From Methanolobus psychrotolerans (lineage in GTDB: Archaea; Halobacteriota; Methanosarcinia; Methanosarcinales; Methanosarcinaceae), in assembly GCF_002243045.1 (NCBI RefSeq), contig NZ_MBKP01000007.1, positions 1-64,000 of the forward strand: DNA of 64,000 nt, in the 5' to 3' direction. This document shows, in pieces, positions 1-64,000 of this stretch (its first letter is position 1; every line of letters starts with the position of its first letter). The notes beneath the pieces are model-generated. The model was not told where the DNA came from, did no database searches, and was given only the letters and a program-made list of their open reading frames with translations. A program made the position numbers and the translations under genes.

Positions 1-170
1 GAGCAGCTACGCGCTAAGGAATAAGAGCTGAATGCATCTAAGCTCGAAATCTGACTCAAAAAGAGACCACATTAAGGATCCCGGTATAAGACCGGTTTGA
101 TAGGGTCGGGATGTACGCACCAAGGCAACGAGGTGTTCAGTCCGCGGCTACTAATAATCCGTGCCTGTCT
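1..170 (+). rRNA. 23S ribosomal RNA, 3' end (partial)
   Basis: This is the last part of domain VI of a large-subunit rRNA. The stretch around 99-165 (TGATAGGGTCGGGATGT, then ACTAATAATCCGT) lines up by eye with the conserved 23S 3' end, where bacteria have TTGATAGGCCGGGTGTG and ACTAATGAACCGT. The gene begins before the window. The exact 3' end is an estimate from that alignment; a processing-stem sequence should follow. A tRNA-Cys and a 5S gene follow on the same strand, so this is the tail of an rRNA operon. Confidence 0.9.
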
Positions 171-230
171 GTCTTGCTTTGTCCAGGCGAAATCTGATAT
201 GTGCATGCTTACTATACACGAACTTAAGGT

Positions 231-241
231 GAAATATAAAT
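231..241 (+). promoter_or_regulatory. possible internal TATA box before tRNA-Cys/5S
   Basis: AAATATAAAT lies about 30-40 bases before the first base of tRNA-Cys. That is roughly where an archaeal TATA box would sit if tRNA-Cys and 5S had their own start in addition to read-through from the 23S gene. No clear BRE purine run precedes it, so this is only a candidate. Confidence 0.3.
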
Positions 242-270
242 GCAATGGATTCATTACTGAATCGCTCATT

Positions 271-342
271 GCCAAGGTGGCGGAGCGGCTACGCAATCGC
301 CTGCAGAGCGATTCCATTCCGGTTCGAATCCGGACCTTGGCT
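271..342 (+). tRNA. tRNA-Cys (anticodon GCA)
   Basis: A full cloverleaf can be drawn: acceptor GCCAAGG/CCTTGGC, anticodon stem ATCGC/GCGAT closing the loop CTGCAGA (anticodon GCA), and T arm TCCGG-TTCGAAT-CCGGA. The discriminator is T (U73), the usual tRNA-Cys identity base. It lies between the 23S and 5S genes. The window also encodes SepRS, the enzyme that charges tRNA-Cys with phosphoserine in methanogens. Confidence 0.95.
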
Positions 343-368
343 TTAAATTTTACCATTCATTATGAGAG

Positions 369-492
369 AGTTTGGCGGCCATAGCGGCGGGGAGATTCCT
401 GTACCCATCCCGAACACAGAAGATAAGCCCGCCAGCGTTCCTTACTGTACTGAAGTACGAGAGTCTTCGGGAACTCTGGATCGCTGCCAACT
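369..492 (+). rRNA. 5S ribosomal RNA
   Basis: The sequence has the archaeal 5S form: terminal helix GAGTTTGGCGGC pairing with GCTGCCAACTC, the loop A region CCCATCCCGAACACAG, and the distal TACTGTACTGAAGTACGAGAG arm. The ends are placed by pairing of the terminal helix and may be off by a few bases. It follows tRNA-Cys by 26 bases. Confidence 0.92.
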
Positions 493-723
493 CACTCATT
501 ATATTTATTTTTATCTAATTTCTTTTCTTTAAACATCTTGTTTGTAAGTTCACTTGCATGGTGTCTAATATTTAATCAGTATCATGTTTTAATATTTTAT
601 TTATCAGTTTTTACCAAATCCTCTTCTTACTTATAAATAGCATTCTCTACTCAATGTTGAGGAGGCACAATAAGAATCCTACTGACTCTTCGGTCAGCAT
701 CAGATATTAAGTCCTGAAAGGAA

Positions 724-738
724 GCTTAAATATATCTT
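724..738 (+). promoter_or_regulatory. TATA-like element for tgtA
   Basis: TTAAATATATCTTAA centres about 26 bases before the tgtA ATG, and no Shine-Dalgarno sequence lies between. If this is the TATA box, transcription would begin at or next to the start codon and the tgtA mRNA would be leaderless. A second TATA-like element, TTATAAAT at 631-638, would start a transcript near 657 that contains GAGGAGG and a small CTGAC/GTCAG hairpin. I see no gene in 493-756. Confidence 0.45.
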
Positions 739-756
739 AAACTCCTCTACAGGCTC

Positions 757-2226
757 ATGTCATCACAATTCGATATAATCCATAAGGATGCAGCAGGGCG
801 TATAGGTAAACTGACAACTCCACATGGGGTAGTCGAAACGCCAACTGTAATGCCTGTCATCAATCCCAATATCCAGACAATAAAACCCTCAGACATGAGG
901 GAGTTCGGTGCTGAGATACTTATCACCAATTCATACATCATCTATCGCAAAGAAGAGCTAAGGGAAAAGGCACTCAAGGGTGGTCTTCATGCACTTCTCG
1001 ATTTTGATGGTCCTATTATGACAGATTCCGGTTCATTCCAGCTATCTGTCTATGGTGAGGTTGAGGTCACCAATGAACTGATAATTGATTTCCAGCAGAA
1101 GATCGGAAGTGATATTGGTGTTCCTCTGGATATCCCCACACCCCCTGATGTTTCCTATGAGCGTGCAAAGGAAGAAATGGACATCACAATTCAACGTCTT
1201 AAGGATGCAAGAGAGCTTGTAAAAGGAGATATGCTTCTTGCAGGTCCTGTACAGGGTTCTACTTTCAGGGAACTGCGTGAGGAGTGTGCCCGTGAGCTTT
1301 CAGATGTGGGCTTTGATGTATATCCATTTGGAGCGGTGGTCCCATTGATGGAATCCTATCGATATGCAGACCTTGTGGATGTAATTGCTTCCGCCAAGAA
1401 AGGACTTGATCCTACAGCACCTGTCCATCTGTTCGGTGCAGGGCATCCAATGATGTTTGCGCTGGCTGTTGCTCTTGGATGTGACCTATTTGACTCTGCT
1501 GCATATGCTCTGTATGCAAAGGATAGGCGTTACATAACATCCAGAGGAACATATCATGTAGATACTCTGAAGTACCTTCCGTGTTCCTGTCCTGTATGTA
1601 TGGCTCACAGCGCTGAAGAGCTGAAAAAAGCCCACAATTGTACTGAGCTTCTTGCCAGGCACAACCTCTATGTTACATTCCAGGAGATGCGTGAGGTTAA
1701 GCAGGCAATCTGGGAAGGCAATCTTCTTGAACTTGTGGAACAGCGATGTCGTTCTCATCCAAGGATGCTGGAAGCCCTTAAGCAAATGTATACTTATTCT
1801 CCGTGGCTGGAAGAGTGTGACCCGTCTTCCAAGTCGACATTCTTCTACTGCGGACCGGAATCCTCAAAGAGACCTGAAGTACTGCGCTTCAACAAACAAC
1901 TTGAAAGACTTACCATCAAAGGTTCAGTGCTGATCAGGGCCTATCCCACAAAAAAGGACAGTGACTATGACAATGTCCTGATATTCAAGCCTCCACTTGG
2001 CTCCTATCCGCAGGAATTAGCAGAGGTCTATCCTTTCAATGCTGAGGTTGTAAGAAATCCGGACTATGAATCCCTGGAAAGTGCTTATATGAATACTATA
2101 AGGCTTGTAGAACTGAACCCCGATGCAAAATTCACTTTCCTTATGCAGGATAAATTCGAGCATCCTCTTATGGATAGGCTCAGGGGCATGGATAATTTCA
2201 TGTTTTTCTCTTCGCAGAAAGAGTAA
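757..2226 (+). CDS. tgtA: archaeosine tRNA-guanine(15) transglycosylase TgtA
   Basis: Exchanges guanine-15 in the D-loop of archaeal tRNAs for preQ0, the first tRNA-bound step of archaeosine synthesis. The TGT barrel fills the first 300 residues: MTDSGSFQ at 88-95 is the conserved substrate-binding Asp motif, and the GCDLFDSA segment near 241-248 carries the probable nucleophile region. C276, C278, C281 and H302 form the zinc site. At 489 residues it is shorter than the roughly 580-residue Pyrococcus-type enzymes, and I see no complete C-terminal PUA domain, so it probably matches the shorter Methanosarcinales form. It stands alone between the rRNA operon and a hairpin terminator. RaSEA, which acts later on the same base, is at 60.4 kb. 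Confidence 0.93.
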   Translation: MSSQFDIIHKDAAGRIGKLTTPHGVVETPTVMPVINPNIQTIKPSDMREFGAEILITNSYIIYRKEELREKALKGGLHALLDFDGPIMTDSGSFQLSVYGEVEVTNELIIDFQQKIGSDIGVPLDIPTPPDVSYERAKEEMDITIQRLKDARELVKGDMLLAGPVQGSTFRELREECARELSDVGFDVYPFGAVVPLMESYRYADLVDVIASAKKGLDPTAPVHLFGAGHPMMFALAVALGCDLFDSAAYALYAKDRRYITSRGTYHVDTLKYLPCSCPVCMAHSAEELKKAHNCTELLARHNLYVTFQEMREVKQAIWEGNLLELVEQRCRSHPRMLEALKQMYTYSPWLEECDPSSKSTFFYCGPESSKRPEVLRFNKQLERLTIKGSVLIRAYPTKKDSDYDNVLIFKPPLGSYPQELAEVYPFNAEVVRNPDYESLESAYMNTIRLVELNPDAKFTFLMQDKFEHPLMDRLRGMDNFMFFSSQKE

Positions 2227-2263
2227 AATTAGTTTCAATATCAAATCTAAAAAGGAAAAGAAA

Positions 2264-2288
2264 ATCTGAATACTTCTGGTATTCAGAT
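2264..2288 (+). terminator. hairpin after tgtA
   Basis: ATCTGAATAC and GTATTCAGAT form a perfect 10-bp stem with a 5-base loop, 38 bases after the tgtA stop. It is followed by TCTTATTG and then a T-rich stretch, which fits an archaeal intrinsic terminator. Confidence 0.6.
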
Positions 2289-2392
2289 TCTTATTGTCCA
2301 ATTCTATTTTATTTTTAGACATGTCCGACCCATTTTAAGTCCGATAACCCTAATACTAATATACGATACTGGAAATTAGGAGCTATAATCTA

Positions 2393-3352
2393 TTGGTGAT
2401 GATATACTTGGTTTCGACTTCAGGCTCTAAAATACGAAATCCTTATCTTGAACTGTTAAGGCCGGAAATTGCAGATATGGATTTTGCTCTCCCCGCCGCA
2501 AGTGCTTTGCTGGCATCCTATCTTGCAACAGGGCTATTGCCGGACCCATTACTCTTTATAATAGCTGTTATCGGGGGTTATGCAGCCATTACAAGCTCTT
2601 ATGTTTACAACGATTGCTGTGATATTGACATAGACCTGATCAATCTCCCAAACCGTCCACTGGTATCCAATAAACTAAGCCGAGGGCAGGCTATGAAATA
2701 TGCAGGGTTGTTGTTCCTTATAGCCAGTGCAGCAGCCCTTTACCTGAATCCGGAGTCTTTCTTAGTGCTGGTGATAGCAGTCATTACTATTAGTGTATAC
2801 TCAAAACTTGCAAAAAGACTGACATTTCTTAGTTTTGTACCTGTGGGAATTGCTTACGGACTTGTGCCTATAGGTATCTGGCTGGCATTTGATCCTGCCG
2901 GAATCCTCAAAGGTCCGGATTATGGTTCTATGCTTCCTCTTTCTGCCATATTCCTTGGTTTGATGATGTGTTTCACAGACTGGGGTTTTACCCTCTCTGG
3001 TGTTGCCAGGGATGTGGAAGGCGACAGGGCCAGGGGGGCACCGACATTCCCTGTGACATTTGGCATACCTTCAACATCAAAATTCGTTTCATTCATGTGG
3101 GTTGTAGGTGTAATAGCTTCGGTAGCCATCGGACTTACAGCACAGTTAGGTCCTATCTACTTTGCAGGTGCACTGCTAGCAGGTGTGTGGATGCTCACAC
3201 AGTCATTTGATTTCATAAAAAACCCTACAGAGCAGCGTGGCGGAAAATTGTTCCTTCAGGGATCCAGATATAGGGGTATCATGTTTGGTTCTCTTATACT
3301 TGATGTAATACTTTGCATACTTGTTCCGGCATATTCCGGTATATTATGGTAA
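2393..3352 (+). CDS. UbiA-family prenyltransferase
   Basis: Integral membrane aromatic/polyol prenyltransferase. The two metal-diphosphate motifs of the family are both present: N73-D74-x2-D77-x3-D81 and a DVEGD motif in the second half. About eight or nine hydrophobic segments can be seen over 319 residues, the usual size. It starts at TTG 2393, ten bases after AGGAG; ATG 2399 is the alternative. It opens an operon with a geranylgeranyl reductase-family flavoprotein (27-base gap) and a radical SAM protein (3-base gap). Archaeal UbiA proteins include digeranylgeranylglyceryl phosphate synthase (membrane lipid) and putative quinone or methanophenazine prenyltransferases. Sequence alone does not tell me which this is; the neighbours favour a reduced prenylated small molecule. 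Confidence 0.88.
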   Translation: MVMIYLVSTSGSKIRNPYLELLRPEIADMDFALPAASALLASYLATGLLPDPLLFIIAVIGGYAAITSSYVYNDCCDIDIDLINLPNRPLVSNKLSRGQAMKYAGLLFLIASAAALYLNPESFLVLVIAVITISVYSKLAKRLTFLSFVPVGIAYGLVPIGIWLAFDPAGILKGPDYGSMLPLSAIFLGLMMCFTDWGFTLSGVARDVEGDRARGAPTFPVTFGIPSTSKFVSFMWVVGVIASVAIGLTAQLGPIYFAGALLAGVWMLTQSFDFIKNPTEQRGGKLFLQGSRYRGIMFGSLILDVILCILVPAYSGILW

Positions 3353-3379
3353 GAATTGTGGTAAAAGACGAGGTTCAAA

Positions 3380-4537
3380 ATGGATGCAGATATCATTGTA
3401 ATAGGGGCTTCCCCTGCAGGGGTCATGGCAGCAAGGAACGCATCAGCTAAAGGCTGCAAAGTGATCCTGCTTGATAAAAAGGAAGCGGCAGGTGTACCAA
3501 CTCACCCGGCAAATACTTTTTTCAAAGGGATGTTTGACCGGACAGGTGAAGAGGTAGACCAGAGTTATGTCATCAAGAACCTCAAAGGTGCCTATATCAT
3601 AGCACCCTCCGGCAGGAACGTCATCTTTGAAGGGGATGCTTATTTCCTTGACAGGAAAAAATTTGATGAATTTTACATTCGCCAGGCTGAAGAAGCAGGT
3701 GCAGACATCCGCTTTGGAATTGAAGTTCACAATGTTCTCAGGGCTGAAGGAGGCTTTATAGTAAGCACTTCCAGGGGTAAGATAAGGTGCAGGCTTGTTA
3801 TCGTTTCAGATGGCATCAATTCCCGGATTGCTGCCCTTCTGGGTATGAAACCTATAAAATATCCTAAGGACATTGCCTGGTCCCTTGAAGCGGAGATTGA
3901 AGCTGATGGTATTGGTGAGCCTGATATGTTTGAATATTATGTAGGCAACCATGCACCTGGGTGGAAATCAACTTATTCTCCATGTGGCAGGAATCGGGCA
4001 ACTCTTGGTATGTATGTCCGCGGACACGGCAAGGATGTTTCTGACTTCTTTGATGGGTGGCTTGGAAATTTTAAGGCCCTGAAAGGACTCGATGAAGTAA
4101 AGATAATAAGCAAATCCGTAGGTGGCGATCCGATTGTGGCAATACCTGGTGAGCTGGTTGCTGATGGTATCATGATAACCGGTGGCTCTGCTGCCCAGTC
4201 AGGTATCGGATATGGCATGCATGCAGGACAGATGTGCGGTGATGTTGCAGCCGATGCCATTGCAAAGGGTGATATGTCAAAGAATTTCCTTAATGAATAT
4301 AGGAGACGCTGGAATTCTGCATATCGGACTGAGTATTATCTGGGAAGGTTTGCCCTTGAAACTCTCAGGAAAATGACCGATAAAGAGATAGATGAGCTTA
4401 TGAAAGTCTTTGAAGGTGAGGACCTGAAAGTTCTTGGTGGCAGTCCTTTTAACCAGGCATTACAGATATCAAAGATGATACTGAAAAATAATCCCTCTTC
4501 TATACTTTCGTACAGGGCTGTTTTCAGGGCGAAGTGA
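3380..4537 (+). CDS. geranylgeranyl reductase-family FAD protein
   Basis: Flavin-dependent reductase that saturates prenyl double bonds. The N-terminus has a Rossmann FAD site with the variant IGASPAGVMAARNA at about 8-21, and a second FAD motif, IVSDGINSRIA, near residue 145. A glycine-rich ITGGSAAQSGIGYGMHAGQ segment around 270-290 is typical of the GGR family. Length (385) is close to the usual 390-400. ATG at 3380 follows GAGGT by five bases. It sits between a UbiA prenyltransferase and a radical SAM gene, so its substrate is probably the prenyl chain that UbiA attaches or its precursor; the general lipid GGR of this organism may be encoded elsewhere. Confidence 0.9.
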   Translation: MDADIIVIGASPAGVMAARNASAKGCKVILLDKKEAAGVPTHPANTFFKGMFDRTGEEVDQSYVIKNLKGAYIIAPSGRNVIFEGDAYFLDRKKFDEFYIRQAEEAGADIRFGIEVHNVLRAEGGFIVSTSRGKIRCRLVIVSDGINSRIAALLGMKPIKYPKDIAWSLEAEIEADGIGEPDMFEYYVGNHAPGWKSTYSPCGRNRATLGMYVRGHGKDVSDFFDGWLGNFKALKGLDEVKIISKSVGGDPIVAIPGELVADGIMITGGSAAQSGIGYGMHAGQMCGDVAADAIAKGDMSKNFLNEYRRRWNSAYRTEYYLGRFALETLRKMTDKEIDELMKVFEGEDLKVLGGSPFNQALQISKMILKNNPSSILSYRAVFRAK

Positions 4538-4540
4538 ACC

Positions 4541-5686
4541 ATGAAGAATAAGTATTACTTCTACAAAAATCCATTTTTCAAGGTGTATGCCCGGATAGAG
4601 AATAACCGGGTGAAAATGGAGACCTCTGGTATTGCATCTTCAATTATGGGTTCTTTTGTTTCGGATATGATGGCGATATTCGAAGATACAAAACCATGTA
4701 AGGTGGAACCGGGGCAATTGATATATTCCATCTGGATGCCCCCGATACCCAGTAAGGCGTTCGACAGGCTTGTATCAAGCCAGATGAGTGCAATGAGGGG
4801 CAAGTACGTCCCGGAACAGATCACCATCTCGATTACGGAAGAGTGCCCAAACAGATGCCTGCACTGTGCTCTTCCAGATACGAAAAATAAAGCGAGGCTC
4901 AGTTCTGATGTTGTGAGAAGCATCATTGACCAGACTCTGGATTTAGGTACTACTCTCATCATATTCGATGGTGGGGAGCCTTTGTTGTATGATGGTCTTG
5001 AAGATTTAATCAGTTATGTTGATAAATCCAGAGCAATTGCTGGTCTTTTTACATCCGGTGTGGGCATGACTCCTCAACGCGCATCACGTATGAAGGATGC
5101 AGGTCTTTCAATGCTAAGTGTAAGCTTTGACAGTTCAAATGAAGTAGGGCACGACTTCATGCGTGGGAGATCTGGAGTGTTCAACGACGCGGTAAATGCA
5201 ATAAAGAATGGTCTGAATGCAGGTCTTCTGGTTGGCATCTATGTTGTCCTGTCTCCCAGAAACATCGATGAACTTGATGATTTCTATGAACTTGCAACAA
5301 AACTGGGTGTGCATGAACTTTCATTCTATGAGATAGTTCCTACCGGAAGGTGGCAGGGCCATGAGAAGGAAATCCTCTCAGCCGAAGATCTTAAAAAATT
5401 TGATGATTTTGTAGAGCGCACGTCTCATGCAGAAGGTCCACGTGTTTTCCCAATCCCTCAGATCATAAGGAAAATGGGCTGTTTTGCCGGCAGAAAATGG
5501 CTTCATGTCACTCCTGAAGGTGATGTCCTGCCATGTGCATGCATGCCAAAACCATATGGCAACATTCATAATGAAGCCCTGGCTACAATATGGAAAAAAA
5601 TATACAAAGACCCGGTTTTCAACTCCGGCCCATGTCTTATGAGGGATTCGGAGTTCCGAAAAGTCCATCTTGGACTTGAAAAATAG
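4541..5686 (+). CDS. radical SAM protein with SPASM/Twitch-like C-terminus
   Basis: C102-x3-C106-x2-C109 binds the SAM-cleaving 4Fe-4S cluster, and GGEPLL near 146 is the SAM-binding GGE motif. The C-terminal part has further cysteines (CFAGRKW near 309, CACMP near 330, then CLMRD), the pattern of an auxiliary-cluster SPASM or Twitch domain. The first 90 residues before the barrel are unusual and lack a motif I know. The gene begins three bases after the reductase stop, so it is probably co-translated. Families with this layout modify peptides, tRNA or small molecules. Here the partners suggest chemistry on a prenylated compound, but the reaction is unknown. Confidence 0.85.
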   Translation: MKNKYYFYKNPFFKVYARIENNRVKMETSGIASSIMGSFVSDMMAIFEDTKPCKVEPGQLIYSIWMPPIPSKAFDRLVSSQMSAMRGKYVPEQITISITEECPNRCLHCALPDTKNKARLSSDVVRSIIDQTLDLGTTLIIFDGGEPLLYDGLEDLISYVDKSRAIAGLFTSGVGMTPQRASRMKDAGLSMLSVSFDSSNEVGHDFMRGRSGVFNDAVNAIKNGLNAGLLVGIYVVLSPRNIDELDDFYELATKLGVHELSFYEIVPTGRWQGHEKEILSAEDLKKFDDFVERTSHAEGPRVFPIPQIIRKMGCFAGRKWLHVTPEGDVLPCACMPKPYGNIHNEALATIWKKIYKDPVFNSGPCLMRDSEFRKVHLGLEK

Positions 5687-5735
5687 TTGTGTTCAGAAAT
5701 AACTGTCCACAAGGTAGCACTTAATAAAAACAGTT

Positions 5736-5758
5736 GAAAAAAGGGTGAAAATCACCCT
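5736..5758 (-). terminator. terminator of the coiled-coil gene
   Basis: On the minus strand AGGGTGA and TCACCCT form a 7-bp stem with a 3-base loop, followed directly by a run of T. It begins 12 bases past the stop of the minus-strand coiled-coil gene and may also slow the converging radical SAM transcript. Confidence 0.65.
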
Positions 5759-5769
5759 CTTAAATTTGA

Positions 5770-6630
5770 TTATTTCAGGAAACCAGATCTTTGGAGTGCC
5801 ATAAGGTTCTCCATGGTAAGCTTTTCACCAGATTTGAACTTATCAAAGATGTCTTCTGCATCCTTGCGTGCATCTGCTTTTGCAGCTTCCTTCTTTCCAT
5901 CAACATCGCCCTTCTTCATCTTGCGGACTTCTTTGTCGATATCTCGGATCTCTTTCTGGGCTGCGATGAAGAGTTTGTGCTGTTCATCAGCTTTTTCCTG
6001 GAAGTGAACGAATTCTTTGTGAGCAGCATCAGATTCTGCGCGAATCTTGTCAGCTTCTTTGAAGGTGGTAATCATCTTGTCATGATATTCCTGAGCCTTC
6101 TGTGCATACTCTGAAAGTGTAGCGTGATAAGTTGAAGCTTCGTCCCTGATCTCCTGTGCTTCTGCCAGCAGTTTCTTGAGTTCTTCATTTCCTTCAAGCT
6201 GCTGTTTCTTTTGTACATATTGCTTCTGGAGTTCAGTTATCTTGTTGACCAGTTCTCTTTCCTTGTTGGTTGTGAGTACTTCTGTCTGCTGTGCAAATTC
6301 CAGCCTGTCGATTTCCTTGCGGATATCTTTGATAGAAGGGCCACCAAGGTTGTTCTCATTACGTATCTGGTCTATCTTGGCAAATACGTCGTTTGCCTTG
6401 TTGTTGACCTCATCACGGAGTACTTTATGTTCCTTTACCTTCTCGTTGTTCTCGTCACGGAGCACTTTGTATTCCTGGGCTTCGTTAATAAGGTCCTTAG
6501 TCTTCTTATTCAGCTCATTGCGCTTTGTTGCAAGTGTGCTTGCCTCAGCATTAAGCTCGTTACGTTTCTCCTTGTATTCTTCTGACAGAGTCTTAAGCTC
6601 AGTCTTCTTGTCGTTCAGTTCTTTCATCAT
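5770..6630 (-). CDS. archaeal coiled-coil protein, function unknown
   Basis: Almost the whole protein is a long, highly charged alpha-helix rich in Glu, Lys, Asp and Asn, with repeated ELN and LRDE patterns and no hydrophobic core domain, so it is probably an extended coiled coil. A short C-terminal segment (GEKLTMENLMALQRSGFLK region) is less charged. I place the start at 6630, where GGGAGG lies 11 bases upstream; an upstream ATG at 6678 would overlap serB by 8 bases. Proteins of this shape next to serB are, as I recall, conserved in methanogens and haloarchaea with no known role. It is read from the same strand just after serB, so it is likely co-transcribed with it. Confidence 0.8.
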   Translation of the reverse strand: MMKELNDKKTELKTLSEEYKEKRNELNAEASTLATKRNELNKKTKDLINEAQEYKVLRDENNEKVKEHKVLRDEVNNKANDVFAKIDQIRNENNLGGPSIKDIRKEIDRLEFAQQTEVLTTNKERELVNKITELQKQYVQKKQQLEGNEELKKLLAEAQEIRDEASTYHATLSEYAQKAQEYHDKMITTFKEADKIRAESDAAHKEFVHFQEKADEQHKLFIAAQKEIRDIDKEVRKMKKGDVDGKKEAAKADARKDAEDIFDKFKSGEKLTMENLMALQRSGFLK

Positions 6631-6670
6631 TTCTTTATTATCCTCCCGGTCCAGCAAAAAAGCTGGCATT

Positions 6671-7444
6671 TCATGCATCTCTAATGCACGATACTTGGCC
6701 TTTTTCCGGGTCCAGTAACTGGATGACCGGTATAACTGCTTCTAGGTTCTTTTCTGTTATGACAATATCAGCATGCTCACGGAGGATTGGTTTGGAATTA
6801 AATGCTATGGCATATCTTGCCCTTTTGAATATACATATGTCATTGGCACCATCACCAACCACTATGCATTCGTCAGGTTCTATTCCGTATTTCCGGGAGA
6901 TAATCTCAAGAACATGTTCCTTGGAACTCTGTCCTGTAAGAGGGCCCCTTACCTCTCCTGTCAGACGTCCATCGTCTATCAGAAGTTCATTTGAGACTAC
7001 GTGATCTATTCCAAGTGCTTCGCCAACACGCTCTGCAGCTATGGTGAATCCACCAGAGATCATTGCAGTTTTATAACCTCGGGATTTCAGGTAATTGACA
7101 AGTTCTTTCGCACCAGGCATAAAAGGCATTTTGTCAAGTGCATCATGTGCTTTATCAAGCGGAAGTCCTCTTAGCAGCCTTACTCTTTCAAGAAGTGCAT
7201 CGGAGTAATCCATTTCTCCATGCATTGCTCTTTCTGTAATTAAGGCTACTTTGTCCCCCACTCCTGCGGCATGTGCGAGCTCGTCAATGGTCTCCGCATC
7301 AATAAGGGTGCTGTCCATATCAAAAACTACTAACTTTATCCTATCAGAATTATTGCTGGTACGACTCACTTCATCAAACCTGGAATTTGAATCCCGCATT
7401 GAAACAGTATTTAAGTGCCGAGATTGATGTGAGATAAGTTGCAT
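6671..7444 (-). CDS. serB: phosphoserine phosphatase SerB
   Basis: HAD-family enzyme that removes phosphate from O-phosphoserine, the last step of serine synthesis. Motif I, DMDSTLIDAETIDE, gives the nucleophile and acid Asp (D42, D44); motif II is MISGGFT; motif III and IV appear in KYGIEPDECIVVGDGANDICIF. The CAP domain lies between motifs I and II. The protein ends soon after the last HAD strand. The first 35 or so residues before LVVFD are extra; starts at 7399 (ATG) or 7369 (GTG after AGGTTTGATGAA) are possible and would give a more usual length. Phosphoserine is also the substrate SepRS puts on tRNA-Cys in this organism, so the enzyme sits at a branch point. Confidence 0.92.
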   Translation of the reverse strand: MQLISHQSRHLNTVSMRDSNSRFDEVSRTSNNSDRIKLVVFDMDSTLIDAETIDELAHAAGVGDKVALITERAMHGEMDYSDALLERVRLLRGLPLDKAHDALDKMPFMPGAKELVNYLKSRGYKTAMISGGFTIAAERVGEALGIDHVVSNELLIDDGRLTGEVRGPLTGQSSKEHVLEIISRKYGIEPDECIVVGDGANDICIFKRARYAIAFNSKPILREHADIVITEKNLEAVIPVIQLLDPEKGQVSCIRDA

Positions 7445-7568
7445 TACTTTTAAGGTTTTCGGGTAGAATTGCTTTCAGTTATCTTATTTTTTATGAATGA
7501 TGTATTGCTATGGCTCCATTCCAAAAATAATATATGCTACACTGCCCATTGCACTACTGTGATTTTAT

Positions 7569-8393
7569 ATGGCAAAGATTGGATTCATTAAGCTAGGTAA
7601 CTTAGGTATGAGCCAGGTTATAGACCTCGTTCAGGATGAGATTGCAGCAAGAGAAGGGATTAGCATCCGTGTTTTCGGTACTGGTCCTAAAATGGGCAAA
7701 GACGAAGCAGCGTCAACTGCAGAACTCAAAAACTGGGGTGCTGACTTCTACGTTATGATCAGTCCTAACGCAAGTGCACCAGGTCCAACTGCAGCACGTG
7801 AGATATACAAGGACGTTCCATGTATCGTAATCTCAGACGGTCCATCCAAGAAGGAAGACCGTGAGGCTCTCCAGGCAGCAGGCTTTGGTTATATCATCAT
7901 GACCGTTGACCCGCTCATCGGCGCAAAGACCGAGTTCCTCGATCCTGTCGAGATGGCTTCCTTTAACTCAGATGCAATGAAGGTCCTTTCAACATGTGGT
8001 GTTGTAAGACTTATTCAGGAAGAGCTTGACAAGGTTGCCGCACAGGTTGACGAAGGCAAGGAACTTGAACTTCCACATATCATTGCAAAGCCAGAAAAAT
8101 GCATTGAAAGAGCAGGATTTAATAATCCATACGCAAAGGCAAAGGGTCTTGCAGCTCTTCACATGGCTGACATGGTTGCAAAGATCAATTTCCCCGCATG
8201 CTTCATGATGAAGGAGATCGAACAGGTCACACTCACAGCAGCAGCAGGTCATGAGATGATGCGCGCAGCAGCACAGCTGGCAATCGAGGCAAGAGAGATC
8301 GAGAAGGCAAATGACAGTGTTTTCAGGCAGCCACACGCAAAGAAAGGTTACCTGATGACCAAGACTTCCCTCTACGAGAAACCACAGCAGTAA
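7569..8393 (+). CDS. mtd: F420-dependent methylene-H4MPT dehydrogenase Mtd
   Basis: Cytoplasmic enzyme that moves a hydride between coenzyme F420 and methylene/methenyl-tetrahydromethanopterin, a central C1 step of methanogenesis and of methyl-group oxidation. The N-terminus KIGFIKLGNLGMSQVIDL and the segments MISPNASAPGPTAARE and VISDGPSKKEDRE are the well-conserved Mtd signatures. The length of 274 residues matches the family. Codon use is more biased than in the neighbours, as expected for a highly expressed gene. It has its own promoter region (7445-7568), is divergent from serB, and ends in a strong hairpin. Confidence 0.97.
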   Translation: MAKIGFIKLGNLGMSQVIDLVQDEIAAREGISIRVFGTGPKMGKDEAASTAELKNWGADFYVMISPNASAPGPTAAREIYKDVPCIVISDGPSKKEDREALQAAGFGYIIMTVDPLIGAKTEFLDPVEMASFNSDAMKVLSTCGVVRLIQEELDKVAAQVDEGKELELPHIIAKPEKCIERAGFNNPYAKAKGLAALHMADMVAKINFPACFMMKEIEQVTLTAAAGHEMMRAAAQLAIEAREIEKANDSVFRQPHAKKGYLMTKTSLYEKPQQ

Positions 8394-8425
8394 AGTACCT
8401 CTTAAGGTACTTACTTTTTCTTTTT
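8393..8425 (+). terminator. mtd terminator
   Basis: AAGTACCT-CTTA-AGGTACTT forms a perfect 8-bp stem beginning at the last base of the mtd stop codon. ACTTTTTCTTTTT follows, a clear archaeal U-rich end. Confidence 0.8.
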
Positions 8426-8593
8426 ATGGATGCAGCACATGTGATACTGATCGCTTTTGTTCTCTTTGTACTATTTGTCCTGTTCACTGCTTATTTTCTT
8501 AAAAGTTCCATTGTCATAAATTCCAATGGTGATGAAAGCAAAAAGCGTGAAGTACTGAGTGATGGGATAATGGAAGATCCTGATGCAGAATAG
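8426..8593 (+). CDS. small single-span membrane protein, unknown
   Basis: A 55-residue frame opens at the ATG directly after the T-run of the mtd terminator. Residues 6-25 (VILIAFVLFVLFVLFTAYFL) form one strong hydrophobic helix; residues 26-55 are polar and acidic, ending in DPDAE. No Shine-Dalgarno sequence precedes it, so translation would depend on read-through or a leaderless start. The clear split into membrane helix and charged tail makes it a plausible gene. I do not recognise a family. Confidence 0.45.
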   Translation: MDAAHVILIAFVLFVLFVLFTAYFLKSSIVINSNGDESKKREVLSDGIMEDPDAE

Positions 8594-8663
8594 CACAGGT
8601 AAAATAAGAAAGAGCCGGATATACCGGCATTATTACTTGTTTTGTGTAAGATCTCTTGTGAGA

Positions 8664-9251
8664 TCAGTCTTCTTTAGCTCTTGGCATTGCTATCACTTCC
8701 CTTACCTGCAGACTGAAGAACTCATGTGAGTGTGCAGGCCTGACAACAAGTGCGACATCAGCACCCTGCCTTGTCCCTCCGATCGCTATTATCTCCGTAT
8801 CCGGGGAAACCGGGATATATCCCGAGTCTGCTGCCATCATTGCACATTCTATTGCTACCTTGAAACCTTTCCCGAAAACAGCACGCAAGGTATCCGATAT
8901 AACATCTGCACGGCTGGCACCACTAATGCGCTTCTGGATGGCACGTTCGACACCTGAGAACATGTGTGACTGGGTTGTCATTATAACTCCTAGCTCGTTC
9001 AGTTTCTCCAGCTTGCCTTCATCGACCTCCCACTTTCCAGGTTCCTTAAGTCCGTACTGGTGGGTTATAGCTACGATCTTTACATCCAGGTCCTTGAATG
9101 CATCTGCTGCTACAAGTGCGGTCTCTCCGCTTGTACTTGCAACGACAACGTATTTTATGCCTAGTTCTGCAGCTCTTTTTGCAGATAATTTCATGACTTC
9201 TTCTGTGTTTGCTTTTCCTACATTGTCAAAGTATGTTATTGTCTTATCCAT
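8664..9251 (-). CDS. pyruvate kinase alpha/beta-domain-like protein
   Basis: A 195-residue soluble protein that resembles the isolated C-terminal alpha/beta domain of pyruvate kinase without the catalytic barrel. The strand-loop-helix segments YVVVASTSGETA, VKIVAITHQYGL and EIIAIGGTRQGADVALVV fit that Rossmann-like fold. I chose ATG 9251 because GGTGAT lies just before it; the longer frame to 9296 has no ribosome site. Stand-alone proteins of this type are common in archaea and lack a defined function; a ligand-binding or sensor role is possible but untested. It is divergent from the PAC2 gene, with the shared promoter region at 9252-9397. Confidence 0.75.
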   Translation of the reverse strand: MDKTITYFDNVGKANTEEVMKLSAKRAAELGIKYVVVASTSGETALVAADAFKDLDVKIVAITHQYGLKEPGKWEVDEGKLEKLNELGVIMTTQSHMFSGVERAIQKRISGASRADVISDTLRAVFGKGFKVAIECAMMAADSGYIPVSPDTEIIAIGGTRQGADVALVVRPAHSHEFFSLQVREVIAMPRAKED

Positions 9252-9397
9252 GTTATCACCATTATTTGCGGATAAACAAATGCTCTGCTTATTCATATAT
9301 GTTTAATTTATGGCTGCAAACGATGCTCTTATCTATAAGACGGCTGTTATATTAATATAAGGGAGTTTATTAAGTCGTATTTTTAAAAGGTGATCGT

Positions 9398-10144
9398 TTG
9401 TCAGTAACAGATTATGATGATAGGAATGTAAAGATCATAACCACAGAGATACAGTCTGAGAATCCGGTATTGATAGAGGGTTTTCCTGGGATAGGTCTAG
9501 TAGGTAACATTGCCAGCCAGCAAATTATCGATGAATTGAAGATGAAATACGTGGGCTCCATTGATTCAAGGCATTTCCCGCCAATTGCAGTTCTATACGA
9601 GGGCCTTATAAACATGCCTGTGCGGATATACGAAAGTATTGAGCATAACATGGTGATGATCGTTTCAGATATACCCATCAACCCTGTTGTTGCTTACGAT
9701 ATCAGTAAGGCTCTTCTGGAATGGGCGAAGTCCATAAATGTAAAAGAAATAATTTCCCTTGCAGGTATTGCTACAATGAGCGAGGATCACAAGGTCTTTG
9801 GTGCTGCAACCACTCCTGAAATGCTCGAAAGGATAAAAGACAAGGTGGAGCTTTTCCAGATGGGTACGATTTCCGGAATCTCCGGCAGCATCATGGGGGA
9901 ATGCCTTGTGCGTAATATGCCTGCAATAAGTCTGCTGGGTTCTACGATGAGTCAGAATCCGGATCCACGGGCAGCAGCAGTTGTAATTGATGTCCTGAAC
10001 CTTCTTTATGACTTTAATATCAATACTGTAAATCTGATCGAGCAGGCCGAGAAGATAGAAATTGAAATGCAGCGGCTCGCTGAAGATGTAAGGACAACTG
10101 AGCAGCCCACCGGGCCTAGAAAAGAGTTCCCTATGTATGGGTGA
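9398..10144 (+). CDS. PAC2-family protein (proteasome assembly chaperone-like)
   Basis: Belongs to the archaeal PAC2 family (COG2047), whose best-known members are chaperone-like proteins that bind 20S proteasome parts. The signature is ENPVLIEGFPGIGLVGNIAS near 22-41, followed by the SIDSRHFPPIAV segment and a SGISGSIMGECLVR loop. The protein is 248 residues long and ends in a charged tail. It starts at TTG 9398 with AAAGGTGAT upstream. A DUF473-type gene follows four bases after the stop, so the two are probably one operon. Its exact client in this organism is unknown. Confidence 0.85.
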   Translation: MSVTDYDDRNVKIITTEIQSENPVLIEGFPGIGLVGNIASQQIIDELKMKYVGSIDSRHFPPIAVLYEGLINMPVRIYESIEHNMVMIVSDIPINPVVAYDISKALLEWAKSINVKEIISLAGIATMSEDHKVFGAATTPEMLERIKDKVELFQMGTISGISGSIMGECLVRNMPAISLLGSTMSQNPDPRAAAVVIDVLNLLYDFNINTVNLIEQAEKIEIEMQRLAEDVRTTEQPTGPRKEFPMYG

Positions 10145-10148
10145 TAGT

Positions 10149-10538
10149 ATGGAATATGTTGCTTTGACAGGAATGTCCGAACGAGTTATATCAGAACTAA
10201 AACAGAACAGGCTTCTTACGATTGAAATAAGAAGTCCTCATAATTTTATGGCTGTTCTGCACCTAAATATAGGTGATATGTTACTCCTTACGCATACAAG
10301 TCATGAGGATCTCACAGGTGGCAGTATGGGGATAATTGCAAAATTGCTCAGGCATCAGGTATCAACCCACCGCATAATGCAGAGCAATGAGCTTTACTAT
10401 GAAGAGCGGGAAACTACAAGCCTCAGATTACAGCTTGATCCCAAGTGCATCGCACGTGTGCGTAAAGTAGTGAACAATACCATGGGGGAAACTACAAAGG
10501 TCGAGGCGGAAGAGATTCCACTCTACAATGCCAGATGA
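10149..10538 (+). CDS. DUF473-like conserved protein
   Basis: A 129-residue soluble protein of mixed alpha/beta type that resembles the archaeal DUF473 family: EYVALTGMSERVISEL at the start, a LRHQVSTHRIMQ segment in the middle and a basic ARVRKVVNNTMGE stretch near the end. Family assignment is from memory of the pattern. ATG 10149 is preceded by GGGTGAT, which overlaps the stop of the PAC2 gene, so translation is likely coupled. No catalytic motif is visible. Confidence 0.6.
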   Translation: MEYVALTGMSERVISELKQNRLLTIEIRSPHNFMAVLHLNIGDMLLLTHTSHEDLTGGSMGIIAKLLRHQVSTHRIMQSNELYYEERETTSLRLQLDPKCIARVRKVVNNTMGETTKVEAEEIPLYNAR

Positions 10539-10548
10539 GTGATAAATT

Positions 10549-11175
10549 TCAGTCGAATGTTTTGGGGATATATTTCAATCCCTCTTCTATTGTTTCTGCA
10601 AGTTCATAGCTGATCCCTAAAGGTACTTCTTCATTAGAGTATCCGCTGTGTTTCCTTGAACCTTTACAGCCGTAAGAAATGCCTATTCCTTCATGGATCG
10701 GTCTTGCAGTACAATCGCCGCATATGGATGCAGCGCCAATAGATGTAGATGTTATTCCCTTGCCAAAATGATATGCATATGCCTGTATTATCCTCATGGC
10801 ACTTTCCGGTTTGAGGTAAAGCAGCAGTACATCGAACTGACCTCTGCTTTTTCTCAAAGGCTCAATTCTCAATGACCTGAAATCTTTTTCTATCCTTGGA
10901 AGGGAAATTACTGCGTTTTGCGCAGTCTCTTGATCTTTGTATCTTCCTGACTTAAGGTAATATTCTGCAGGGTTCATGTCGCTTATTCCAAGGATATAAT
11001 TTCCAGGTCTGCATCGCTGATGTTCTATCAGGAATGACTCGCCAAATCTTGCCTTGTGTACGAGTTCACAGTACAGAAGGTCCGAAGTTTCGCCGTCCTC
11101 CTCTGAAAGTGTAATGCATACTGGTTCTCCATTGTCCATAAGTGATTCGATATTAGTGAATTTGCATGAATTCAT
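10549..11175 (-). CDS. DUF169-family protein
   Basis: 208 residues matching the DUF169 (COG2043) pattern: an N-terminal PVCITLSEEDG strand, CELVHKARFGESFLIEHQRCRPGNYILG with two cysteines, and the C-terminal ASICGDCTARPIHEGIGISYGCKGSRKHSG segment with three cysteines. The cysteine spacing suggests metal or cluster binding, but none has been shown that I know of. Its start overlaps the end of endonuclease V by four bases, and it is the last gene of the translin-sepS-nfi operon. The function is unknown. Confidence 0.78.
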   Translation of the reverse strand: MNSCKFTNIESLMDNGEPVCITLSEEDGETSDLLYCELVHKARFGESFLIEHQRCRPGNYILGISDMNPAEYYLKSGRYKDQETAQNAVISLPRIEKDFRSLRIEPLRKSRGQFDVLLLYLKPESAMRIIQAYAYHFGKGITSTSIGAASICGDCTARPIHEGIGISYGCKGSRKHSGYSNEEVPLGISYELAETIEEGLKYIPKTFD

Positions 11176-11870
11176 TCTTTTACCTCGAGGTTAAAAAGGC
11201 AGTTTTTTACCTCTGCTGCATACATGTGCGCAAGCCTCGTGGGTTCAGGAAGCTTGTATCCTTTCATGCAATGCCTTACAATTTCCAGGCAACTCTGAAG
11301 AGATACCATGTGACCGGGCGCCACTATTATCGGATTGCTTTTTTTGTTGCTTTTCAGTAACCAGCCTACATGTTCGCCTACATGGATAAGTTTGTGGTAC
11401 TCTCCCACTTCACACGGCACTTCTGAGCTGCCACAAAGGATCTTTTTAGAACCTCCTATTGTGGGTACCTCCATAACCGCTCCGAAATAGCTTGCCATTC
11501 CAGCTCTTGCCGGATGATTGATGCCACATGAGTCGAACATCAGGATGTCAGGTTTTTGCACAAGTTTGAAAAAAGTAGTTGCAATGGCTTTTCCTTCCCT
11601 GAAATTAAGATATGTGGGGATGTATGGAAAAACCACTTCCTGTACCGTATATTTCTTTTCCGTTACTTCTAGGGTATTATAGTCCAGGACAACCATTGCA
11701 CAGATGATCTGCCCATTATGATATGCGCAGTCTGTGCCAGCTATCCTGTCTATCTGTTTAAAGCCATCCTCAAGACTCAGGTTTTTTATAGCTTTGTCCT
11801 GAAGGCTTCTGAGTTCTTCCAGTGTACGGGAACCGGGGTCAAACCATAGTTCCAGTTCACTCTTATTCAA
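11172..11870 (-). CDS. nfi: endonuclease V
   Basis: Cuts DNA, and in some species RNA, near deaminated adenine (inosine). The three metal-binding acids are in place: D47 in IAGTDCAY, E92 in TYLNFRE and D113 in LMFDSCGINHPARAG. That last motif is the family hallmark; here SC replaces the more usual GQ or GN after the Asp. The length of 232 is normal. The gene overlaps sepS by eight bases upstream and the DUF169 gene by four bases downstream, so it is translationally coupled on both sides. A repair role is known for the family; its link to tRNA-Cys charging genes is only positional. Confidence 0.9.
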   Translation of the reverse strand: MNKSELELWFDPGSRTLEELRSLQDKAIKNLSLEDGFKQIDRIAGTDCAYHNGQIICAMVVLDYNTLEVTEKKYTVQEVVFPYIPTYLNFREGKAIATTFFKLVQKPDILMFDSCGINHPARAGMASYFGAVMEVPTIGGSKKILCGSSEVPCEVGEYHKLIHVGEHVGWLLKSNKKSNPIIVAPGHMVSLQSCLEIVRHCMKGYKLPEPTRLAHMYAAEVKNCLFNLEVKE

Positions 11871-13482
11871 TAGTTGCCCTCACAGTCGTGAACACAGGTC
11901 CACGGATGTCTATCTTTTTCTTGTTGCTTGTGATGTAACGCTGGGCAATAGGTTCAAGGCGGATATTTATCTCGGACGGGACCTTCACTATTCGTACTCT
12001 GGTCTCAACTTCCTTCTCTCCTTTTGCAACTGCATCTTCTATGTCCTTTGCCGTCTGGGCTGCAAAAGCATCAAGGAACCTGACACCGGTTCTTGCGGAA
12101 TGGTTCTCAAGTACCTCTTTCCATTTCTTGTTGTCAGGAACTCCCAGAATATCACTGTTATATGCTACCACTTCATTAAAAACAGCAGGTCCGCAGAGCT
12201 TTGTCTCTTCCTCTGGCTCAATGACTGCTACTTTTACTGTCTTTCCATTGATGATTCCTTCCCATGCAGGGAATTCACATGGGCTTGGGGTTGAGCCATG
12301 TTCTTCACAAATAGCTGCAATTGCTTTTGCGATCTCCTTACCTTCTGCGGTCTCGGGTACATTCTCCACATAGGTCATCCTTGCAAGCTCATTATCGGTC
12401 ATCTTCCACTCAGAGTACTGTGTTATCTGCGGGTATGTGAGTGAACGGATGTCAGTTGCATCATGGAGTATCATTGCCAGCCTTTCAACGCCAAGTCCGA
12501 GGTTCATAACAGGGTATGGTATATTGTACTGTGAAAGGGCTGTAGGTGAGTAAATACCGAAGGTTGCTATCTCTATCCAGCCGTCAGAATATTTGGTCTT
12601 GGAGCCCACCAGCTTGGGATGGTAGGCAAAGACCTCTATCTGGGTGTCAGGCACATAGTATTTGCTGCGTTTATCATCGGGTCTGAACATGAACTTCTCA
12701 AAACCGAACTGTGAAAGCAAGCCCTGAGCAACTGCTTTTCCATGGTCAATGGTTACGTTCTCATCCATAATTACACAGGATGCGGAGTAGTATGTCATAA
12801 GGCGTGCAGCATCTTCATCCTGTTCTCTCCTGAAACAGCGGTCAATGGAGAAGAAGTTAAAAGGTGGATTTGAACGTTCTATGATGGATGAAAGACTGAT
12901 GAACCAGCCTGATGTCATATGGCTTCTGAGTGTCTTTTTTGTAGCCTGGGGTATAAGTTCCTTGAATTCCGGGAATACCTGGTCTATCATTTCCACAACA
13001 AGGGAATCAGATACATTTATGCCGGCAGCTATCTCGGGTACGAGGTCGTCTCCCTCTACCTCTCCTTTTTTGTATGCATGGAGTATCTTCCTGATAGTTT
13101 CAATGGCTTCATCATCAATGTCTCCCAGGATCATCCTGATACTGCCGATGCGTTCATCGGATATGCCTACATTTGGACGTGGAAGTCCGGATAGGTAAAA
13201 ACACCTGTCAAGGACTGCAAGTGCCTCGTGGCCGAATTGCTTATGGACTTCTTTCTCATCCACTATGAGTGGGTTCATCATTTCTTCGAATCCCATTCTC
13301 AGGTACGCATCACGAAGTTTTGAGATGGTATCATACACTGGATGTGGTTTCCCGTATCTGAGGGTCATGTGCGGGTACTGCTCATTCAGTTTTGTTTCAC
13401 TTATGTAGTTCTTCCCATGGTTCCATGCAGCATCAAAGTCCTCGTTTGCTGCTTTTTTGATATCATCAGGATTGAATTTCAT
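11863..13482 (-). CDS. sepS: O-phosphoseryl-tRNA(Cys) synthetase SepRS
   Basis: Class II synthetase that attaches O-phosphoserine to tRNA-Cys; SepCysS then converts it to Cys-tRNA. The N-terminus FNPDDIKKAANEDFDAAW and the motif 2 region FFSIDRCFRREQDEDAARLM are characteristic. The motif 3 segment MNLGLGVERLAMILHD is also clear. The length of 539 is typical. ATG 13482 follows CGAGG by seven bases. It is in an operon after a translin gene and before nfi. SepRS is restricted mainly to methanogens and relatives, which is good evidence for the organism type. tRNA-Cys itself is at the start of the window. Confidence 0.96.
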   Translation of the reverse strand: MKFNPDDIKKAANEDFDAAWNHGKNYISETKLNEQYPHMTLRYGKPHPVYDTISKLRDAYLRMGFEEMMNPLIVDEKEVHKQFGHEALAVLDRCFYLSGLPRPNVGISDERIGSIRMILGDIDDEAIETIRKILHAYKKGEVEGDDLVPEIAAGINVSDSLVVEMIDQVFPEFKELIPQATKKTLRSHMTSGWFISLSSIIERSNPPFNFFSIDRCFRREQDEDAARLMTYYSASCVIMDENVTIDHGKAVAQGLLSQFGFEKFMFRPDDKRSKYYVPDTQIEVFAYHPKLVGSKTKYSDGWIEIATFGIYSPTALSQYNIPYPVMNLGLGVERLAMILHDATDIRSLTYPQITQYSEWKMTDNELARMTYVENVPETAEGKEIAKAIAAICEEHGSTPSPCEFPAWEGIINGKTVKVAVIEPEEETKLCGPAVFNEVVAYNSDILGVPDNKKWKEVLENHSARTGVRFLDAFAAQTAKDIEDAVAKGEKEVETRVRIVKVPSEINIRLEPIAQRYITSNKKKIDIRGPVFTTVRATIE

Positions 13483-13524
13483 GTATTTTCCTCGTAATAA
13501 TGATACAATTAATAATAAAATAAA

Positions 13525-14154
13525 CTAGTTGATTCTGTTTTCAAATTCCTTCATGGCCTTTTCCAGCTTTTGCTGGCGCATCGCATTTGTAAGGTCTCCA
13601 CGGGTTTTTTCTATGATGGATCTTGTGGTATCTGTTTTGTGGCGAAGTCCATGGGTCATAGCATCCGGGTAGTCAAACATCATGAGGCAATTATATATGT
13701 TTTCCATCAGCTGAAGGTAGTCTTCTGCGTCTTCTGGCGTGTCTTTTCTTATGAGGTCAAGTATGTGTCTTCTAAGCTCTCCGCTCACGTCTCCCAGTCC
13801 GTTCAGGTATGCCACATCACTCACTTTGAGTTCTTCCGGGCCTGGTATTGCCCTGTCGTCTTTGCTGAGAATTCTGTAAACGACTGTACATTCTACATAT
13901 TCCTGCTGTGCATGTTCCAGAAATCCTGAATAGTATATGTCCGGATGGTTTTGGAGCAACATGTCCATGTTTTCAAGCATCTCTCTGGCATTTTCAATCA
14001 GTGATAGTGCTTTTTTAAAATCCTTGTTGTGTATGCTGTACATTGCTGTCCTGCAATTGCGTACAACATCCCGTGAGATTGCCAGAGTACTCTCTCTTGC
14101 TTTATCTTTCTCTTCGAAGTTGTCCTTGATCCTGCCGGAAATGTTGTTGATCAT
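13525..14154 (-). CDS. translin-family protein
   Basis: An almost all-helical 209-residue protein of the translin superfamily (COG2178), which binds single-stranded RNA or DNA and in archaea can form an RNA-cleaving octamer. The ARESTLAISRDVVRNCRTAMYSIHNKDFKKA segment at about 18-48 and the YLNGLGDVSGELRRHILDLIRK segment around 115-136 are the most recognisable. Acidic residues that act in the nuclease partner TRAX lie in the latter helix region, but I cannot confirm a full site. It lies 42 bases before sepS on the same strand and probably leads that operon. Confidence 0.82.
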   Translation of the reverse strand: MINNISGRIKDNFEEKDKARESTLAISRDVVRNCRTAMYSIHNKDFKKALSLIENAREMLENMDMLLQNHPDIYYSGFLEHAQQEYVECTVVYRILSKDDRAIPGPEELKVSDVAYLNGLGDVSGELRRHILDLIRKDTPEDAEDYLQLMENIYNCLMMFDYPDAMTHGLRHKTDTTRSIIEKTRGDLTNAMRQQKLEKAMKEFENRIN

Positions 14155-14231
14155 TCCAATCCTTTAGTTCATTCGCAGCCTTGTATAAACACTTTTTCGA
14201 AAGCATGTAAAAAAGAGCAAAAAATGCCTGT

Positions 14232-14258
14232 AAAAAATATTATTGGAAAAGTTCCAAT
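14232..14258 (-). terminator. terminator after the UPF0147 gene
   Basis: On the minus strand ATTGGAA-CTT-TTCCAAT forms a 7-bp stem followed by AATATTTTTTAC. It is 57 bases past the UPF0147 stop and upstream of the translin gene, so it separates the two transcription units. Confidence 0.55.
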
Positions 14259-14314
14259 TAATCTCAAAGTTAAGGAAGGTTAAAAGACAGTAAAAAATTA
14301 AGAGGGGTATTCGT

Positions 14315-14581
14315 CTATTCGTCAACCGGGATGGTTTCGAGCTGGCTTGCAACGTCCCATATGAGTGTCCTTGTGTGGACCGGGATGTTAGGATCATTGC
14401 TTATATCTTCAAGAATGGATATGCTGGATGATGTTCTCAAAAAGAGTGGTTCATCATTTTTGCTTAATGTTTCCAGAATTTCGTTTGCAGAACGCCTTAT
14501 ATTCCTTGGTACAGAATTATCGTTTGCGATATATTCCAATTTTTGTCTGCATTCATCAATGACTTGTTCAAAACTTGACAT
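14315..14581 (-). CDS. UPF0147 family protein
   Basis: An 88-residue helical archaeal protein of the UPF0147 family, recognised from the run [17 protein letters not shown] and the later [19 protein letters not shown]. Two similar helical halves with an N-x-P-x-x-x-R pattern suggest an internal repeat. It is small, soluble and acidic. No function is known for the family. It is divergent from the zinc-ribbon gene at 14.7 kb with about 120 bases between the starts. Confidence 0.85.
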
Positions 14582-14700
14582 GTAGGATCACCTTGATAAC
14601 CTTGAAATCAAAATAGGGTTGCTTAATTAACTCCTAACTAATTATATTCTATAAAAAGACTTTCATTGGTATATATATTTTGAGAACCAAAGGAGATAAT

Positions 14701-15177
14701 ATGTCAAATACTGACGATGAGAATATACAGAAAATATCCCGAATGCTTGAGATTGGAGGCACTATGCTGGCACAGCATTGTGATAATTGTGGTGCGCCTC
14801 TCTTCCGTTACCAGGGGCGTGTCTTATGCCCGGTTTGCGAGGGCGTCCGTGATCCCCGTGGTGCTGGCAGGTCAACCCCTGTCCCGACTCCTGTGACTTC
14901 TTCAAAACCTGAGATTTCTCCTGTTAAAGAAAAGGAACAGCCGGTTGCGGCAACATCTGAAAAACCTTCACTTTCTGCTAACTCAAAGGCCGGGAATGTG
15001 GTGAATACTGCTCAGGCACAGGATTCAGTTTCAGAACTGGAGTCTTTGATGCTCAGCAAGATGCTTGCCATGGCACGTGATATGCAGGATGAGACTGACG
15101 CCAGAAGGATAACTGACTATCTTAACCTGATCGATCATTGTATGGATATAATGGCCAAAATGCATGAATCTCTCTAG
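14701..15177 (+). CDS. zinc-ribbon protein, autoantigen p27-like
   Basis: A 158-residue protein with an N-terminal helix and a treble-clef style ribbon, CDNCGAPLFRYQGRVLCPVCEG (two CxxC pairs), at about 24-45. This is the pattern of the Sjogren's syndrome/scleroderma autoantigen 1 family (COG1645). A Pro/Ser/Thr/Lys-rich linker follows, then a C-terminal helical segment from about 110. The ATG at 14701 is preceded by GGAGATAAT. The role is unknown in archaea; RNA or protein binding is a guess. A GAAA-loop hairpin terminator directly follows. Confidence 0.8.
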   Translation: MSNTDDENIQKISRMLEIGGTMLAQHCDNCGAPLFRYQGRVLCPVCEGVRDPRGAGRSTPVPTPVTSSKPEISPVKEKEQPVAATSEKPSLSANSKAGNVVNTAQAQDSVSELESLMLSKMLAMARDMQDETDARRITDYLNLIDHCMDIMAKMHESL

Positions 15178-15180
15178 TCC

Positions 15181-15207
15181 CGGGTGGAAACACCCGCTCT
15201 GTTTTTT
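15181..15207 (+). terminator. terminator after the zinc-ribbon gene
   Basis: CGGGTG-GAAA-CACCCG is a 6-bp stem with a GNRA loop, followed by CTCTG and six T. It ends just before the converging hef stop codon. Confidence 0.75.
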
Positions 15208-15209
15208 AA

Positions 15210-17483
15210 CTATCTTTTATACTCTCCGCCCACAATTTCCCGGATCTTGGCTGCGGTCTTCGGTCCTATGTTATCAACAGTTAGTAACTCCTCATAGCTT
15301 GCTTTCATCACATTTTCCACTGAGCCAAAACGATGAAGCAGATTCCGGGCAGCTTTAGGTCCGATATCTGATATTGAAGAGACGATATATTCCTGCTGTT
15401 GCGGCAACATTGGTGCAGATTTTTTCCCGTGCATGTTCACTTCTCTTTTTTCGTCAGTTTGCTCTCTTTTAGCTATCTGTACCAACATGGCTGCTGTGTC
15501 TTCCGCGTCCCGGGTATAAAAAAGTGAAACTCCGAAATCAAGGGATATTGAAGCTAATGCACCATGAATTGCATTGGGATTGATTCCCCTGCAATTGAAC
15601 AGGTTATCGCCTTCCACAACAAGTATTGGTTTATCATATACTCTGGAGAGATTCGCAATTTGTTCGAAGAGCTTTTGCTCTATAAGTGAACTGACAAAAT
15701 CCTGTGATTCCTTTCTTTCAACAGCTATGCGGTCACTGAGGATGTAATCTCCTACTTCCAGAGTCCTGACAATTATCTCTGTACCTTTCCTGTCCAGATT
15801 GCGCGCAACCGGACTGCGCATCTCTCTTTGGTCAACTATTATCCTGATGTTGCCGTTATTACTTTCATTGTTGTATTCGAACAATGTTTTCTGTTCATCT
15901 TCAGGTATGTCGGTTGTAAAATCTTCTGCAATGGAATTATTCTTTCTTGCAGGCATAGATGCCTGAAGTTCTTTCATGTTGCTTTGCATCTTCCTTTCCC
16001 TGGAAAGGCTGCTCCAGTAGTAACCTTCATCCCGGGTTCCCTTTGTGACCAGCACCATCACACGACCTCGGTGCTTTCGTCCGGTTCTGCCTTTTCTCTG
16101 GATACTTCTTATCTCAGAGGGAATGGGTTCATAGAAAAGGACGAGGTCTGTGGACGGGATATCAAGTCCTTCCTCTGCTACAGATGTTGCCACAAGGACA
16201 TTATAATCTCCTGCCTTGAACTGCTCGATTATCTCTACCTGCTGTTTCTGTGTCAGTCCTTTATCCTTGTATTTTGATGCCTGGCCCACAAACCTCACAG
16301 GTCGTATTCCTTCAATCTCTGAGAGTGCATTTGTGATCATCTCAGCAGTGTCCCGATAATTCGCAAAGACTATCACTCTGGAATGTGGCTTACCTTCAAG
16401 CTCTTCACTAACTATTCTCTTTACATGTTCCAGTTTGGGATGCTCCAGTTCACAGTCTTTCAGGCGTCGTGCTACCTGCCTGATATACAGATCCTCAGCA
16501 AGGCGTTTTGAAGCTTTACTGCCGCTTTTGGAATAAGCTTCGTTGTCAAGCCTTTCCATGTACATGCGTAGTGATTCAAGCCCCTGCGTCTCTATAATCT
16601 CAACTGCATGATTCACTTTCAGGATCTCTGCCAGTAGTGATATTGCCCCGTAAACAGAAGGGTCGGGAAAACCCCGCAGTTCTCCCTGGAGTTTTGCCTG
16701 TAGTCCGAGGAGGTCTTTTTTTGAGACATATTTCTGGTTGTGTATGGGGTATCCAAGCTCGATCAGTTTTTTGAACCTGTCCTCAAGTACTTTGTCAAGC
16801 AAGTCCTTTATCTCCTTCATCCCGTCAGGCAGATCGATGCGCATCCATTCGATATCTTTTTTGTGGATATATGGGGTGACATCTTTATCTGTTTCTGTTT
16901 TCACTGCAACAGATTCGATATGCAGTGACTGGCAAACCTCTGCTATTTTCTCATCAGAACTTCCGGGACTTGCTGTGATCCCAAGACACAGAGGATTTTT
17001 TGCGGTTTCAAAGTACTTCTCAGCGATGTATGTATATGCGTAATTTCCAACTGACCTGTGTGCTTCATCAAAGGTTATGTGAGTGACATCCTCAAGGCTT
17101 ATTCTTTTTGTGAGGATATCATTTTCAATTACCTGAGGGGTTGATATAATGACCTTTCCTTTATTCCATAATTCCGATCTTTTATCAGGATTAACACTGC
17201 CTGTAAATGTCAGTATTTCCTCTTCCGGAATATTGAACACATTTTTAAAGAAAGAAGCGTGCTGCTCAACAAGTGGTTTTGTAGGTGAGAGCACCATCAC
17301 CTTGCCACCGTATTTTTCAAGCCGCGAGGCCATTACAAGCATGGATATGACAGTTTTGCCAAGGCCTGTTGGAAGTACAACCAATGTGGATGTATCAAGT
17401 GCTTTGCCTGCCAGATCAAGCTGGTATAGCCGCTGCTCTACGGTATCTGATTTTATCAAAGGGTGTCTTATGTATTCCGGCAT
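15210..17483 (-). CDS. hef: Hef helicase/nuclease (FANCM/XPF type)
   Basis: DNA repair enzyme that unwinds and cuts stalled fork structures. The N-terminal SF2 helicase has the Walker A VLPTGLGKTVIS at about 36-47 and a DEAH box in THITFDEAHRS; the helical insert and the QRKGRTGRKHRGRV motif VI follow near 490. The C-terminal XPF nuclease has the ERK motif (AVERKESQDFVSSL) with the earlier IIVDQREMRSPV, and the last 60 residues hold a helix-hairpin-helix pair. Length (757) is in the family range. The start ATG 17483 lacks a strong ribosome site. It stands alone between the zinc-ribbon gene and glyS. Confidence 0.95.
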   Translation of the reverse strand: MPEYIRHPLIKSDTVEQRLYQLDLAGKALDTSTLVVLPTGLGKTVISMLVMASRLEKYGGKVMVLSPTKPLVEQHASFFKNVFNIPEEEILTFTGSVNPDKRSELWNKGKVIISTPQVIENDILTKRISLEDVTHITFDEAHRSVGNYAYTYIAEKYFETAKNPLCLGITASPGSSDEKIAEVCQSLHIESVAVKTETDKDVTPYIHKKDIEWMRIDLPDGMKEIKDLLDKVLEDRFKKLIELGYPIHNQKYVSKKDLLGLQAKLQGELRGFPDPSVYGAISLLAEILKVNHAVEIIETQGLESLRMYMERLDNEAYSKSGSKASKRLAEDLYIRQVARRLKDCELEHPKLEHVKRIVSEELEGKPHSRVIVFANYRDTAEMITNALSEIEGIRPVRFVGQASKYKDKGLTQKQQVEIIEQFKAGDYNVLVATSVAEEGLDIPSTDLVLFYEPIPSEIRSIQRKGRTGRKHRGRVMVLVTKGTRDEGYYWSSLSRERKMQSNMKELQASMPARKNNSIAEDFTTDIPEDEQKTLFEYNNESNNGNIRIIVDQREMRSPVARNLDRKGTEIIVRTLEVGDYILSDRIAVERKESQDFVSSLIEQKLFEQIANLSRVYDKPILVVEGDNLFNCRGINPNAIHGALASISLDFGVSLFYTRDAEDTAAMLVQIAKREQTDEKREVNMHGKKSAPMLPQQQEYIVSSISDIGPKAARNLLHRFGSVENVMKASYEELLTVDNIGPKTAAKIREIVGGEYKR

Positions 17484-17555
17484 GTCTATGGCTCTAGGTT
17501 TGCCATATATACACTCTTCAGACTTTTAAACCTGAGCTAAGCAAGGTGAAAGTAT

Positions 17556-19304
17556 TTAGAGTGCCTTTCCGGCACTCTCAAAATCCCTGCCAATGTATAT
17601 CATTTCATAGAGCAGGTCTGCTATCCCCTCAATAGGAGCACGGACCTGTTTCATGCTGTCCCTGTCCCTTATGGTCACAGTATTGTCTTCAAGTGTGTCA
17701 TAGTCGATGGTGATGGAATAAGGTGTTCCTATCTCATCATTTCTCCTGTAGCGTCTTCCAATGGTGCCGGAGTCGTCATAGGATACAAGCAGTCCTTTCT
17801 GCTTGATCTGAATCTCCACATTCTTTGCAGGAGTAATGAGTTCTTCTCTTGTAAGAAGTGGAAGGACAGCTACCTGGACAGGTGCGACCTCTTTTTTAAG
17901 TCTCATTACTATCCTTGCTTCTTCTTCTTCCGTGTCATCCTTTCCGGCAACCATTTCTTCTTCAAAGGCATGTTCCATGGTGGAATAGAATATCCTGTCA
18001 ATTCCGTAGGATGGTTCTATTACATGGGGGATGATGTTCTCTCCGCTGATCTTCACAGTCTCTTCTGCAAACTCAACGATTTCCTTTGGAACTATGAGCT
18101 CTTCCCCATCTACTGTTACTTTGATGTTATCTTTTTCCAGCTCTTCCACGCTCATAGCTTTCAATGCCTCAGCTATATCTTTTGCCTTGCCTTTAAAGAG
18201 CGGTCCGAGTTTTCCCATATTGGGTTTGACCACGAACTGGGTGACCATCTTAGGCTCACTGTATTCTCTGTAAATAGAAAGCTCGGTCTTGCTGACAGCA
18301 GCATGCGCCTTCAGGTCGTAATCGGTCCTGTCTGCGATTCCAACCACTTCGACCCATCCGAATCTGTCTGTCTCTATCTCCGCATCCCAGCAATCGATCG
18401 CATAGTGTGCCATCTCATCTTTCTTATGCTGCCTGAACCTGAGTTTGTCGGCTACTATTCCTACACGCTGGAGGAAATGATTGGTAAGTCCTATCTGGTA
18501 TGCCAGGAACTCGTGAGCTATAATTCCTTTCTCTACAGCTTCAGCAAGTGACATCTTATCGACAATTCCTCTGTCCTGGGCTTCATCTGAATAGAGGTTG
18601 ACCAAAGTATCAGCAAACCGGCTGAAATTGGTATGTTTCTTATCATTTGGGTCGATGAATATCTCTGCTTCTGCCTGTGTGAATTCTCTCAGTCTTATGA
18701 CTCCCTGCCTTGGGGATATCTCATTACGGTATGATTTTCCAATCTGGGTTGCACCGAATGGGAGTTTATCGCGGTAGAAGCGGGCAAGCCTCAAAAAGTC
18801 CACGAACATTCCTTGTGCGGTTTCAGGACGCATATATCCCTGTCTGCCTGAGCCTGGACCTATCTGCGTCTTGAACATAAGGTTAAATTCATATGTCTCG
18901 CCAAGCTCACCTTCACATTCTGGACACCTTACATTGTTTTCCCTGATTACTTTGTCCAGTTCCTTGTCACTGAGCGTATCTGCCACCGCTACTATTTTAT
19001 CCACAAGATGGTCCGCCCTGAAGGCTTCGCCACAGTTCTTACACTCACAGAGAGGGTCTGAGAATCCGCCTACATGTCCGGATGCAATGAACACTTCTTC
19101 TATACCTACAGTGGGTGCCTCGATCTCCATGTAGCCTTCCTGGACAACATATGTTTCTCTCCATATCTGCTCGATTCTTCGTTTCAGGGTGCTCCCAAGA
19201 GGCCCGTAATCGTAAAATCCGGCTGTACCGCCATAAAGTTCAAAAGAGTTCCATAAGAACCCCCGGCGTTTCGCCATTTCTATTACCTGCTCATATTTAT
19301 CCAT
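17556..19304 (-). CDS. glyS: glycyl-tRNA synthetase (alpha2, class II)
   Basis: Charges tRNA-Gly. The start EMAKRRGFLWNSFELYGG and the motif 2 region GKSYRNEISPRQGVIRLREFTQAE are classic for the archaeal/eukaryotic dimeric form. A zinc-like CxxC pair occurs in the insert (CECKNCGEAF and VRCPECEGELGE), and the anticodon-binding domain follows from about residue 470 (VAPVQVAVLPLLTREEL). The length is 582. ATG 19304 follows GAGGAAACTCT, a good ribosome site. The gene is monocistronic; its upstream region holds a candidate small RNA on the other strand. Confidence 0.96.
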   Translation of the reverse strand: MDKYEQVIEMAKRRGFLWNSFELYGGTAGFYDYGPLGSTLKRRIEQIWRETYVVQEGYMEIEAPTVGIEEVFIASGHVGGFSDPLCECKNCGEAFRADHLVDKIVAVADTLSDKELDKVIRENNVRCPECEGELGETYEFNLMFKTQIGPGSGRQGYMRPETAQGMFVDFLRLARFYRDKLPFGATQIGKSYRNEISPRQGVIRLREFTQAEAEIFIDPNDKKHTNFSRFADTLVNLYSDEAQDRGIVDKMSLAEAVEKGIIAHEFLAYQIGLTNHFLQRVGIVADKLRFRQHKKDEMAHYAIDCWDAEIETDRFGWVEVVGIADRTDYDLKAHAAVSKTELSIYREYSEPKMVTQFVVKPNMGKLGPLFKGKAKDIAEALKAMSVEELEKDNIKVTVDGEELIVPKEIVEFAEETVKISGENIIPHVIEPSYGIDRIFYSTMEHAFEEEMVAGKDDTEEEEARIVMRLKKEVAPVQVAVLPLLTREELITPAKNVEIQIKQKGLLVSYDDSGTIGRRYRRNDEIGTPYSITIDYDTLEDNTVTIRDRDSMKQVRAPIEGIADLLYEMIYIGRDFESAGKAL

Positions 19305-19472
19305 AGAGTTTCCTCTGAATTATTGTATTATTATGAATCCATCGATATGTCCATTACATTTAATGGTAACGAAAGTAGTTTGAAAACATCATGAACATAT
19401 AATTCTTAAATAATGGCGTTATTATGTAAAAGTGGTTTCATTAATCTTATATGCATGTTCATACATCGTATG

Positions 19473-19577
19473 TTTGAGCAAGGTCGAATCTCAATCAAAT
19501 CATATCATATCGTACCACCATCTTATATGATTCAATTGGTCATTTCAACACTGGCCTTGCTCTTACTGTCTTTTTTT
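19473..19577 (+). ncRNA. candidate structured small RNA
   Basis: In the 428-base gap 19305-19732 one segment looks like a small RNA gene on the plus strand. CTTATATG at 19446-19453 could be its TATA box, placing a start near 19473. GAGCAAGGTC (19475-19484) pairs with GGCCTTGCTC (19553-19562), a 10-bp closing helix with one G-U. Inside it AATCATAT (19498-19505) pairs with ATATGATT (19525-19532), leaving a 19-base loop with GTACCACCATC. TTACTGTC and seven T (19571-19577) follow. The loop could pair with GGTGG-type ribosome sites. I see no credible reading frame here. All of this is inferred from pairing and signals. Confidence 0.4.
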
Positions 19578-19664
19578 ATGGTAAGATCTTCGAATGCTTA
19601 GTTTCTCTTATATTTGGGCAATCTCTTCGGTTATGGCAATTTATCTTGTAAGGCAGGACATTGT

Positions 19665-19712
19665 AAAAAAGAATGTATGTGTGGAAACCAAACAAAACCC
19701 CCCTGTTTCCAC
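19665..19712 (-). terminator. terminator of the ADH-synthase paralogue
   Basis: GTGGAAAC and GTTTCCAC form a perfect 8-bp stem with a 16-base loop, 21 bases past the stop of the minus-strand gene. A run of T follows about ten bases after the stem on the minus strand. Confidence 0.5.
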
Positions 19713-19732
19713 TGGAGCATAAACCTTTCAAA

Positions 19733-20527
19733 TTATTCAGATTCAAGTGCCTCTTCTACGGTCATTCCTTTGTGTGCTATTTTGGAAATGTATGACACAA
19801 GCTTTGTAGGGTCATCTGACTGGAATACATTTCTTCCAATGGCAACACCTTTTCCTCCTGCCTGAAGCGAATCGTATACCATTTCAAGAAGCTCCTTTTC
19901 AGTATCCATTCTTGGACCGCCTGCAATAACTACTGGTACGGGGCATCCCATGACCACTTCTTTAAAAGAGTCGATGTCGCCAGTGTAATTTGTCTTGACA
20001 ATATCAGCACCAAGTTCTGCTCCAATCCTGGCTGCATGTTTGACATACTCTACGTCGTGTTCGGAAGTTACTTTTGCGCCTCTTGGATACATCATAGCAA
20101 GTAATGGCATGCCCCATTCGTCACACTGGCGGGCAACATATCCCATATCCTGAAGCATTTTTGCTTCATCTTCCGCACCTACATTCACGTGAATGGATAC
20201 GGCATCAGCACCTACTTTTATAGCTTCTTCAATTGTTGTAACGAGAACCTTGTGGTTCGGGTCAGGTCCAAGGGATGTTGATGCTGACAGGTGAATGATA
20301 AGCCCTATGTCTTTTCCATATCCTCTGTGTCCGTGCTTTGGAAGACCCATGTGTCCCAGTACTGCATTTGCTCCTCCATCTGCAACCTTGTTGACTGTGG
20401 TAGGCAGATCTATGATTCCTTTTATAGGGCCGGCACCAACGCCGTGGTCCATAGGGATTATTATAGTATTGCCTGTATTGCGGTCGAAGATCCTTTCCAT
20501 CCTGACAGATTTGCCAATTTCACTCAT
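19733..20527 (-). CDS. ADH synthase / class I aldolase paralogue
   Basis: A 264-residue TIM-barrel aldolase of the DeoC/FbaB class, closely related to the aroA' product at 37.7 kb. Shared blocks include [14 protein letters not shown] near 22-35, [43 protein letters not shown] and [15 protein letters not shown]; the Lys of that last block is the expected Schiff-base residue. It is therefore either a second 2-amino-3,7-dideoxy-hept-6-ulosonate synthase or a fructose-1,6-bisphosphate aldolase. It differs from the aro copy at [11 protein letters not shown] against [11 protein letters not shown] and is not linked to aro genes. The minus-strand neighbour upstream is dut. I favour aldolase-type activity but cannot decide. 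Confidence 0.85.
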
Positions 20528-20581
20528 GATTGCGTCATTGCTCTAATTATAGATAATCCTAACGTGAATAAGGGAGTCGTG

Positions 20582-21094
20582 TCACAGGTTCTCATGCTGG
20601 TATTTGCCACAATATCCCTCTGCAAGTTCACTATGGAGGTTGAAGAATAATAATTGCATAACACGGGCATTCCTTTTCAGCCTGAATCCATATGGATTGT
20701 GTACAACCAGCATTGATTCGCTCCTGCCTCTGTATCCTGAATCCCAGACCGCTGTTCCTATATTTGCACCGCACCGAAGGAGGGTCGATCTTGGCCTGGC
20801 GATAGCCGCAAGGTCAAGAGGGATGTTAACAATTTCGTTAAAAGTAATCTTATATGTTCCCTGTTCAAGCTGCGCCCACCCGCTGTCATCGAAATCTATT
20901 GGCACAGTAGATGGGGTTTCCCTTTCACTGTTATCAAAATCTACTGCTCCGGCGTTGCTAAATGTCTCTATGCTTTTGAGAGTAAGTTCTACGCTGTTTG
21001 GCTGAAGCTGGGTTTCAGTGTCTATCATTTTCTCAACGAGTGGTATGTCGCGGTTGATCATTGCTCTGAGCTCATTCCTTGATAAGAGGGTCAT
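20582..21094 (-). CDS. dut: dUTPase of the dCTP deaminase fold
   Basis: Hydrolyses dUTP to dUMP and so keeps uracil out of DNA. The 170-residue protein has the trimeric dCTP deaminase/dUTPase fold signatures: ARPRSTLLRCGANIGTAVWDSGYRGRSESMLVV at about 102-134 and the C-terminal MQLLFFNLHSELAEGYCGKYQ tail that closes the active site. The general pattern fits the Methanosarcina-type dUTPase, as I recall it, better than a true dCTP deaminase, but this is from memory. It starts with MTLLSRNELR at 21094 and is read towards the aldolase paralogue 54 bases away, so the two could be one operon. Confidence 0.85.
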   Translation of the reverse strand: MTLLSRNELRAMINRDIPLVEKMIDTETQLQPNSVELTLKSIETFSNAGAVDFDNSERETPSTVPIDFDDSGWAQLEQGTYKITFNEIVNIPLDLAAIARPRSTLLRCGANIGTAVWDSGYRGRSESMLVVHNPYGFRLKRNARVMQLLFFNLHSELAEGYCGKYQHENL

Positions 21095-21233
21095 GGTTGT
21101 AGGTTTATTTGATTGGATATAATTATTTGGAATCTTGTTTTCTGCACGAGCGTGTATTATCTTTAATACATACTATTGTAAACCAATTAATTTATATGTA
21201 TTACCACTTATCTATAGTGTGGTGAGTTTGAAG

Positions 21234-21545
21234 ATGTTTCCATTATCCTTCTTCCACGGTGTATACCAAGGGGTGGGTATGGGAGCTTGTAACGAATTGC
21301 AAAAGAGGAAATTTGAAGGAGTGAATGAAGTGAGCAGTACGGATCTTGTAAAATATGGGAGCAGGCCTGAGCTTCTTTTCCGTGTGAGTTTGAGTCCAGA
21401 CGGGACTACTTATCAGAAAGAAGTGTCTCTTGTTTTCCCTAAATATGTAAGTGCAGATCTTCCTCATTACAAAGAGGAATATATGGCCCAAATCCCTGAA
21501 GGTACGCCTACCGAAATGAAGTGGCATTTCTGTTTAGAGGATTGA
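21234..21545 (+). CDS. conserved-looking small protein, unknown
   Basis: I place the start at ATG 21234, which has GGTGAG seven bases before it and a TATA-like TTTATATG at 21191-21198; this gives 103 residues. GTG 21330, eight bases after GGAG, would give a 71-residue protein, and only this later part looks well folded: LVKYGSRPELLFRVSLSPDGTTYQKEVSLVFPKYVSADLPHYKEEYMAQIPEGTP. It looks like a small beta-rich domain. No family is recognised. A hairpin terminator overlaps its stop, which supports a real transcription unit. Confidence 0.6.
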   Translation: MFPLSFFHGVYQGVGMGACNELQKRKFEGVNEVSSTDLVKYGSRPELLFRVSLSPDGTTYQKEVSLVFPKYVSADLPHYKEEYMAQIPEGTPTEMKWHFCLED

Positions 21546-21568
21546 TTTAAAAATCCTCTCTGTTTTAT
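21536..21568 (+). terminator. terminator overlapping the small gene's stop
   Basis: AGAGGATT and AATCCTCT pair perfectly over 8 bases with an 8-base loop; the stop codon at 21543-21545 is inside. CTGTTTTATTT follows. Confidence 0.65.
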
Positions 21569-21777
21569 TTGATCAAGACTTCTTTATTTATGACGGTCTT
21601 ATGTCCAGATTATCTGTTCAATAAAAGCATATTCATATAATATGGCACACCAATAATGGTAATGGGTGGTCAAATTACTTAGTATTGCATCTGTGGGTCT
21701 TTATTATTGTTTAAATTTAGTCGATCAAGTGTGTCGTTTGTCATTTGATTATAATTGCTATATCGGGGCAAAGCCGG

Positions 21778-23670
21778 ATGGTTCGAATGGATGAATCTTC
21801 GGATGAACTGGATCCAATCCCGGAGGAAGGTACAGTCGATGACCCCTCCATTACAGACTCTGTGATATCTGAGATTGGCGGATATTTGTGCATATCTTAC
21901 AGTGGGCAAATACTGGAAGTAAACGAGGCATACTGTCATCTCAGTGGTTATTCCCGTGAAGAACTTCTGGGGATGGTACTGAAGGATCTGGATGCAAGTG
22001 AGTGCAGGGACGATCTGGTTGGTAATCTGGTTTCGATCATAGAACAAAGCAAAGGTCATTTCGAATTAACCCATCGTACAAAGGATGGCAGGCTTGTGGA
22101 TCTGGAAGTGACTGCAGCTTATGTAGAGTATCCTGACCATTTTTTCATTTTTATTTTAAAGGATATCACTGGTCTTACTCTTACTGATAAATTCTTCCTG
22201 GAAAAGGGAGATACCTACAGATCTTTGTTCAAACATAATAAGGCAGTTATGCTTGTGATTAATCCTGAGAACTTTGAGATAATCGATGCTAATATTGCTG
22301 CCTGCAAATACTACGGATGGCCACTGGAAGAAATAACCCGTAAGAAAATACATGAAATTAATACTCTCTCTCAGGAAGGTATTCAGGCTGAAATGCAAAA
22401 TGCTGTAAATGAAAAGAGGAATTATTTCCTTTTCAAGCATAAGCTTGCAAACGAGGATATCCGGGATGTAGAAGTCTATAGCAGCCCGGTGACTGTCAAT
22501 TCACAAAACCTGTTGTATTCAGTTATCCATGATATTACTGAGCGCAAGCTGGCAGAAGATGAATTGAGAACAAGGGAAATGCAGTTCAGGACTGCACAAA
22601 AAGTAGGACATATAGGGAGTTGGGGCATTGATCTGAATTCAGGCAATGTTTTTGCCTCGGAGGAAGCTTTCCGGATATATGGTCTTAATACAAAGACTAT
22701 TACGATCGATGATATACAGCAAATACCATTGTCTGACTATCGTCCGATGCTGGATGAAACTTTAAAAAGCCTAATCAGAGAACAAACTCCATACGATGTT
22801 CTATTTAAGATAAAAAGGTCAAATGATGGTGCTATCCGTGATATTCATTCTGTTGCGGAGTATTATGCTAAAGGGAATACGGTTATAGGTACTATTCAGG
22901 ATATTACTGAACGAAAAATGGCTGAGGATGCGCTGCTACACGCAAAAATAGTTGCAGAGGCTGCAAACCGAAGTAAGGATGAATTTCTGGCGACCATGAG
23001 CCATGAGTTAAGGACTCCTCTCACATCGGTCATAGGTTTCTCGGACATACTTCTCGATAAAACGTTTGGCATTCTGGATGAAAAGCAAGTACGATATGTG
23101 AATCACATCTCGGATGCTGGTAAACATTTACTGAAACTTATTAACGATGTGCTTGACCTCTCAAAGGTTGAAGCTGGTAAAATGGAGCTACAGTATGAGT
23201 TTTTCTCAGTTTCTGATGCTGTTAATGAGGTAAAGACACTAATCTCTCCTCTTGCCATGGAGAAAAATATCCGTCTGGACGTTGAGGTTGACTCCCAGCT
23301 TGGAACCATCAATGCAGATAAAATAAAGTTCAAACAGATTTTGTATAACCTTGGAAGCAATGCCATTAAGTTTACTTCCCGCAAGGGTTCTGTGACGATA
23401 CATGCACGATGTGATGGTAACAATGTCCGGGTCAGTGTAAGGGATACGGGCATTGGCATCCCGAAAAGGGATATCGATAAACTCTTCCAGCCATTCAGAC
23501 AACTTGATTCTTATGCCACAAATGAGTATGCGGGGACAGGTCTTGGACTATCCCTTGTAAAAAAATTTGTTGAACTTCATGAAGGCAGGATATGGGTTGA
23601 AAGTAAGGTTGGTGAGGGGAGTAAATTCATTTTTTCGATTCCCGCCTGCTCATCTCCTCAAAAACAATAA
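21778..23670 (+). CDS. PAS-domain sensor histidine kinase
   Basis: A cytoplasmic sensor kinase of about 630 residues with no membrane span. Three PAS-type domains come first (near 30-145, 150-265 and 275-395; each ends in a DITxRK/DITGL-type strand). Then HisKA with SKDEFLATMSHELRTPLTSV (the His is the autophosphorylation site), and a HATPase domain with NLGSNAIKFT (N box), DTGIGIP (G1) and GTGLGLSLVKKF (G2). The start is uncertain: ATG 21778 and ATG 21787 lack strong ribosome sites, and a TTG at 21745 is also in frame. No response regulator lies next to it. The stimulus is unknown; cytoplasmic PAS domains often sense redox, gas or small ligands. Confidence 0.9.
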   Translation: MVRMDESSDELDPIPEEGTVDDPSITDSVISEIGGYLCISYSGQILEVNEAYCHLSGYSREELLGMVLKDLDASECRDDLVGNLVSIIEQSKGHFELTHRTKDGRLVDLEVTAAYVEYPDHFFIFILKDITGLTLTDKFFLEKGDTYRSLFKHNKAVMLVINPENFEIIDANIAACKYYGWPLEEITRKKIHEINTLSQEGIQAEMQNAVNEKRNYFLFKHKLANEDIRDVEVYSSPVTVNSQNLLYSVIHDITERKLAEDELRTREMQFRTAQKVGHIGSWGIDLNSGNVFASEEAFRIYGLNTKTITIDDIQQIPLSDYRPMLDETLKSLIREQTPYDVLFKIKRSNDGAIRDIHSVAEYYAKGNTVIGTIQDITERKMAEDALLHAKIVAEAANRSKDEFLATMSHELRTPLTSVIGFSDILLDKTFGILDEKQVRYVNHISDAGKHLLKLINDVLDLSKVEAGKMELQYEFFSVSDAVNEVKTLISPLAMEKNIRLDVEVDSQLGTINADKIKFKQILYNLGSNAIKFTSRKGSVTIHARCDGNNVRVSVRDTGIGIPKRDIDKLFQPFRQLDSYATNEYAGTGLGLSLVKKFVELHEGRIWVESKVGEGSKFIFSIPACSSPQKQ

Positions 23671-23710
23671 TCAAAATAGTCTATAGCAACACTGAATTAG
23701 AAAACGATAG

Positions 23711-23784
23711 TGGGCCCGCTGGAATTCGAATCCAGGACCTCCGCCGTGTGAAGGCGACGTCATGACCAGCTAGACCACGAGCCC
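23711..23784 (-). tRNA. tRNA-Val (anticodon CAC)
   Basis: The minus strand folds as a full cloverleaf: acceptor GGGCTCG with CGGGCCC (one G-T pair), anticodon stem CGCC/GGCG around loop TTCACAC (anticodon CAC), T arm with GATTCGAATTC, and discriminator A. No CCA is encoded. It sits alone between two sensor kinase loci; I see no repeated 3' end nearby that would mark an integration site. Confidence 0.95.
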
Positions 23785-23846
23785 AGACTAGAAAACAATA
23801 CGTCTGCCTCTCTATAAATCTGTCGTTACTTTCTTTCGGAATGAAC

Positions 23847-24047
23847 TTATGGATTGTTCTTTTTTCTTAGGAGGCTGTAAGTGATCAAGGCTACAATGAT
23901 GGCGCCTGAAAATATAGTAATTAACGCTGTTGTAGGCTCTAAATAAGTATACGTAATGATTGCTAAAAGGGTTCCAACGATCACTGCAATAGGTATAAGC
24001 AACGAATTTTGTTTCAGTGATTTTTCATCAATTTCGAATTGTGCCAT
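23847..24047 (-). CDS. small two-span membrane protein, unknown
   Basis: 66 residues with a short polar N-terminus (MAQFEIDEKSLKQNS) and two hydrophobic helices, LLIPIAVIVGTLLAIITY at about 16-33 and ALITIFSGAIIVALITYSLL at about 41-60, then a basic tail RKKNNP. The start ATG 24047 has GGGGATAGAT upstream; a longer frame to 24110 has none. The family is unknown. It is divergent from the second sensor kinase. Confidence 0.65.
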   Translation of the reverse strand: MAQFEIDEKSLKQNSLLIPIAVIVGTLLAIITYTYLEPTTALITIFSGAIIVALITYSLLRKKNNP

Positions 24048-24138
24048 ATCTATCCCCTTAAAATGTTTTACTATCTTTGGTAATATATATTTATTTATAT
24101 GAACTGGCACGTTATATATAGTTTTTCCTTCTTATTTT

Positions 24139-24154
24139 AATTGTTTAAACAATT
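24139..24154. promoter_or_regulatory. 16-base perfect palindrome, possible operator
   Basis: AATTGTTTAAACAATT reads the same on both strands. It lies in the 366-base gap 24048-24413 between the small membrane gene (minus) and the hybrid kinase (plus). A second inverted repeat, TATCAT-5-ATGATA, is at 24195-24211. The rest of the gap is AT-rich, with several TATA-like runs just before the kinase start, and holds no gene that I can see. Confidence 0.4.
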
Positions 24155-24413
24155 CGGTCCGAAAATACGATATTGTAACTGTTTCTTGGTAGTATATCAT
24201 GACTTATGATAATCAACAATACAACACACACTTTAGTAACTTTATTAAATCACATAATCAACGATTGCTCACAAAATTATATAATAATGTAATGTATATT
24301 TAGTATAGGGCAAATACTCAGGACTAACAAATCCCCATTGTACTATTAAAATGAAATTGAATCGCTATCATATAAAGCATATATAATTTGTATTCATACA
24401 AGGTCTATATAAT

Positions 24414-26720
24414 ATGGACAGCAAACCCGTATATACCATTCTGATCGTTGATGATGACCATCTAAACGTAAAACTTCTGGAAGCTTTTCTTTCAATGGAC
24501 TATATTATTCGTACAGCTTATAATGGTAAAGATGCCCTTGATATTATAAATTCTGAAAAGATAGATCTCGTAATGCTTGACATAATGATGTCTGGCATGA
24601 ATGGTTATGAAGTGTGTCGCAGACTCAAAGCTTCAGAGTCAACTCAGCTGATCCAGGTAATTATGGTCACTGCCCTTTCATCAAAAGATGACAGGCTGGA
24701 AGGGCTTGAGGCAGGTGCGGATGAATTCCTTGTCAAACCAATTGACAGGGTTGAGGTACTTACCCGGGTACGCAATCTTTTAAAAAGCAAGCGTTTGTAT
24801 GATGAACTGGTCTGTGCAAGAGACAGGGCACAGAATTATCTTGATATTGCAGGCTGTATCATTACTGCTTTTAGCAGTGATGGTACAATAAAGCTTGCAA
24901 ATAAAAAATGCTGTCAGGTTCTCGGGTACGACGAATCCGAACTAATAGGCAAAGACTGGGTAAAAATGTGTGTCCCTCATGAAGATAAGGATGCGGTGTC
25001 CTATGTTTTTAGTAACGTAATGAAAGGTAATCTTGATGAAGTAAAACATTTTGAGAACTATATTCTTACGAAGAAAAAGGAAAAAAAGATCATCCGCTGG
25101 AATAATAACTATCTCCGGGATTCAGATGGAAGCATCATAGGGATACTCAGTTCCGGTGCAGATGTAACTGAAGAGCGACAGGCTTCTATGAAACTGAAAG
25201 CATCTGAAGAGAAATTCAGGATGTTATTTGAAAATGCTGCGGATGCAATTATTGTCTTTGATTTTGATTGTAATGTTATAGATTCAAATTCAGTTGCATG
25301 CCAGATGCTAGGTTATAGTACTGAAGAGTTGCTACTGTTGTCAAGGCATGACCTTGTAGCTCCTGAATATCATGGCATCTGCAATGAAAGATTAGCAGAC
25401 ATCACGGAAAACAAATATAATCGATTCGAGCTCACATATTTGAAAAAAGACGGTTCCCGTATTCCTGTTGAAATGGGTGTAAGGGTTATTGAATATAATG
25501 GTATGTGTGCTCTTTTGTGTAATGTGAGGGACATAAGTGAACGAAGGCATTCTGAAAATATCTTAAGGGAAAGTGAACAAAAATTCCGTCTTCTTGCTGA
25601 AAATACAAATGATGTTATATGGACCTTAAGTAAAGAAGGTCAATTCACGTATACCAGTCCTTCAGTTTTTAAATTAAGGGGATATACACCTGAGGAAGTT
25701 GCCATCCAGACCTTTGATGAGATTTTCCCCCCGGAGCATAAGAACACAATAATTGATGCAATGAATAGATTTTATGATAAATTGGAAGGAGGTGATTCCA
25801 ATTATTCAGAAACGTTTGAATTGGAACAATACCATAAGAACGGATCACGGGTGTGGACTGAAGCAATTGCGACCCCGGTCTATGATAATGAGGGCAATTT
25901 TCAGTTCTTCCTTGGCGTAACCCGTGATATATCCGAGCGCAAGAAAGCTGAAAATGAAATTAGTCTGTATGCAAAGGAATTATCTCAAAAAAATGAGGAC
26001 CTCAAATCTCTTGACAGGATGAAAGATGAATTCCTTTCTAACTTAAGTCATGAACTCAAGACTCCTCTCATTTCTATTAAAGGGTATAGTGAGCTTGTCT
26101 ATGATGAGGTGCTGGGTCCTCTTAACTCCAAGCAGAAACATGCTATGGAGGTCGTTCTTGAGAAATATGATCACTTAAGCTTCCTGATGGACTCACTAAT
26201 ATACATGAGCATTGTCAAATCGGGTAAAGTGAGTTACAGGTTGGATCCTATGAGGATTGTGGACAGTCTGAACAAAGTAGTCGATTATTTTTCATTCAGA
26301 TCACAGGACAAAAATCTGATACTTCTACTTGATTTTGAAGACAATCTACCTTTGATAAACGGGGATGTGGAGTACATACCTTATATTTTCAGGTCTGTAA
26401 TTGACAATGCTATCAAATTCAGTCCCAATGGTTCGGAAGTTCTTATCCGTGTGTTTGAGGACAGGGGGAATGTCCATGTTCTTGTAAAAGATTCCGGAAT
26501 AGGTATACCGCATAACGAACTATCCAATATTTTCAAGCGTTTTTACCAGATAGACGGTTCTATTTCAAGGAAGTATGGTGGAACTGGCCTGGGCCTGTAC
26601 GTCAGTAAGACAATAACTGAGGTGCATGGCGGTAGTATATGGATTGAAAGTGATGAAGGTGCAGGTACAACTGTCCACGTATTGCTGCCGCCATATTATA
26701 AACGTAAAGGTATATCTTAA
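24414..26720 (+). CDS. response regulator-PAS-histidine kinase hybrid
   Basis: A 768-residue soluble hybrid kinase. The N-terminal receiver has IVDDDHLNV and the phospho-acceptor D56 in MLDIMMSG, with the Lys of FLVKPID. Three PAS domains follow (about 135-260, 265-385 and 390-510; the last two end in DISERR and DISERKKAE). Then HisKA with DEFLSNLSHELKTPLISIKG and a HATPase domain with VIDNAIKFSPNG, DSGIGIP and GTGLGLYVSK. Having the receiver first and the kinase last is common in methanogens. ATG 24414 is the first codon after repeated TATA-like sequence, with no strong ribosome site. It is unlinked to an output protein; it resembles the kinase 2.7 kb upstream in class but not in layout. Confidence 0.92.
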   Translation: MDSKPVYTILIVDDDHLNVKLLEAFLSMDYIIRTAYNGKDALDIINSEKIDLVMLDIMMSGMNGYEVCRRLKASESTQLIQVIMVTALSSKDDRLEGLEAGADEFLVKPIDRVEVLTRVRNLLKSKRLYDELVCARDRAQNYLDIAGCIITAFSSDGTIKLANKKCCQVLGYDESELIGKDWVKMCVPHEDKDAVSYVFSNVMKGNLDEVKHFENYILTKKKEKKIIRWNNNYLRDSDGSIIGILSSGADVTEERQASMKLKASEEKFRMLFENAADAIIVFDFDCNVIDSNSVACQMLGYSTEELLLLSRHDLVAPEYHGICNERLADITENKYNRFELTYLKKDGSRIPVEMGVRVIEYNGMCALLCNVRDISERRHSENILRESEQKFRLLAENTNDVIWTLSKEGQFTYTSPSVFKLRGYTPEEVAIQTFDEIFPPEHKNTIIDAMNRFYDKLEGGDSNYSETFELEQYHKNGSRVWTEAIATPVYDNEGNFQFFLGVTRDISERKKAENEISLYAKELSQKNEDLKSLDRMKDEFLSNLSHELKTPLISIKGYSELVYDEVLGPLNSKQKHAMEVVLEKYDHLSFLMDSLIYMSIVKSGKVSYRLDPMRIVDSLNKVVDYFSFRSQDKNLILLLDFEDNLPLINGDVEYIPYIFRSVIDNAIKFSPNGSEVLIRVFEDRGNVHVLVKDSGIGIPHNELSNIFKRFYQIDGSISRKYGGTGLGLYVSKTITEVHGGSIWIESDEGAGTTVHVLLPPYYKRKGIS

Positions 26721-26837
26721 TAGGCTTGTGCAGTTTTATTTCATATTTTTAATACAACCAAGAGAACATTCGATAGCTTATCCCTTTTACTTCCTTCCTG
26801 AAAAGTATTTTATATTCCGGAGTTTCTCCATTATTTA

Positions 26838-27449
26838 ATGTATGTCAAAGATGTAGTCTCACGCCTCAGGGAATTGTATCCTGATGGTTATTTCCATATT
26901 AACAGGGATCCTTTCTATCTTCTCATTTCAACTGTTCTTTCCCAGCGCACCCGTGATGAAGTGACCATACCCACAAGCCAGAAGCTTTTTGCTTTTTTTG
27001 GTACTGTTCAGAAAATGGTAGGAGCAGATGTGGATGAGATACAGGAACTTATTAAAAATGTGGGTTTCTACAGGGTGAAAGCCCAGAGGATCATCGACAT
27101 TTCCCGCATTATTTTGGAGGACTATGGTGGTGTGGTCCCAGACAGTATGGATGAGCTCCTGAAACTTCCTGGAGTAGGTAGAAAGACCGCCAACTGTGTG
27201 CTTGGCTATGGATTCGAGCAGGATGTTATTGCAGTGGATACTCATGTACACAGGATATCCAACCGCATGGGTCTGGTTAAAACTTCCTATCCGGATGAAA
27301 CCGAAAAAGAGCTTGAAAAGGTAGTTTCAAAACAGGACTGGAAGGATATCAACGGGCTAATGGTGCTGTTCGGGCAGAATATTTGCCGGCCAGTAGGTCC
27401 AAAATGTGATGAGTGTATAATGGATGATATCTGTCCTAAGATGATCTGA
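26838..27449 (+). CDS. nth: endonuclease III
   Basis: Base-excision glycosylase/AP lyase that removes oxidised pyrimidines. LPGVGRKTANCVLG holds the helix-hairpin-helix and the catalytic Lys; the catalytic Asp is in IAVDTHVHRISNRMG. The C-terminus carries a four-cysteine 4Fe-4S loop (CRPVGPKCDECIMDDIC), with the usual C-x6-C-x2-C-x5-C spacing. The length of 203 is typical. It is convergent with the GDYXXLXY gene; 30 bases separate them and I see no strong hairpin. Confidence 0.95.
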   Translation: MYVKDVVSRLRELYPDGYFHINRDPFYLLISTVLSQRTRDEVTIPTSQKLFAFFGTVQKMVGADVDEIQELIKNVGFYRVKAQRIIDISRIILEDYGGVVPDSMDELLKLPGVGRKTANCVLGYGFEQDVIAVDTHVHRISNRMGLVKTSYPDETEKELEKVVSKQDWKDINGLMVLFGQNICRPVGPKCDECIMDDICPKMI

Positions 27450-27479
27450 ACTCTTTTGAATTGTAGCATACAATGTGTT

Positions 27480-28013
27480 TCACTCATGTTTTTCATTTGA
27501 AACCAACCGTTCACCATTAAGCAAAAGCTGTTTGACCACAGCAGAGCAATCCGTATCAACTGAAACTATCACAGAAACATTTTCTATTTGTTCCTGGATC
27601 TGTCGCCCTTCTCCTTCAGGTACGAAATAACTCTCTATACCCCATTCAATCATTATGGTATCGCCTTCATTTCTGGTAACTATTCCTTTCATACAGACAT
27701 CGTTATCCTCAACGGCAGTTTTTGCGTGGCTTATTGAATCTATGGTCCAGTATGTTTCCTTCTCGGAGAGTACTGCATATATCAATTCACCTTCCATGAA
27801 TGCATAGTCATAGGGTGTTTCATTAAGGTTCAAGCTAGACATTTCATAACTGAGGATTACATAATCTCCCCTGAATACATCTCTTGGGTCAAGAGGTTCA
27901 GTTTTCAGTACAATTTCTTTCCCGTTGTTCAATGTAGCATATTTAGGCAGGAATATCAGTGATATGACTATCAGTGAGTATGCCATCAGTAAAAGCAATT
28001 GTTTTTGGTTCAT
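27480..28013 (-). CDS. GDYXXLXY-domain membrane-anchored protein
   Basis: 177 residues: one N-terminal hydrophobic helix (LLLLMAYSLIVISLIFLPKYA, about 5-25), then an extracytoplasmic part with the family-naming motif RGDYVILSYEMS at about 49-60 (GDYxxLxY). It resembles the bacterial proteins always found with DUF2157. The start overlaps the DUF2157 gene by four bases, so the two are translationally coupled. The function is unknown; a shared envelope role is inferred only from the conserved pairing. Confidence 0.88.
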   Translation of the reverse strand: MNQKQLLLLMAYSLIVISLIFLPKYATLNNGKEIVLKTEPLDPRDVFRGDYVILSYEMSSLNLNETPYDYAFMEGELIYAVLSEKETYWTIDSISHAKTAVEDNDVCMKGIVTRNEGDTIMIEWGIESYFVPEGEGRQIQEQIENVSVIVSVDTDCSAVVKQLLLNGERLVSNEKHE

Positions 28014-29293
28014 GCGCTGTCACCTTCTTTTATATTATTTATTATGATGCGCCTTTTCTTTTCCATGTACCCTCCAAACAATAGAAGGATCAGTCCACCG
28101 ACAATGAATGCAAGGGATCTGGGCAAAGACCTGTATAATGTAGTAAAGTACAGGTGCAATACTCCGATCATGAAAAACCCCATTCCTATATTGACAAATG
28201 ACAATATTGATCTGTAGTATCCAATTAGTATGCTCCCTATGGTGAGGATGAAGTACATGAGATTAAAGAAGATGAATAGCAATGTGGCTATGCCGGGTTC
28301 CAGCTGGGTCAGTCCGTAATCTTGAACCTGCGAGACTTTGATTGAATCTTTGAATATGGTCAGCATCCAGATGGCAAGCATGCCTGTAAATGTAAGTATG
28401 AGCACAATAAACTCGTATTTGCGATTCTCGTGCTTTTTGCACATCAGGGCACTCTGTACTATCATTATGACCGAGATCAACATGAACAGGATAAAAAGTG
28501 CCTGAAGCGTCCCTGTCAAAGGTGTTATGCGTGTTAGTGTGTGTCTGAATGGTGTTTCCAGTGAGAAGTAGAAATATGATATAAGGATGAAGAATAGTCC
28601 TGACCCCTGGTATAATTCCCTGAAGTGTGAAAAGCGTTCAAATCGAAGGTGCATCTGCCCAAGTCCGTACAGGTTGATGCCTAACAATAGGTAGAACATG
28701 AAGATGCCAAAGGAACTCACAAAAAGTTCTGTATTCTGTCCTACATAAAAGATAGTCCACAGTGCAAATACGAATATTTTCAGAAAAAGGATGCTGCTTG
28801 AATTGAATGCATATCCATAGGGCAGTATTGCTATTAGCCATACAAGTAAAAGCCAGTGTGCATCTGCATTGACATTGAATATTTGTGCATTCAGGAATAT
28901 TGTTGCGCCTATCAGTAGCGAGGCAAGAAAAAGTAATGATTCTCCCAGTTTAGGACGAGTAGCCTTCATGTATTTCAAATTCCAGCCTGCAAAATATGTG
29001 GAGTATGTCGTACCGAACAGAAGTAGCAGTTTTGCAAAAGTGGGAAGTTCTTTCCAGTTAGCGGCAACAAAGAGGATGGCTCCTACTCCAACAAGTAAGG
29101 CACCAAGTATTGACATTACCTGAATGGTCTGTGATGTTCCATCCTTTTTAGTTGCATTTTCATCAATGGAATCTTTAGGCATATCGTATCTTGACAATAT
29201 TGCGTTTAACTGTGCGTCATTGATTATGCCATCATTCTCCCACGTCATGGCTTCTTTCTGAAGCCATAGTCTTTGTTTCTCATCTTCCATCAT
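28010..29293 (-). CDS. DUF2157 multi-span membrane protein
   Basis: 427 residues with a cytoplasmic N-terminal helical region (LQKEAMTWENDGIINDAQLNAILSRY, the DUF2157 start) followed by about ten or eleven membrane helices from residue 55 on. The first of these, MSILGALLVGVGAILFVAANW, is the recognisable DUF2157 helix. It is paired with the GDYXXLXY gene downstream. Such pairs are mostly known from bacteria, so this may be an old transfer into methanogens. No function is established. Confidence 0.88.
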   Translation of the reverse strand: MMEDEKQRLWLQKEAMTWENDGIINDAQLNAILSRYDMPKDSIDENATKKDGTSQTIQVMSILGALLVGVGAILFVAANWKELPTFAKLLLLFGTTYSTYFAGWNLKYMKATRPKLGESLLFLASLLIGATIFLNAQIFNVNADAHWLLLVWLIAILPYGYAFNSSSILFLKIFVFALWTIFYVGQNTELFVSSFGIFMFYLLLGINLYGLGQMHLRFERFSHFRELYQGSGLFFILISYFYFSLETPFRHTLTRITPLTGTLQALFILFMLISVIMIVQSALMCKKHENRKYEFIVLILTFTGMLAIWMLTIFKDSIKVSQVQDYGLTQLEPGIATLLFIFFNLMYFILTIGSILIGYYRSILSFVNIGMGFFMIGVLHLYFTTLYRSLPRSLAFIVGGLILLLFGGYMEKKRRIIINNIKEGDSA

Positions 29294-29591
29294 TTAATTG
29301 TTATAAGCCAGGATATATTTTAAAAAATCGATATATTTTTCAGCAAGTTCTACTTTTCCTGCTTGATGTATACTGTGCCTTAAAAGGCTCTACGTTTTTC
29401 AAAACAGGAATAAAATAAGGATAATAGCTTTAACAAACTATTTATCGATATATATTATATAAAGCACAAATCTTGTGTTCTATGCCGTAACTCTAATATA
29501 AAAAGCACTGGTTTTGCACAAGAACTGATAAATTTCATATTATCATTATAGTATTAATAAACGAATATTATCAAGAATACGTAGGTGAATT

Positions 29592-30770
29592 ATGTTACTA
29601 ATCGGAGAAGCATTAATAGGTGAGGCACCAGAACTCGCACACATTGACCTTATGATCGGAAACAAAGACGGTCCTGTTGGTCAGGCATTCGCAAATGGTT
29701 TAACACAGTTGTCAGCAGGTCACACACCTCTGCTTTCAGTAATTCGTCCAAACCTTCCTGCAAAGCCTGCAACACTCATCGTTCCAAAGGTCACAGTGAA
29801 GAATATGGCTCAGGCTGCCCAGATATTTGGCCCGGCACAGGCTGCTGTATCCAAGGCAATTGCAGATGCCCTTGAAGAAGGAGCATTTGGTGACATGGAC
29901 ATTGAAGATCTCGTTGTTGTGGCAAGTGTTTTCATCCACCCTGAAGCAAAGGATTACAACAAGATATACAGATATAACTACGGAGCAGCAAAACTGGCTG
30001 TGAAACGTGCAATAGATGGTTTTCCTGATGTTGCCACTGTACTTAAGGAGAAGGACAGGATGGGTCACGCAGTTATGGGATTCAAGGTATCCAGACTCTG
30101 GAACCCGCCATACCTGCAGGTTGCACTTGACAATCCGAACATCAGCGCAATCCTCAGCATTGTCAGCCAGATCCCAAAAAGCGACCATGTTATCCTGGAA
30201 GCAGGTACACCTCTCATCAAACGTTATGGTGTGGATGTCATCTCAAAGCTCAGGGAGATCCGCCCGGATGCATTCATAGTTGCAGATCTTAAGACCCTTG
30301 ATACAGGAAACCTTGAAGCACGCATGGTGGCAGACGCAACAGCGGACGCAATCGTAGTTTCTGCACTTGCACCAATAGCAACCGTGAACAAAGTTATCGA
30401 GGAAGCCCACAAGACAGGTATCTATGCTTTCATGGACACACTCAACTGTGATGACCCTGTAGCTGTACTCAAGAAGCTCGATGTACTGCCTGATGTAGTT
30501 GAACTGCATCGCGGTATCGATATCGAGGGCACTGCACATGCATGGGGAAGTATCGAAGCTATCAAGGCACTCTCACCAAAGATACTGGTGGCAGTGGCTG
30601 GTGGTGTACGTATCGACACAATGCCGGATGCACTTGCAGCAGGTGCTGACATCCTTGTAGTCGGAAGGGCTATAACCAATGCAAAGGATGTAAGACAGGT
30701 CGCAGAAAAATTCATTGAAGGCCTTAACAACCCTGAGATCGACCAGTTCAGAGTAATGACCGACTTCTAA
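29592..30770 (+). CDS. fae-hps: bifunctional Fae-Hps (formaldehyde-activating enzyme / hexulose-6-P synthase)
   Basis: Two enzymes in one chain. Residues 1-160 are Fae, which joins formaldehyde to tetrahydromethanopterin; its conserved H17 is in [13 protein letters not shown]. Residues 175-392 are 3-hexulose-6-phosphate synthase, an OMPDC-fold barrel with [12 protein letters not shown] and the [16 protein letters not shown] motif that holds the catalytic Asp/Lys pair. In methanogens the Hps step is thought to run backwards, giving ribulose-5-phosphate and formaldehyde, which Fae then captures; this fits a cell without a full oxidative pentose pathway. AGGTGAATT precedes ATG 29592. Codon bias is strong. 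A second Hps is at 54.9 kb. Confidence 0.96.
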
Positions 30771-30798
30771 GCGTGTGGTATCCCATACGCTTTTCTTT
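30770..30798 (+). terminator. terminator after fae-hps
   Basis: AGCGTGTGG pairs with CCATACGCT (one G-U) around a 4-base loop, starting on the last base of the stop codon; TTTCTTTTA follows. Confidence 0.7.
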
Positions 30799-30837
30799 TA
30801 TTAGGATTTGTAGAATATCTGTTATTACTGAATTGTG

Positions 30838-30905
30838 AACCACAGATAAACGCAGACAAACACAGATGAAAATGTATCTGCGTGCATCAGCGTTTATCCG
30901 TGGTT
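30838..30905. repeat. imperfect inverted repeat (AACCACAGATAAACGC arms)
   Basis: AACCACAGATAAACGC at 30838-30853 and GCGTTTATCCGTGGTT at 30890-30905 are complementary over 16 bases with one mismatch. The spacer contains further copies of the CACAGAT/ATCTGCG theme. CACAGATAAACAC-type sequences occur as dispersed repeats in many prokaryotes, so this is probably a REP-like element. It lies between the fae-hps terminator and tpiA. Confidence 0.6.
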
Positions 30906-31015
30906 TTATATGCAGAAGATTTCTGCAAAGCTTATTTTCGTTTTTCTTTTCTTACAGTTACCTTTATACTTCTGTTCGCCTTTATACTGATAAATTCGTA
31001 TTGGAGTGATCAAAT

Positions 31016-31684
31016 TTGAGTTCTACATTAATTGTCCTGAACCTTAAGACATATCTTGAGGGCACAGGTGAAGGCGCCGTAAAGGTCGCACAGGCATGCA
31101 AGGAAGTTGCAGATGATTCAGGGATTGAGATTGGTGTTGCACCGCAGTTCTGTGACATCTACCGTGTTGCATCCCAGGTGGACTTGCCAGTCTACGCACA
31201 GAGTCTTGACCCGATAGGAGCAGGCAGCTTTACAGGACATGCATTCATCCAGTCCATCAAAGGCGCAGGCGCAGTTGGAACTCTTCTAAACCATTCAGAA
31301 TGCCGCCTTACCCTTGCAAACATTGATGCATCCATCACGATTGCAAAAGGCGCTGGTCTTAAGACCATAGTCTGTACTAATAACGTTGCAACCTCAGCAG
31401 CAGCAGCAGTACTTGGCCCCGATTATGTTGCAGTGGAACCACCAGAACTTATCGGTTCCGGTATTCCTGTATCAAAAGCAGATCCTGGAATTGTAACAGG
31501 TTCTGTGGAAGCTGTCAAAAGAGTCAACCCTGCCGTACAGGTTCTCTGTGGTGCAGGTATATCAAAAGGAGAAGACCTCGCAGCAGCTTTGGAACTTGGT
31601 TCGGTTGGTGTCCTTCTGGCATCAGGTATAGTAAAAGCTGCTGACCCAAAGGCTGCACTTGAGGACCTTGTAAGCAAGGTCTGA
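31016..31684 (+). CDS. tpiA: triosephosphate isomerase
   Basis: Interconverts dihydroxyacetone phosphate and glyceraldehyde-3-phosphate. This is the short archaeal form (222 residues). The catalytic Lys is in VLNLKTYLEG, the His in LLNHSECR and the Glu in YVAVEPPEL; the phosphate loop is LCGAGISKGED. It starts at TTG 31016 with GGAGTGAT upstream. Codon bias is strong, as in fae-hps. About 90 bases of a diverged tpiA copy lie 550 bases downstream. It is convergent with a small membrane protein gene. Confidence 0.96.
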   Translation: MSSTLIVLNLKTYLEGTGEGAVKVAQACKEVADDSGIEIGVAPQFCDIYRVASQVDLPVYAQSLDPIGAGSFTGHAFIQSIKGAGAVGTLLNHSECRLTLANIDASITIAKGAGLKTIVCTNNVATSAAAAVLGPDYVAVEPPELIGSGIPVSKADPGIVTGSVEAVKRVNPAVQVLCGAGISKGEDLAAALELGSVGVLLASGIVKAADPKAALEDLVSKV

Positions 31685-31703
31685 TCACTTTTTTTTACTT
31701 TTT

Positions 31704-31994
31704 TCAAGGCAGGCTCAGCCATGCAATCAATAGCATCATGGTTGCAGTTATAACCCTCACGTTTATTGAGAGAGGGATATTGAACTGCTCTTTCATCATC
31801 CTGGCTATGCCGATAGGCGGTGGTGCTATCAGGAGTGCGGCAATGAAGAGTGGTATGCCCGATATGAAGTTCCTGTCCACTATTATAAGATAGAGTCCCT
31901 GGATTCCCAGGTACATTCCAAAAACAGCGGTAAAGAAAATTCCTATCTTAAAAAACCGTAGGTATTGTTGGGGTACTGGAGATGGGCCTTTCAC
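31704..31994 (-). CDS. small membrane protein, unknown
   Basis: 96 residues with three hydrophobic helices: about 13-38 (FFKIGIFFTAVFGMYLGIQG), 45-62 (SGIPLFIAALLIAPPPIG) and 76-95 (NVRVITATMMLLIAWLSL). The start appears to be GTG 31994, without a strong ribosome site. It is convergent with tpiA, whose stop is 20 bases away. No family is recognised; the hydrophobic pattern and normal codon use support a real gene. Confidence 0.65.
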   Translation of the reverse strand: MKGPSPVPQQYLRFFKIGIFFTAVFGMYLGIQGLYLIIVDRNFISGIPLFIAALLIAPPPIGIARMMKEQFNIPLSINVRVITATMMLLIAWLSLP

Positions 31995-32217
31995 ATTATC
32001 ACTATTTGATGTAGGCGCAGGTGACTGATAATATTTGCCCTGTGAAACTTATGTGAGAATTGCCATGACAGTATTATCTGTACAGAGTCAGAAACGATTA
32101 TCCGAAATGATATCATGTTCTAAGCTTACAGCTGATGTCGCTAGATCACACTGGTCCTTTCGTTTTCTCCTAAACCTTTATATGTATCCCTTTTACTCAT
32201 TAAGATTATGCCACCCT

Positions 32218-32322
32218 ACACTGGCAAACATCGATGCACTTATCACCATTGCAAAGGGTGGCGGACTCAAGACGATCGTCTGTACCAATAATGTTGCAAC
32301 CTCTGCAGGAGCCAAATTATAA
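32218..32322 (+). pseudogene. tpiA remnant
   Basis: The translation TLANIDALITIAKGGGLK and on to CTNNVATSAGA repeats TpiA residues around 99-130, whose gene is at 31016-31684. By my count, over 31 codons 16 differ and 13 of those are silent. So the fragment comes from a homologue that diverged under selection, not from a fresh copy of the neighbour. Both ends break off: no start lies in frame before it and TAA follows shortly after. The 200 bases before it hold no gene that I can see. Confidence 0.75.
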
Positions 32323-32434
32323 TGCTTATTACTAACAGTTTGAAGATTGAGCATAATAATTATTACTCATAAAAAACATTTGAATTAACCACATATTGTA
32401 TATATGTGTGTTTTTATCGTAATTCGAGGCTTAT

Positions 32435-33571
32435 ATGAAGTTTGAATTTGAAAAGATAACATTGGTTTTTGCCTTGGCAATTCTGTGTACTTTATCATTA
32501 GGGTGTGATGAAAAAATTGACACTGATGATATTTTGTCAAAAGTACATATGAGGGCAGATTCCCTTGAAGATTATTCCTATACAATGCATGTTAATTCAG
32601 ATTTGAATGGCAACAATACGGAAAAATATAAGTATGGTATCATTTGGAAAAAGCCCATGTTTATGAAAGGTACTTTTCAAACATCAAACATTGATCCCGG
32701 GATTGAAATGATTTCCAATCGAAGCATGCAATTAATTTATGATGATGAGTATGACCTCGTTTTTATAAAATTATTGCACAATACTTCAGATGATTACATG
32801 TTATTTGAACCAAATCATTATTCTGTGTTTTTAAATGAAACGCTTAACGGAATGTCATCGTCTCTTGTAGAATCTGATATTATAAATGGAAAAGATGTGT
32901 ATGTAATTGAGTTAATTCCTTCGACTGATAGCAATGAAACAATAGGAGGAAAATCAAAGATCTGGGTTGATAAGAAAAATTGGATGATTATAAGATATGA
33001 AGCTTCTACTAAAAATGGAGATGTTCTATTTGTAGTAAGTATCAAAGACATAAAAATAAATTCTGATATTCCGGAACATGAGTTTGATTTTGAGGTACCG
33101 GACGAATCAAAATTAGTGGTGCTGAAAGAAGAGCATTTCAATCCAAAATTGGAAAAGATGCAATTGGAAGACTCAAGAAAAAAGGTTACTTTTGAAATCC
33201 TCACTCCAGCTTATGTGCCAAAAGGGTACAAACTCAACCATACAGTTGTTTCCTCTAGTATGGATTCCCAATACTTATCATTTATATATGGTAGTTTTTC
33301 AAGTCCTTATGAAAGAGTAACTCTTGTTTATACTAATGGGAATAATGAAATGCATGTCAGGGAAACTCTATCTGAAAGAAAAACGTCTGGTATTGATTGT
33401 TTTGAAAAAGATGTCAGTTGTATTGATATTAACGGAATTGAAGGTAAGATGTATTCCGTTTTCGGAGGAAATATGAAAACTCTAGAGTGGCAATCAGGAA
33501 ATATTACAATTAGCATTATCTCTTCACTTAATGAATCAGAGATTAAATCAGTTGCAGAATCTTTTTCATAA
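32435..33571 (+). CDS. LolA-like archaeal lipoprotein
   Basis: 378 residues with a lipoprotein-type signal: KITLVFALAILCTLSLGC, where C24 would be the lipidated residue. The mature protein begins with DILSKVHMRADSLEDYSYTMHV and continues in beta-rich repeats like the LolA/LolB-fold 'outer membrane lipoprotein-sorting' proteins seen in Methanosarcinales; the last 130 residues (EILTPAYVPKGYKLNHTVVSSS onward) resemble a DUF4367-type domain. It is probably anchored outside the cell membrane. GAGGC precedes ATG 32435. Base composition is more AT-rich than the flanking genes, so recent arrival is possible. The ligand is unknown. Confidence 0.75.
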   Translation: MKFEFEKITLVFALAILCTLSLGCDEKIDTDDILSKVHMRADSLEDYSYTMHVNSDLNGNNTEKYKYGIIWKKPMFMKGTFQTSNIDPGIEMISNRSMQLIYDDEYDLVFIKLLHNTSDDYMLFEPNHYSVFLNETLNGMSSSLVESDIINGKDVYVIELIPSTDSNETIGGKSKIWVDKKNWMIIRYEASTKNGDVLFVVSIKDIKINSDIPEHEFDFEVPDESKLVVLKEEHFNPKLEKMQLEDSRKKVTFEILTPAYVPKGYKLNHTVVSSSMDSQYLSFIYGSFSSPYERVTLVYTNGNNEMHVRETLSERKTSGIDCFEKDVSCIDINGIEGKMYSVFGGNMKTLEWQSGNITISIISSLNESEIKSVAESFS

Positions 33572-33588
33572 TTGGTGAGTATAAAAAT

Positions 33589-33622
33589 AGGCTCTATGGG
33601 ATTTTAATCAATAGAGCCTTTT
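33589..33622 (+). terminator. terminator after the lipoprotein gene
   Basis: AGGCTCTAT and ATAGAGCCT form a perfect 9-bp stem with a 13-base loop, then TTT. It lies between two converging genes and may serve both. Confidence 0.65.
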
Positions 33623-33653
33623 ATCGTACTCTTGTTGGAATATATGTTTTATT

Positions 33654-34973
33654 TCATCGAATAGCACACCCAATCCCTATCAGTTGCCTCTCAACCACCT
33701 GCTGCACCTTCTCAACCTCAACATCACCCATTATCATAACACGGAATGTAACACTCAGCCTCTCAGTACCTTCAATACCATCATACCTGTCAATGATCTC
33801 AATTGAAACGATGTCGTCATTGCAGGAAACAAGCTCTATGATTATTTCAGCATCGGAATTCTCGGGAATCAGCACCGATATATCTCTCAAATGATGTTTG
33901 AGATTTTCGAGTTTCCACTCATGCAGTTCCTCTTCATCTAACAGGCGGATGTTCTCTATTTTGAGAGGTATCATCCTGCTGCTACATTCAAGAACAACGT
34001 CTCTAGGACTTACTTTCTTGACAATCCCTGTATGCACTACGCCTGAATATATGTGCCTGACACCAATTTCCTGTCCAATAGAATCTATCAGTTCATCAAA
34101 CTCAGCTATCTTCGAATTTATTAGCTTGTCCGATCTGCGCAGTGCCGATGCTGTGTCTCCAAAATGCACTGCCGCCTCTTTCATCTTTGCAGTAAAGGCT
34201 TCGACATCCTTTTTTCTGACGATGGAGGATATCTCGCTGCATTGCTGCATGAAAGCATCATGGACTTTGATTACTTCGGGGTTCTCCATCTGGATGTAGG
34301 CGTAGAGGTAAGGGTTCTGGCCAAGTATCCTGCCAACGAAATCAAGCATGATGTCGTAGACCGGGCTCATGAAACGTCTTGATTCATTCACACTGAAATC
34401 AAGTCGGTCAAAGGTTGTGCCAATGGTGATGTATGCAAAGTGCGTCAGTCCCTGCACAACGGACACAAATCTGTCATGCTCAGCCGGGCTGATCACTTCA
34501 AGATGTGCGCCGTTATCTTCAAAAAGTGAGCGCATAACCGGGAACCATTTATTACAGCGCCCTTCAATCGGTGTTAGTATGAATATCTGACCATGCAGAC
34601 TTGGTATCGAAGGTCCGAACATTGGATGAGTGCCAAGTATTTCCACACCTTCAGGTGCGTACTTCTTCATGGCTTCCGTTGGTCCCAGTTTCAGGGATGT
34701 AAAATCCATAAGGAGACTCCCACTCTTCATTTTTGGTGCAGTCTCACTTATGACCTTCTCGGTGATGTTGATGGGCACAGTTATAATTACTATGTCGCTG
34801 GTACTTATGGCAGCATCAAGGTCACTGGCAAAGTCGACTCCCATTCGCTCTGCGATCTCAACTTTTCCGCTGCTGCCCCAGACAACAACTTCGTAACAGT
34901 GGTTCCTGAAAAAAGAGGTGAACCACTGTCCCATTTCACCGGTACCGCCTATGATGAGGACTTTCAAACTCAA
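33654..34973 (-). CDS. tyrA: prephenate dehydrogenase TyrA
   Basis: Oxidative decarboxylation of prephenate in tyrosine synthesis. The Rossmann start is LKVLIIGGTGEMGQWFTSFF; the GTHPMFGPSIPSLHGQ motif and VQGLTHFAYI segment are typical. The protein is about 439 residues, longer than the 280-residue core: a middle helical part and a C-terminal beta-rich region (HLRDISVLIPENSDAEI onward), possibly an ACT-like regulatory domain, are added. I start it at TTG 34973, which overlaps the aroE stop as TTGA; the longer frame to 35030 lies inside aroE. It is the last gene of the aro operon. Confidence 0.9.
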   Translation of the reverse strand: MSLKVLIIGGTGEMGQWFTSFFRNHCYEVVVWGSSGKVEIAERMGVDFASDLDAAISTSDIVIITVPINITEKVISETAPKMKSGSLLMDFTSLKLGPTEAMKKYAPEGVEILGTHPMFGPSIPSLHGQIFILTPIEGRCNKWFPVMRSLFEDNGAHLEVISPAEHDRFVSVVQGLTHFAYITIGTTFDRLDFSVNESRRFMSPVYDIMLDFVGRILGQNPYLYAYIQMENPEVIKVHDAFMQQCSEISSIVRKKDVEAFTAKMKEAAVHFGDTASALRRSDKLINSKIAEFDELIDSIGQEIGVRHIYSGVVHTGIVKKVSPRDVVLECSSRMIPLKIENIRLLDEEELHEWKLENLKHHLRDISVLIPENSDAEIIIELVSCNDDIVSIEIIDRYDGIEGTERLSVTFRVMIMGDVEVEKVQQVVERQLIGIGCAIR

Positions 34974-35785
34974 AAGCCCTCCAGTACCGCTTTCTTCATA
35001 ACTTCTATTGGTGGCTCTACGCCTGTCCATATCTTGAATGCTTCTGCTCCCTGATAAACAAGCATCATTTCTCCGGTTACTGCTTTTGCACCGGCTTTCT
35101 TTGCTTCTTTAAGGAGCGTTGTCTCCAGAGGATTGTAAACAATGTCAAATACTGTAAGTTCAGGATGCATATCCTCTGCTGTTGCAATGGTTCCCTCGGT
35201 TTTGGGATGCATTCCCTGGGTTGTGCAATTCACAAGTATATCGCTGCTATTGATGAAATCTTTCAGATGGTCAAGTCCGCATCCTCTTGCAAAACCAACA
35301 GTGGATACGTCTGTTGCAAGGTCAATTGCCTTGTTCTCGGTCCTGTTGGAGATGGTGATGTTCGCTCCATCTTTCGCGAACTGGAATGCTATGGCTCTTG
35401 CAGCACCGCCGGCACCTACTATGAGTACATTGGAGCCTTTGATCTTAACTCCTTTTTCCTCAAGGGTACGTTTAGCTCCAAGTCCGTCTGTATTGTAACC
35501 TGTCATTCCATCTTTAAAATCAACTGTATTGATAGCACCTATGCTTTTAGCCAGCGGGTCAGCATCAATTATCTTCAAAGCTTCCTGTTTCAGCGGGACT
35601 GTGAGGTTAACGCCGCCAAAACCCATGGCTTTTGCTCCAAGAATTGCATTCTTCAGGTTTTCAGGACTCACTCTGAAGGCATGGTATGTACACTCCATGC
35701 CAAGTTCCCTGAATGCTGCATTGTGCATATTCGGAGACCGCGAATGTGCTATTGGATTTCCGAATACACCAAAAACGGTTCTCAA
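34970..35785 (-). CDS. aroE: shikimate dehydrogenase
   Basis: NADP-dependent reduction of 3-dehydroshikimate. The substrate site FGNPIAHSRSPNMHNAAF is at about 8-25, the catalytic Lys-Asp pair in GVNLTVPLKQEAL and NTDGLG, and the cofactor loop in VLIVGAGGAARAIAFQ with NRTENKA. The 271-residue length is normal. It overlaps aroD by four bases at its start, and tyrA begins within its stop codon, so the three are translationally coupled. Confidence 0.96.
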   Translation of the reverse strand: MRTVFGVFGNPIAHSRSPNMHNAAFRELGMECTYHAFRVSPENLKNAILGAKAMGFGGVNLTVPLKQEALKIIDADPLAKSIGAINTVDFKDGMTGYNTDGLGAKRTLEEKGVKIKGSNVLIVGAGGAARAIAFQFAKDGANITISNRTENKAIDLATDVSTVGFARGCGLDHLKDFINSSDILVNCTTQGMHPKTEGTIATAEDMHPELTVFDIVYNPLETTLLKEAKKAGAKAVTGEMMLVYQGAEAFKIWTGVEPPIEVMKKAVLEGF

Positions 35786-36486
35786 AAGAGTATCTCCAGA
35801 GCCGATTTAAGTTCGTGTATCTTTATCTGTCCGGGTGCCACGGCTTTTGTAATTGCACCGTATGTCAGGCGTGAGCCATAGCATGGAGCAACTATGCGGC
35901 TGTGTTTTCCAAGTTCTCCCATTGCAATGGTGCAAACAGGTTTATCCATATCTGCAGTTGCCTGAAGCACATTCAGCACATCCTGCCTGGACTGTGCCAT
36001 TACTGCCAGTTTTGCGATATCAGCACCGGCTTCATGTGCACAGTTGAGTATGATCTTCATGTTCTCAATCGATGGAGTGGCGTTGAAATCGTGGGCTGAA
36101 ACAATAACCGTGACACCGGCTGCCTTTGCCGCACTTATGAATTTGCTGCGCTGCTTCTCATCTGCACTGAGCTCAATATCAACTGCTTCAATAAAAGGCA
36201 GTACATCTGTCAATAATGCAATTCTTTCTTCTTCACTGCCTGTCCACTTACCACCATCAGATTGTAATCTATTGGTTGCAATACACGGGAGGTTGGTGTT
36301 GACTTTGATCCTTTCAATTGTCTTCTTTGCTTCACCAAAATCTGAAAAATTGAGAAGGTCAAGCCTCAATTCCAGTATGTCAGCACCCAGCCATTTTGCC
36401 GCTTTTGCACTCTCGGCTGGGTCATCGTCTATCACAGAGACGATTGCTGGTTTTTTATCAAGATCAAAAGTTCCTATCATAACCAC
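35782..36486 (-). CDS. aroD: 3-dehydroquinate dehydratase, type I
   Basis: Dehydrates 3-dehydroquinate by a Schiff-base mechanism. The barrel has ADILELRLDLLNFSD near 35-50, the catalytic His in VSAHDFNATPS and the Schiff-base Lys in GADIAKLAVMA; the C-terminal loop is ITKAVAPGQI. Start choice: TTG 36492, GTG 36486 and ATG 36480 are all in frame; GGTGG at 36493-36497 is best spaced for GTG 36486. It follows aroB' by about 12 bases and overlaps aroE by four. Confidence 0.94.
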   Translation of the reverse strand: MVMIGTFDLDKKPAIVSVIDDDPAESAKAAKWLGADILELRLDLLNFSDFGEAKKTIERIKVNTNLPCIATNRLQSDGGKWTGSEEERIALLTDVLPFIEAVDIELSADEKQRSKFISAAKAAGVTVIVSAHDFNATPSIENMKIILNCAHEAGADIAKLAVMAQSRQDVLNVLQATADMDKPVCTIAMGELGKHSRIVAPCYGSRLTYGAITKAVAPGQIKIHELKSALEILF

Positions 36487-36497
36487 AAGCAACCACC

Positions 36498-37640
36498 TTA
36501 TTTTTCGATTATGGTCTCTTCTATTTTCATTCCAAAATGGCGGCCGATGTCCTCTGAGTGCACAAGTATCTCATCACCAACCTTCAGGTCTGTTACAGAT
36601 ATGGGTCCATTGTCCTTTGTAACCAGTTTAATTGTTTCTGCATTCTGTAGGATGTTCTTGATTATTTTCCCATTGAGGTCTGCTTCCACAAGGACGAGTG
36701 GCCTTCTTTCTATCTTCACTCTGCCAACAACTCCGGTTCTCTGCTTGCCTTCACTGTTTACTATTGTGACTTCGTCGCCTGCTTTAAGCTCGGAAAGGTA
36801 GCGTGTCTTCTCTCCAACTTTGATATAAGCGTGTACTGCCCCTGCATTAACCCTGAACGGTCTTGATGCAACGTAGGGACTTTCCTCTGATTCTGAGTGC
36901 ACAAGGAACATGCCGTTTGCCTGTGAGCCCACAAGCATTCCCTCACCTCTGACCATGAGGTTACATGTGTCTACACAAACCCTGTCACCCATACCAATTG
37001 ATTCTACTTTTGTGACAGTAGCTGTCTTTATCTCAAGGTCATTGACACCTGCTCTTTCTGCTATTTCTGCAGTCTTCTTAATCTGGCTCAGGTCCCTTGT
37101 ATCAAGCATAACACCATCAGTACCATGTTCCATAGTCTCGAATGCAAGTTTTGCCTGCTCAGATGTCTGTACTCCTGAAATGAGTTTAACATCCTTTTTC
37201 TGAAGCCCTGCAATGAGGTTTTCCAGTGGAATGACCTGCCAGTCGGTGCCTATGGTAACGAGGTAATCACAGATACTTCCCATTTCAGCTGCAAAGTTCT
37301 CATAGTTCTTGTTGCGAATGATGACATATCCTGCAACCTTGAGTCCCTTGCCCTTAAGGCGAAGGGCAGTTGTAACATCAAGGGAACCACTGTAGTCCGG
37401 TGGCAATGGTTTTGTTCCGTCCCCTTCACCGCCTTTCCCAACTACAATTACTTCTGCTCCTTCTACCTCAGTTGATGCAAAGGCAGCTACTTTCACGTTT
37501 CCAAGCTCCTTTACTTTTTCAACATCTGCAGCATTGACCAGTATGGCATCCACTCCGGATTCCATTCCGGTGGTAATTACAGCCTTGCGTTCATCCCAGT
37601 TGCCTTCATCGGCTTTGATCCAGATTATCTTATTATTCAT
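36498..37640 (-). CDS. aroB': 3-dehydroquinate synthase II (AroB')
   Basis: Archaeal enzyme that oxidatively deaminates and cyclises the ADH product to 3-dehydroquinate, replacing bacterial AroB. The start IIWIKADEGNWDERKAVITT and the central CNLMVRGEGMLVGSQANGMFLVHSES segment are typical of the family (380 residues). It lies 36 bases after aroA' and directly before aroD. Several acidic surface patches are visible. Its presence together with aroA' shows that the organism makes aromatics without the DAHP route, as many euryarchaea do. Confidence 0.95.
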   Translation of the reverse strand: MNNKIIWIKADEGNWDERKAVITTGMESGVDAILVNAADVEKVKELGNVKVAAFASTEVEGAEVIVVGKGGEGDGTKPLPPDYSGSLDVTTALRLKGKGLKVAGYVIIRNKNYENFAAEMGSICDYLVTIGTDWQVIPLENLIAGLQKKDVKLISGVQTSEQAKLAFETMEHGTDGVMLDTRDLSQIKKTAEIAERAGVNDLEIKTATVTKVESIGMGDRVCVDTCNLMVRGEGMLVGSQANGMFLVHSESEESPYVASRPFRVNAGAVHAYIKVGEKTRYLSELKAGDEVTIVNSEGKQRTGVVGRVKIERRPLVLVEADLNGKIIKNILQNAETIKLVTKDNGPISVTDLKVGDEILVHSEDIGRHFGMKIEETIIEK

Positions 37641-37676
37641 ATGAGCACGTCCGCAAGCACAGAAAACAATCTGAGG

Positions 37677-38474
37677 TTATTTCAGCATTTCCAGTGCTTC
37701 TTCAACTGACCTTTTATTGTGCACTATCTCTGTTATGGCTTTTGTAATTTTTGTAGGGTTCTCGTGCTGGAACACATTCCTTCCTATTGCAACACCCCTT
37801 GCACCGCCTTCCATGGCACCCTGTATCATCTCAAGGAATTCCTGATCAGTATTTGTTTTAGGTCCTCCTGCAATTACCACAGGTACCGGGCAACCAAGTA
37901 CTACATCCCTGAAGGAATCGATGTCTCCTGTGTATAATGTTTTCACAACATCAGCACCAAGCTCGGCACCAACCCTTGCGACATGTGCAACCAGTTCAGA
38001 GTCATGGGGATTACTGATGTCCTTTCCACGTGGGTACATCATTGCAAGAAGCGGCATTCCCCAGTAGTTGCACTCTTCTGATACGCTTCCGAGTTTCTGC
38101 AACTGGTCTGCTTCAGTTTCCGATCCTACATTTACATGTATTGATACTGCGTCAGCGCCCATTTTCATAACCTCTTCCACAGAACAGACCTGTACCTTGT
38201 TATTTGGGTCTGGTGCAAGGGATGTGGAAGCGCTCATGTGGACTATAAGACCGACATCATGCCCGTATCCTCTATGTCCATGAGTGACGATTCCTTTTTG
38301 CATTAGTACTGCATCTGCTCCACCATCTGCAACTTTATTTATGGAATCTGCCACATTTATCAGGCCTTTTATAGGTCCGTCTGATAATCCGTGGTCCATG
38401 GGAATTATTACCATGTTCCTGCTTTCCCTGTGCATGATCCTTTCTATACGGATTTTCTTACCAATCTCTGTCAT
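37677..38474 (-). CDS. aroA': ADH synthase (AroA')
   Basis: 2-amino-3,7-dideoxy-D-threo-hept-6-ulosonate synthase: a transaldolase-like class I aldolase joining a 6-deoxy-5-ketohexose phosphate fragment to aspartate semialdehyde. Blocks [48 protein letters not shown] and [19 protein letters not shown] (with the Schiff-base Lys) match, as I recall, the studied Methanocaldococcus enzyme MJ0400. It leads the aro operon, with AAGGTGAAAGCAA before ATG 38474 and a large palindrome 75-100 bases upstream. The paralogue at 19.7 kb lacks this context. Confidence 0.93.
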
Positions 38475-38549
38475 TTGCTTTCACCTTCTTTATTTAGCAT
38501 TTATACTCGGTAGCGTATTATTTTGTACATTTCTATGTCTAATTAGTCT

Positions 38550-38574
38550 ATGTTACTATGTGACATAGTAACAT
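38550..38574. promoter_or_regulatory. 25-base palindrome upstream of the aro operon
   Basis: ATGTTACTATG, then TGA, then CATAGTAACAT: two 11-base arms with no mismatch. It lies 76-100 bases before the aroA' start, upstream of TATA-like GAGTATAAATG (about 38499-38510 on the minus strand). CTATGT also occurs in direct order just before it. No T-run follows on either strand, so it looks more like a protein site than a terminator of the KaiC-like gene. Confidence 0.55.
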
Positions 38575-38628
38575 GGTTTATTATTTAAAGTTTTTTGTAG
38601 TAGCTGGCAAAAAGTAGTCTGAAAAAGA

Positions 38629-39996
38629 TCATATATCTTTCAGGAATTGGCCAAAGTGGATTCCTTCCGAATCGATATTATACTCAATAAGATGTTTTTC
38701 ATGGTCACTGCCATGTATCTTCAAAATCGACATGCTTTTCCTTATTTCCATGTCAATTTCCATGTTTTTGAGAAGTATCAGTGCATCAACAAGCGATGAT
38801 ACGGGTATTTCGGATACAAGCACGTCATTAACGGCTGTCCTGTTCCCGCTGATAAGCATGGATGTAAGTCCCATGTCTTTGAAGACACGTATCATATTGG
38901 CAACATGCTCTCTTTTTGCAACCGGGTCGTCAAACACATAATCAAATCCGGATATGTCATCCAGGAGTATTCTTTTTGCCCCTATCTCTTCAATGTCCTT
39001 TTTTATTTTGAATGTGTGCCGACAGGTATTGATCTCCGGTGGTGGCGTATAAATTATCCTTATGAGTCCTTTCTTTTCAAGTTCTTCAAGCTCAAGCCCG
39101 ACACTTGCAGCATAGTGACGCAATTCAGCTGGTGTATCCTCAAATGTACTTATTATTCCGGGTTCGCCATTTATGGCTCCCCCTACAATGAAATGAAGTC
39201 CAAATAAAGTTTTACCTGTGCCTGTATTTCCCGCAATTAATGTGGATGAAAGTTCAAAGAGCCCTCCACGGCTCAATTCACCAAACCCTGGAATTCCTGC
39301 ATCAATCCTTGTTACCGGTGATATTTGCCCAGCAGTCTGGGTGCTTATTCTGGGGTAAATGCTTATTCCTTTGTCTGATATATCGAAAGTGTGCTCCCCT
39401 TCGCTATAATTAGGGCGGTTCATTTTCACGATTTTAATTATGCGCTTGTTTCCCCTTCGTTGGATATCCTGGGAAAGATACACGATTCCATCTACAATAT
39501 CACTGATCACTGATCTACACACGTCAGGCTGTGACATGGTCCCTGTCAGGTAAACAATGGCGTTCCATTCATTGATTGCAGCATTAAGTGAATACATGAA
39601 CCGTCTTCTTTCAGCTTCCGGAAAACCGAATCCTATGGGTGTGACGGGATCTATCAGTACTCTGTCTGGTTTCAATTTCGCTACGATATTCCCAAGTTCC
39701 ACCAGCATTGTAAGGGGGTCCCTTTCCACGGAACTGGCGCTGAATGTGTGTATATTTAATGATTCATCATAAAATTCATAGTGTGAGATAGCTTCTCTGA
39801 CAGAAGTCTCCGATTTTGTGGTGACACATATGTAGAGCACCTTTTCTCCGTTCCTTGCTGCCTCGCATAAGCTCTGTACTCCTATTACAGTCCTGCCACT
39901 GCCCGGGTTACCTGCGATCAGTATTGTGGAGGGGGATGTAATACCTCCTCCAAGTATCTCATCAAATCCCGATATTCCTGTGAATTTATTTTCCAA
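38629..39996 (-). CDS. double KaiC-domain (RecA-like) ATPase
   Basis: Two RecA-fold domains in tandem, as in cyanobacterial KaiC and many archaeal KaiC-like proteins. Domain one begins TGISGFDEILGGGITSPS and has Walker A AGNPGSGRT near 28; domain two begins at about 223 with GIPGFGELSRGGLFELSS and has AGNTGTGKT. In the first the usual K of Walker A is R, so it may bind ATP weakly. Walker B-like VLIDPVTP and ILLDDISGF are present. It starts at TTG 39996 with GAGGT seven bases upstream. Likely a signalling or regulatory ATPase, not a clock protein; no kaiA or kaiB is near. It is read towards the aro operon promoter. Confidence 0.88.
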   Translation of the reverse strand: MENKFTGISGFDEILGGGITSPSTILIAGNPGSGRTVIGVQSLCEAARNGEKVLYICVTTKSETSVREAISHYEFYDESLNIHTFSASSVERDPLTMLVELGNIVAKLKPDRVLIDPVTPIGFGFPEAERRRFMYSLNAAINEWNAIVYLTGTMSQPDVCRSVISDIVDGIVYLSQDIQRRGNKRIIKIVKMNRPNYSEGEHTFDISDKGISIYPRISTQTAGQISPVTRIDAGIPGFGELSRGGLFELSSTLIAGNTGTGKTLFGLHFIVGGAINGEPGIISTFEDTPAELRHYAASVGLELEELEKKGLIRIIYTPPPEINTCRHTFKIKKDIEEIGAKRILLDDISGFDYVFDDPVAKREHVANMIRVFKDMGLTSMLISGNRTAVNDVLVSEIPVSSLVDALILLKNMEIDMEIRKSMSILKIHGSDHEKHLIEYNIDSEGIHFGQFLKDI

Positions 39997-40261
39997 TATG
40001 GTACCTCGTAAGCATTGCTATGGAAACAAAGAGAACATTTACGTTCAGGGTTTATATGAAATTTCCTCTCCCTTATATTAGTTTACTTTGTCCGTTTACT
40101 TAACATTATTCATTAGTATATATATCTATTATTTTATTTATTCTTTATTTAATATAAGCCGTTCTGGTAGTAATGCAGATATGAAACCCTCTTATATTGT
40201 TAATTACTATTATGGCAATATTAATACTAACTATAACAAAAATCAATCCGGGAAACAATCT

Positions 40262-40831
40262 ATGAGAGAACTAAAAATTCTTGTTATCAACAACTATGGG
40301 CAGTTCTGCCATCTTATCCATCGTTCAGTAAGGGATCTTGACATGGAGACAAAGATCGTTGCCAACACAACTCCTGTTGATGATCTTCTTGACGAGGAAC
40401 CCGACGGTCTCATACTAAGCGGTGGTCCTACAATGGACAGGGCTGGACTCTGTTCCGAATATGTTGAGAGCATTGACCTGCCTATCCTTGGAATTTGCCT
40501 TGGGCATCAGGTAATCGCAAAAGTATTTGGCGGAGATGTAGCTCCGGGCACATCAGGCGGATATGCAGACATTGAAGTTGAGATCGTTGATGAGGATGAA
40601 CTTCTTAAAGGAATGGGTCCGAAAACATCGGTCTGGGCATCTCATGCTGATGAAGTTGTCCGGTTGCCCGAGGACTTCATACAGCTTGCAAGGTCAAAGA
40701 TATGTGAATATGAGGCAATGAGGCATGTGGACAGGCCTATATTTGGTGTGCAATGGCATCCGGAGGTTGCACACACAGAAAAAGGAGAACAGCTTTTGAT
40801 GAATTTCTTTGAGATATGTGAGAACTATTAA
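40262..40831 (+). CDS. guaAA: GMP synthase glutaminase subunit GuaAA
   Basis: Class I amidotransferase subunit of the two-part archaeal GMP synthase; it releases ammonia from glutamine for GuaAB (59.5 kb). The nucleophile is C79 in LGICLGHQV; the His-Glu pair is in [10 protein letters not shown] near 166. The length of 189 matches free-standing GuaAA. I start it at ATG 40262 ([15 protein letters not shown]); the open frame continues upstream but encodes low-complexity residues. No strong ribosome site is visible; TATA-like CTTATATTG is at about 40191-40199. It is convergent with ffh, with only 3 bases between the stops. Confidence 0.94.
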
Positions 40832-40834
40832 ATC

Positions 40835-42154
40835 TCACATTCCCATTTTCTTCATCATTTTTTGCATATTGAATTTTCCGCCACGGAACCCTTTCATAGC
40901 GGTCTGCATCATCTTGTGGTATTTCAGAAGCTCCCTTACATCCTCTGGAGCACAGCCGGCTCCCCTTGAGATTCTCTTGATGCGGGCACTGCCTATAACC
41001 CTGGGGTTTAGCATTTCTTCTTCTGTCATGGAATCCATGAGGACTCTGTAGCGACCGAGTTTGTCGCCTGTTACCTGATATGCATCCTCAGGTATCTTGG
41101 CACCAAGTCCTCCAAGTGGTAACATCTGCATGATCTGTTTCATGGGTCCCATCTTGTTGAGGCTTTCAAGCTGTTTGTACATGTCCTTAAGAGTGAACCT
41201 GCCACGCAGCATTGCTTCCATGTCAAGGTCTTCCTCGCCAAGTGCTTCCTCTGCCTTTTCAATAAGACTTTTGATGTCTCCCATTCCAAGAAGCCTTGAA
41301 ATGAACCTGTCAGGCTCAAATCTCTCAAGGTCGTCCGGTGTTTCGCCTACACCAATAAAAGCGATGGAAGAATTTGTTTCGGATACTGCTGAAAGCGCAC
41401 CACCACCTTTTGCGGTACCGTCAAGTTTGGAGATCACCACCCCTGATATGCCGATGGAATCATTGAAAGCACGTGCCTGTTCGCTTGCCTGCTGTCCAAT
41501 GGCACCGTCAAGCACAAGTAGTTTGTAATCAGGTTTAGCAATAGCATGTATTTCTTCCATCTCTACGATAAGGTCAGTTTCAAGTGAATGGCGACCTGCC
41601 GTGTCAACTATAAGGACATCATATTTATGAAGCTCTTCAAGACCTCTTTTTACAATTCCCACTGCATCAGGGTTGTCTTCCTCTCCGTAAAATGCGACGT
41701 TGAGCCTTGTACAGAGGATCTTAAGTTGCTGGTATGCGCCTGGCCTGAATGTGTCGGCACACACAACTGCGGGCTTAAGTCCTTTCCTCTGGAAATAGCG
41801 TGCAAGTTTTGAAGTTGTTGTAGTTTTCCCGCTACCCTGCAGACCTATCATCATAATAGTCTGGGGTTTAAGGGGGATATCGGTACTCTTTCCGATTATA
41901 TTGATAAGTTCCTGATAGACTATCCTTAGTACATGTTCTCTGGGGTTCATCCCGGAGGGCACTTCCTCTTTCAGTGCACGTTCCTTGATACGCTGTGACA
42001 TTTGCATGACCAGCTTGACGTTCACGTCAGACTGTAGCAAAGCCCTCTGGATATCCTTAACGACCTCATTTACGGTCCGTTCATCGATACGCCCTGATTT
42101 CACCAGTTTTTTTAGGGCATCCTGCAGGGAATTCCCGAGTTTATCCATTACCAT
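40835..42154 (-). CDS. ffh: signal recognition particle protein SRP54
   Basis: GTPase that binds signal sequences and 7S RNA and docks ribosomes to the membrane. N domain 1-85, then G domain with [18 protein letters not shown] at about 105-122, [20 protein letters not shown] and [14 protein letters not shown]. The M domain from about 300 is rich in Met and ends [12 protein letters not shown]. Its RNA-binding motif [15 protein letters not shown] is clear. Length 439. ATG 42154 or the ATG two codons later could be the start. It is monocistronic. Confidence 0.97.
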
Positions 42155-42252
42155 TTAAGGTTCATCCTGTTCAGTTCTCTTTTTGTTCTATTAAAGGGCA
42201 GTTCATATTTAATCCTGTTGTGAAAACACTATATATCCGATTATCTTCGTAT

Positions 42253-43086
42253 TCAGGTGATCAGTATTACAGCCATCATGATTGCAAATACGCCTGCCAA
42301 CTGTCGTATCTTTAATCTCTCTTTCAGGAGTACCCATGCAAGAAGTACGGTTACAGCAGGATACATTGAAGTAAGGATTGCAGCAATATCAAGTCTTCCC
42401 GTCTTTGCAGCAAGTGCATAGAATACATTTCCGCCTGTGTCCAGCAGTCCGGCAAGTGCTATGAGGGGTAAATATCTCAGGCCCGGTATCTTTGTCTGTT
42501 TACTGTAACTGGCTACAATTATGAAAGCTGGAATGGATGCCATCCGTGCTCCGACAAGTGGCCAGAATACTCCACCTGTCTGCACCTGGTCGATAAGAAT
42601 CATGAATAATCCGAATCCTGTGCCTGCTATAAACGGAAGCTTAATCTTTTTCAGTTCTATCTTAGGGCTTTTCTCTTCCCTGGAGATCATCCATACTCCA
42701 ATGAATGCAAAAAGAAAACCTGTAAGCTGGCTTATGGCAGGCAGTCCTTCGGTTATTATCCCGAATGTCATGGGGACGATTGCACTCAATACAGCTGTAA
42801 CAGGTGCTACAATTCCCATTTTCTCAACGGACAATGCGTGATAGAGTGCAAGAAGTCCTGTTCCGCCTGCAAGCCCGGCAGCTGCACCCCATAGGAAATC
42901 CGGTGTTGGCGGTATGCCCTCCCTGAATACCAATGCCGCTGAGGTGAGAATTATTATTCCCATTATCTGGGAAATGATTGCAATTATCAGTACACCGTTG
43001 CGTTTTGTTGCAACTCCTCCACTGAAATCCCCTGCTCCCCAGCAGGCTGCCGCTGCCAGTCCGAATATGGCAATAGATAACTCCAT
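42253..43086 (-). CDS. EamA/DMT-family transporter
   Basis: 277 residues forming about ten membrane helices in two EamA repeats (1-140 and 145-277), the drug/metabolite transporter fold. Recognisable parts are the first helix IAIFGLAAAACWGAGDFSGG and YHALSVEKMGIVAPVTAVLSAIVPM at the end of the first repeat; SMYPAVTVLLAWVLLKERL is its counterpart in the second. Substrate cannot be told; relatives export amino acids or metabolites. It lies between ffh and tRNA-Met on the minus strand. Confidence 0.88.
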   Translation of the reverse strand: MELSIAIFGLAAAACWGAGDFSGGVATKRNGVLIIAIISQIMGIIILTSAALVFREGIPPTPDFLWGAAAGLAGGTGLLALYHALSVEKMGIVAPVTAVLSAIVPMTFGIITEGLPAISQLTGFLFAFIGVWMISREEKSPKIELKKIKLPFIAGTGFGLFMILIDQVQTGGVFWPLVGARMASIPAFIIVASYSKQTKIPGLRYLPLIALAGLLDTGGNVFYALAAKTGRLDIAAILTSMYPAVTVLLAWVLLKERLKIRQLAGVFAIMMAVILIT

Positions 43087-43154
43087 CTAAATCACAGAGT
43101 TGTCTGGAAAAAAGCACCATTTAATGCTTGTAAAAAACTGCAATATTAGAAAAG

Positions 43155-43229
43155 TAGCGGGGGATAGATTCGAACTATCGGTCTACGGGTTATGAGCCCG
43201 TCGGGATCTCCTGGCTACCCTACCCCGCT
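43155..43229 (-). tRNA. initiator tRNA-Met (anticodon CAT)
   Basis: Cloverleaf on the minus strand: acceptor AGCGGGG/CCCCGCT with an A1-T72 pair, D arm with CCAGGAG, anticodon stem closed by three G-C pairs (GGGCTCATAACCC), T arm ATAG-TTCGAAT-CTAT, discriminator A. The A1-U72 pair and the G-C triplet are initiator features in archaea. No CCA is encoded. Confidence 0.92.
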
Positions 43230-43362
43230 TCGTTTATGCCTTTGTAATGAGGTACACCCCTACAACCATATCATTACAGATAAAGGTTGCGTATGGACTC
43301 ATTTTACTATTGAATAAATATATATCTTGTCTGTTTAAATATACTATCTCGGAGAGAATATA

Positions 43363-44061
43363 ATGGCCTTACCTGATAAATTCAAATGTGTTGTTACTAA
43401 CTGGGATTATATCTACGACCTTTGCAGAGAAGTTGCGAATGATGTGAAAGCTTCCGGATATGAACCGGATATGATAATTGCCCTTGCAAGGGGCGGATGG
43501 TTTGCTGGTCGTGTATTGTGTGATTTTCTGGGACTTGATGATCTCACAAGCCTTAAGATCGAGCACTACCTGGGCACTGCGCTTGCAGGTGACGAGCCTT
43601 TGATAAAGTATCCTCTTGCTGACAACTCTGTTTCCGGGAAGAATATACTGATAGTTGACGATATTGCTGATACCGGCAAGAGCCTTATACATTCTGTCGA
43701 ATATGTAAAGCAACAGAATCCTAAAGAAGTGAGGACCGCAACCCTTCAATACCTCGATTCCTCACAGTTCGACCCTGATTATTGCGGTGAGCGCCTTGAG
43801 GAATGGGCATGGGTCGTTTTCCCATGGAATTTTATTGAAGATATGATCGATCTCATCTCAACGCTCATGAAAAAAGAGGACCGGGGTATTTGGGATGTCC
43901 CTGCTATCAGGCATGGTCTCTATATGTACCACTCACTTGATTCCTTTGCGTTTGAGATAGCCCAGCCGGGCAGGCTTCCTGAAGTAATGGGAGAGATGCA
44001 CCGCAGGGGAATTGTAAGCTCTGTGAGTGAAGATGGGAGACAATACTGGAAACTTATCTAA
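43363..44061 (+). CDS. purine-type phosphoribosyltransferase
   Basis: 232-residue PRTase. The PRPP loop is ILIVDDIADTGKS at about 95-107, and MIIALARGGWFAGRVLCDFL near 37-56 is the other active-site part (COG2236 type). The C-terminal 60 residues (IRHGLYMYHSLDSFAFEI onward) form a helical extension that may be a small winged-helix-like piece. GGAGAGAATATA precedes ATG 43363. It is in an operon with a nucleoside phosphorylase that would release hypoxanthine or adenine, so it probably salvages that base; which base is not shown by sequence. Confidence 0.86.
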   Translation: MALPDKFKCVVTNWDYIYDLCREVANDVKASGYEPDMIIALARGGWFAGRVLCDFLGLDDLTSLKIEHYLGTALAGDEPLIKYPLADNSVSGKNILIVDDIADTGKSLIHSVEYVKQQNPKEVRTATLQYLDSSQFDPDYCGERLEEWAWVVFPWNFIEDMIDLISTLMKKEDRGIWDVPAIRHGLYMYHSLDSFAFEIAQPGRLPEVMGEMHRRGIVSSVSEDGRQYWKLI

Positions 44062-44076
44062 GGTGAGAGAGATACA

Positions 44077-44940
44077 ATGCAGGAAAAAGCTGATATTGCA
44101 ATAATTGGCGGAAGCGGTATATATGACGCAAATCTGCTGGACAATGTACGTGAAGTGGACATCGATACGCCTTTTGGAAAACCGTCCGATTCCATAACAA
44201 TAGGTGAACATGGTGACAGGATCGTTTGTTTCCTTCCACGACATGGTGTAGGTCACAGGATCTCCCCTTCAGAACTTAATTCCAGAGCCAACATCTTTGC
44301 GCTTAAGAAACTCGGTGTGAAGCGCATAATTGCGGCATCGGCAGTTGGCAGCCTCAGGGAAGAGTTCAAGCCCATGGATATAGTGATCCCAAACCAGATA
44401 TACGATCGTACTAAATCCCGGCCTTCTACTTTCTTTGAGGATGGCATAGTCGTACACATGGGATTTGCTGATCCTTTCTGCCCTGAAACCTCAAAGACCA
44501 TAGTGGATGTTGCCAGGTCAAAGGGTTATAATGTGAAGGAAGGCGGTACATATGTTTGTATGGAAGGTCCGCAGTTCTCGACCCGGGCGGAATCCCGCGT
44601 ATACCAGGCACTTGGTTTTGATATTATCGGCATGACTGCTGTACCTGAGGCAAAGCTTGCCCGTGAGGCTGAGATATGCTATTCCATGATCGCTACGGTA
44701 ACAGATTACGATGTATGGCATGAGGAAGATGTGACCATTGAAGTTATCATTGAAAATGCCATGAAGAACGAGGCTGCTGTAAAGGACATAATCGTTTCAT
44801 CTCTTGAAAATTTCAGTTTTGAGCAGCATTGTATGTGCAAGGATGCCCTGAAGGGAGCCATCACTACCGTTCCTTCCATGATCCCGCATGAAATCAAAAG
44901 AAAACTCGACCCTCTGATTGGTAAATACCTTAAAGAGTGA
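44077..44940 (+). CDS. MTA/MTI phosphorylase (PNP family)
   Basis: Phosphorolysis of 5'-methylthioadenosine or 5'-methylthioinosine, the by-products of SAM use. Phosphate-binding IGGSGIYDANLL at the start and FLPRHGVGHRISPSELN near 50-66 are typical of the MTAP/PNP class; GMTAVPEAKLAREAEICY is the base and ribose pocket. Length 287. In methanogens MTA is often first deaminated, so the enzyme may act on methylthioinosine and yield hypoxanthine for the PRTase encoded just upstream (15 bases). A small hairpin (AGCCTG/CAGGCT) follows the stop. Confidence 0.9.
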   Translation: MQEKADIAIIGGSGIYDANLLDNVREVDIDTPFGKPSDSITIGEHGDRIVCFLPRHGVGHRISPSELNSRANIFALKKLGVKRIIAASAVGSLREEFKPMDIVIPNQIYDRTKSRPSTFFEDGIVVHMGFADPFCPETSKTIVDVARSKGYNVKEGGTYVCMEGPQFSTRAESRVYQALGFDIIGMTAVPEAKLAREAEICYSMIATVTDYDVWHEEDVTIEVIIENAMKNEAAVKDIIVSSLENFSFEQHCMCKDALKGAITTVPSMIPHEIKRKLDPLIGKYLKE

Positions 44941-45014
44941 TGAGCCTGCTATCTATTACAGGCTTATCGCAAGTGTTTTAATATATCATGGTACTTATTT
45001 AAGTCGGTGGACCA

Positions 45015-45491
45015 ATGCCTCATAAGTGCACAAGATGCGAATCTATCTTTACAGACGGTGCTTCAGTAATATTGAGCGGATGCCCTAAATGCGGCTGGAA
45101 CAAGTTCCTTTACGTGTCGGATGAGGAGTCTGCCGGGCATGTCTCAGAAGGTGGCGAAGGTACAGAGCATGAGGAAAAGCACGTTATTATTGACGAAACC
45201 TCTCCTGAAAAAACGTCTGAACATTCGTCTGACAAGTTCATCAGGGAAATAGATGATATTCTGGGTGTTGCTAAGAAGGAACGCAGTGTCACTGAAGAGG
45301 AAGGCGAGCGTGTGGAATCTGTGCGCATTCTTGGTCCCGGTTCCTATGAGCTGAATCTTGATTCCCTTCTTGACCGCAAGGAAATAGTCATGGCCATAAA
45401 AGAGGATGGTACTTATGCACTGCACCTGGGTTCTGTCTTTAAGGATAATAGGGATAAGGGCAAGAAGAAAAAGGACACCAGGAAAAAGTGA
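45015..45491 (+). CDS. zinc-ribbon protein, COG3364/DUF2072-like
   Basis: 158 residues. The N-terminus is a zinc ribbon, HKCTRCESIFTDG and SGCPKCGWNKFLY (two CxxC pairs, 5-26). An acidic linker of about 60 residues follows, then a conserved-looking domain VRILGPGSYELNLDSLLDRKEIVMAIKEDG from about 105, and a Lys-rich tail. This matches the archaeal COG3364 pattern from memory. Nucleic-acid binding is likely from the ribbon and tail but unproven. It lies 20 bases before a membrane acyltransferase-like gene on the same strand. Confidence 0.75.
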   Translation: MPHKCTRCESIFTDGASVILSGCPKCGWNKFLYVSDEESAGHVSEGGEGTEHEEKHVIIDETSPEKTSEHSSDKFIREIDDILGVAKKERSVTEEEGERVESVRILGPGSYELNLDSLLDRKEIVMAIKEDGTYALHLGSVFKDNRDKGKKKKDTRKK

Positions 45492-45510
45492 GTTTTTCCT
45501 ACCGGGGTAA

Positions 45511-46260
45511 ATGATGGATGATGCTCTCAAAAAACGATTTTTTGAAGTTGACGCTCTCCGCGGCATAGCCATCTTCCTGATGGTGATCTTTCATTTCTTT
45601 TTTGACCTGGACTTTCTTGGCATTCTTGAATTTGATGTGCATTCCGGTCTTCTGCTGTTTGTTGGAAGAAGTGCCGCAATCCTGTTCATTTTTCTTGTTG
45701 GCGTTTCCCTTACGCTCAGTTATTCCCGCACTGTATCCTTACACGGCACGCAGGCTCAGTTCTCTCATTTTCTCAAAAGGGGCGCAGGTATTTTTGGATG
45801 GGGCCTTGTGATTACATTTGTGACAGCAAGCGTTCTTGAAAGAGGCACTATATATTTCGGAATACTGCACCTAATTGGAGTTTCCATCATCTTTGCATAT
45901 CCTTTCCTCAAATACAAGAGACTCAGCCTGATTGCAGGTATGCTGCTCCTTTTTGCAGGTGTAATCATGGAAAGTGCCTATGCGGATTTCCCCTGGTTGC
46001 TCTGGCTTGGTATCAAACCCTACGGATTTTACACTCTTGACTACTTTCCACTGATCCCCTGGTTTGGTGTGGTCCTTCTGGGCATTTTCACAGGGAATAG
46101 CCTGTATCCAGATTATCAGAGGAGCTTCAGGATGTGTGATTGCAAGGATAATGCTGTTGTTAGGTTGCTGGGGTATCTGGGGAAAAAGTCGCTGCTGATC
46201 TATCTGGTGCATCAGCCGGTGATTGCGGGGATGTTGCTGATATTGAAGGCTTTATATTGA
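45511..46260 (+). CDS. DUF1624 / heparan-alpha-glucosaminide acetyltransferase-like membrane protein
   Basis: 249 residues with about seven or eight membrane helices. The N-terminal KKRFFEVDALRGIAIFLMVIFHFFFDLDF is the signature of the family: D-x-L-R-G before the first helix and a conserved His in the helix. The C-terminus SLLIYLVHQPVIAGMLLI is also typical of membrane acyltransferases. The family moves acyl groups on to sugars across the membrane in eukaryotes; the archaeal substrate is unknown. It follows the zinc-ribbon gene by 19 bases. Confidence 0.85.
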   Translation: MMDDALKKRFFEVDALRGIAIFLMVIFHFFFDLDFLGILEFDVHSGLLLFVGRSAAILFIFLVGVSLTLSYSRTVSLHGTQAQFSHFLKRGAGIFGWGLVITFVTASVLERGTIYFGILHLIGVSIIFAYPFLKYKRLSLIAGMLLLFAGVIMESAYADFPWLLWLGIKPYGFYTLDYFPLIPWFGVVLLGIFTGNSLYPDYQRSFRMCDCKDNAVVRLLGYLGKKSLLIYLVHQPVIAGMLLILKALY

Positions 46261-46361
46261 TATGGTATAGATCATAATATGGAAGGGGATATAGTCTCCT
46301 GATAGATTGCAATAAAATACAAAAGAAATATGAAACCCGGCTAACCCGGAAAATAAATGAT

Positions 46362-46631
46362 TTACTTCTTTACCAGTGCATAATCTGCCATGACCTTCAG
46401 GTATTCATGGTCCACTTCCATGAGAACTGTCTGGAACATGGCAGCATGTACTTTTTCTTCTTTGGCAATGTCGAGCAGGATAATCTTAAGATCCTTGTCA
46501 TCGGTGAGATTGGCCATTTGTTCATACATGTTAATTGCATCGAACTCTGCCATGATCGCTACTCTCATGATCTCCTTATCAAGATCTTTCTTATTCACTG
46601 TTTCGATATCTATGGGAACTTCCGAGAACAT
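46362..46631 (-). CDS. half-ferritin with EncFtn-like metal motif (copy 1)
   Basis: 89 residues that should fold as one two-helix antiparallel hairpin, half of a ferritin bundle. The metal ligands expected for encapsulated ferritin (EncFtn) are present with the right spacing: E29 in AEFDAINMYEQ, E59 and H62 in AKEEKVHAAMF (30 and 3 residues apart, as in the Rhodospirillum EncFtn E32/E62/H65). Two chains would pair to make a di-iron site. GGGAGATGGCATT precedes ATG 46631. It lies 17 bases after a close paralogue in one operon. I see no C-terminal encapsulin-targeting tail and no shell gene in the window. Iron oxidation or storage is inferred. Confidence 0.82.
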   Translation of the reverse strand: MFSEVPIDIETVNKKDLDKEIMRVAIMAEFDAINMYEQMANLTDDKDLKIILLDIAKEEKVHAAMFQTVLMEVDHEYLKVMADYALVKK

Positions 46632-46648
46632 AATGCCATCTCCCTATG

Positions 46649-46933
46649 TTATTTCCCCAATTCTTCATCCACTTCTTCCCTGCCAGCTTCAAGTTCTTCG
46701 ACCTGCTGCTTGTCCATCCTCAGCAGAAGTGTCTGGAACTCGCCGATATGGGTCTTTTCTTCCTTTGCAACATCAAGGAGAACTCTCCTGACCTCGTCAT
46801 TATCGGTCATACCTGCCATCTGTTCATAAAGGTTAATGGCATCCAGTTCTGCTATCAGTGCAGCCCGGAGTATTTCCTTGTTAATATCTTCCCTATTGAT
46901 CTTTCCAATACCTATGGGTACTTTTGAAAACAT
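46649..46933 (-). CDS. half-ferritin with EncFtn-like metal motif (copy 2)
   Basis: 94 residues, similar to copy 1 throughout (both have MFSxVPIxI at the start and ELDAINLYEQMA / EFDAINMYEQMA). Ligands E29, E59 and H62 (AKEEKTHIGEF) are kept with the same spacing. The C-terminus differs: a charged EELEAGREEVDEELGK tail replaces the hydrophobic end of copy 1. I start it at ATG 46933, eight bases after AGGAG; a GTG three codons upstream overlaps that ribosome site. It is the first gene of the pair. Mixed oligomers of the two are possible. Confidence 0.82.
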   Translation of the reverse strand: MFSKVPIGIGKINREDINKEILRAALIAELDAINLYEQMAGMTDNDEVRRVLLDVAKEEKTHIGEFQTLLLRMDKQQVEELEAGREEVDEELGK

Positions 46934-46996
46934 ATTTTCCACTCCTTGTATCTCTTATTTATGGGTGTCCGGACTACTTATATCTGACGTGATCTT

Positions 46997-47022
46997 TAAA
47001 AAAAAGGAATGATTTTCATCCC
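46997..47022 (-). terminator. terminator of the methyltransferase/ATP-grasp gene
   Basis: On the minus strand GGGATGA-AAA-TCATTCC (one G-U) is followed directly by a run of at least seven T. It lies 31 bases past the stop of the fusion gene and upstream of the half-ferritin pair. Confidence 0.7.
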
Positions 47023-47052
47023 TCTGCAAAAAAGCAGTGTTTATATTAGTGT

Positions 47053-48969
47053 TTATCGATGTGCTGATATCCTGTCATCGGCACTTTTAAGGATCATCCG
47101 TATCATCTCACTGTATGGGATGCCGGCAAGCTTTGCCATTTTTGCCAAATGACCGTCCCAGCACCATCCCGGGTTGGGGTTCACTTCCAGTAATTTTGGA
47201 TTTCCAGCAGAGTCAAGTCTCCAGTCCAGGCGGTTGTAGTCCCTGCATTCAAGTCGGTTTATCAGTTTAAGGCTACATTCTATGATGAGCTCTTCTGTAT
47301 CTTTTGGAAGGTCCGCAGGTGCGGATTTGATCATCCAGTATGGGGACTCAGGTATCCATTTTGCTTCGTAACCGCATAATCTAGGCAGATCCTCGGGCAG
47401 TTCTGAGTAATCTTCCTGTGTGAGTGGCAGCACCGTGTAGTTCTCCGGGGGATTTCCGATAATTCCTATGCTCATATCCTTGCCAGTGAGAAACTCCTCG
47501 ATGAGTATGGGTTTGTCATAGCCAAGACCTTCCCTTATGTCATAGATAGCCCTGACCACCTCATCACGGCTGTTACATACGCTGTGCTGGTTCAGGCCAA
47601 AACTTGAGTCTCCAAAATTTGGTTTTACGATAACCGGGAAATCCATTGGCAGTTCGAACAGGCTGTCCTCTCCTTTTACTACGATTCCAGCCGGTACAGG
47701 CACTCCTAGATCTTTGGCAATACCTCTTACAAGTGCTTTGTCGTAACAGAAAGCCAGACACTGTGGGCCCGAGCCGGTGTAGGGGATATTCAGCATTTCC
47801 AGTATTGCTGGTACATGTAACTCTTTTTTAGGGTCGTTCCCAAACCCCTCATCACAAAGGTTAAATATAAAATCTATTTTTCCTCTCAGTTTTGAAAGGT
47901 CACTGATAAGTGTGTCGTGGTTATCCAGATACTTGAAAGAATATCCTTCTACTTCATGGAGACTGCCTTTGAGCTGGTCGATCGTATATATGTCATCATC
48001 GTCAAAGACACCACATGGCTTCAGTGAATCATTTTTCCTGGGGTCTCCAAAAATTACCACCACATTCTTTTCAATATCCTTCACTTTTTTCTTCTTAGGT
48101 GTCCATTCTTTCCTTATGGATGCGGTGACCAGTATACGTCTTTCCATCATTCCAAGGTCCTGATTTCTCAGCGTCTGTGAATTTATGGAATCAACTACCT
48201 CTATGTCGGTGAACTCGGCCTTTTTCAGAAGCTCTATTAGTGATTCCGGGGTGTAAAGGCGCTCTGCATAGAACTGGTCTGCTATAACTCCTGATGTATC
48301 ATTGACAATCACTTCTCTAGATATCAGTTTCTGCCCATCGGTGGACGTAGAGCGTTCCCTGCATACGAAGTTGTGTTTGTCTATCCATTCCCATGAGCGC
48401 GGCTGGTATTTTTCCTTAAGATATGACCCGTCGGCAACATCCAGTAATATTTTGCCCCATGGTTTGAGAACTCTTTTTACTTCTTTCAGCACCCTCAGAT
48501 CTTCGTCAGATGTCTCAAAATAACCAAAACTGTTTCCAAGGAGCATTACATTATCAAAAGTATCTGTTGCATAGGGGGTTTTTCTTGCATCTCCTTCTTT
48601 GAACCTGATGCCCAGGCTTTCCTTCTTTGCAGAGTTCTTTGCTCTCTGTATCAGGTAGTGTGATCTGTCAAGACCCTCTACATTTCTTACTCCTCTCCTT
48701 GCAAGCTCCAGCGAATGTCTCCCCTGTCCGCAACACAGATCAAGCACATGACTTTCAGGGCTAAGATTGAGTATAGAGTAAAAAGTATCTATTTCCTGTC
48801 CGGTGATGGCCGCATCATCAACGATGTCTGCATCGGTCTTCAAGTAAAGTGAGTTGAATATTTTTTTCCACCAGTCTGGATTCACATGCTCTTCAAGATG
48901 CGGTACAGGCCCCAATGTCCTTGGTTTTTGTTTTTCTTTGTTATGGTAATCTTTAGATCTATCTTTCAT
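47053..48969 (-). CDS. SAM methyltransferase / D-Ala-D-Ala ligase-like ATP-grasp fusion
   Basis: A 638-residue protein with two enzyme domains. Residues 40-290 are a class I methyltransferase: SHVLDLCCGQGRHSLELARR is motif I, followed by RFKEGDARKTPY and NVMLLGNSFGYFE. Residues 305-638 are an ATP-grasp ligase of the D-alanine-D-alanine ligase type: FNLCDEGFGNDPKKE, IPYTGSGPQCLAFCYDK, PVIVKPNFGDSSFGLN and the metal-binding DWRLDSAGNPKLLEVNPNPG. There is no stop or frame slip between them. Archaea make no murein, so the ligase must join other substrates; carboxylate and amine partners are unknown. ATG 48969 has no strong ribosome site. The gene is alone, preceded by 290 AT-rich bases. Confidence 0.88.
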   Translation of the reverse strand: MKDRSKDYHNKEKQKPRTLGPVPHLEEHVNPDWWKKIFNSLYLKTDADIVDDAAITGQEIDTFYSILNLSPESHVLDLCCGQGRHSLELARRGVRNVEGLDRSHYLIQRAKNSAKKESLGIRFKEGDARKTPYATDTFDNVMLLGNSFGYFETSDEDLRVLKEVKRVLKPWGKILLDVADGSYLKEKYQPRSWEWIDKHNFVCRERSTSTDGQKLISREVIVNDTSGVIADQFYAERLYTPESLIELLKKAEFTDIEVVDSINSQTLRNQDLGMMERRILVTASIRKEWTPKKKKVKDIEKNVVVIFGDPRKNDSLKPCGVFDDDDIYTIDQLKGSLHEVEGYSFKYLDNHDTLISDLSKLRGKIDFIFNLCDEGFGNDPKKELHVPAILEMLNIPYTGSGPQCLAFCYDKALVRGIAKDLGVPVPAGIVVKGEDSLFELPMDFPVIVKPNFGDSSFGLNQHSVCNSRDEVVRAIYDIREGLGYDKPILIEEFLTGKDMSIGIIGNPPENYTVLPLTQEDYSELPEDLPRLCGYEAKWIPESPYWMIKSAPADLPKDTEELIIECSLKLINRLECRDYNRLDWRLDSAGNPKLLEVNPNPGWCWDGHLAKMAKLAGIPYSEMIRMILKSADDRISAHR

Positions 48970-49259
48970 CAGGTATAACCCTCTAATTTCTGGAACGCAT
49001 TATCTATACATTCAAACCCTGATAAGAGTTCTAAGGATAAAAAATCTACGATAAACTCTTTTATCTGGATATTAATGTAATTATGGCTTTTGAATCTATT
49101 TATAGTGCTAATATGAGTCTTGATGCCATTATTTTCTTTAAAATCGCTTTATTTTAAGTATTAATCCTCTTATATCTTATTAATTTTGATTTAAGATTAT
49201 AAAAATGATTTTTCTTGTATCGTTCATCTTGTATTTTGAATCTATTTGAAAGATCCCAC
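48970..49259. other. AT-rich intergenic region with a 14-base direct repeat
   Basis: This stretch separates dinB (3' end) from the start of the methyltransferase/ATP-grasp gene; both are on the minus strand. TTTTGAATCTATTT occurs at 49089-49102 and again at 49234-49247. I see no reading frame, tRNA or strong hairpin; promoter sequence for the fusion gene is expected here. Confidence 0.4.
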
Positions 49260-50348
49260 TTACAAAAAATCACTTAAATATGTTTGTTTTTCATCAAGTC
49301 TCTCAAGTTTTGTGACTCCTACTCCAAGTAGTCTGAATCTGCCCTTTCCAATAAATTCTTCCATGAGGCTGAGGGATGTTTTTCTGATCACCTCTTTGTC
49401 GGTAGTGGCCGCATGTAATGTCTTTGCCCGTGTGTATGTCCTGAAATCTTCAAAGCGTACCTTGAGGGTTACAGTCCTGAACCGGAAATGCTTTTTGAGC
49501 AGTGATACATGCACTTTCTCAGAAAGGTCGGTAATTGATCTTTTTATTTCAAAGGGGTCTGATATGTCTTCTTCAAAGGTATCCTCATTACTTATGGATT
49601 TTACCTCTTCACGTTCTTTTACTTCGCGCATGTCTATACCATTTGCAAGCTGATGCATCACAACACCGAATTTACCGAAACATGATATCAATAGTTGAAC
49701 GTCACATGATGCAAGCTTTCCTACAGTTTCGATCCCCATTTCCTGAAGAGCGGGTTGTGTCTTCTTTCCTATTCCTGGTATTTTTGATATTTGCAGAGGA
49801 AACAGGAATTCCTGTATCTCTTCCGGTCTTACAATTGTAAGTCCGTCAGGCTTATTGAAATCAGATGCTATTTTTGCAATGACCTTGTTGGGTGCAACTC
49901 CTATGGAGCATGTAAGTCCCTGTATGCGCTTGACTTCGCTTTTGATCTTCTTTGCAAGCAATGTTGCAGACTCATAATCATTTATGGAGTCTCCAATATC
50001 GATGTAAGCCTCATCCACGCTGACCTGCTGGAACCTATCCGCGAAAATGCGTATAATATCCATTATCTTTTCCGAGGTTTCCTTATAAAGCTTCATGTTG
50101 ACCGGAAGGTAAACCGCATCAGGGCAGAGCCGGTATGCTTTTGATATTGGCATTCCCGAATGTATTCCAAATTCCCTTGCCTCGTAGGAACATGTACTGA
50201 CAACTCCTCTTCCGTTACCGCCTTTTGGATCTGAGCCCACGACTACAGGCAATTCTTTAAGTTCTGGTCTTTCCCTTACTTCTACTGAGGAATAGAAACT
50301 GTCCATGTCCAGATGCAGTGTTATTCGGTTCCTTAATGAGTTTTTCAT
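49260..50348 (-). CDS. dinB: DNA polymerase IV (Y family)
   Basis: Low-fidelity polymerase that copies past damaged bases. Catalytic acids are in LHLDMDSFYSSVE near 12-24 and VSVDEAYIDIGD near 108; the little-finger region begins about residue 240. The helix-hairpin-helix KIPGIGKKTQPALQEMGIETVGKLA is clear. There is no C-terminal PCNA-binding QxxLxxFF box, though the end ETYLSDFL-like tail (KQTYLSDFL) is a partial match. Length 362 is usual. AAGGG lies just before ATG 50348. Confidence 0.95.
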   Translation of the reverse strand: MKNSLRNRITLHLDMDSFYSSVEVRERPELKELPVVVGSDPKGGNGRGVVSTCSYEAREFGIHSGMPISKAYRLCPDAVYLPVNMKLYKETSEKIMDIIRIFADRFQQVSVDEAYIDIGDSINDYESATLLAKKIKSEVKRIQGLTCSIGVAPNKVIAKIASDFNKPDGLTIVRPEEIQEFLFPLQISKIPGIGKKTQPALQEMGIETVGKLASCDVQLLISCFGKFGVVMHQLANGIDMREVKEREEVKSISNEDTFEEDISDPFEIKRSITDLSEKVHVSLLKKHFRFRTVTLKVRFEDFRTYTRAKTLHAATTDKEVIRKTSLSLMEEFIGKGRFRLLGVGVTKLERLDEKQTYLSDFL

Positions 50349-50476
50349 TCAACCCTTAGGTATACTATTTAGGGATTTAACTAAATTATGCACGTATTCT
50401 CATTCTGTGTTTATTGCGACGGAACCCTGATATAATATCAAAGACCTTGAACAAACATCTAGTATCTGGTGGAAAA

Positions 50477-50764
50477 ATGTATCCCTATATAGCAATGCTG
50501 GCTTATGCTGTGGTTCTCTTCCTTACTTTGCGGGATGTTCGCATTTATAAGAGGACCCGGATTGCTTCTTATCGAAAGGGAGCTATTAAAGGTATCCTTG
50601 CTTCAGCTCTTGTTATGCTGGGTTTGCTTTTCTCTTTTGCAAATCAAAATCTTGGGCTTTTGATTGTGCTTATTGCTCTTTTCTTTAATCAGAAAGGTTC
50701 AAGGGAGCCAGTTTTCAAAGAAGCAAAAGTAATTGACCGTCTTCTGGGAAAGACAGATATATGA
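50477..50764 (+). CDS. small membrane protein, unknown
   Basis: 95 residues: one helix at about 3-18 (PYIAMLAYAVVLFLTL), a basic loop (RDVRIYKRTRIASYRKGA), then two helices between 38 and 72 (IKGILASALVMLGLLFSFA, LGLLIVLIALFFN) and a charged tail ending DRLLGKTDI. ATG 50477 has GGTGG six bases before it; the longer frame to 50414 has no support. The basic loop between helices suggests it faces the cytoplasm. No family is recognised. Confidence 0.7.
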   Translation: MYPYIAMLAYAVVLFLTLRDVRIYKRTRIASYRKGAIKGILASALVMLGLLFSFANQNLGLLIVLIALFFNQKGSREPVFKEAKVIDRLLGKTDI

Positions 50765-50880
50765 TCAAGTATTCAGGTGCATTTCCAGTAATCCAAAAGG
50801 TATAAATGTAAGGGTATTTATTATAACCCGATACAAGTTACTATTATAGAGTTTCATCTTAATAATAATGGAGAATTATC

Positions 50881-51075
50881 ATGGGAAATATTAGACAAAC
50901 CAACATCAAGAGAATTTCAATTCGCTTAGTAGAAAATCACGGTGACGTATTTACAACAGACTTTGATGCAAACAAGCCCCTTGTGACAAAGTACACAACC
51001 ATCCAGAGTAAGGTTATCAGGAACCGTGTAGCTGGTTACGTAACAAGAAAGATGACACATAAGCCAAGAGAGTAA
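50881..51075 (+). CDS. rps17e: 30S ribosomal protein S17e
   Basis: 64-residue archaeal/eukaryotic small-subunit protein. The start [20 protein letters not shown] and the end [20 protein letters not shown] are characteristic. GGAGAATTATC precedes ATG 50881. TATA-like TTTATTATAACC is around 50818-50829. It leads a transcript with dapA (25-base gap) and dapB. Confidence 0.96.
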
Positions 51076-51100
51076 GGTCTTTTTTAGAGGGGATGTTCCC

Positions 51101-51976
51101 ATGTTCGAAGGAGTTTTACCTGCTCTTGTAACGCCATTCTCAAGTGATAATACTATTGATGCTGAAAGTTTCAGGAACATTGTCAATTATGTTGAAGAAG
51201 GCGGCGTTTCCGGAGTTGTTGCTTGTGGTACTACCGGTGAATCTGCGACTTTATCAACTGCGGAACATAAAGAGTTGATAAACCTTTGTGTTGATTGTGC
51301 GAATGTTGATGTGATAGCAGGTACCGGCTCTAACAACACTGTTGAAGCAGTCGAACTCACCAAACATGCAGCAGATGCGGGAGCTGATGGTGCTCTTATC
51401 ATATCCCCCTATTATATCAAGCCCAATAATGCAGGGCTCATTGCTCATTTTAAGAAAATAGCCGAAGCTGCAGATATCCCTATTGTCCTGTACAATGTGC
51501 CTTCCCGCACAGGACAGGATATGCCTCTGGAAGTCATTGTTGAGCTTTCAAAAGTGGATAACATAGTAGCTGTCAAAGATGCAAGTGGTAATCTTGGAAA
51601 GGTATCACAGATACTGGAACTAACCATGGACGAGGATTTTGTAGTTATTTCCGGAGAGGACGGACTTACATTTCCAATACTTGCCATGGGTGGCGCAGGT
51701 GTGATATCTGTTGTTGCTAATATTGTGCCTGAAATGATGGTAAAGCTTGCGGATGCGGTAAATGCAGGTGACCTTGCAACTGCACGAAAGCTTCACTTTG
51801 AAATGGCACCACTTATCCGTGCATTGTTCACAGAGACCAATCCTATTCCTGTAAAGCGTGCTGTAGAACTTATCGGTCTGTCAAGCGGAACCATGAGGCT
51901 TCCTCTTGCACCACTCAGCGAAGAGAACAGTGTTTTACTTGAAAATGTTCTTCGCAGTATGGGGTGCATTGCATGA
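51101..51976 (+). CDS. dapA: 4-hydroxy-tetrahydrodipicolinate synthase
   Basis: Condenses pyruvate with aspartate semialdehyde, first step of the lysine (diaminopimelate) branch. GVVACGTTGESATLSTAEHKEL near 36-57 is the active-site TTGE motif; the Tyr is in PIVLYNVPSRTG and the Schiff-base Lys in IVAVKDASGNL. Length 291. Its stop overlaps the dapB start (ATGA), and it follows rps17e. Aspartate semialdehyde is also the substrate of AroA' in this organism, so the two compete for it. Confidence 0.96.
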   Translation: MFEGVLPALVTPFSSDNTIDAESFRNIVNYVEEGGVSGVVACGTTGESATLSTAEHKELINLCVDCANVDVIAGTGSNNTVEAVELTKHAADAGADGALIISPYYIKPNNAGLIAHFKKIAEAADIPIVLYNVPSRTGQDMPLEVIVELSKVDNIVAVKDASGNLGKVSQILELTMDEDFVVISGEDGLTFPILAMGGAGVISVVANIVPEMMVKLADAVNAGDLATARKLHFEMAPLIRALFTETNPIPVKRAVELIGLSSGTMRLPLAPLSEENSVLLENVLRSMGCIA

Positions 51977-52764
51977 TAAATGTGGCAGTCACCGGTGCTT
52001 CGGGCAGAATGGGCAGACTCATCATTGATAACATCCTCCGGTCTGAAGATGTCTGCTTATCAGCAGCTTTTGATCTTGTGAACATCGGTAAGGATGTGGG
52101 TGAGGTGGCTCATATAGGTGCTTTGAACGTGCCTATATCCGATGTAAATGATATGGAGTCGGTTCTAAAGAAATCCGGTACTCAGGTGCTTATCGATTTT
52201 ACAATTGCAAATGCAACGGCTGTCAATGCTCCAAGGGCAGCAGCATGTGGTGTTAATCTTGTGATAGGCACAACAGGTTTGACGCCTGAGCAGAAAAAGA
52301 ATATAGAGGATTCAATTATCAGCAACAACGTAGCAGGAATTATCTCTCCTAACTACTCAGTTGGTGTGTATGTGTTCTTCAGGCTCCTTGAAGAAGCAGC
52401 TAAGTATCTTGATGATGTTGATATCGAAATTATAGAAGCCCACCATAACCAGAAGAAAGATGCTCCAAGCGGTACTGCTAAAGGTGCTGCTGAAGTTATC
52501 AGCAAGGTTCTTGGTGGCAAGGATTATGTCTATGGCCGTGAAGGTCTCGCCCCCCGTGGAAAAGAGATAGGCATACACGCCGTTCGCGGCGGTGACATTA
52601 TTGGTGATCACACGGTTCTCTTTGCTGGCGATGGCGAAAGGATCGAGGTAAAACACCAAGCCCATTCAAGACAGGCATTTGCAGGCGGTGCGGTAAAAGC
52701 AGCTGTATGGATTGGGGGTGCTGAACCTGGGCTTCATACTATGCAGGACATTCTCGGCCTTTAA
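51973..52764 (+). CDS. dapB: 4-hydroxy-tetrahydrodipicolinate reductase
   Basis: Reduces the DapA product with NAD(P)H. The cofactor site is VAVTGASGRMGRLIIDNI at 4-21; the catalytic region is EIIEAHHNQKKDAPSGTAKGAAE near 155-177 (His and Lys). Length 263. ATG 51973 overlaps the dapA stop by four bases; the frame extends three codons upstream but that is inside dapA. The 200 bases after it (52765-52964) are AT-rich and lie between converging genes; I see no gene there. Confidence 0.96.
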   Translation: MINVAVTGASGRMGRLIIDNILRSEDVCLSAAFDLVNIGKDVGEVAHIGALNVPISDVNDMESVLKKSGTQVLIDFTIANATAVNAPRAAACGVNLVIGTTGLTPEQKKNIEDSIISNNVAGIISPNYSVGVYVFFRLLEEAAKYLDDVDIEIIEAHHNQKKDAPSGTAKGAAEVISKVLGGKDYVYGREGLAPRGKEIGIHAVRGGDIIGDHTVLFAGDGERIEVKHQAHSRQAFAGGAVKAAVWIGGAEPGLHTMQDILGL

Positions 52765-52964
52765 TGGCAACACTTTTTTATGAACACATCTGTTCATTTG
52801 TGGCACAGCTTGTATAGATTGTGTGCACAAACTCGCATGATAAATCATGAACAATGGCCAACTACATTATATATATGGTTATATATAATTATACATGTAG
52901 CATGTGTATTCTCCACTGCCATCGTTACTACCTCCAACCGTTTCTTTTTTATTTTTATCCGTTT

Positions 52965-53435
52965 CTAGAGCAGATGCTCTGCGATATTCTCTGAAATAAC
53001 TCTTCCACAGTAAAAACATCTGAGTTTCAGGTTTGTATCTTCAGTATTCACTTTAAATTTTGACGTGATGGGTTCATTACTATTGGAGATGCAATTCGGA
53101 TTTATGCATTCGACAACACCTTCTACAAAAGAAGGAATATGCACTTTATTCTTGCGGGTTACATTGAAATTGCGTATGATGTTGATGGTTGCATTGGGTG
53201 CGATCAGTGCTATCTTGTCGACCTCTTCAACTTTAAGCTCGCGATTCTCTATTTTTACTACATCTTTTTGTCCGTATTTCCCTTTGGAATTCAGCAGGAT
53301 GCTAACGACTCCCTGGGACGAATCCGGCAATCCAAGTATCTTCAACACATTCAGGGCTTTGCCTGCGGTGATGTGGTCTATGACAGTTCCGTTCTCTATC
53401 CTGCGTACTCTCAGCTCTGTGTCGATGTCACTCAT
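52965..53435 (-). CDS. pyrI: aspartate carbamoyltransferase regulatory chain
   Basis: Binds nucleotide effectors and zinc and holds the PyrB trimers together. RRIENGTVIDHITAGKALNVLKILG near 10-34 is the allosteric-domain start; the zinc site is CINPNCISNSNEP followed by RCFYCGRVI (four cysteines, about 111-144). Length 156. It overlaps pyrB by four bases. Effector control of pyrimidine synthesis by CTP/ATP is expected from the family. Confidence 0.96.
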   Translation of the reverse strand: MSDIDTELRVRRIENGTVIDHITAGKALNVLKILGLPDSSQGVVSILLNSKGKYGQKDVVKIENRELKVEEVDKIALIAPNATINIIRNFNVTRKNKVHIPSFVEGVVECINPNCISNSNEPITSKFKVNTEDTNLKLRCFYCGRVISENIAEHLL

Positions 53436-54358
53436 TCTATAGCCCCCAGTACAAGTCCTAGAAGTGCCATTCTCACAGGCACGCCATAGAATGCCTGCTT
53501 AAAGTAACAAGCATGAGGTGTATCATCAACTTTGGTATCTATCTCATTGACCCTTGGAAGGGGATGCATTATCTTCAACTCATGTTTCACATCTTTCAGT
53601 GTTTCCATTGTTATCTTCAGCTTGTTAGCAACCTTCTGGTACTCAGCAGCGTCCGGGAATCTTTCTTTTTGTATGCGTGTCATGTACAGCACATCAACGT
53701 CATTAATGGCGTCATCAATAGAATCCACCTCAATGATCTTTGCACCTCTGGCTATGATATCACTTATGATTTCTTCCGGCATACGCAGTTCATTTGGTGA
53801 TATTAGCGTTATCTGCGCGCCGTAAAGTGATAGTGCATAACAGAGTGAGTGCACTGTCCTTCCATACTTCAGGTCACCAGCAAGTGCAATTTTCAATCCA
53901 TCAAGGTGGCTTTCACGTTTAATCGTATAAAGGTCCAGAAGTGTTTGGGTGGGATGATGGCCTGCACCGTCTCCTGCATTAAGCACGGGAACTCTGGAAA
54001 ATTCGGATGCAAGTTGTGCCGCTCCTTCCCGGGGGTGACGTAATACAATAGCATCTGCATACCCGTCAACAACCCGAATGGTGTCTGCCAGTGTTTCTCC
54101 TTTTGATATGGAACTCGCATCCACTGACCCCAGGTTCAGTACATCTCCTCCCAGTCTCAGCATTGCAGTCTCAAAGGACATCCTGGTCCTTGTGCTTGGT
54201 TCAAAAAAAAGGACTGCAAGGACTTTTCCAGCTAACAGGTCTGATCTTTGTTCCCCATTTGCAATGGTCTCCATCTTTTCAGCGGCAGCAAGAATATGAT
54301 CGATCATCTCCCGGGAAAAATTCCTAGTGGAAATGATATGGTGGTCCTTGAATTTCAT
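53432..54358 (-). CDS. pyrB: aspartate carbamoyltransferase catalytic chain
   Basis: Joins carbamoyl phosphate and aspartate in pyrimidine synthesis. The carbamoyl-phosphate loop FFEPSTRTRMSFETAM is near 51-66, the HPTQTLLDLYTI motif near 136 and MHPLPRVNEI near 265. Length 308. It leads the pyrBI operon; its promoter lies in 54359-54431, next to the 3' end of the DUF5788 gene on the same strand. Confidence 0.97.
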   Translation of the reverse strand: MKFKDHHIISTRNFSREMIDHILAAAEKMETIANGEQRSDLLAGKVLAVLFFEPSTRTRMSFETAMLRLGGDVLNLGSVDASSISKGETLADTIRVVDGYADAIVLRHPREGAAQLASEFSRVPVLNAGDGAGHHPTQTLLDLYTIKRESHLDGLKIALAGDLKYGRTVHSLCYALSLYGAQITLISPNELRMPEEIISDIIARGAKIIEVDSIDDAINDVDVLYMTRIQKERFPDAAEYQKVANKLKITMETLKDVKHELKIMHPLPRVNEIDTKVDDTPHACYFKQAFYGVPVRMALLGLVLGAIE

Positions 54359-54431
54359 CGACTAATAAAGGCATTGCATGGGATATAATATTTGCCTGCT
54401 ATCATGTATTCTGATATTCTGTGTTTTATTC

Positions 54432-54872
54432 CTATTTTTTCCTGATAACTTCGGTTAGTGAATCCCATTCTTCGGTATTTACATCTTTACATATATGCCG
54501 GTCTTTGCAAATAATTTTTCTTTTAGAAGGCATTGTCAGTTCCCTCAGGTCCATAATAGCTCGCCTGACGCCTGCTGCCCTGTCAAACAGGTCTTTTGCT
54601 TCATCATGAATGAGGTGTTTATTTTCAAGACGCTTCTCATACTCTTTTTCTTTATCACGCAAAAGGTCCAGAAAAGTATCTATGTCTTTCAGGTCATCCC
54701 TGTCCAGCTTAGCTTTGTTGACAATTTCCCAGACAATTTCATGAAGATTCACTTCTTTACCTTTTATGGATACTTTGTAAGGTATCTGTTCCCCTACCCA
54801 GAAAAGACTTTTATTGAGCTTGTTCAGCATCATTTGCCGTTCCTGTTCAGATATTTCTTCATTTTCAGTCAT
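54432..54872 (-). CDS. DUF5788-like protein
   Basis: 146-residue, mostly helical, acidic protein: EISEQERQMMLNKLNKSLFWVGEQIPYKV then a charged helical middle and LFDRAAGVRRAIMDLRELTMPS. It matches, from memory, the DUF5788 family of methanogens and haloarchaea. ATG 54872 has GGGAGAAAA immediately upstream; the frame extends to 54983 but would run into the divergent hps-rraA gene. Function unknown. It precedes pyrBI and could share its transcript. Confidence 0.7.
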   Translation of the reverse strand: MTENEEISEQERQMMLNKLNKSLFWVGEQIPYKVSIKGKEVNLHEIVWEIVNKAKLDRDDLKDIDTFLDLLRDKEKEYEKRLENKHLIHDEAKDLFDRAAGVRRAIMDLRELTMPSKRKIICKDRHICKDVNTEEWDSLTEVIRKK

Positions 54873-54951
54873 TTTTCTCCCAGATTCTTCCCTTAAATAG
54901 TACTTTGCGTGATTAAATTTATAGGTTTTCAAGTATTTTAGTGTTGTAAGT

Positions 54952-56250
54952 ATGTACAAAAGTGATCGTATCAAACCAATCATTCAGGTAGCTCTTGATC
55001 TCTTAGAAACCGACAGAGCAATACAGATAGCAAAAGAAGCCCTAGATGGCGGTGTTGACTGGCTTGAGGCAGGAACTCCTCTCATAAAAAGCGAGGGGAT
55101 GGATGCCATAAGGAAACTGAGGGAAAACTTCCCTGACAAGATAATAATCGCAGATATGAAAATAGCAGATACTGGCGCTATGGAAGTTGAAATGGGAGCT
55201 AAGGCAGGTGCTGATATTGTGGTTGTGCTTGCGAGTGCCGATGACTCCACAATTCTGGAATCGGTACGTGCCGCAAAAAAATACGGTGTGAGGATAATGG
55301 CAGACCTGATATCGGCCATTGACCCTGTTTCCCGAAGCATCGAACTGGAAAAGATGGGTGTTGATTACATCAATGTGCATGCGGGCATAGATCAGCAGAT
55401 GACCGGCCAGGATTCACTTGCTATAATGAAAAAAGTCGTAGAGAAGGTAAGCATTCCGGTTGCTATAGCAGGTGGACTGGATGCATATTCATGTTCGCAG
55501 GCTGTAGCCGCAGGGGTGGATGTGGTCATTGTTGGTGGAAATATAGTTCGCTCAGCCGATGTCACAGCCTCAGCAAAGGCCATAAGGCAAAGCGTGGATT
55601 CTCCTTCCGCAACAATACAATTGAAAAGATCGCCTGATGAAGAGATACGCGGGATACTTGATGGCGTTTCCACTCCTAATATTTCCGATGCCATGCACCG
55701 CAAAGGAGCTATGCAGGATATTTTCTCAATGGTCCCCGGAAAACGAATGATCGGTACTGCTGTCACTGTCCAGACTTTCAAAGGTGACTGGGCCAAGACC
55801 GTTGAGGCTATAGATGAGGCAAAGGAAGGAGATGTAATTGTTATCTACAACGGAAGCAGGCATGTTGCCCCATGGGGCGGTCTTGCAACTCTAAGTTGCC
55901 TTAACAGAGGAGTGGCAGGTGTTGTCGTCGATGGTGCTGTGCGGGACATAGACGATATTCGTAGCATTGGTTTGCCTGTTTTTGCAACCTGCAATGTCCC
56001 TAATGCAGGAGAACCAAAGGGATTTGGTGAGATCAATTCAGAAATCGTCTGCGGTAATCAAACAGTTAAACCTGGGGATTATATCATAGGGGATGACAAT
56101 GGCGTAGTTGTCATTCCAAAAGAACGTGCCTATGAGATTGCAAGGCGTGCAAAAGAAGTAGAAAAGACGGAGCATCGCCTTTTTGAGGAGATACGCAGGG
56201 GTTCAACCCTGTCAGAGATCATGAAACTTAAGAAATGGGAGAAACATTGA
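54952..56250 (+). CDS. bifunctional hexulose-6-P synthase / RraA-like protein
   Basis: Residues 1-210 are 3-hexulose-6-phosphate synthase (OMPDC fold) with [13 protein letters not shown], the [16 protein letters not shown] catalytic motif, and [14 protein letters not shown]. Residues 225-432 are an RraA/demethylmenaquinone methyltransferase-like domain: [44 protein letters not shown] and [16 protein letters not shown]. In relatives of the second domain the conserved G-x-x-x-R-D loop binds 4-carboxy-4-hydroxy-2-oxoadipate-type substrates, so an aldolase or lyase role is more likely than RNase regulation. Together with Fae-Hps it gives the cell two Hps domains. A prepilin peptidase gene begins one base after the stop. 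Confidence 0.92.
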
Positions 56251-56251
56251 A

Positions 56252-57010
56252 ATGATAGAAATATTAAAAGTGCTGGCATGCATGCCCTTTTTACTTTATG
56301 CCTGTTATGCTGATATAAAAACCCGCCGTGTATCCAATGAAGTATGGTTCATGATGTTCGGTGTCGGATTCATTTTCATAATGTACGATCTTATGACATA
56401 TGGTCTTCCATATCTTATACGTAACATCCTTTCTTTCCTGTTCATTTTTGCTTTTGTGTACATACTTTTCCAGTTTGGTGCTTTTGGAGGCGCGGATGCA
56501 AAAGTTCTAATGGTTATTTCGCTGATAATTCCTACATTCCCCACAATTACGCTAGCTTCAACCTCTTTTCCTATTAATGGGACTCCAATTATCAATTTGT
56601 TTGCTTTCAGTGTATTTGGCAATTCCGTAATACTCACAGTCATAGTTCCAATAGGTCTATTCCTGTACAACTTAGTAAAGAATCCTTCTGAATCGCTGAG
56701 ACGTCCATTTTATATGTTCATTGGTTATGTTATGCCAATCTCAAAACTGGAAAAAGGACATTTTCGCATGATAGAGTCCTATAACAAAACTAAAGAGGGC
56801 ATTGAGTTCAAGTTCACAAGATCAGGAACTGAACTCACCTCGGAAGTTATCTCTGAACTGAAAAACTATCAAAAGGCAGGAAAGGTCAGGGGTGGTGTGT
56901 GGATAACTCCGGGACTTCCATTCATGATCCCGATAACTGCGGGTTTTATCACAGCGGTGGTCTTCGGGGATCTAATATTCTATCTCACGATGCAGTTCAT
57001 GATGATGTGA
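56252..57010 (+). CDS. A24-family prepilin/preflagellin peptidase
   Basis: Membrane aspartic protease that removes the class III signal from pilin-like proteins. The two active-site Asp are D21 in CYADIKTRRVSNE and D82 in FGGADAK (a GxGD-type site, here GGAD). About six membrane helices are visible; a soluble segment (FTRSGTELTSEVISELKNYQ) lies between helices near 190-215. Length 252. ATG 56252 starts one base after the hps-rraA stop. No pilin or archaellin gene is near. It is closer in length to archaeal EppA/PibD-type enzymes than to bacterial PilD. Confidence 0.88.
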   Translation: MIEILKVLACMPFLLYACYADIKTRRVSNEVWFMMFGVGFIFIMYDLMTYGLPYLIRNILSFLFIFAFVYILFQFGAFGGADAKVLMVISLIIPTFPTITLASTSFPINGTPIINLFAFSVFGNSVILTVIVPIGLFLYNLVKNPSESLRRPFYMFIGYVMPISKLEKGHFRMIESYNKTKEGIEFKFTRSGTELTSEVISELKNYQKAGKVRGGVWITPGLPFMIPITAGFITAVVFGDLIFYLTMQFMMM

Positions 57011-57076
57011 ACTGCTTTTTATCTTTCATTAACTTTTAATACTCCTTTTTTCAAATTATTAATTGAGGTGGGTTCT

Positions 57077-57205
57077 ATGGAAGAGAAAATTCCAGAAGCT
57101 AAAAAGCAGAAAAAAGAAGATGAAAAGGAAGTAAAAGTTACTCCTATACATCCAGGGGATTCCAGGGTTCGCCCAAAAAGGCATTTACTGGACACATGTG
57201 AGTAA
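57077..57205 (+). CDS. small charged protein, unknown
   Basis: A 42-residue frame with GAGGTG seven bases before its ATG. The first 20 residues are a Lys/Glu-rich helix, the rest holds VTPIHPGDSRVRPKRH. The good ribosome site and a separate AT-rich promoter-like upstream (57011-57060) support it. It is soluble and probably unstructured. It is convergent with recQ. No family recognised. Confidence 0.5.
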   Translation: MEEKIPEAKKQKKEDEKEVKVTPIHPGDSRVRPKRHLLDTCE

Positions 57206-57230
57206 CTATTTAGGTGTATATTATCCAATA

Positions 57231-59309
57231 TCATTTTTCTACGATGAGGGATCTATACACATTTCTTATTTCTTCATCAGAAAAAACGCCGCCGAGTTTA
57301 TCTTTTATCATTCTGACAAGATCCTCTTCCAGTGCATCCATTGTTCTGAGCACCAGTTCTTTTTCAAGCTTCGGTTTTAAGCCTGGTGAATATGTTCTTT
57401 TCCTGTCATGTTCTGTTCGTGTTTCAGGTTTGGGAGTTTCCTGTTCGTCTGCTGAATGATTTTTTTCCTTTTCATCACAATACTTTGCAATTTCCTTGAG
57501 GAAAGTGTCTCCGTATTTCTTGAGTTTGTACTCTCCTACGCCGGTTATCTTCAGCAGTTCTTCTTTACTGCGGGGCTTTCTGGCAGCCATCTGCCGTAGG
57601 CTCGTATCGGCAAATACGATATATGGGGGTACATCCTGCATCTGGGCCATAGATATGCGCAGTTCTTTCAGTTTATCGAAGAGGTCCCGGTCAGGGTCAT
57701 CACTAATTTTCCTGCGCAACACAGAAGAAGGCTTCAAGGGACTTTCATCTTTCCCCGGGGAAGATTCCACCGGTTCATAATCCCCCTGGCATTCTTCCTC
57801 TACTTTACGTGTGAAGATAACTACTTTGTTACCGGACAGGACTTCTTCGCTCTTCCTGTTAAGTTTGAGGAGAGGATAACGTGCGCCTTCCACTTTGATT
57901 ATGTCCTGCCGTATCATCTCATGTGCCATTTCCATCCAGACAGGTCTGGTATGCATGTCACCCTGACCAAAGTTATTAAGAAGATGGTGTTTCTTGTCTG
58001 TGATCTTCTTTGCCCTGCTGCCTGTAATCACATCAATTACATGGTTCAGGCCATACCTCTGGTCAAGTTCCTTTATACAATTTATAAGCAATTTAGCATC
58101 GTCTGTACCGTCAACCTGTATGCGTGGCTGCAGGCAGACATCACATTTCCCACAATTGTCATCAGGTGTCTCCTCCCCGAAATACCTGAGCAATACTTTC
58201 CTGCGGCAGATGTTGCTCTCACAGTAGTCTACCATGTCGCTGAGCTGCTTTAAGGCGATGTCTCTTTCTTCCTTCTTATCCTTCTGTTTGATAAAATACT
58301 CTATCTTGAACCTGTCACCGCGGCTGAAGAACAGTACACACTCACATTCAAGTCCGTCTCTTCCTCCTCTGCCGGTTTCCTGGTAATAGCTCTCTAAGTT
58401 TTTAGGAAGGTCATAGTGAATAACAAAACGGACATTAGGCTTATCGATTCCCATGCCAAAGGCAATGGTAGCTACAATGATGTCCGTCCTGTCCTTTATG
58501 AACATCTCCTGGTTCTTTTCTCTCTGGCTGTCTTTCAGGCCGGCATGATATGGGAGGGCATTGAATCCGTCCTTCCTGAGCTTTTCAGTAAGGCTGTCAA
58601 CAGTCCTGCGGCTCTGGCAATAGATTATACCGCTTTCTCCCTTCTTTTTTCTCAGGTATTGCAGTACATTGTCATAAGTGTCTTTCTTTGCCCTGACCCT
58701 ATAGAAAAGGTTCTGACGGTTAAAACTGGCAACGTATGTTTTACCCTGCCTGATACCAAGTTGCTCAATGGTATCTTCCCTTACTTTTGGTGTGGCTGTT
58801 GCAGTAAGCGCAATTATCGGGACTCCTGGGAACTTTTTCTTCAGGAAATTGAGTTTGCGATATTCCGGCCTGAAGTCATGTCCCCATTCAGAGATGCAAT
58901 GGCTTTCATCAATTGCAAAAAGGCTCACATTCAGGCTCTTCAGGAGCGTAATGGTATGTGACATGGTCAGCCTTTCAGGTGCCACATACAGGATCTTTAT
59001 CTCGCCCCTTTTCAGTTCTTCATATATTCTCCCGGATTCGGCAGGTTTCAGGGTGCTGTTGAGAAATGCGGCATTTATACCGTTTTCCTTCAGGCTGTCC
59101 ACCTGGTCCTTCATAAGGGAAATCAGAGGAGAAACGACTACCGTGATGCCATCCTTAAGCAGGGCAGGAAGCTGGTAACAAAGAGATTTGCCTCCTCCGG
59201 TGGGCATAAGCACAAAAGTGTCCCGGCCATTAAGCACGTCGTTGATTATGTCCTCCTGCAGGGGGCGAAATTCAGAATATCCAAAGTACTTCCGGAGAGT
59301 CTTATGCAT
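57231..59309 (-). CDS. recQ: RecQ-family DNA helicase
   Basis: 3'-5' helicase of recombination and repair. Walker A MPTGGGKSLCYQLP near 35-48, the DESHCISEWGHDFRPEY box near 132 and the motif VI region YYQETGRGGRDGLECECVLFFS are classic. A four-Cys zinc site (CESNICRRKVLLRYFGE and CGKCDVC), the winged helix, and an HRDC domain (around 560-640: DTSLRQMAARKPRSKEELLKITGVGEYK) follow. Length 692, with an extra basic and acidic linker near 640-660 and a short C-terminal helix. Finding RecQ in a methanogen suggests old transfer from bacteria, as known for some Methanosarcinales. Confidence 0.96.
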   Translation of the reverse strand: MHKTLRKYFGYSEFRPLQEDIINDVLNGRDTFVLMPTGGGKSLCYQLPALLKDGITVVVSPLISLMKDQVDSLKENGINAAFLNSTLKPAESGRIYEELKRGEIKILYVAPERLTMSHTITLLKSLNVSLFAIDESHCISEWGHDFRPEYRKLNFLKKKFPGVPIIALTATATPKVREDTIEQLGIRQGKTYVASFNRQNLFYRVRAKKDTYDNVLQYLRKKKGESGIIYCQSRRTVDSLTEKLRKDGFNALPYHAGLKDSQREKNQEMFIKDRTDIIVATIAFGMGIDKPNVRFVIHYDLPKNLESYYQETGRGGRDGLECECVLFFSRGDRFKIEYFIKQKDKKEERDIALKQLSDMVDYCESNICRRKVLLRYFGEETPDDNCGKCDVCLQPRIQVDGTDDAKLLINCIKELDQRYGLNHVIDVITGSRAKKITDKKHHLLNNFGQGDMHTRPVWMEMAHEMIRQDIIKVEGARYPLLKLNRKSEEVLSGNKVVIFTRKVEEECQGDYEPVESSPGKDESPLKPSSVLRRKISDDPDRDLFDKLKELRISMAQMQDVPPYIVFADTSLRQMAARKPRSKEELLKITGVGEYKLKKYGDTFLKEIAKYCDEKEKNHSADEQETPKPETRTEHDRKRTYSPGLKPKLEKELVLRTMDALEEDLVRMIKDKLGGVFSDEEIRNVYRSLIVEK

Positions 59310-59481
59310 CTTTAGACCATATTTGTTTTTTCTGCATATAGGTATCCAGTATATTTAATGGTCTGGTAAGCAGGGTGAAAGTATTACGTCTTATCCTCTG
59401 GCAAGACTCTTATGTCCGGGCGAGCATTAATATGTACGAAATACTATCTCAGGGTAAATCTCATTTTTGGAGTTCTCATTC

Positions 59482-60396
59482 ATGGTAAAAGTAGACAAAT
59501 TCATTCCTGAAGCAATAGAAAAAATACAGCAGCAGATCGATGGCAGGGCCATTATAGCACTTTCCGGAGGTGTGGACAGTTCTGTCTGTGCTATCCTTGC
59601 ACACCGTGCCATTGGTGACAAGCTGACACCAATTTACATAGACACAGGACTGATGCGCAAAGGCGAAACTGAAAGGATCAAGGAGATATTCTCTGACATG
59701 AACCTTCAGGTCGTAGAAGCAAAGGACCGTTTCCTTTCAGCTCTTGCAGGTATCGGGGACCCTGAAGAGAAACGCAAGGCAGTCGGCGAGACTTTTATCC
59801 GTGTTTTTGAAGAAGAAGCGAAGTTACTGAAGGCCGAGTATCTTATACAGGGAACCATTTACCCTGACAGGATCGAGTCCGAGGGCGGTATAAAGTCACA
59901 CCACAACGTAGGCGGCCTTCCATCGGTTATGGATTTCAAGTCAATTGTGGAGCCAATAGAGGATCTGTACAAGGATGAGGTCCGTGAGGTTGCCCGTGCA
60001 CTGGAACTTCCGCATGAGATTTCTGAGAGGATGCCTTTCCCGGGTCCCGGTCTTTCAGTAAGGATCGTCGGCAAGGTCACAGAAGAACTTGTGGATGCTG
60101 TAAGGGAAGCCAATGCAATTGTTGAGGAAGAACTTGTGGAGCAGTTCCACCCATGGCAGACTTTCGCCGCAATTGTTGGCAAGGGCACTGGTGTTAAAGG
60201 GGATGTGAGGGTCCACGGCTGGATAGTTGCTGTAAGGGCAGTAGGTTCAAGGGATGGCATGACCGCAGAGGCAATGGAACTTCCATGGAGTGTCCTGAGG
60301 AAGATAGAATCCAGGATCACTGCAGAGATCCCATCAGTTGCAAGGGTCCTGTATGACCTGACACCAAAACCACCTGCAACAATAGAGTTCGAGTAA
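59482..60396 (+). CDS. guaAB: GMP synthase PP-ATPase subunit GuaAB
   Basis: Adenylates XMP and accepts ammonia from GuaAA (encoded at 40.3 kb) to give GMP. The PP-loop is [19 protein letters not shown] near 24-42; the conserved [21 protein letters not shown] and [14 protein letters not shown] segments are the XMP-binding part. Length 304. ATG 59482 follows GGAG by nine bases; a TTG at 59467 is less likely. It is divergent from recQ and shares a transcript with RaSEA, which begins 20 bases later. Confidence 0.96.
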
Positions 60397-60416
60397 GTAT
60401 CAGTAAGAGTAAGGAA

Positions 60417-61457
60417 ATGTCACTAAATAAAGCAGTTCTTGATATCCGTAATCGCCAGAAAGTGAAGCCATCTCCTTCCAACGAGCCATGTGCTGTTTGG
60501 ACCGGTAAAGATCTTCTTGGCACCGGACAGATTGACACTATTACCATCATTTTTAAGACATCAGGATGCTGGTGGGGCAAGGCAGGAGGGTGTACCATGT
60601 GCGGATATGTCTATGACAGTGCGCAGACCTCTCCTTCTGATGAGGATCTGATGGCCCAGTTATCAAGGGCAATGAAAAAAGCTTCTGGTTTTGAAAGGTT
60701 CATGGTCAAGATATTCACTTCAGGCAGTTTTCTTGATATCAAAGAGATACCACTTGAGGTGCGGCACAGGATCCTTGCTCAGCTTGATGCTGATGAAAGG
60801 ATTGTAAAAGTGCTGGCAGAGACACGCCCTGAGTTTGTAACTGAGGATAATGTAAGGGATTGCATAAGCTTCCTCAAAAATACAGACTTTGAGGTTGCAA
60901 TGGGTCTTGAGACAAGTTCGGATGTTATTCGCAAACAATCAATCAACAAAGGTTTTACTTTCAGGAACTTTACAGACGCTGCAATAGCCGCAAGGGCAAA
61001 TGGCGCAACCGTGAAATCCTATCTCATGCTAAAACCGCTGTTCCTTTCCGAGAAGGATGCGCTGGAGGACATTATAAGAACTGTGCGGGATGCTGCAGAG
61101 TATACGGATACATTTTCCATCAATCTCTGTAATGTCCAGCGGGGCACATTTGTCGAGTACCTGTGGGAAAGGAAACAGTATCGTCCCCCATGGCTCTGGA
61201 GCATTGTCGAGATTTTCAAACGGACAAAAGCTGAGTTCCCGGATATGATAATCACATCTGATCCGGTGGGTGCGGGTTCTAAAAGAGGCCCTCATAATTG
61301 CAGGGAATGCAGTCATGACGTTGCTGATGCCATCAGGCTGTTCTCGCTCACACAGGACATTTCTTGTCTGGAGCATCTTTCATGTGACTGTAAAGACCTC
61401 TGGGAGCAGGTATTAGAACTTGAGGCTCACACATTTGGCAGTCCGATAATGGATTAA
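60417..61457 (+). CDS. archaeosine radical SAM enzyme RaSEA
   Basis: Partner of ArcS: it cleaves the lysine adduct on preQ0-15 of tRNA to yield archaeosine. The cluster-binding cysteines have the unusual wide spacing C51-x7-C59-x2-C62 in GCWWGKAGGCTMCGYVYD. Further segments KVLAETRPEFVTEDNV, FEVAMGLETSSDVIRKQ and a C-terminal cysteine group (CRECSHDV, CLEHLSCDCKDL) fit the family. Length 346. AAGGAA precedes ATG 60417. It is transcribed with guaAB. TgtA, which inserts preQ0, is at the other end of the window. Confidence 0.92.
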   Translation: MSLNKAVLDIRNRQKVKPSPSNEPCAVWTGKDLLGTGQIDTITIIFKTSGCWWGKAGGCTMCGYVYDSAQTSPSDEDLMAQLSRAMKKASGFERFMVKIFTSGSFLDIKEIPLEVRHRILAQLDADERIVKVLAETRPEFVTEDNVRDCISFLKNTDFEVAMGLETSSDVIRKQSINKGFTFRNFTDAAIAARANGATVKSYLMLKPLFLSEKDALEDIIRTVRDAAEYTDTFSINLCNVQRGTFVEYLWERKQYRPPWLWSIVEIFKRTKAEFPDMIITSDPVGAGSKRGPHNCRECSHDVADAIRLFSLTQDISCLEHLSCDCKDLWEQVLELEAHTFGSPIMD

Positions 61458-61481
61458 GATGAGTTCTCACTCATCTTTTTT
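61456..61481 (+). terminator. terminator after RaSEA, overlapping the argB stop
   Basis: AAGATGAG and CTCATCTT pair over 8 bases around a 6-base loop; the T-run ends at 61481. The hairpin includes the RaSEA stop codon and the last codons and stop of the converging argB gene. Confidence 0.75.
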
Positions 61482-62357
61482 ATAGACCATTGTACCGATT
61501 CCAGTATCTGTGAAAAGTTCAAGTAGTATTGAGTGTGAAACACTTCCATCTATTATATGGATCTTCTCAACTCCGCTTGTTACCGAACCAGCAGCACTTC
61601 TCATCTTTGGTATCATTCCGCCTGATATAAGCCCGCTGTCGACCATGTCGTCTATTTCTTCAACAGCAACTCTTGAGATACGTGAACTTCTGTCTTTAAT
61701 GTCTCTAAGAAGCCCAGGCACATCGGTCATAAGAATGAGTTTCTTGGCCTTCAGGGCTGCTGCGATATCCCCTGCAACTGTATCTGCATTTATGTTCAGG
61801 GCTTTTCCGCTAACATCCATAGCAATTGGTGATATTACAGGTATATACCCCTCCCGAATAAGTATATAAAGTAACTCAGGGTTGATTATCTCCGTATCGC
61901 CGACCCATCCCAGATCAACTTCGTGTTCCACGTTCTCAATCATGACCTTCTGGAATGGTTTTTTCTTTGCGATTATTAATTTCCCGTCCTTGCCTGAAAG
62001 TCCTATCCCCTTAGCACCGTGTTTTCCAATTAGTGCAACGATCTCAGTGTTGATATTGCCCACAAGGACCATGCGCGCAATCTCAAGTGTTTCATCGTCT
62101 GTTATCCGCAGGCCACCGACAAACTGGGATTCCTTTCCCATGCGCTTCATTTTTTCCGAAATCTCCGGGCCACCGCCATGCACTATAATTGGGTGTATCC
62201 CTACAAATTTCAGAAGGACAATATCCTGTATGATGTCACTCATCACCTCGGGATTGACCATTGCATGGCCGCCAACCTTGATTACCATTATTGAATCATG
62301 GAATTCCCTTATGTATGGCAATGCTTCAATCAGTACATTCTCTCGATTAAGTGTCAT
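61467..62357 (-). CDS. argB: acetylglutamate kinase
   Basis: Phosphorylates N-acetylglutamate in arginine synthesis. The N-terminal IMVIKVGGHAMVNPE and IIVHGGGPEISEKMKRMG are the ATP and substrate loops; ADTVAGDIAAALKAKKLILMTDVPGLL and SGGMIPKMRSAAGSVTSGVEKIHIIDG are the other hallmarks. Length 296. I start it at ATG 62357; the frame goes on five codons to TTG 62372 without a clear ribosome site. It is convergent with RaSEA. No other arg gene is in the window. Confidence 0.95.
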   Translation of the reverse strand: MTLNRENVLIEALPYIREFHDSIMVIKVGGHAMVNPEVMSDIIQDIVLLKFVGIHPIIVHGGGPEISEKMKRMGKESQFVGGLRITDDETLEIARMVLVGNINTEIVALIGKHGAKGIGLSGKDGKLIIAKKKPFQKVMIENVEHEVDLGWVGDTEIINPELLYILIREGYIPVISPIAMDVSGKALNINADTVAGDIAAALKAKKLILMTDVPGLLRDIKDRSSRISRVAVEEIDDMVDSGLISGGMIPKMRSAAGSVTSGVEKIHIIDGSVSHSILLELFTDTGIGTMVYKKDE

Positions 62358-62480
62358 GGTGTATACCTGCAATTATTTTGTAAACTCCGGGCATGTGTGC
62401 TATTAAAAATCCGGAACTTGTTATTAATATGCTTAAATGATTTAAAAGTTATTTCTGCCGCAGGAGCAGATGAGCAAAGT

Positions 62481-62505
62481 AAAACAAAAGACCCAAAAAT
62501 GGGTC
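62481..62505 (-). terminator. MC1 terminator
   Basis: On the minus strand GACCCA-TTTT-TGGGTC is followed by TTTTGTTTTAC. It starts 11 bases after the MC1 stop codon. Confidence 0.75.
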
Positions 62506-62516
62506 CTTTATGAAAA

Positions 62517-62807
62517 TCAGACTTTTTCCAGCTTTTCGATACCGACCTTCTTTACAAAAGGCTTGTTAATTTTGTCGGGCATCCAGTCTGGTTTGTTCTT
62601 AGGTGCTTCGACCTTCTCTTTCCAGCCTTTGAAGACGTGGATCTTCTTTGTTCCGCGCTCGCGAAGCCTAATGTCCTCTGGCTTTGATTTTGTTCCTTTT
62701 CCTCTGTTTGCCACTTTAAGCGCAGCCTGCCTTGGCTGTTTTCCAGTGAATACCCCATGTTCATTTCCTTTTTTGTCTCTTAACACAAAATTTCTTGTTT
62801 CAGACAT
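62517..62807 (-). CDS. non-histone chromosomal protein MC1
   Basis: 96-residue basic DNA-bending protein found in Methanosarcinaceae and haloarchaea. Strong signatures are NFVLRDKKGNEHGVFTGKQPRQAALKVANRG and RLRERGTKKIHVFKGWKEKV, ending in PDWMPDKINKPFVKKVGIEKLEKV. It protects DNA and bends it sharply. The ribosome site (GAGGTGACATC before ATG 62807) and biased codons point to high expression. It is good evidence for the family of the host. Confidence 0.96.
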   Translation of the reverse strand: MSETRNFVLRDKKGNEHGVFTGKQPRQAALKVANRGKGTKSKPEDIRLRERGTKKIHVFKGWKEKVEAPKNKPDWMPDKINKPFVKKVGIEKLEKV

Positions 62808-63013
62808 GATGTCACCTCGTAATCATTATGCGATTACCTATGCTAACGGTATTTAGTATATAAGGTATATATATTTTTCTTTTAATGTTGTCTTATGTTC
62901 TTGTTTTACCGTATTTCCCGCAATTTAGGGCATTTATCTGGCTGAAATATGAGTATATTTTTATATTATTTGCTTAGGAACTGAGTGTATTGAGAGCGTT
63001 ATGTGGCAACATG

Positions 63014-63027
63014 TCAAGTTAACTTGA
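63014..63027. promoter_or_regulatory. 14-base palindrome between MC1 and mptA
   Basis: TCAAGTTAACTTGA is a perfect palindrome in the 425-base gap 62808-63232, between the divergent MC1 and mptA genes. The gap is AT-rich with many TATA-like runs (for example TATATATATTTTT-like sequence near 62862-62880, the likely MC1 promoter) and has no other gene that I can see. A regulator site is possible, unproven. Confidence 0.35.
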
Positions 63028-63232
63028 TTTACAAACTAATATGCTTCTTATTATTATCTGGCTTCTGATACTGGATTAATACTTTGCATATTCTTCTGAT
63101 TCTTTTTTATTTTATTTTAGTCGTTGGATGACTTAACACAACATTTACATGTAATGAATCCCTTTCAGCATGATATAATTACTATCCATCATTATAGAAT
63201 GGTTTTACTTTTTGATTTCAGAGGTCATAATA

Positions 63233-64000
63233 ATGGAAGTCCCGGTTGTCAAACTACCCGATATACAGGCAAACAAGCCTCAAATACCTATTAACCTGAC
63301 TCGTGTCGGCGTTACTAATGTTAAAAAACTGGTACAGATCAAGAGGAGGGACAAGCGCCCTGTTATCCTGATATGTACCTTTGATATCTTCGTAGATCTC
63401 CCTTCCCACCTGAAGGGTGCTAACCTGTCACGCAATTTCGAGGCAGTGGACGAAGTACTCGAAAAAGCAGTCAATATGCCTGTTTATGAGATCGAACAGC
63501 TTTGTAGTGACGTTGCCCAGAGTCTACTGACCCGTCATGAATATGCGACACGTGCGGAAGTTATTCTAAAAAGTGAGTACGTGGTCAAAAGGGAGTCTCC
63601 GTCCACCAAAATGGAGTGTCAGGAAGTCGTTGAGATATTTGCTGAAGCAATTGCCATGCGCGAAGATATTGAGAACATAGTGGTCAAGAAACTCATTGGT
63701 GCTGAGGTAGTGGGGATGACTGCATGCCCATGCGCACAGGAGATCATGAGGGATAATGCAAGGAAGGAGCTGGAAAACATAGGTGTGAATGACAAGCACA
63801 TCGCAGAATTCCTTCACAGGGTCCCGATGGCCACTCACAACCAGCGTGGACGAGGTATAATCTCCATAGAGGTGGAAGGTAACATTTTCGTATCACTTGA
63901 AACGATCATAGAGATAATTGAAAAGTCCATGAGTTCCAGTGTATTTGAGCTTCTTAAGCGTGCTGATGAGGCAATGGTCGTTCAGACAGCTCACAATAAT
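63233..64000 (+). CDS. mptA: GTP cyclohydrolase MptA (partial, 5' end)
   Basis: Fe(II)-dependent GTP cyclohydrolase that starts methanopterin synthesis, giving 7,8-dihydroneopterin 2',3'-cyclic phosphate. The start [24 protein letters not shown] and [19 protein letters not shown] segment are typical, and the conserved His/Cys metal ligands are expected there ([12 protein letters not shown]-type and [14 protein letters not shown] motifs are both present). ATG 63233 follows GAGGTC. The frame is open for 256 codons and runs off the window, which accounts for most of the family's usual length of about 310. It supplies the pterin that Mtd (7.6 kb) and Fae use. Confidence 0.94.

Follow-up and report, generated by a model that had tools for sequence, protein, structure and literature searches.

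Background

Methanophenazine is a membrane electron carrier that takes the place of quinones; its chain has one reduced double bond, and cytochrome-containing methanogens use it for respiratory electron transport, as ANME-2 methanotrophs probably do. A described anaerobic redox-lipid route that employs both radical SAM and UbiA enzymes is the futalosine menaquinone pathway (MqnA-E and the UbiA-type MqnP). A menaquinone-specific prenyl reductase from Archaeoglobus appears, by its title, among the works cited in PMC4683180. For methanophenazine, MM_0789 of M. mazei makes the C25 diphosphate, a finding of Ogawa et al. 2010 cited in PMC3017947, which also describes the orthologue of this chain synthase beside heme genes and the ATP synthase. 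The first-pass annotation held that the assembly of methanophenazine is not fully described, and the literature agrees: its biosynthesis is stated to be undeciphered (PMC6315138, PMC8546582), it was still a hidden pathway in a 2024 listing (PMC11477647), and genomes were stated not to be minable for it (PMC4683180).

Here we analyzed a three-gene operon in the window (the whole stretch of DNA studied, 64,000 nucleotides long), whose closest relatives among named loci belong to Methanolobus. On genomic grounds, we conclude that it probably encodes late steps of methanophenazine biosynthesis (probability about 0.77). No published description of such an operon was found in the literature covered, which excluded preprints and most subscription papers.

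Organization of the operon

The operon is formed by genes for a UbiA-family prenyltransferase (UbiA1, 2393..3352), a divergent GGR-type flavoprotein (3380..4537) and a radical SAM/SPASM (Twitch-like) enzyme (RSAM1, 4541..5686), all on the plus strand and head to tail. The open reading frames are separated by 27 bp and 3 bp, confirming the tight block proposed previously. A terminator-like hairpin with a 12-bp stem and a T-rich tail (2263..2289, plus strand, z = -2.5) lies between tgtA and the operon, as the same annotation had claimed, and a convergent DUF7121 gene has its 3' end 83 bp beyond RSAM1. Since its homologues often start with MIYLV, UbiA1 probably begins at ATG 2399 and not at TTG 2393. 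A reductase search returned 80 named loci, of which 56 have the contiguous UbiA-GGR-RSAM1 order; it is also found in all 10 Methanosarcinaceae loci examined from other genomes and in one further locus. This recurrence indicates that the order did not arise by chance. The three genes are not kept together in ANME-2 and Methanothrix.

Sequence features of the encoded enzymes

UbiA1 belongs to the UbiA superfamily (PF01040, 145.5 bits; gathering score 34.2) and has both aspartate-rich motifs intact, NDCCDIDID (2609..2635, plus strand) and DVEGD. The positions of NDxxDxxxD and DxxxD are invariant in 20 orthologues, including N73, D74, D77 and D81 of the first motif. On the DGGGP synthase model NF009521, UbiA1 reaches 86.7 bits and the equivalog cut-off is 296; another of the five UbiA genes of the same genome (L001) scores 374 bits. 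Phylogenetic analysis placed UbiA1 and DGGGP synthase in distinct clades, each with support of 100/99, although long branches separate the two and their deeper placement is unsure. The possibility raised in the first-pass annotation, that UbiA1 is the only copy of the genome in the DGGGP synthase clade, is contradicted by these scores (87 versus 374 bits) and by the separate clades. The nearest solved fold to UbiA1 is the DGGGP synthase of M. jannaschii, an ether-forming enzyme, which is consistent with an ether product.

The Pfam assignment of the middle gene is FAD oxidoreductase/lycopene-cyclase type. Its nearest NCBIfam model is TIGR02032, with 116.5 bits against a cut-off of 158.8, which leaves it outside that subfamily; by sequence it is a distant homologue of geranylgeranyl reductase and is best described as GGR-like only. 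The subfamily has the signature PGWKxTxSPxG, and the closest solved chain is 3oz2, a DGGGPL reductase. Five strong or moderate geranylgeranyl reductase matches were found in the same genome, and the paralogue closest to the DGGGPL reductase model is L008. With L001 and L008 closer to the lipid models, the block is additional to the lipid genes.

RSAM1 is a radical SAM/SPASM protein (Radical_SAM PF04055, 72.7 bits; SPASM PF13186, 32.9 bits) with a CxxxCxxC motif, CPNRCLHC (4844..4867, plus strand), whose three cysteines are conserved without exception in 42 members of the family. The auxiliary [4Fe-4S] cluster region (5480..5635, plus strand) contains C314, C332, C334 and C365, of which C314, C332 and C365 are invariant. 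Position 334 is Cys in 13 of 13 RSAM1 sequences, Tyr in all RSAM2 and RSAM3/a sequences and His in every b and c sequence, suggesting that the subfamilies may not all ligate the auxiliary cluster in the same way. None of the named NCBIfam equivalogs (PqqE, NirJ, AhbC/D, MftC, MoaA) matched RSAM1 above its cut-off, the best score being 125 against 500 bits. The structure models were confident, with pLDDT of 91 (RSAM1) and 84. A region of roughly 85-90 residues at the N-terminus, in which a PPxP motif is conserved, appears to be specific to the RSAM family.

RSAM paralogues and their genomic context

Two paralogues of RSAM1, RSAM2 and RSAM3, 42% and 40% identical to it, are present in the same genome. 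RSAM2 immediately follows a gene for a prenyl diphosphate synthase, between ATP synthase and heme genes. The best model for this synthase is NF040627, methanogen geranylfarnesyl diphosphate synthase (333.6 bits; strict cut-off 600), and family and context together suggest that it is the C25 chain enzyme. The pair formed by this synthase and RSAM2 is kept in Methanosarcinaceae (f1), in the Methanothrix-type family (f6) and in G094, a genome of family f5 whose genus retains UbiA1, the reductase and RSAM1.

In G094, about 75 bp separate the operon from downstream genes for a hydrogenase small subunit, a large subunit, a membrane protein that stands at the cytochrome b position and a maturation protease. 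Judged by layout and family, this hydrogenase operon is probably of the vht type (Vht/Vho, methanophenazine-reducing). MqnE gave no match in G094, an absence that carries little weight since this genome is 67% complete. The assignment of the RSAM1 operon to methanophenazine gains strength from these two links, one to geranylfarnesyl diphosphate synthase and the other to a vht-type hydrogenase operon.

Distribution across genomes

Among the 393 genomes of the phylum, RSAM1 was found in 91 and UbiA1 in 89, and every genome with UbiA1 also has RSAM1. The reductase was detected in 99 of them, ten being weakly similar and of the type found in the cousin clusters described below. RSAM1 and UbiA1 are absent from the other genomes of the phylum, around 300 of the 393 searched. 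The positive families, whose taxon names were matched by contig identity or kinship and in part indirectly, are Methanosarcinaceae (f1, 65 genomes), the Methanothrix type (f6, 20 genomes) and ANME-2 (f2, which includes HR1); an order-level search added f3 (ANME-2) and one genus of f5. The genes are also retained in Methanimicrococcus, a genome-reduced member of Methanosarcinaceae whose energy conservation is down to only Vht and HdrDE (PMC11362671).

The opposite pattern was observed for MqnE (TIGR03700, cut-off 434.55 bits). Exactly 17 of 160 genomes of the class scored above the cut-off: the 16 genomes tested of genera g13 and g17 of f5, and one of f4. MqnE is also present in two further f4 genomes. 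Where tested, these g13, g17 and f4 genomes had no RSAM1, UbiA1 or reductase. In the genome to which the window belongs, the best match to MqnE reaches 329 bits, below the cut-off. Genera g13 and g17 are, we infer, Methanoperedens-like; in a Methanoperedens enrichment no methanophenazine was detected by HPLC, and the genome has menaquinone genes and no Vht (PMC4683180). The only genome with both MqnE and RSAM1 is G186 (f20), and we discounted its RSAM1 as probably mis-binned: it lies on an 8.4-kb contig that shares 99% identity with a contig from G055 (f3).

The block thus tracks the methanophenazine lineages and avoids their menaquinone-type relatives. Comparing genomes with and without methanophenazine had been suggested as a check, and the refuting outcome named there, an equal occurrence in methanogens that lack methanophenazine, was not observed. 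This co-distribution comes mostly from one clade (class Methanosarcinia minus the Methanoperedens-like genera and f4) and so offers few independent evolutionary contrasts; the main ones are G094 and the cousin clusters.

Cousin clusters in other archaea

Methanocellales-type MAGs and Methanonatronarchaeia were further hits of the reductase search of named genomes. In the Methanocellales type, a single locus contains three SPASM genes of this family together with genes for a PTO1314-type radical SAM enzyme, a reductase, a UbiA protein and an NMT1-like protein; in Methanonatronarchaeia, the same set is split over two loci. Overall, cousin clusters have two or three SPASM enzymes and a PTO1314-type radical SAM enzyme with the reductase; UbiA and the NMT1-like gene, the latter specific to this type, lie either in that locus or in a second one. 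Their UbiA is not orthologous to UbiA1 and has no canonical aspartate motifs. In the RSAM family tree, whose root is uncertain, RSAM3 groups with the first SPASM enzyme of the cousin cluster (100/99), RSAM1 and RSAM2 form one branch (94/92), and the other two SPASM enzymes of the cousin cluster form another (100/100).

The variant cluster is present in Met33H-type MAGs. Met12, a probable relative of these genomes, was reported to be without Fpo, HdrDE and VhtC (PMC11176372). L141, which is Bathyarchaeota by label only, also carries the variant cluster.

G094 aside, each of the nine methanophenazine-type genomes tested has an orthologue of the PTO1314-type gene (43-62% identical), and the two MqnE genomes tested have none. 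In Methanosarcinaceae this gene shows no obvious linkage.

Proposed role of the operon

The first-pass annotation proposed that the operon could attach, reduce and decorate the side chain or head of methanophenazine, and the distribution, the vht-type operon and the link to geranylfarnesyl diphosphate synthase favor this proposal on genomic evidence. The placement of the operon in the pathway is well supported; the individual reactions are proposals. In this model, geranylfarnesyl diphosphate synthase, encoded elsewhere, would supply the C25 diphosphate, and UbiA1 would attach this chain through a hydroxyl group of hydroxyphenazine or of a precursor, giving an ether. The reductase may saturate the double bond that adjoins the ether, and RSAM1, together with RSAM2, RSAM3 and the PTO1314-type enzyme (the last three encoded elsewhere), may build or tailor the aromatic head without oxygen. 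The product would then serve as the membrane electron carrier for Fpo, Vht and HdrDE. Counting against the scheme are the small number of independent contrasts, the cousin UbiA that is not an orthologue of UbiA1, the variant cluster of Met33H-type MAGs and the separation of the three genes in ANME-2 and Methanothrix. A more complete version of this scheme is put forward tentatively, at somewhat under even odds: an oxygen-independent route, in no way derived from the bacterial Phz pathway, in which the three SPASM paralogues and the PTO1314-type enzyme assemble the phenazine head or hydroxylate it, the aryl-prenyl ether is formed by a UbiA reserved for this task, and saturation is left to an equally specialized GGR homologue. 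A remodelled version of this route would survive in Methanonatronarchaeia and Methanocellales-type archaea.

The enzyme families by themselves demand merely some prenylated molecule, and the Methanocellales-type variant sits in lineages where methanophenazine use is unproven, so the block could make some other prenylated redox cofactor or lipid, as yet undescribed, that occurs in the same archaea by coincidence, with methanophenazine made elsewhere. We regard this as unlikely, given that the RSAM family is linked to both geranylfarnesyl diphosphate synthase and the vht-type hydrogenase operon, that menaquinone genes exclude the block, and that Methanimicrococcus keeps the genes despite its reduced genome. 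Synthesis of archaeol, hydroxyarchaeol or another modified diether, in which UbiA would form the ether, GGR saturate the chains and the radical SAM enzyme modify the lipid, would agree with the solved structures nearest to UbiA1 and the reductase, which are those of lipid enzymes, and with the modification of archaeal lipids by radical SAM enzymes (PMC9385802). This is quite improbable in view of the separate DGGGP synthase that passes its cut-off, the other reductase paralogue closest to the DGGGPL reductase model, and the absence of RSAM1 and UbiA1 from some 300 genomes of the phylum, although archaea generally make such lipids. Moreover, the core fold of RSAM1 is nearest to SkfB, BlsE and PqqE, and tetraether synthase structures rank far lower. 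A role in lipid synthesis only was therefore rejected as the main explanation, as the genome has separate lipid copies.

That RSAM1 is a RiPP maturase or a heme enzyme, placed by chance in an operon of lipid genes, is very improbable. Its SPASM domain and its nearest folds, which include RiPP maturases, point in that direction, as do NirJ2 and AhbD, the top NCBIfam models below threshold. Against it, the gaps of the operon and the short distance to the convergent neighbor have no room for a precursor gene, heme-type radical SAM genes are located elsewhere, and the three paralogues, which have a specific N-terminal stretch in common, are repeatedly found next to prenyl enzymes. The lack of precursor space and these paralogues led us to reject a RiPP identity.

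If the methanophenazine assignment is right, the resulting shortlist of about seven genes would make the question of its biosynthesis directly testable in the genetically tractable Methanosarcina, and it would serve as a marker by which methanophenazine could be recognized in the genomes of uncultured archaea.

Comparison with known systems

Like the futalosine menaquinone pathway, the operon pairs a radical SAM enzyme with a UbiA prenyltransferase. However, its radical SAM enzymes are of the SPASM type, the best MqnE match of the genome is below the cut-off, and genomes with MqnE and genomes with the block are mutually exclusive except for the one contig that is likely mis-binned. With the archaeal diether lipid pathway (DGGGP synthase and GGR), the operon would share UbiA-type ether formation and prenyl saturation, and it shares the nearest structures; it differs in that UbiA1 scores 87 bits on a model whose cut-off is 296 and the reductase falls below its subfamily cut-off. 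MM_0789 of M. mazei is the one enzyme assigned to methanophenazine, and its orthologue directly precedes RSAM2; this enzyme makes the chain only, whereas the operon is proposed for the attachment, reduction and head-group steps, which had no enzyme assigned to them. Finally, RSAM1 has a radical SAM core and an auxiliary-cluster region like PqqE, BlsE, SkfB and NirJ/AhbD, and is distinguished from all of them by the N-terminal region of its family with PPxP and by a residue 334 that differs by subfamily.

Gene neighbourhoods of the radical SAM paralogues

An 8.4-kb stretch is 99% identical between loci L062 and L083, which belong to genomes G186 (family f20, a genome with RSAM1 that also has MqnE) and G055 (family f3), and this identity despite the separate family assignments makes mis-binning probable. 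Among the RSAM1 paralogues of the Methanolobus psychrotolerans genome, the SPASM enzyme RSAM2 is encoded immediately downstream of a geranylfarnesyl diphosphate synthase, and the pair (L058, 7791-9876) is flanked by ATP synthase and heme genes. The same-strand gene upstream of RSAM3 (L059, 8246-10234) resembles, by eye, a RecA/KaiC-type ATPase. Near the PTO1314-type radical SAM gene in Methanolobus and Methanimicrococcus (L236, 8540-12467; L244, 5642-8502) there is a gene whose sequence, again by eye, resembles thiC.

Cousin clusters in other genomes

A compact cousin cluster was observed in Methanocellales-type MAGs (L120, 1445-9000; likewise L121, L122 and L136-L144). It combines four radical SAM genes, three of SPASM type and one of PTO1314 type, with a GGR, an NMT1/THI5-like gene and a UbiA-family gene in which the canonical Asp motifs are missing, and it looks like a remodelled redox-lipid pathway. 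The full cluster is also found on L141, from a MAG labelled Bathyarchaeota, where it may reflect transfer, mislabelling or mis-binning. In Methanonatronarchaeia, a methanogen class believed to possess cytochromes, the cousin gene set is divided over two loci (L145, L146, L245, L246).
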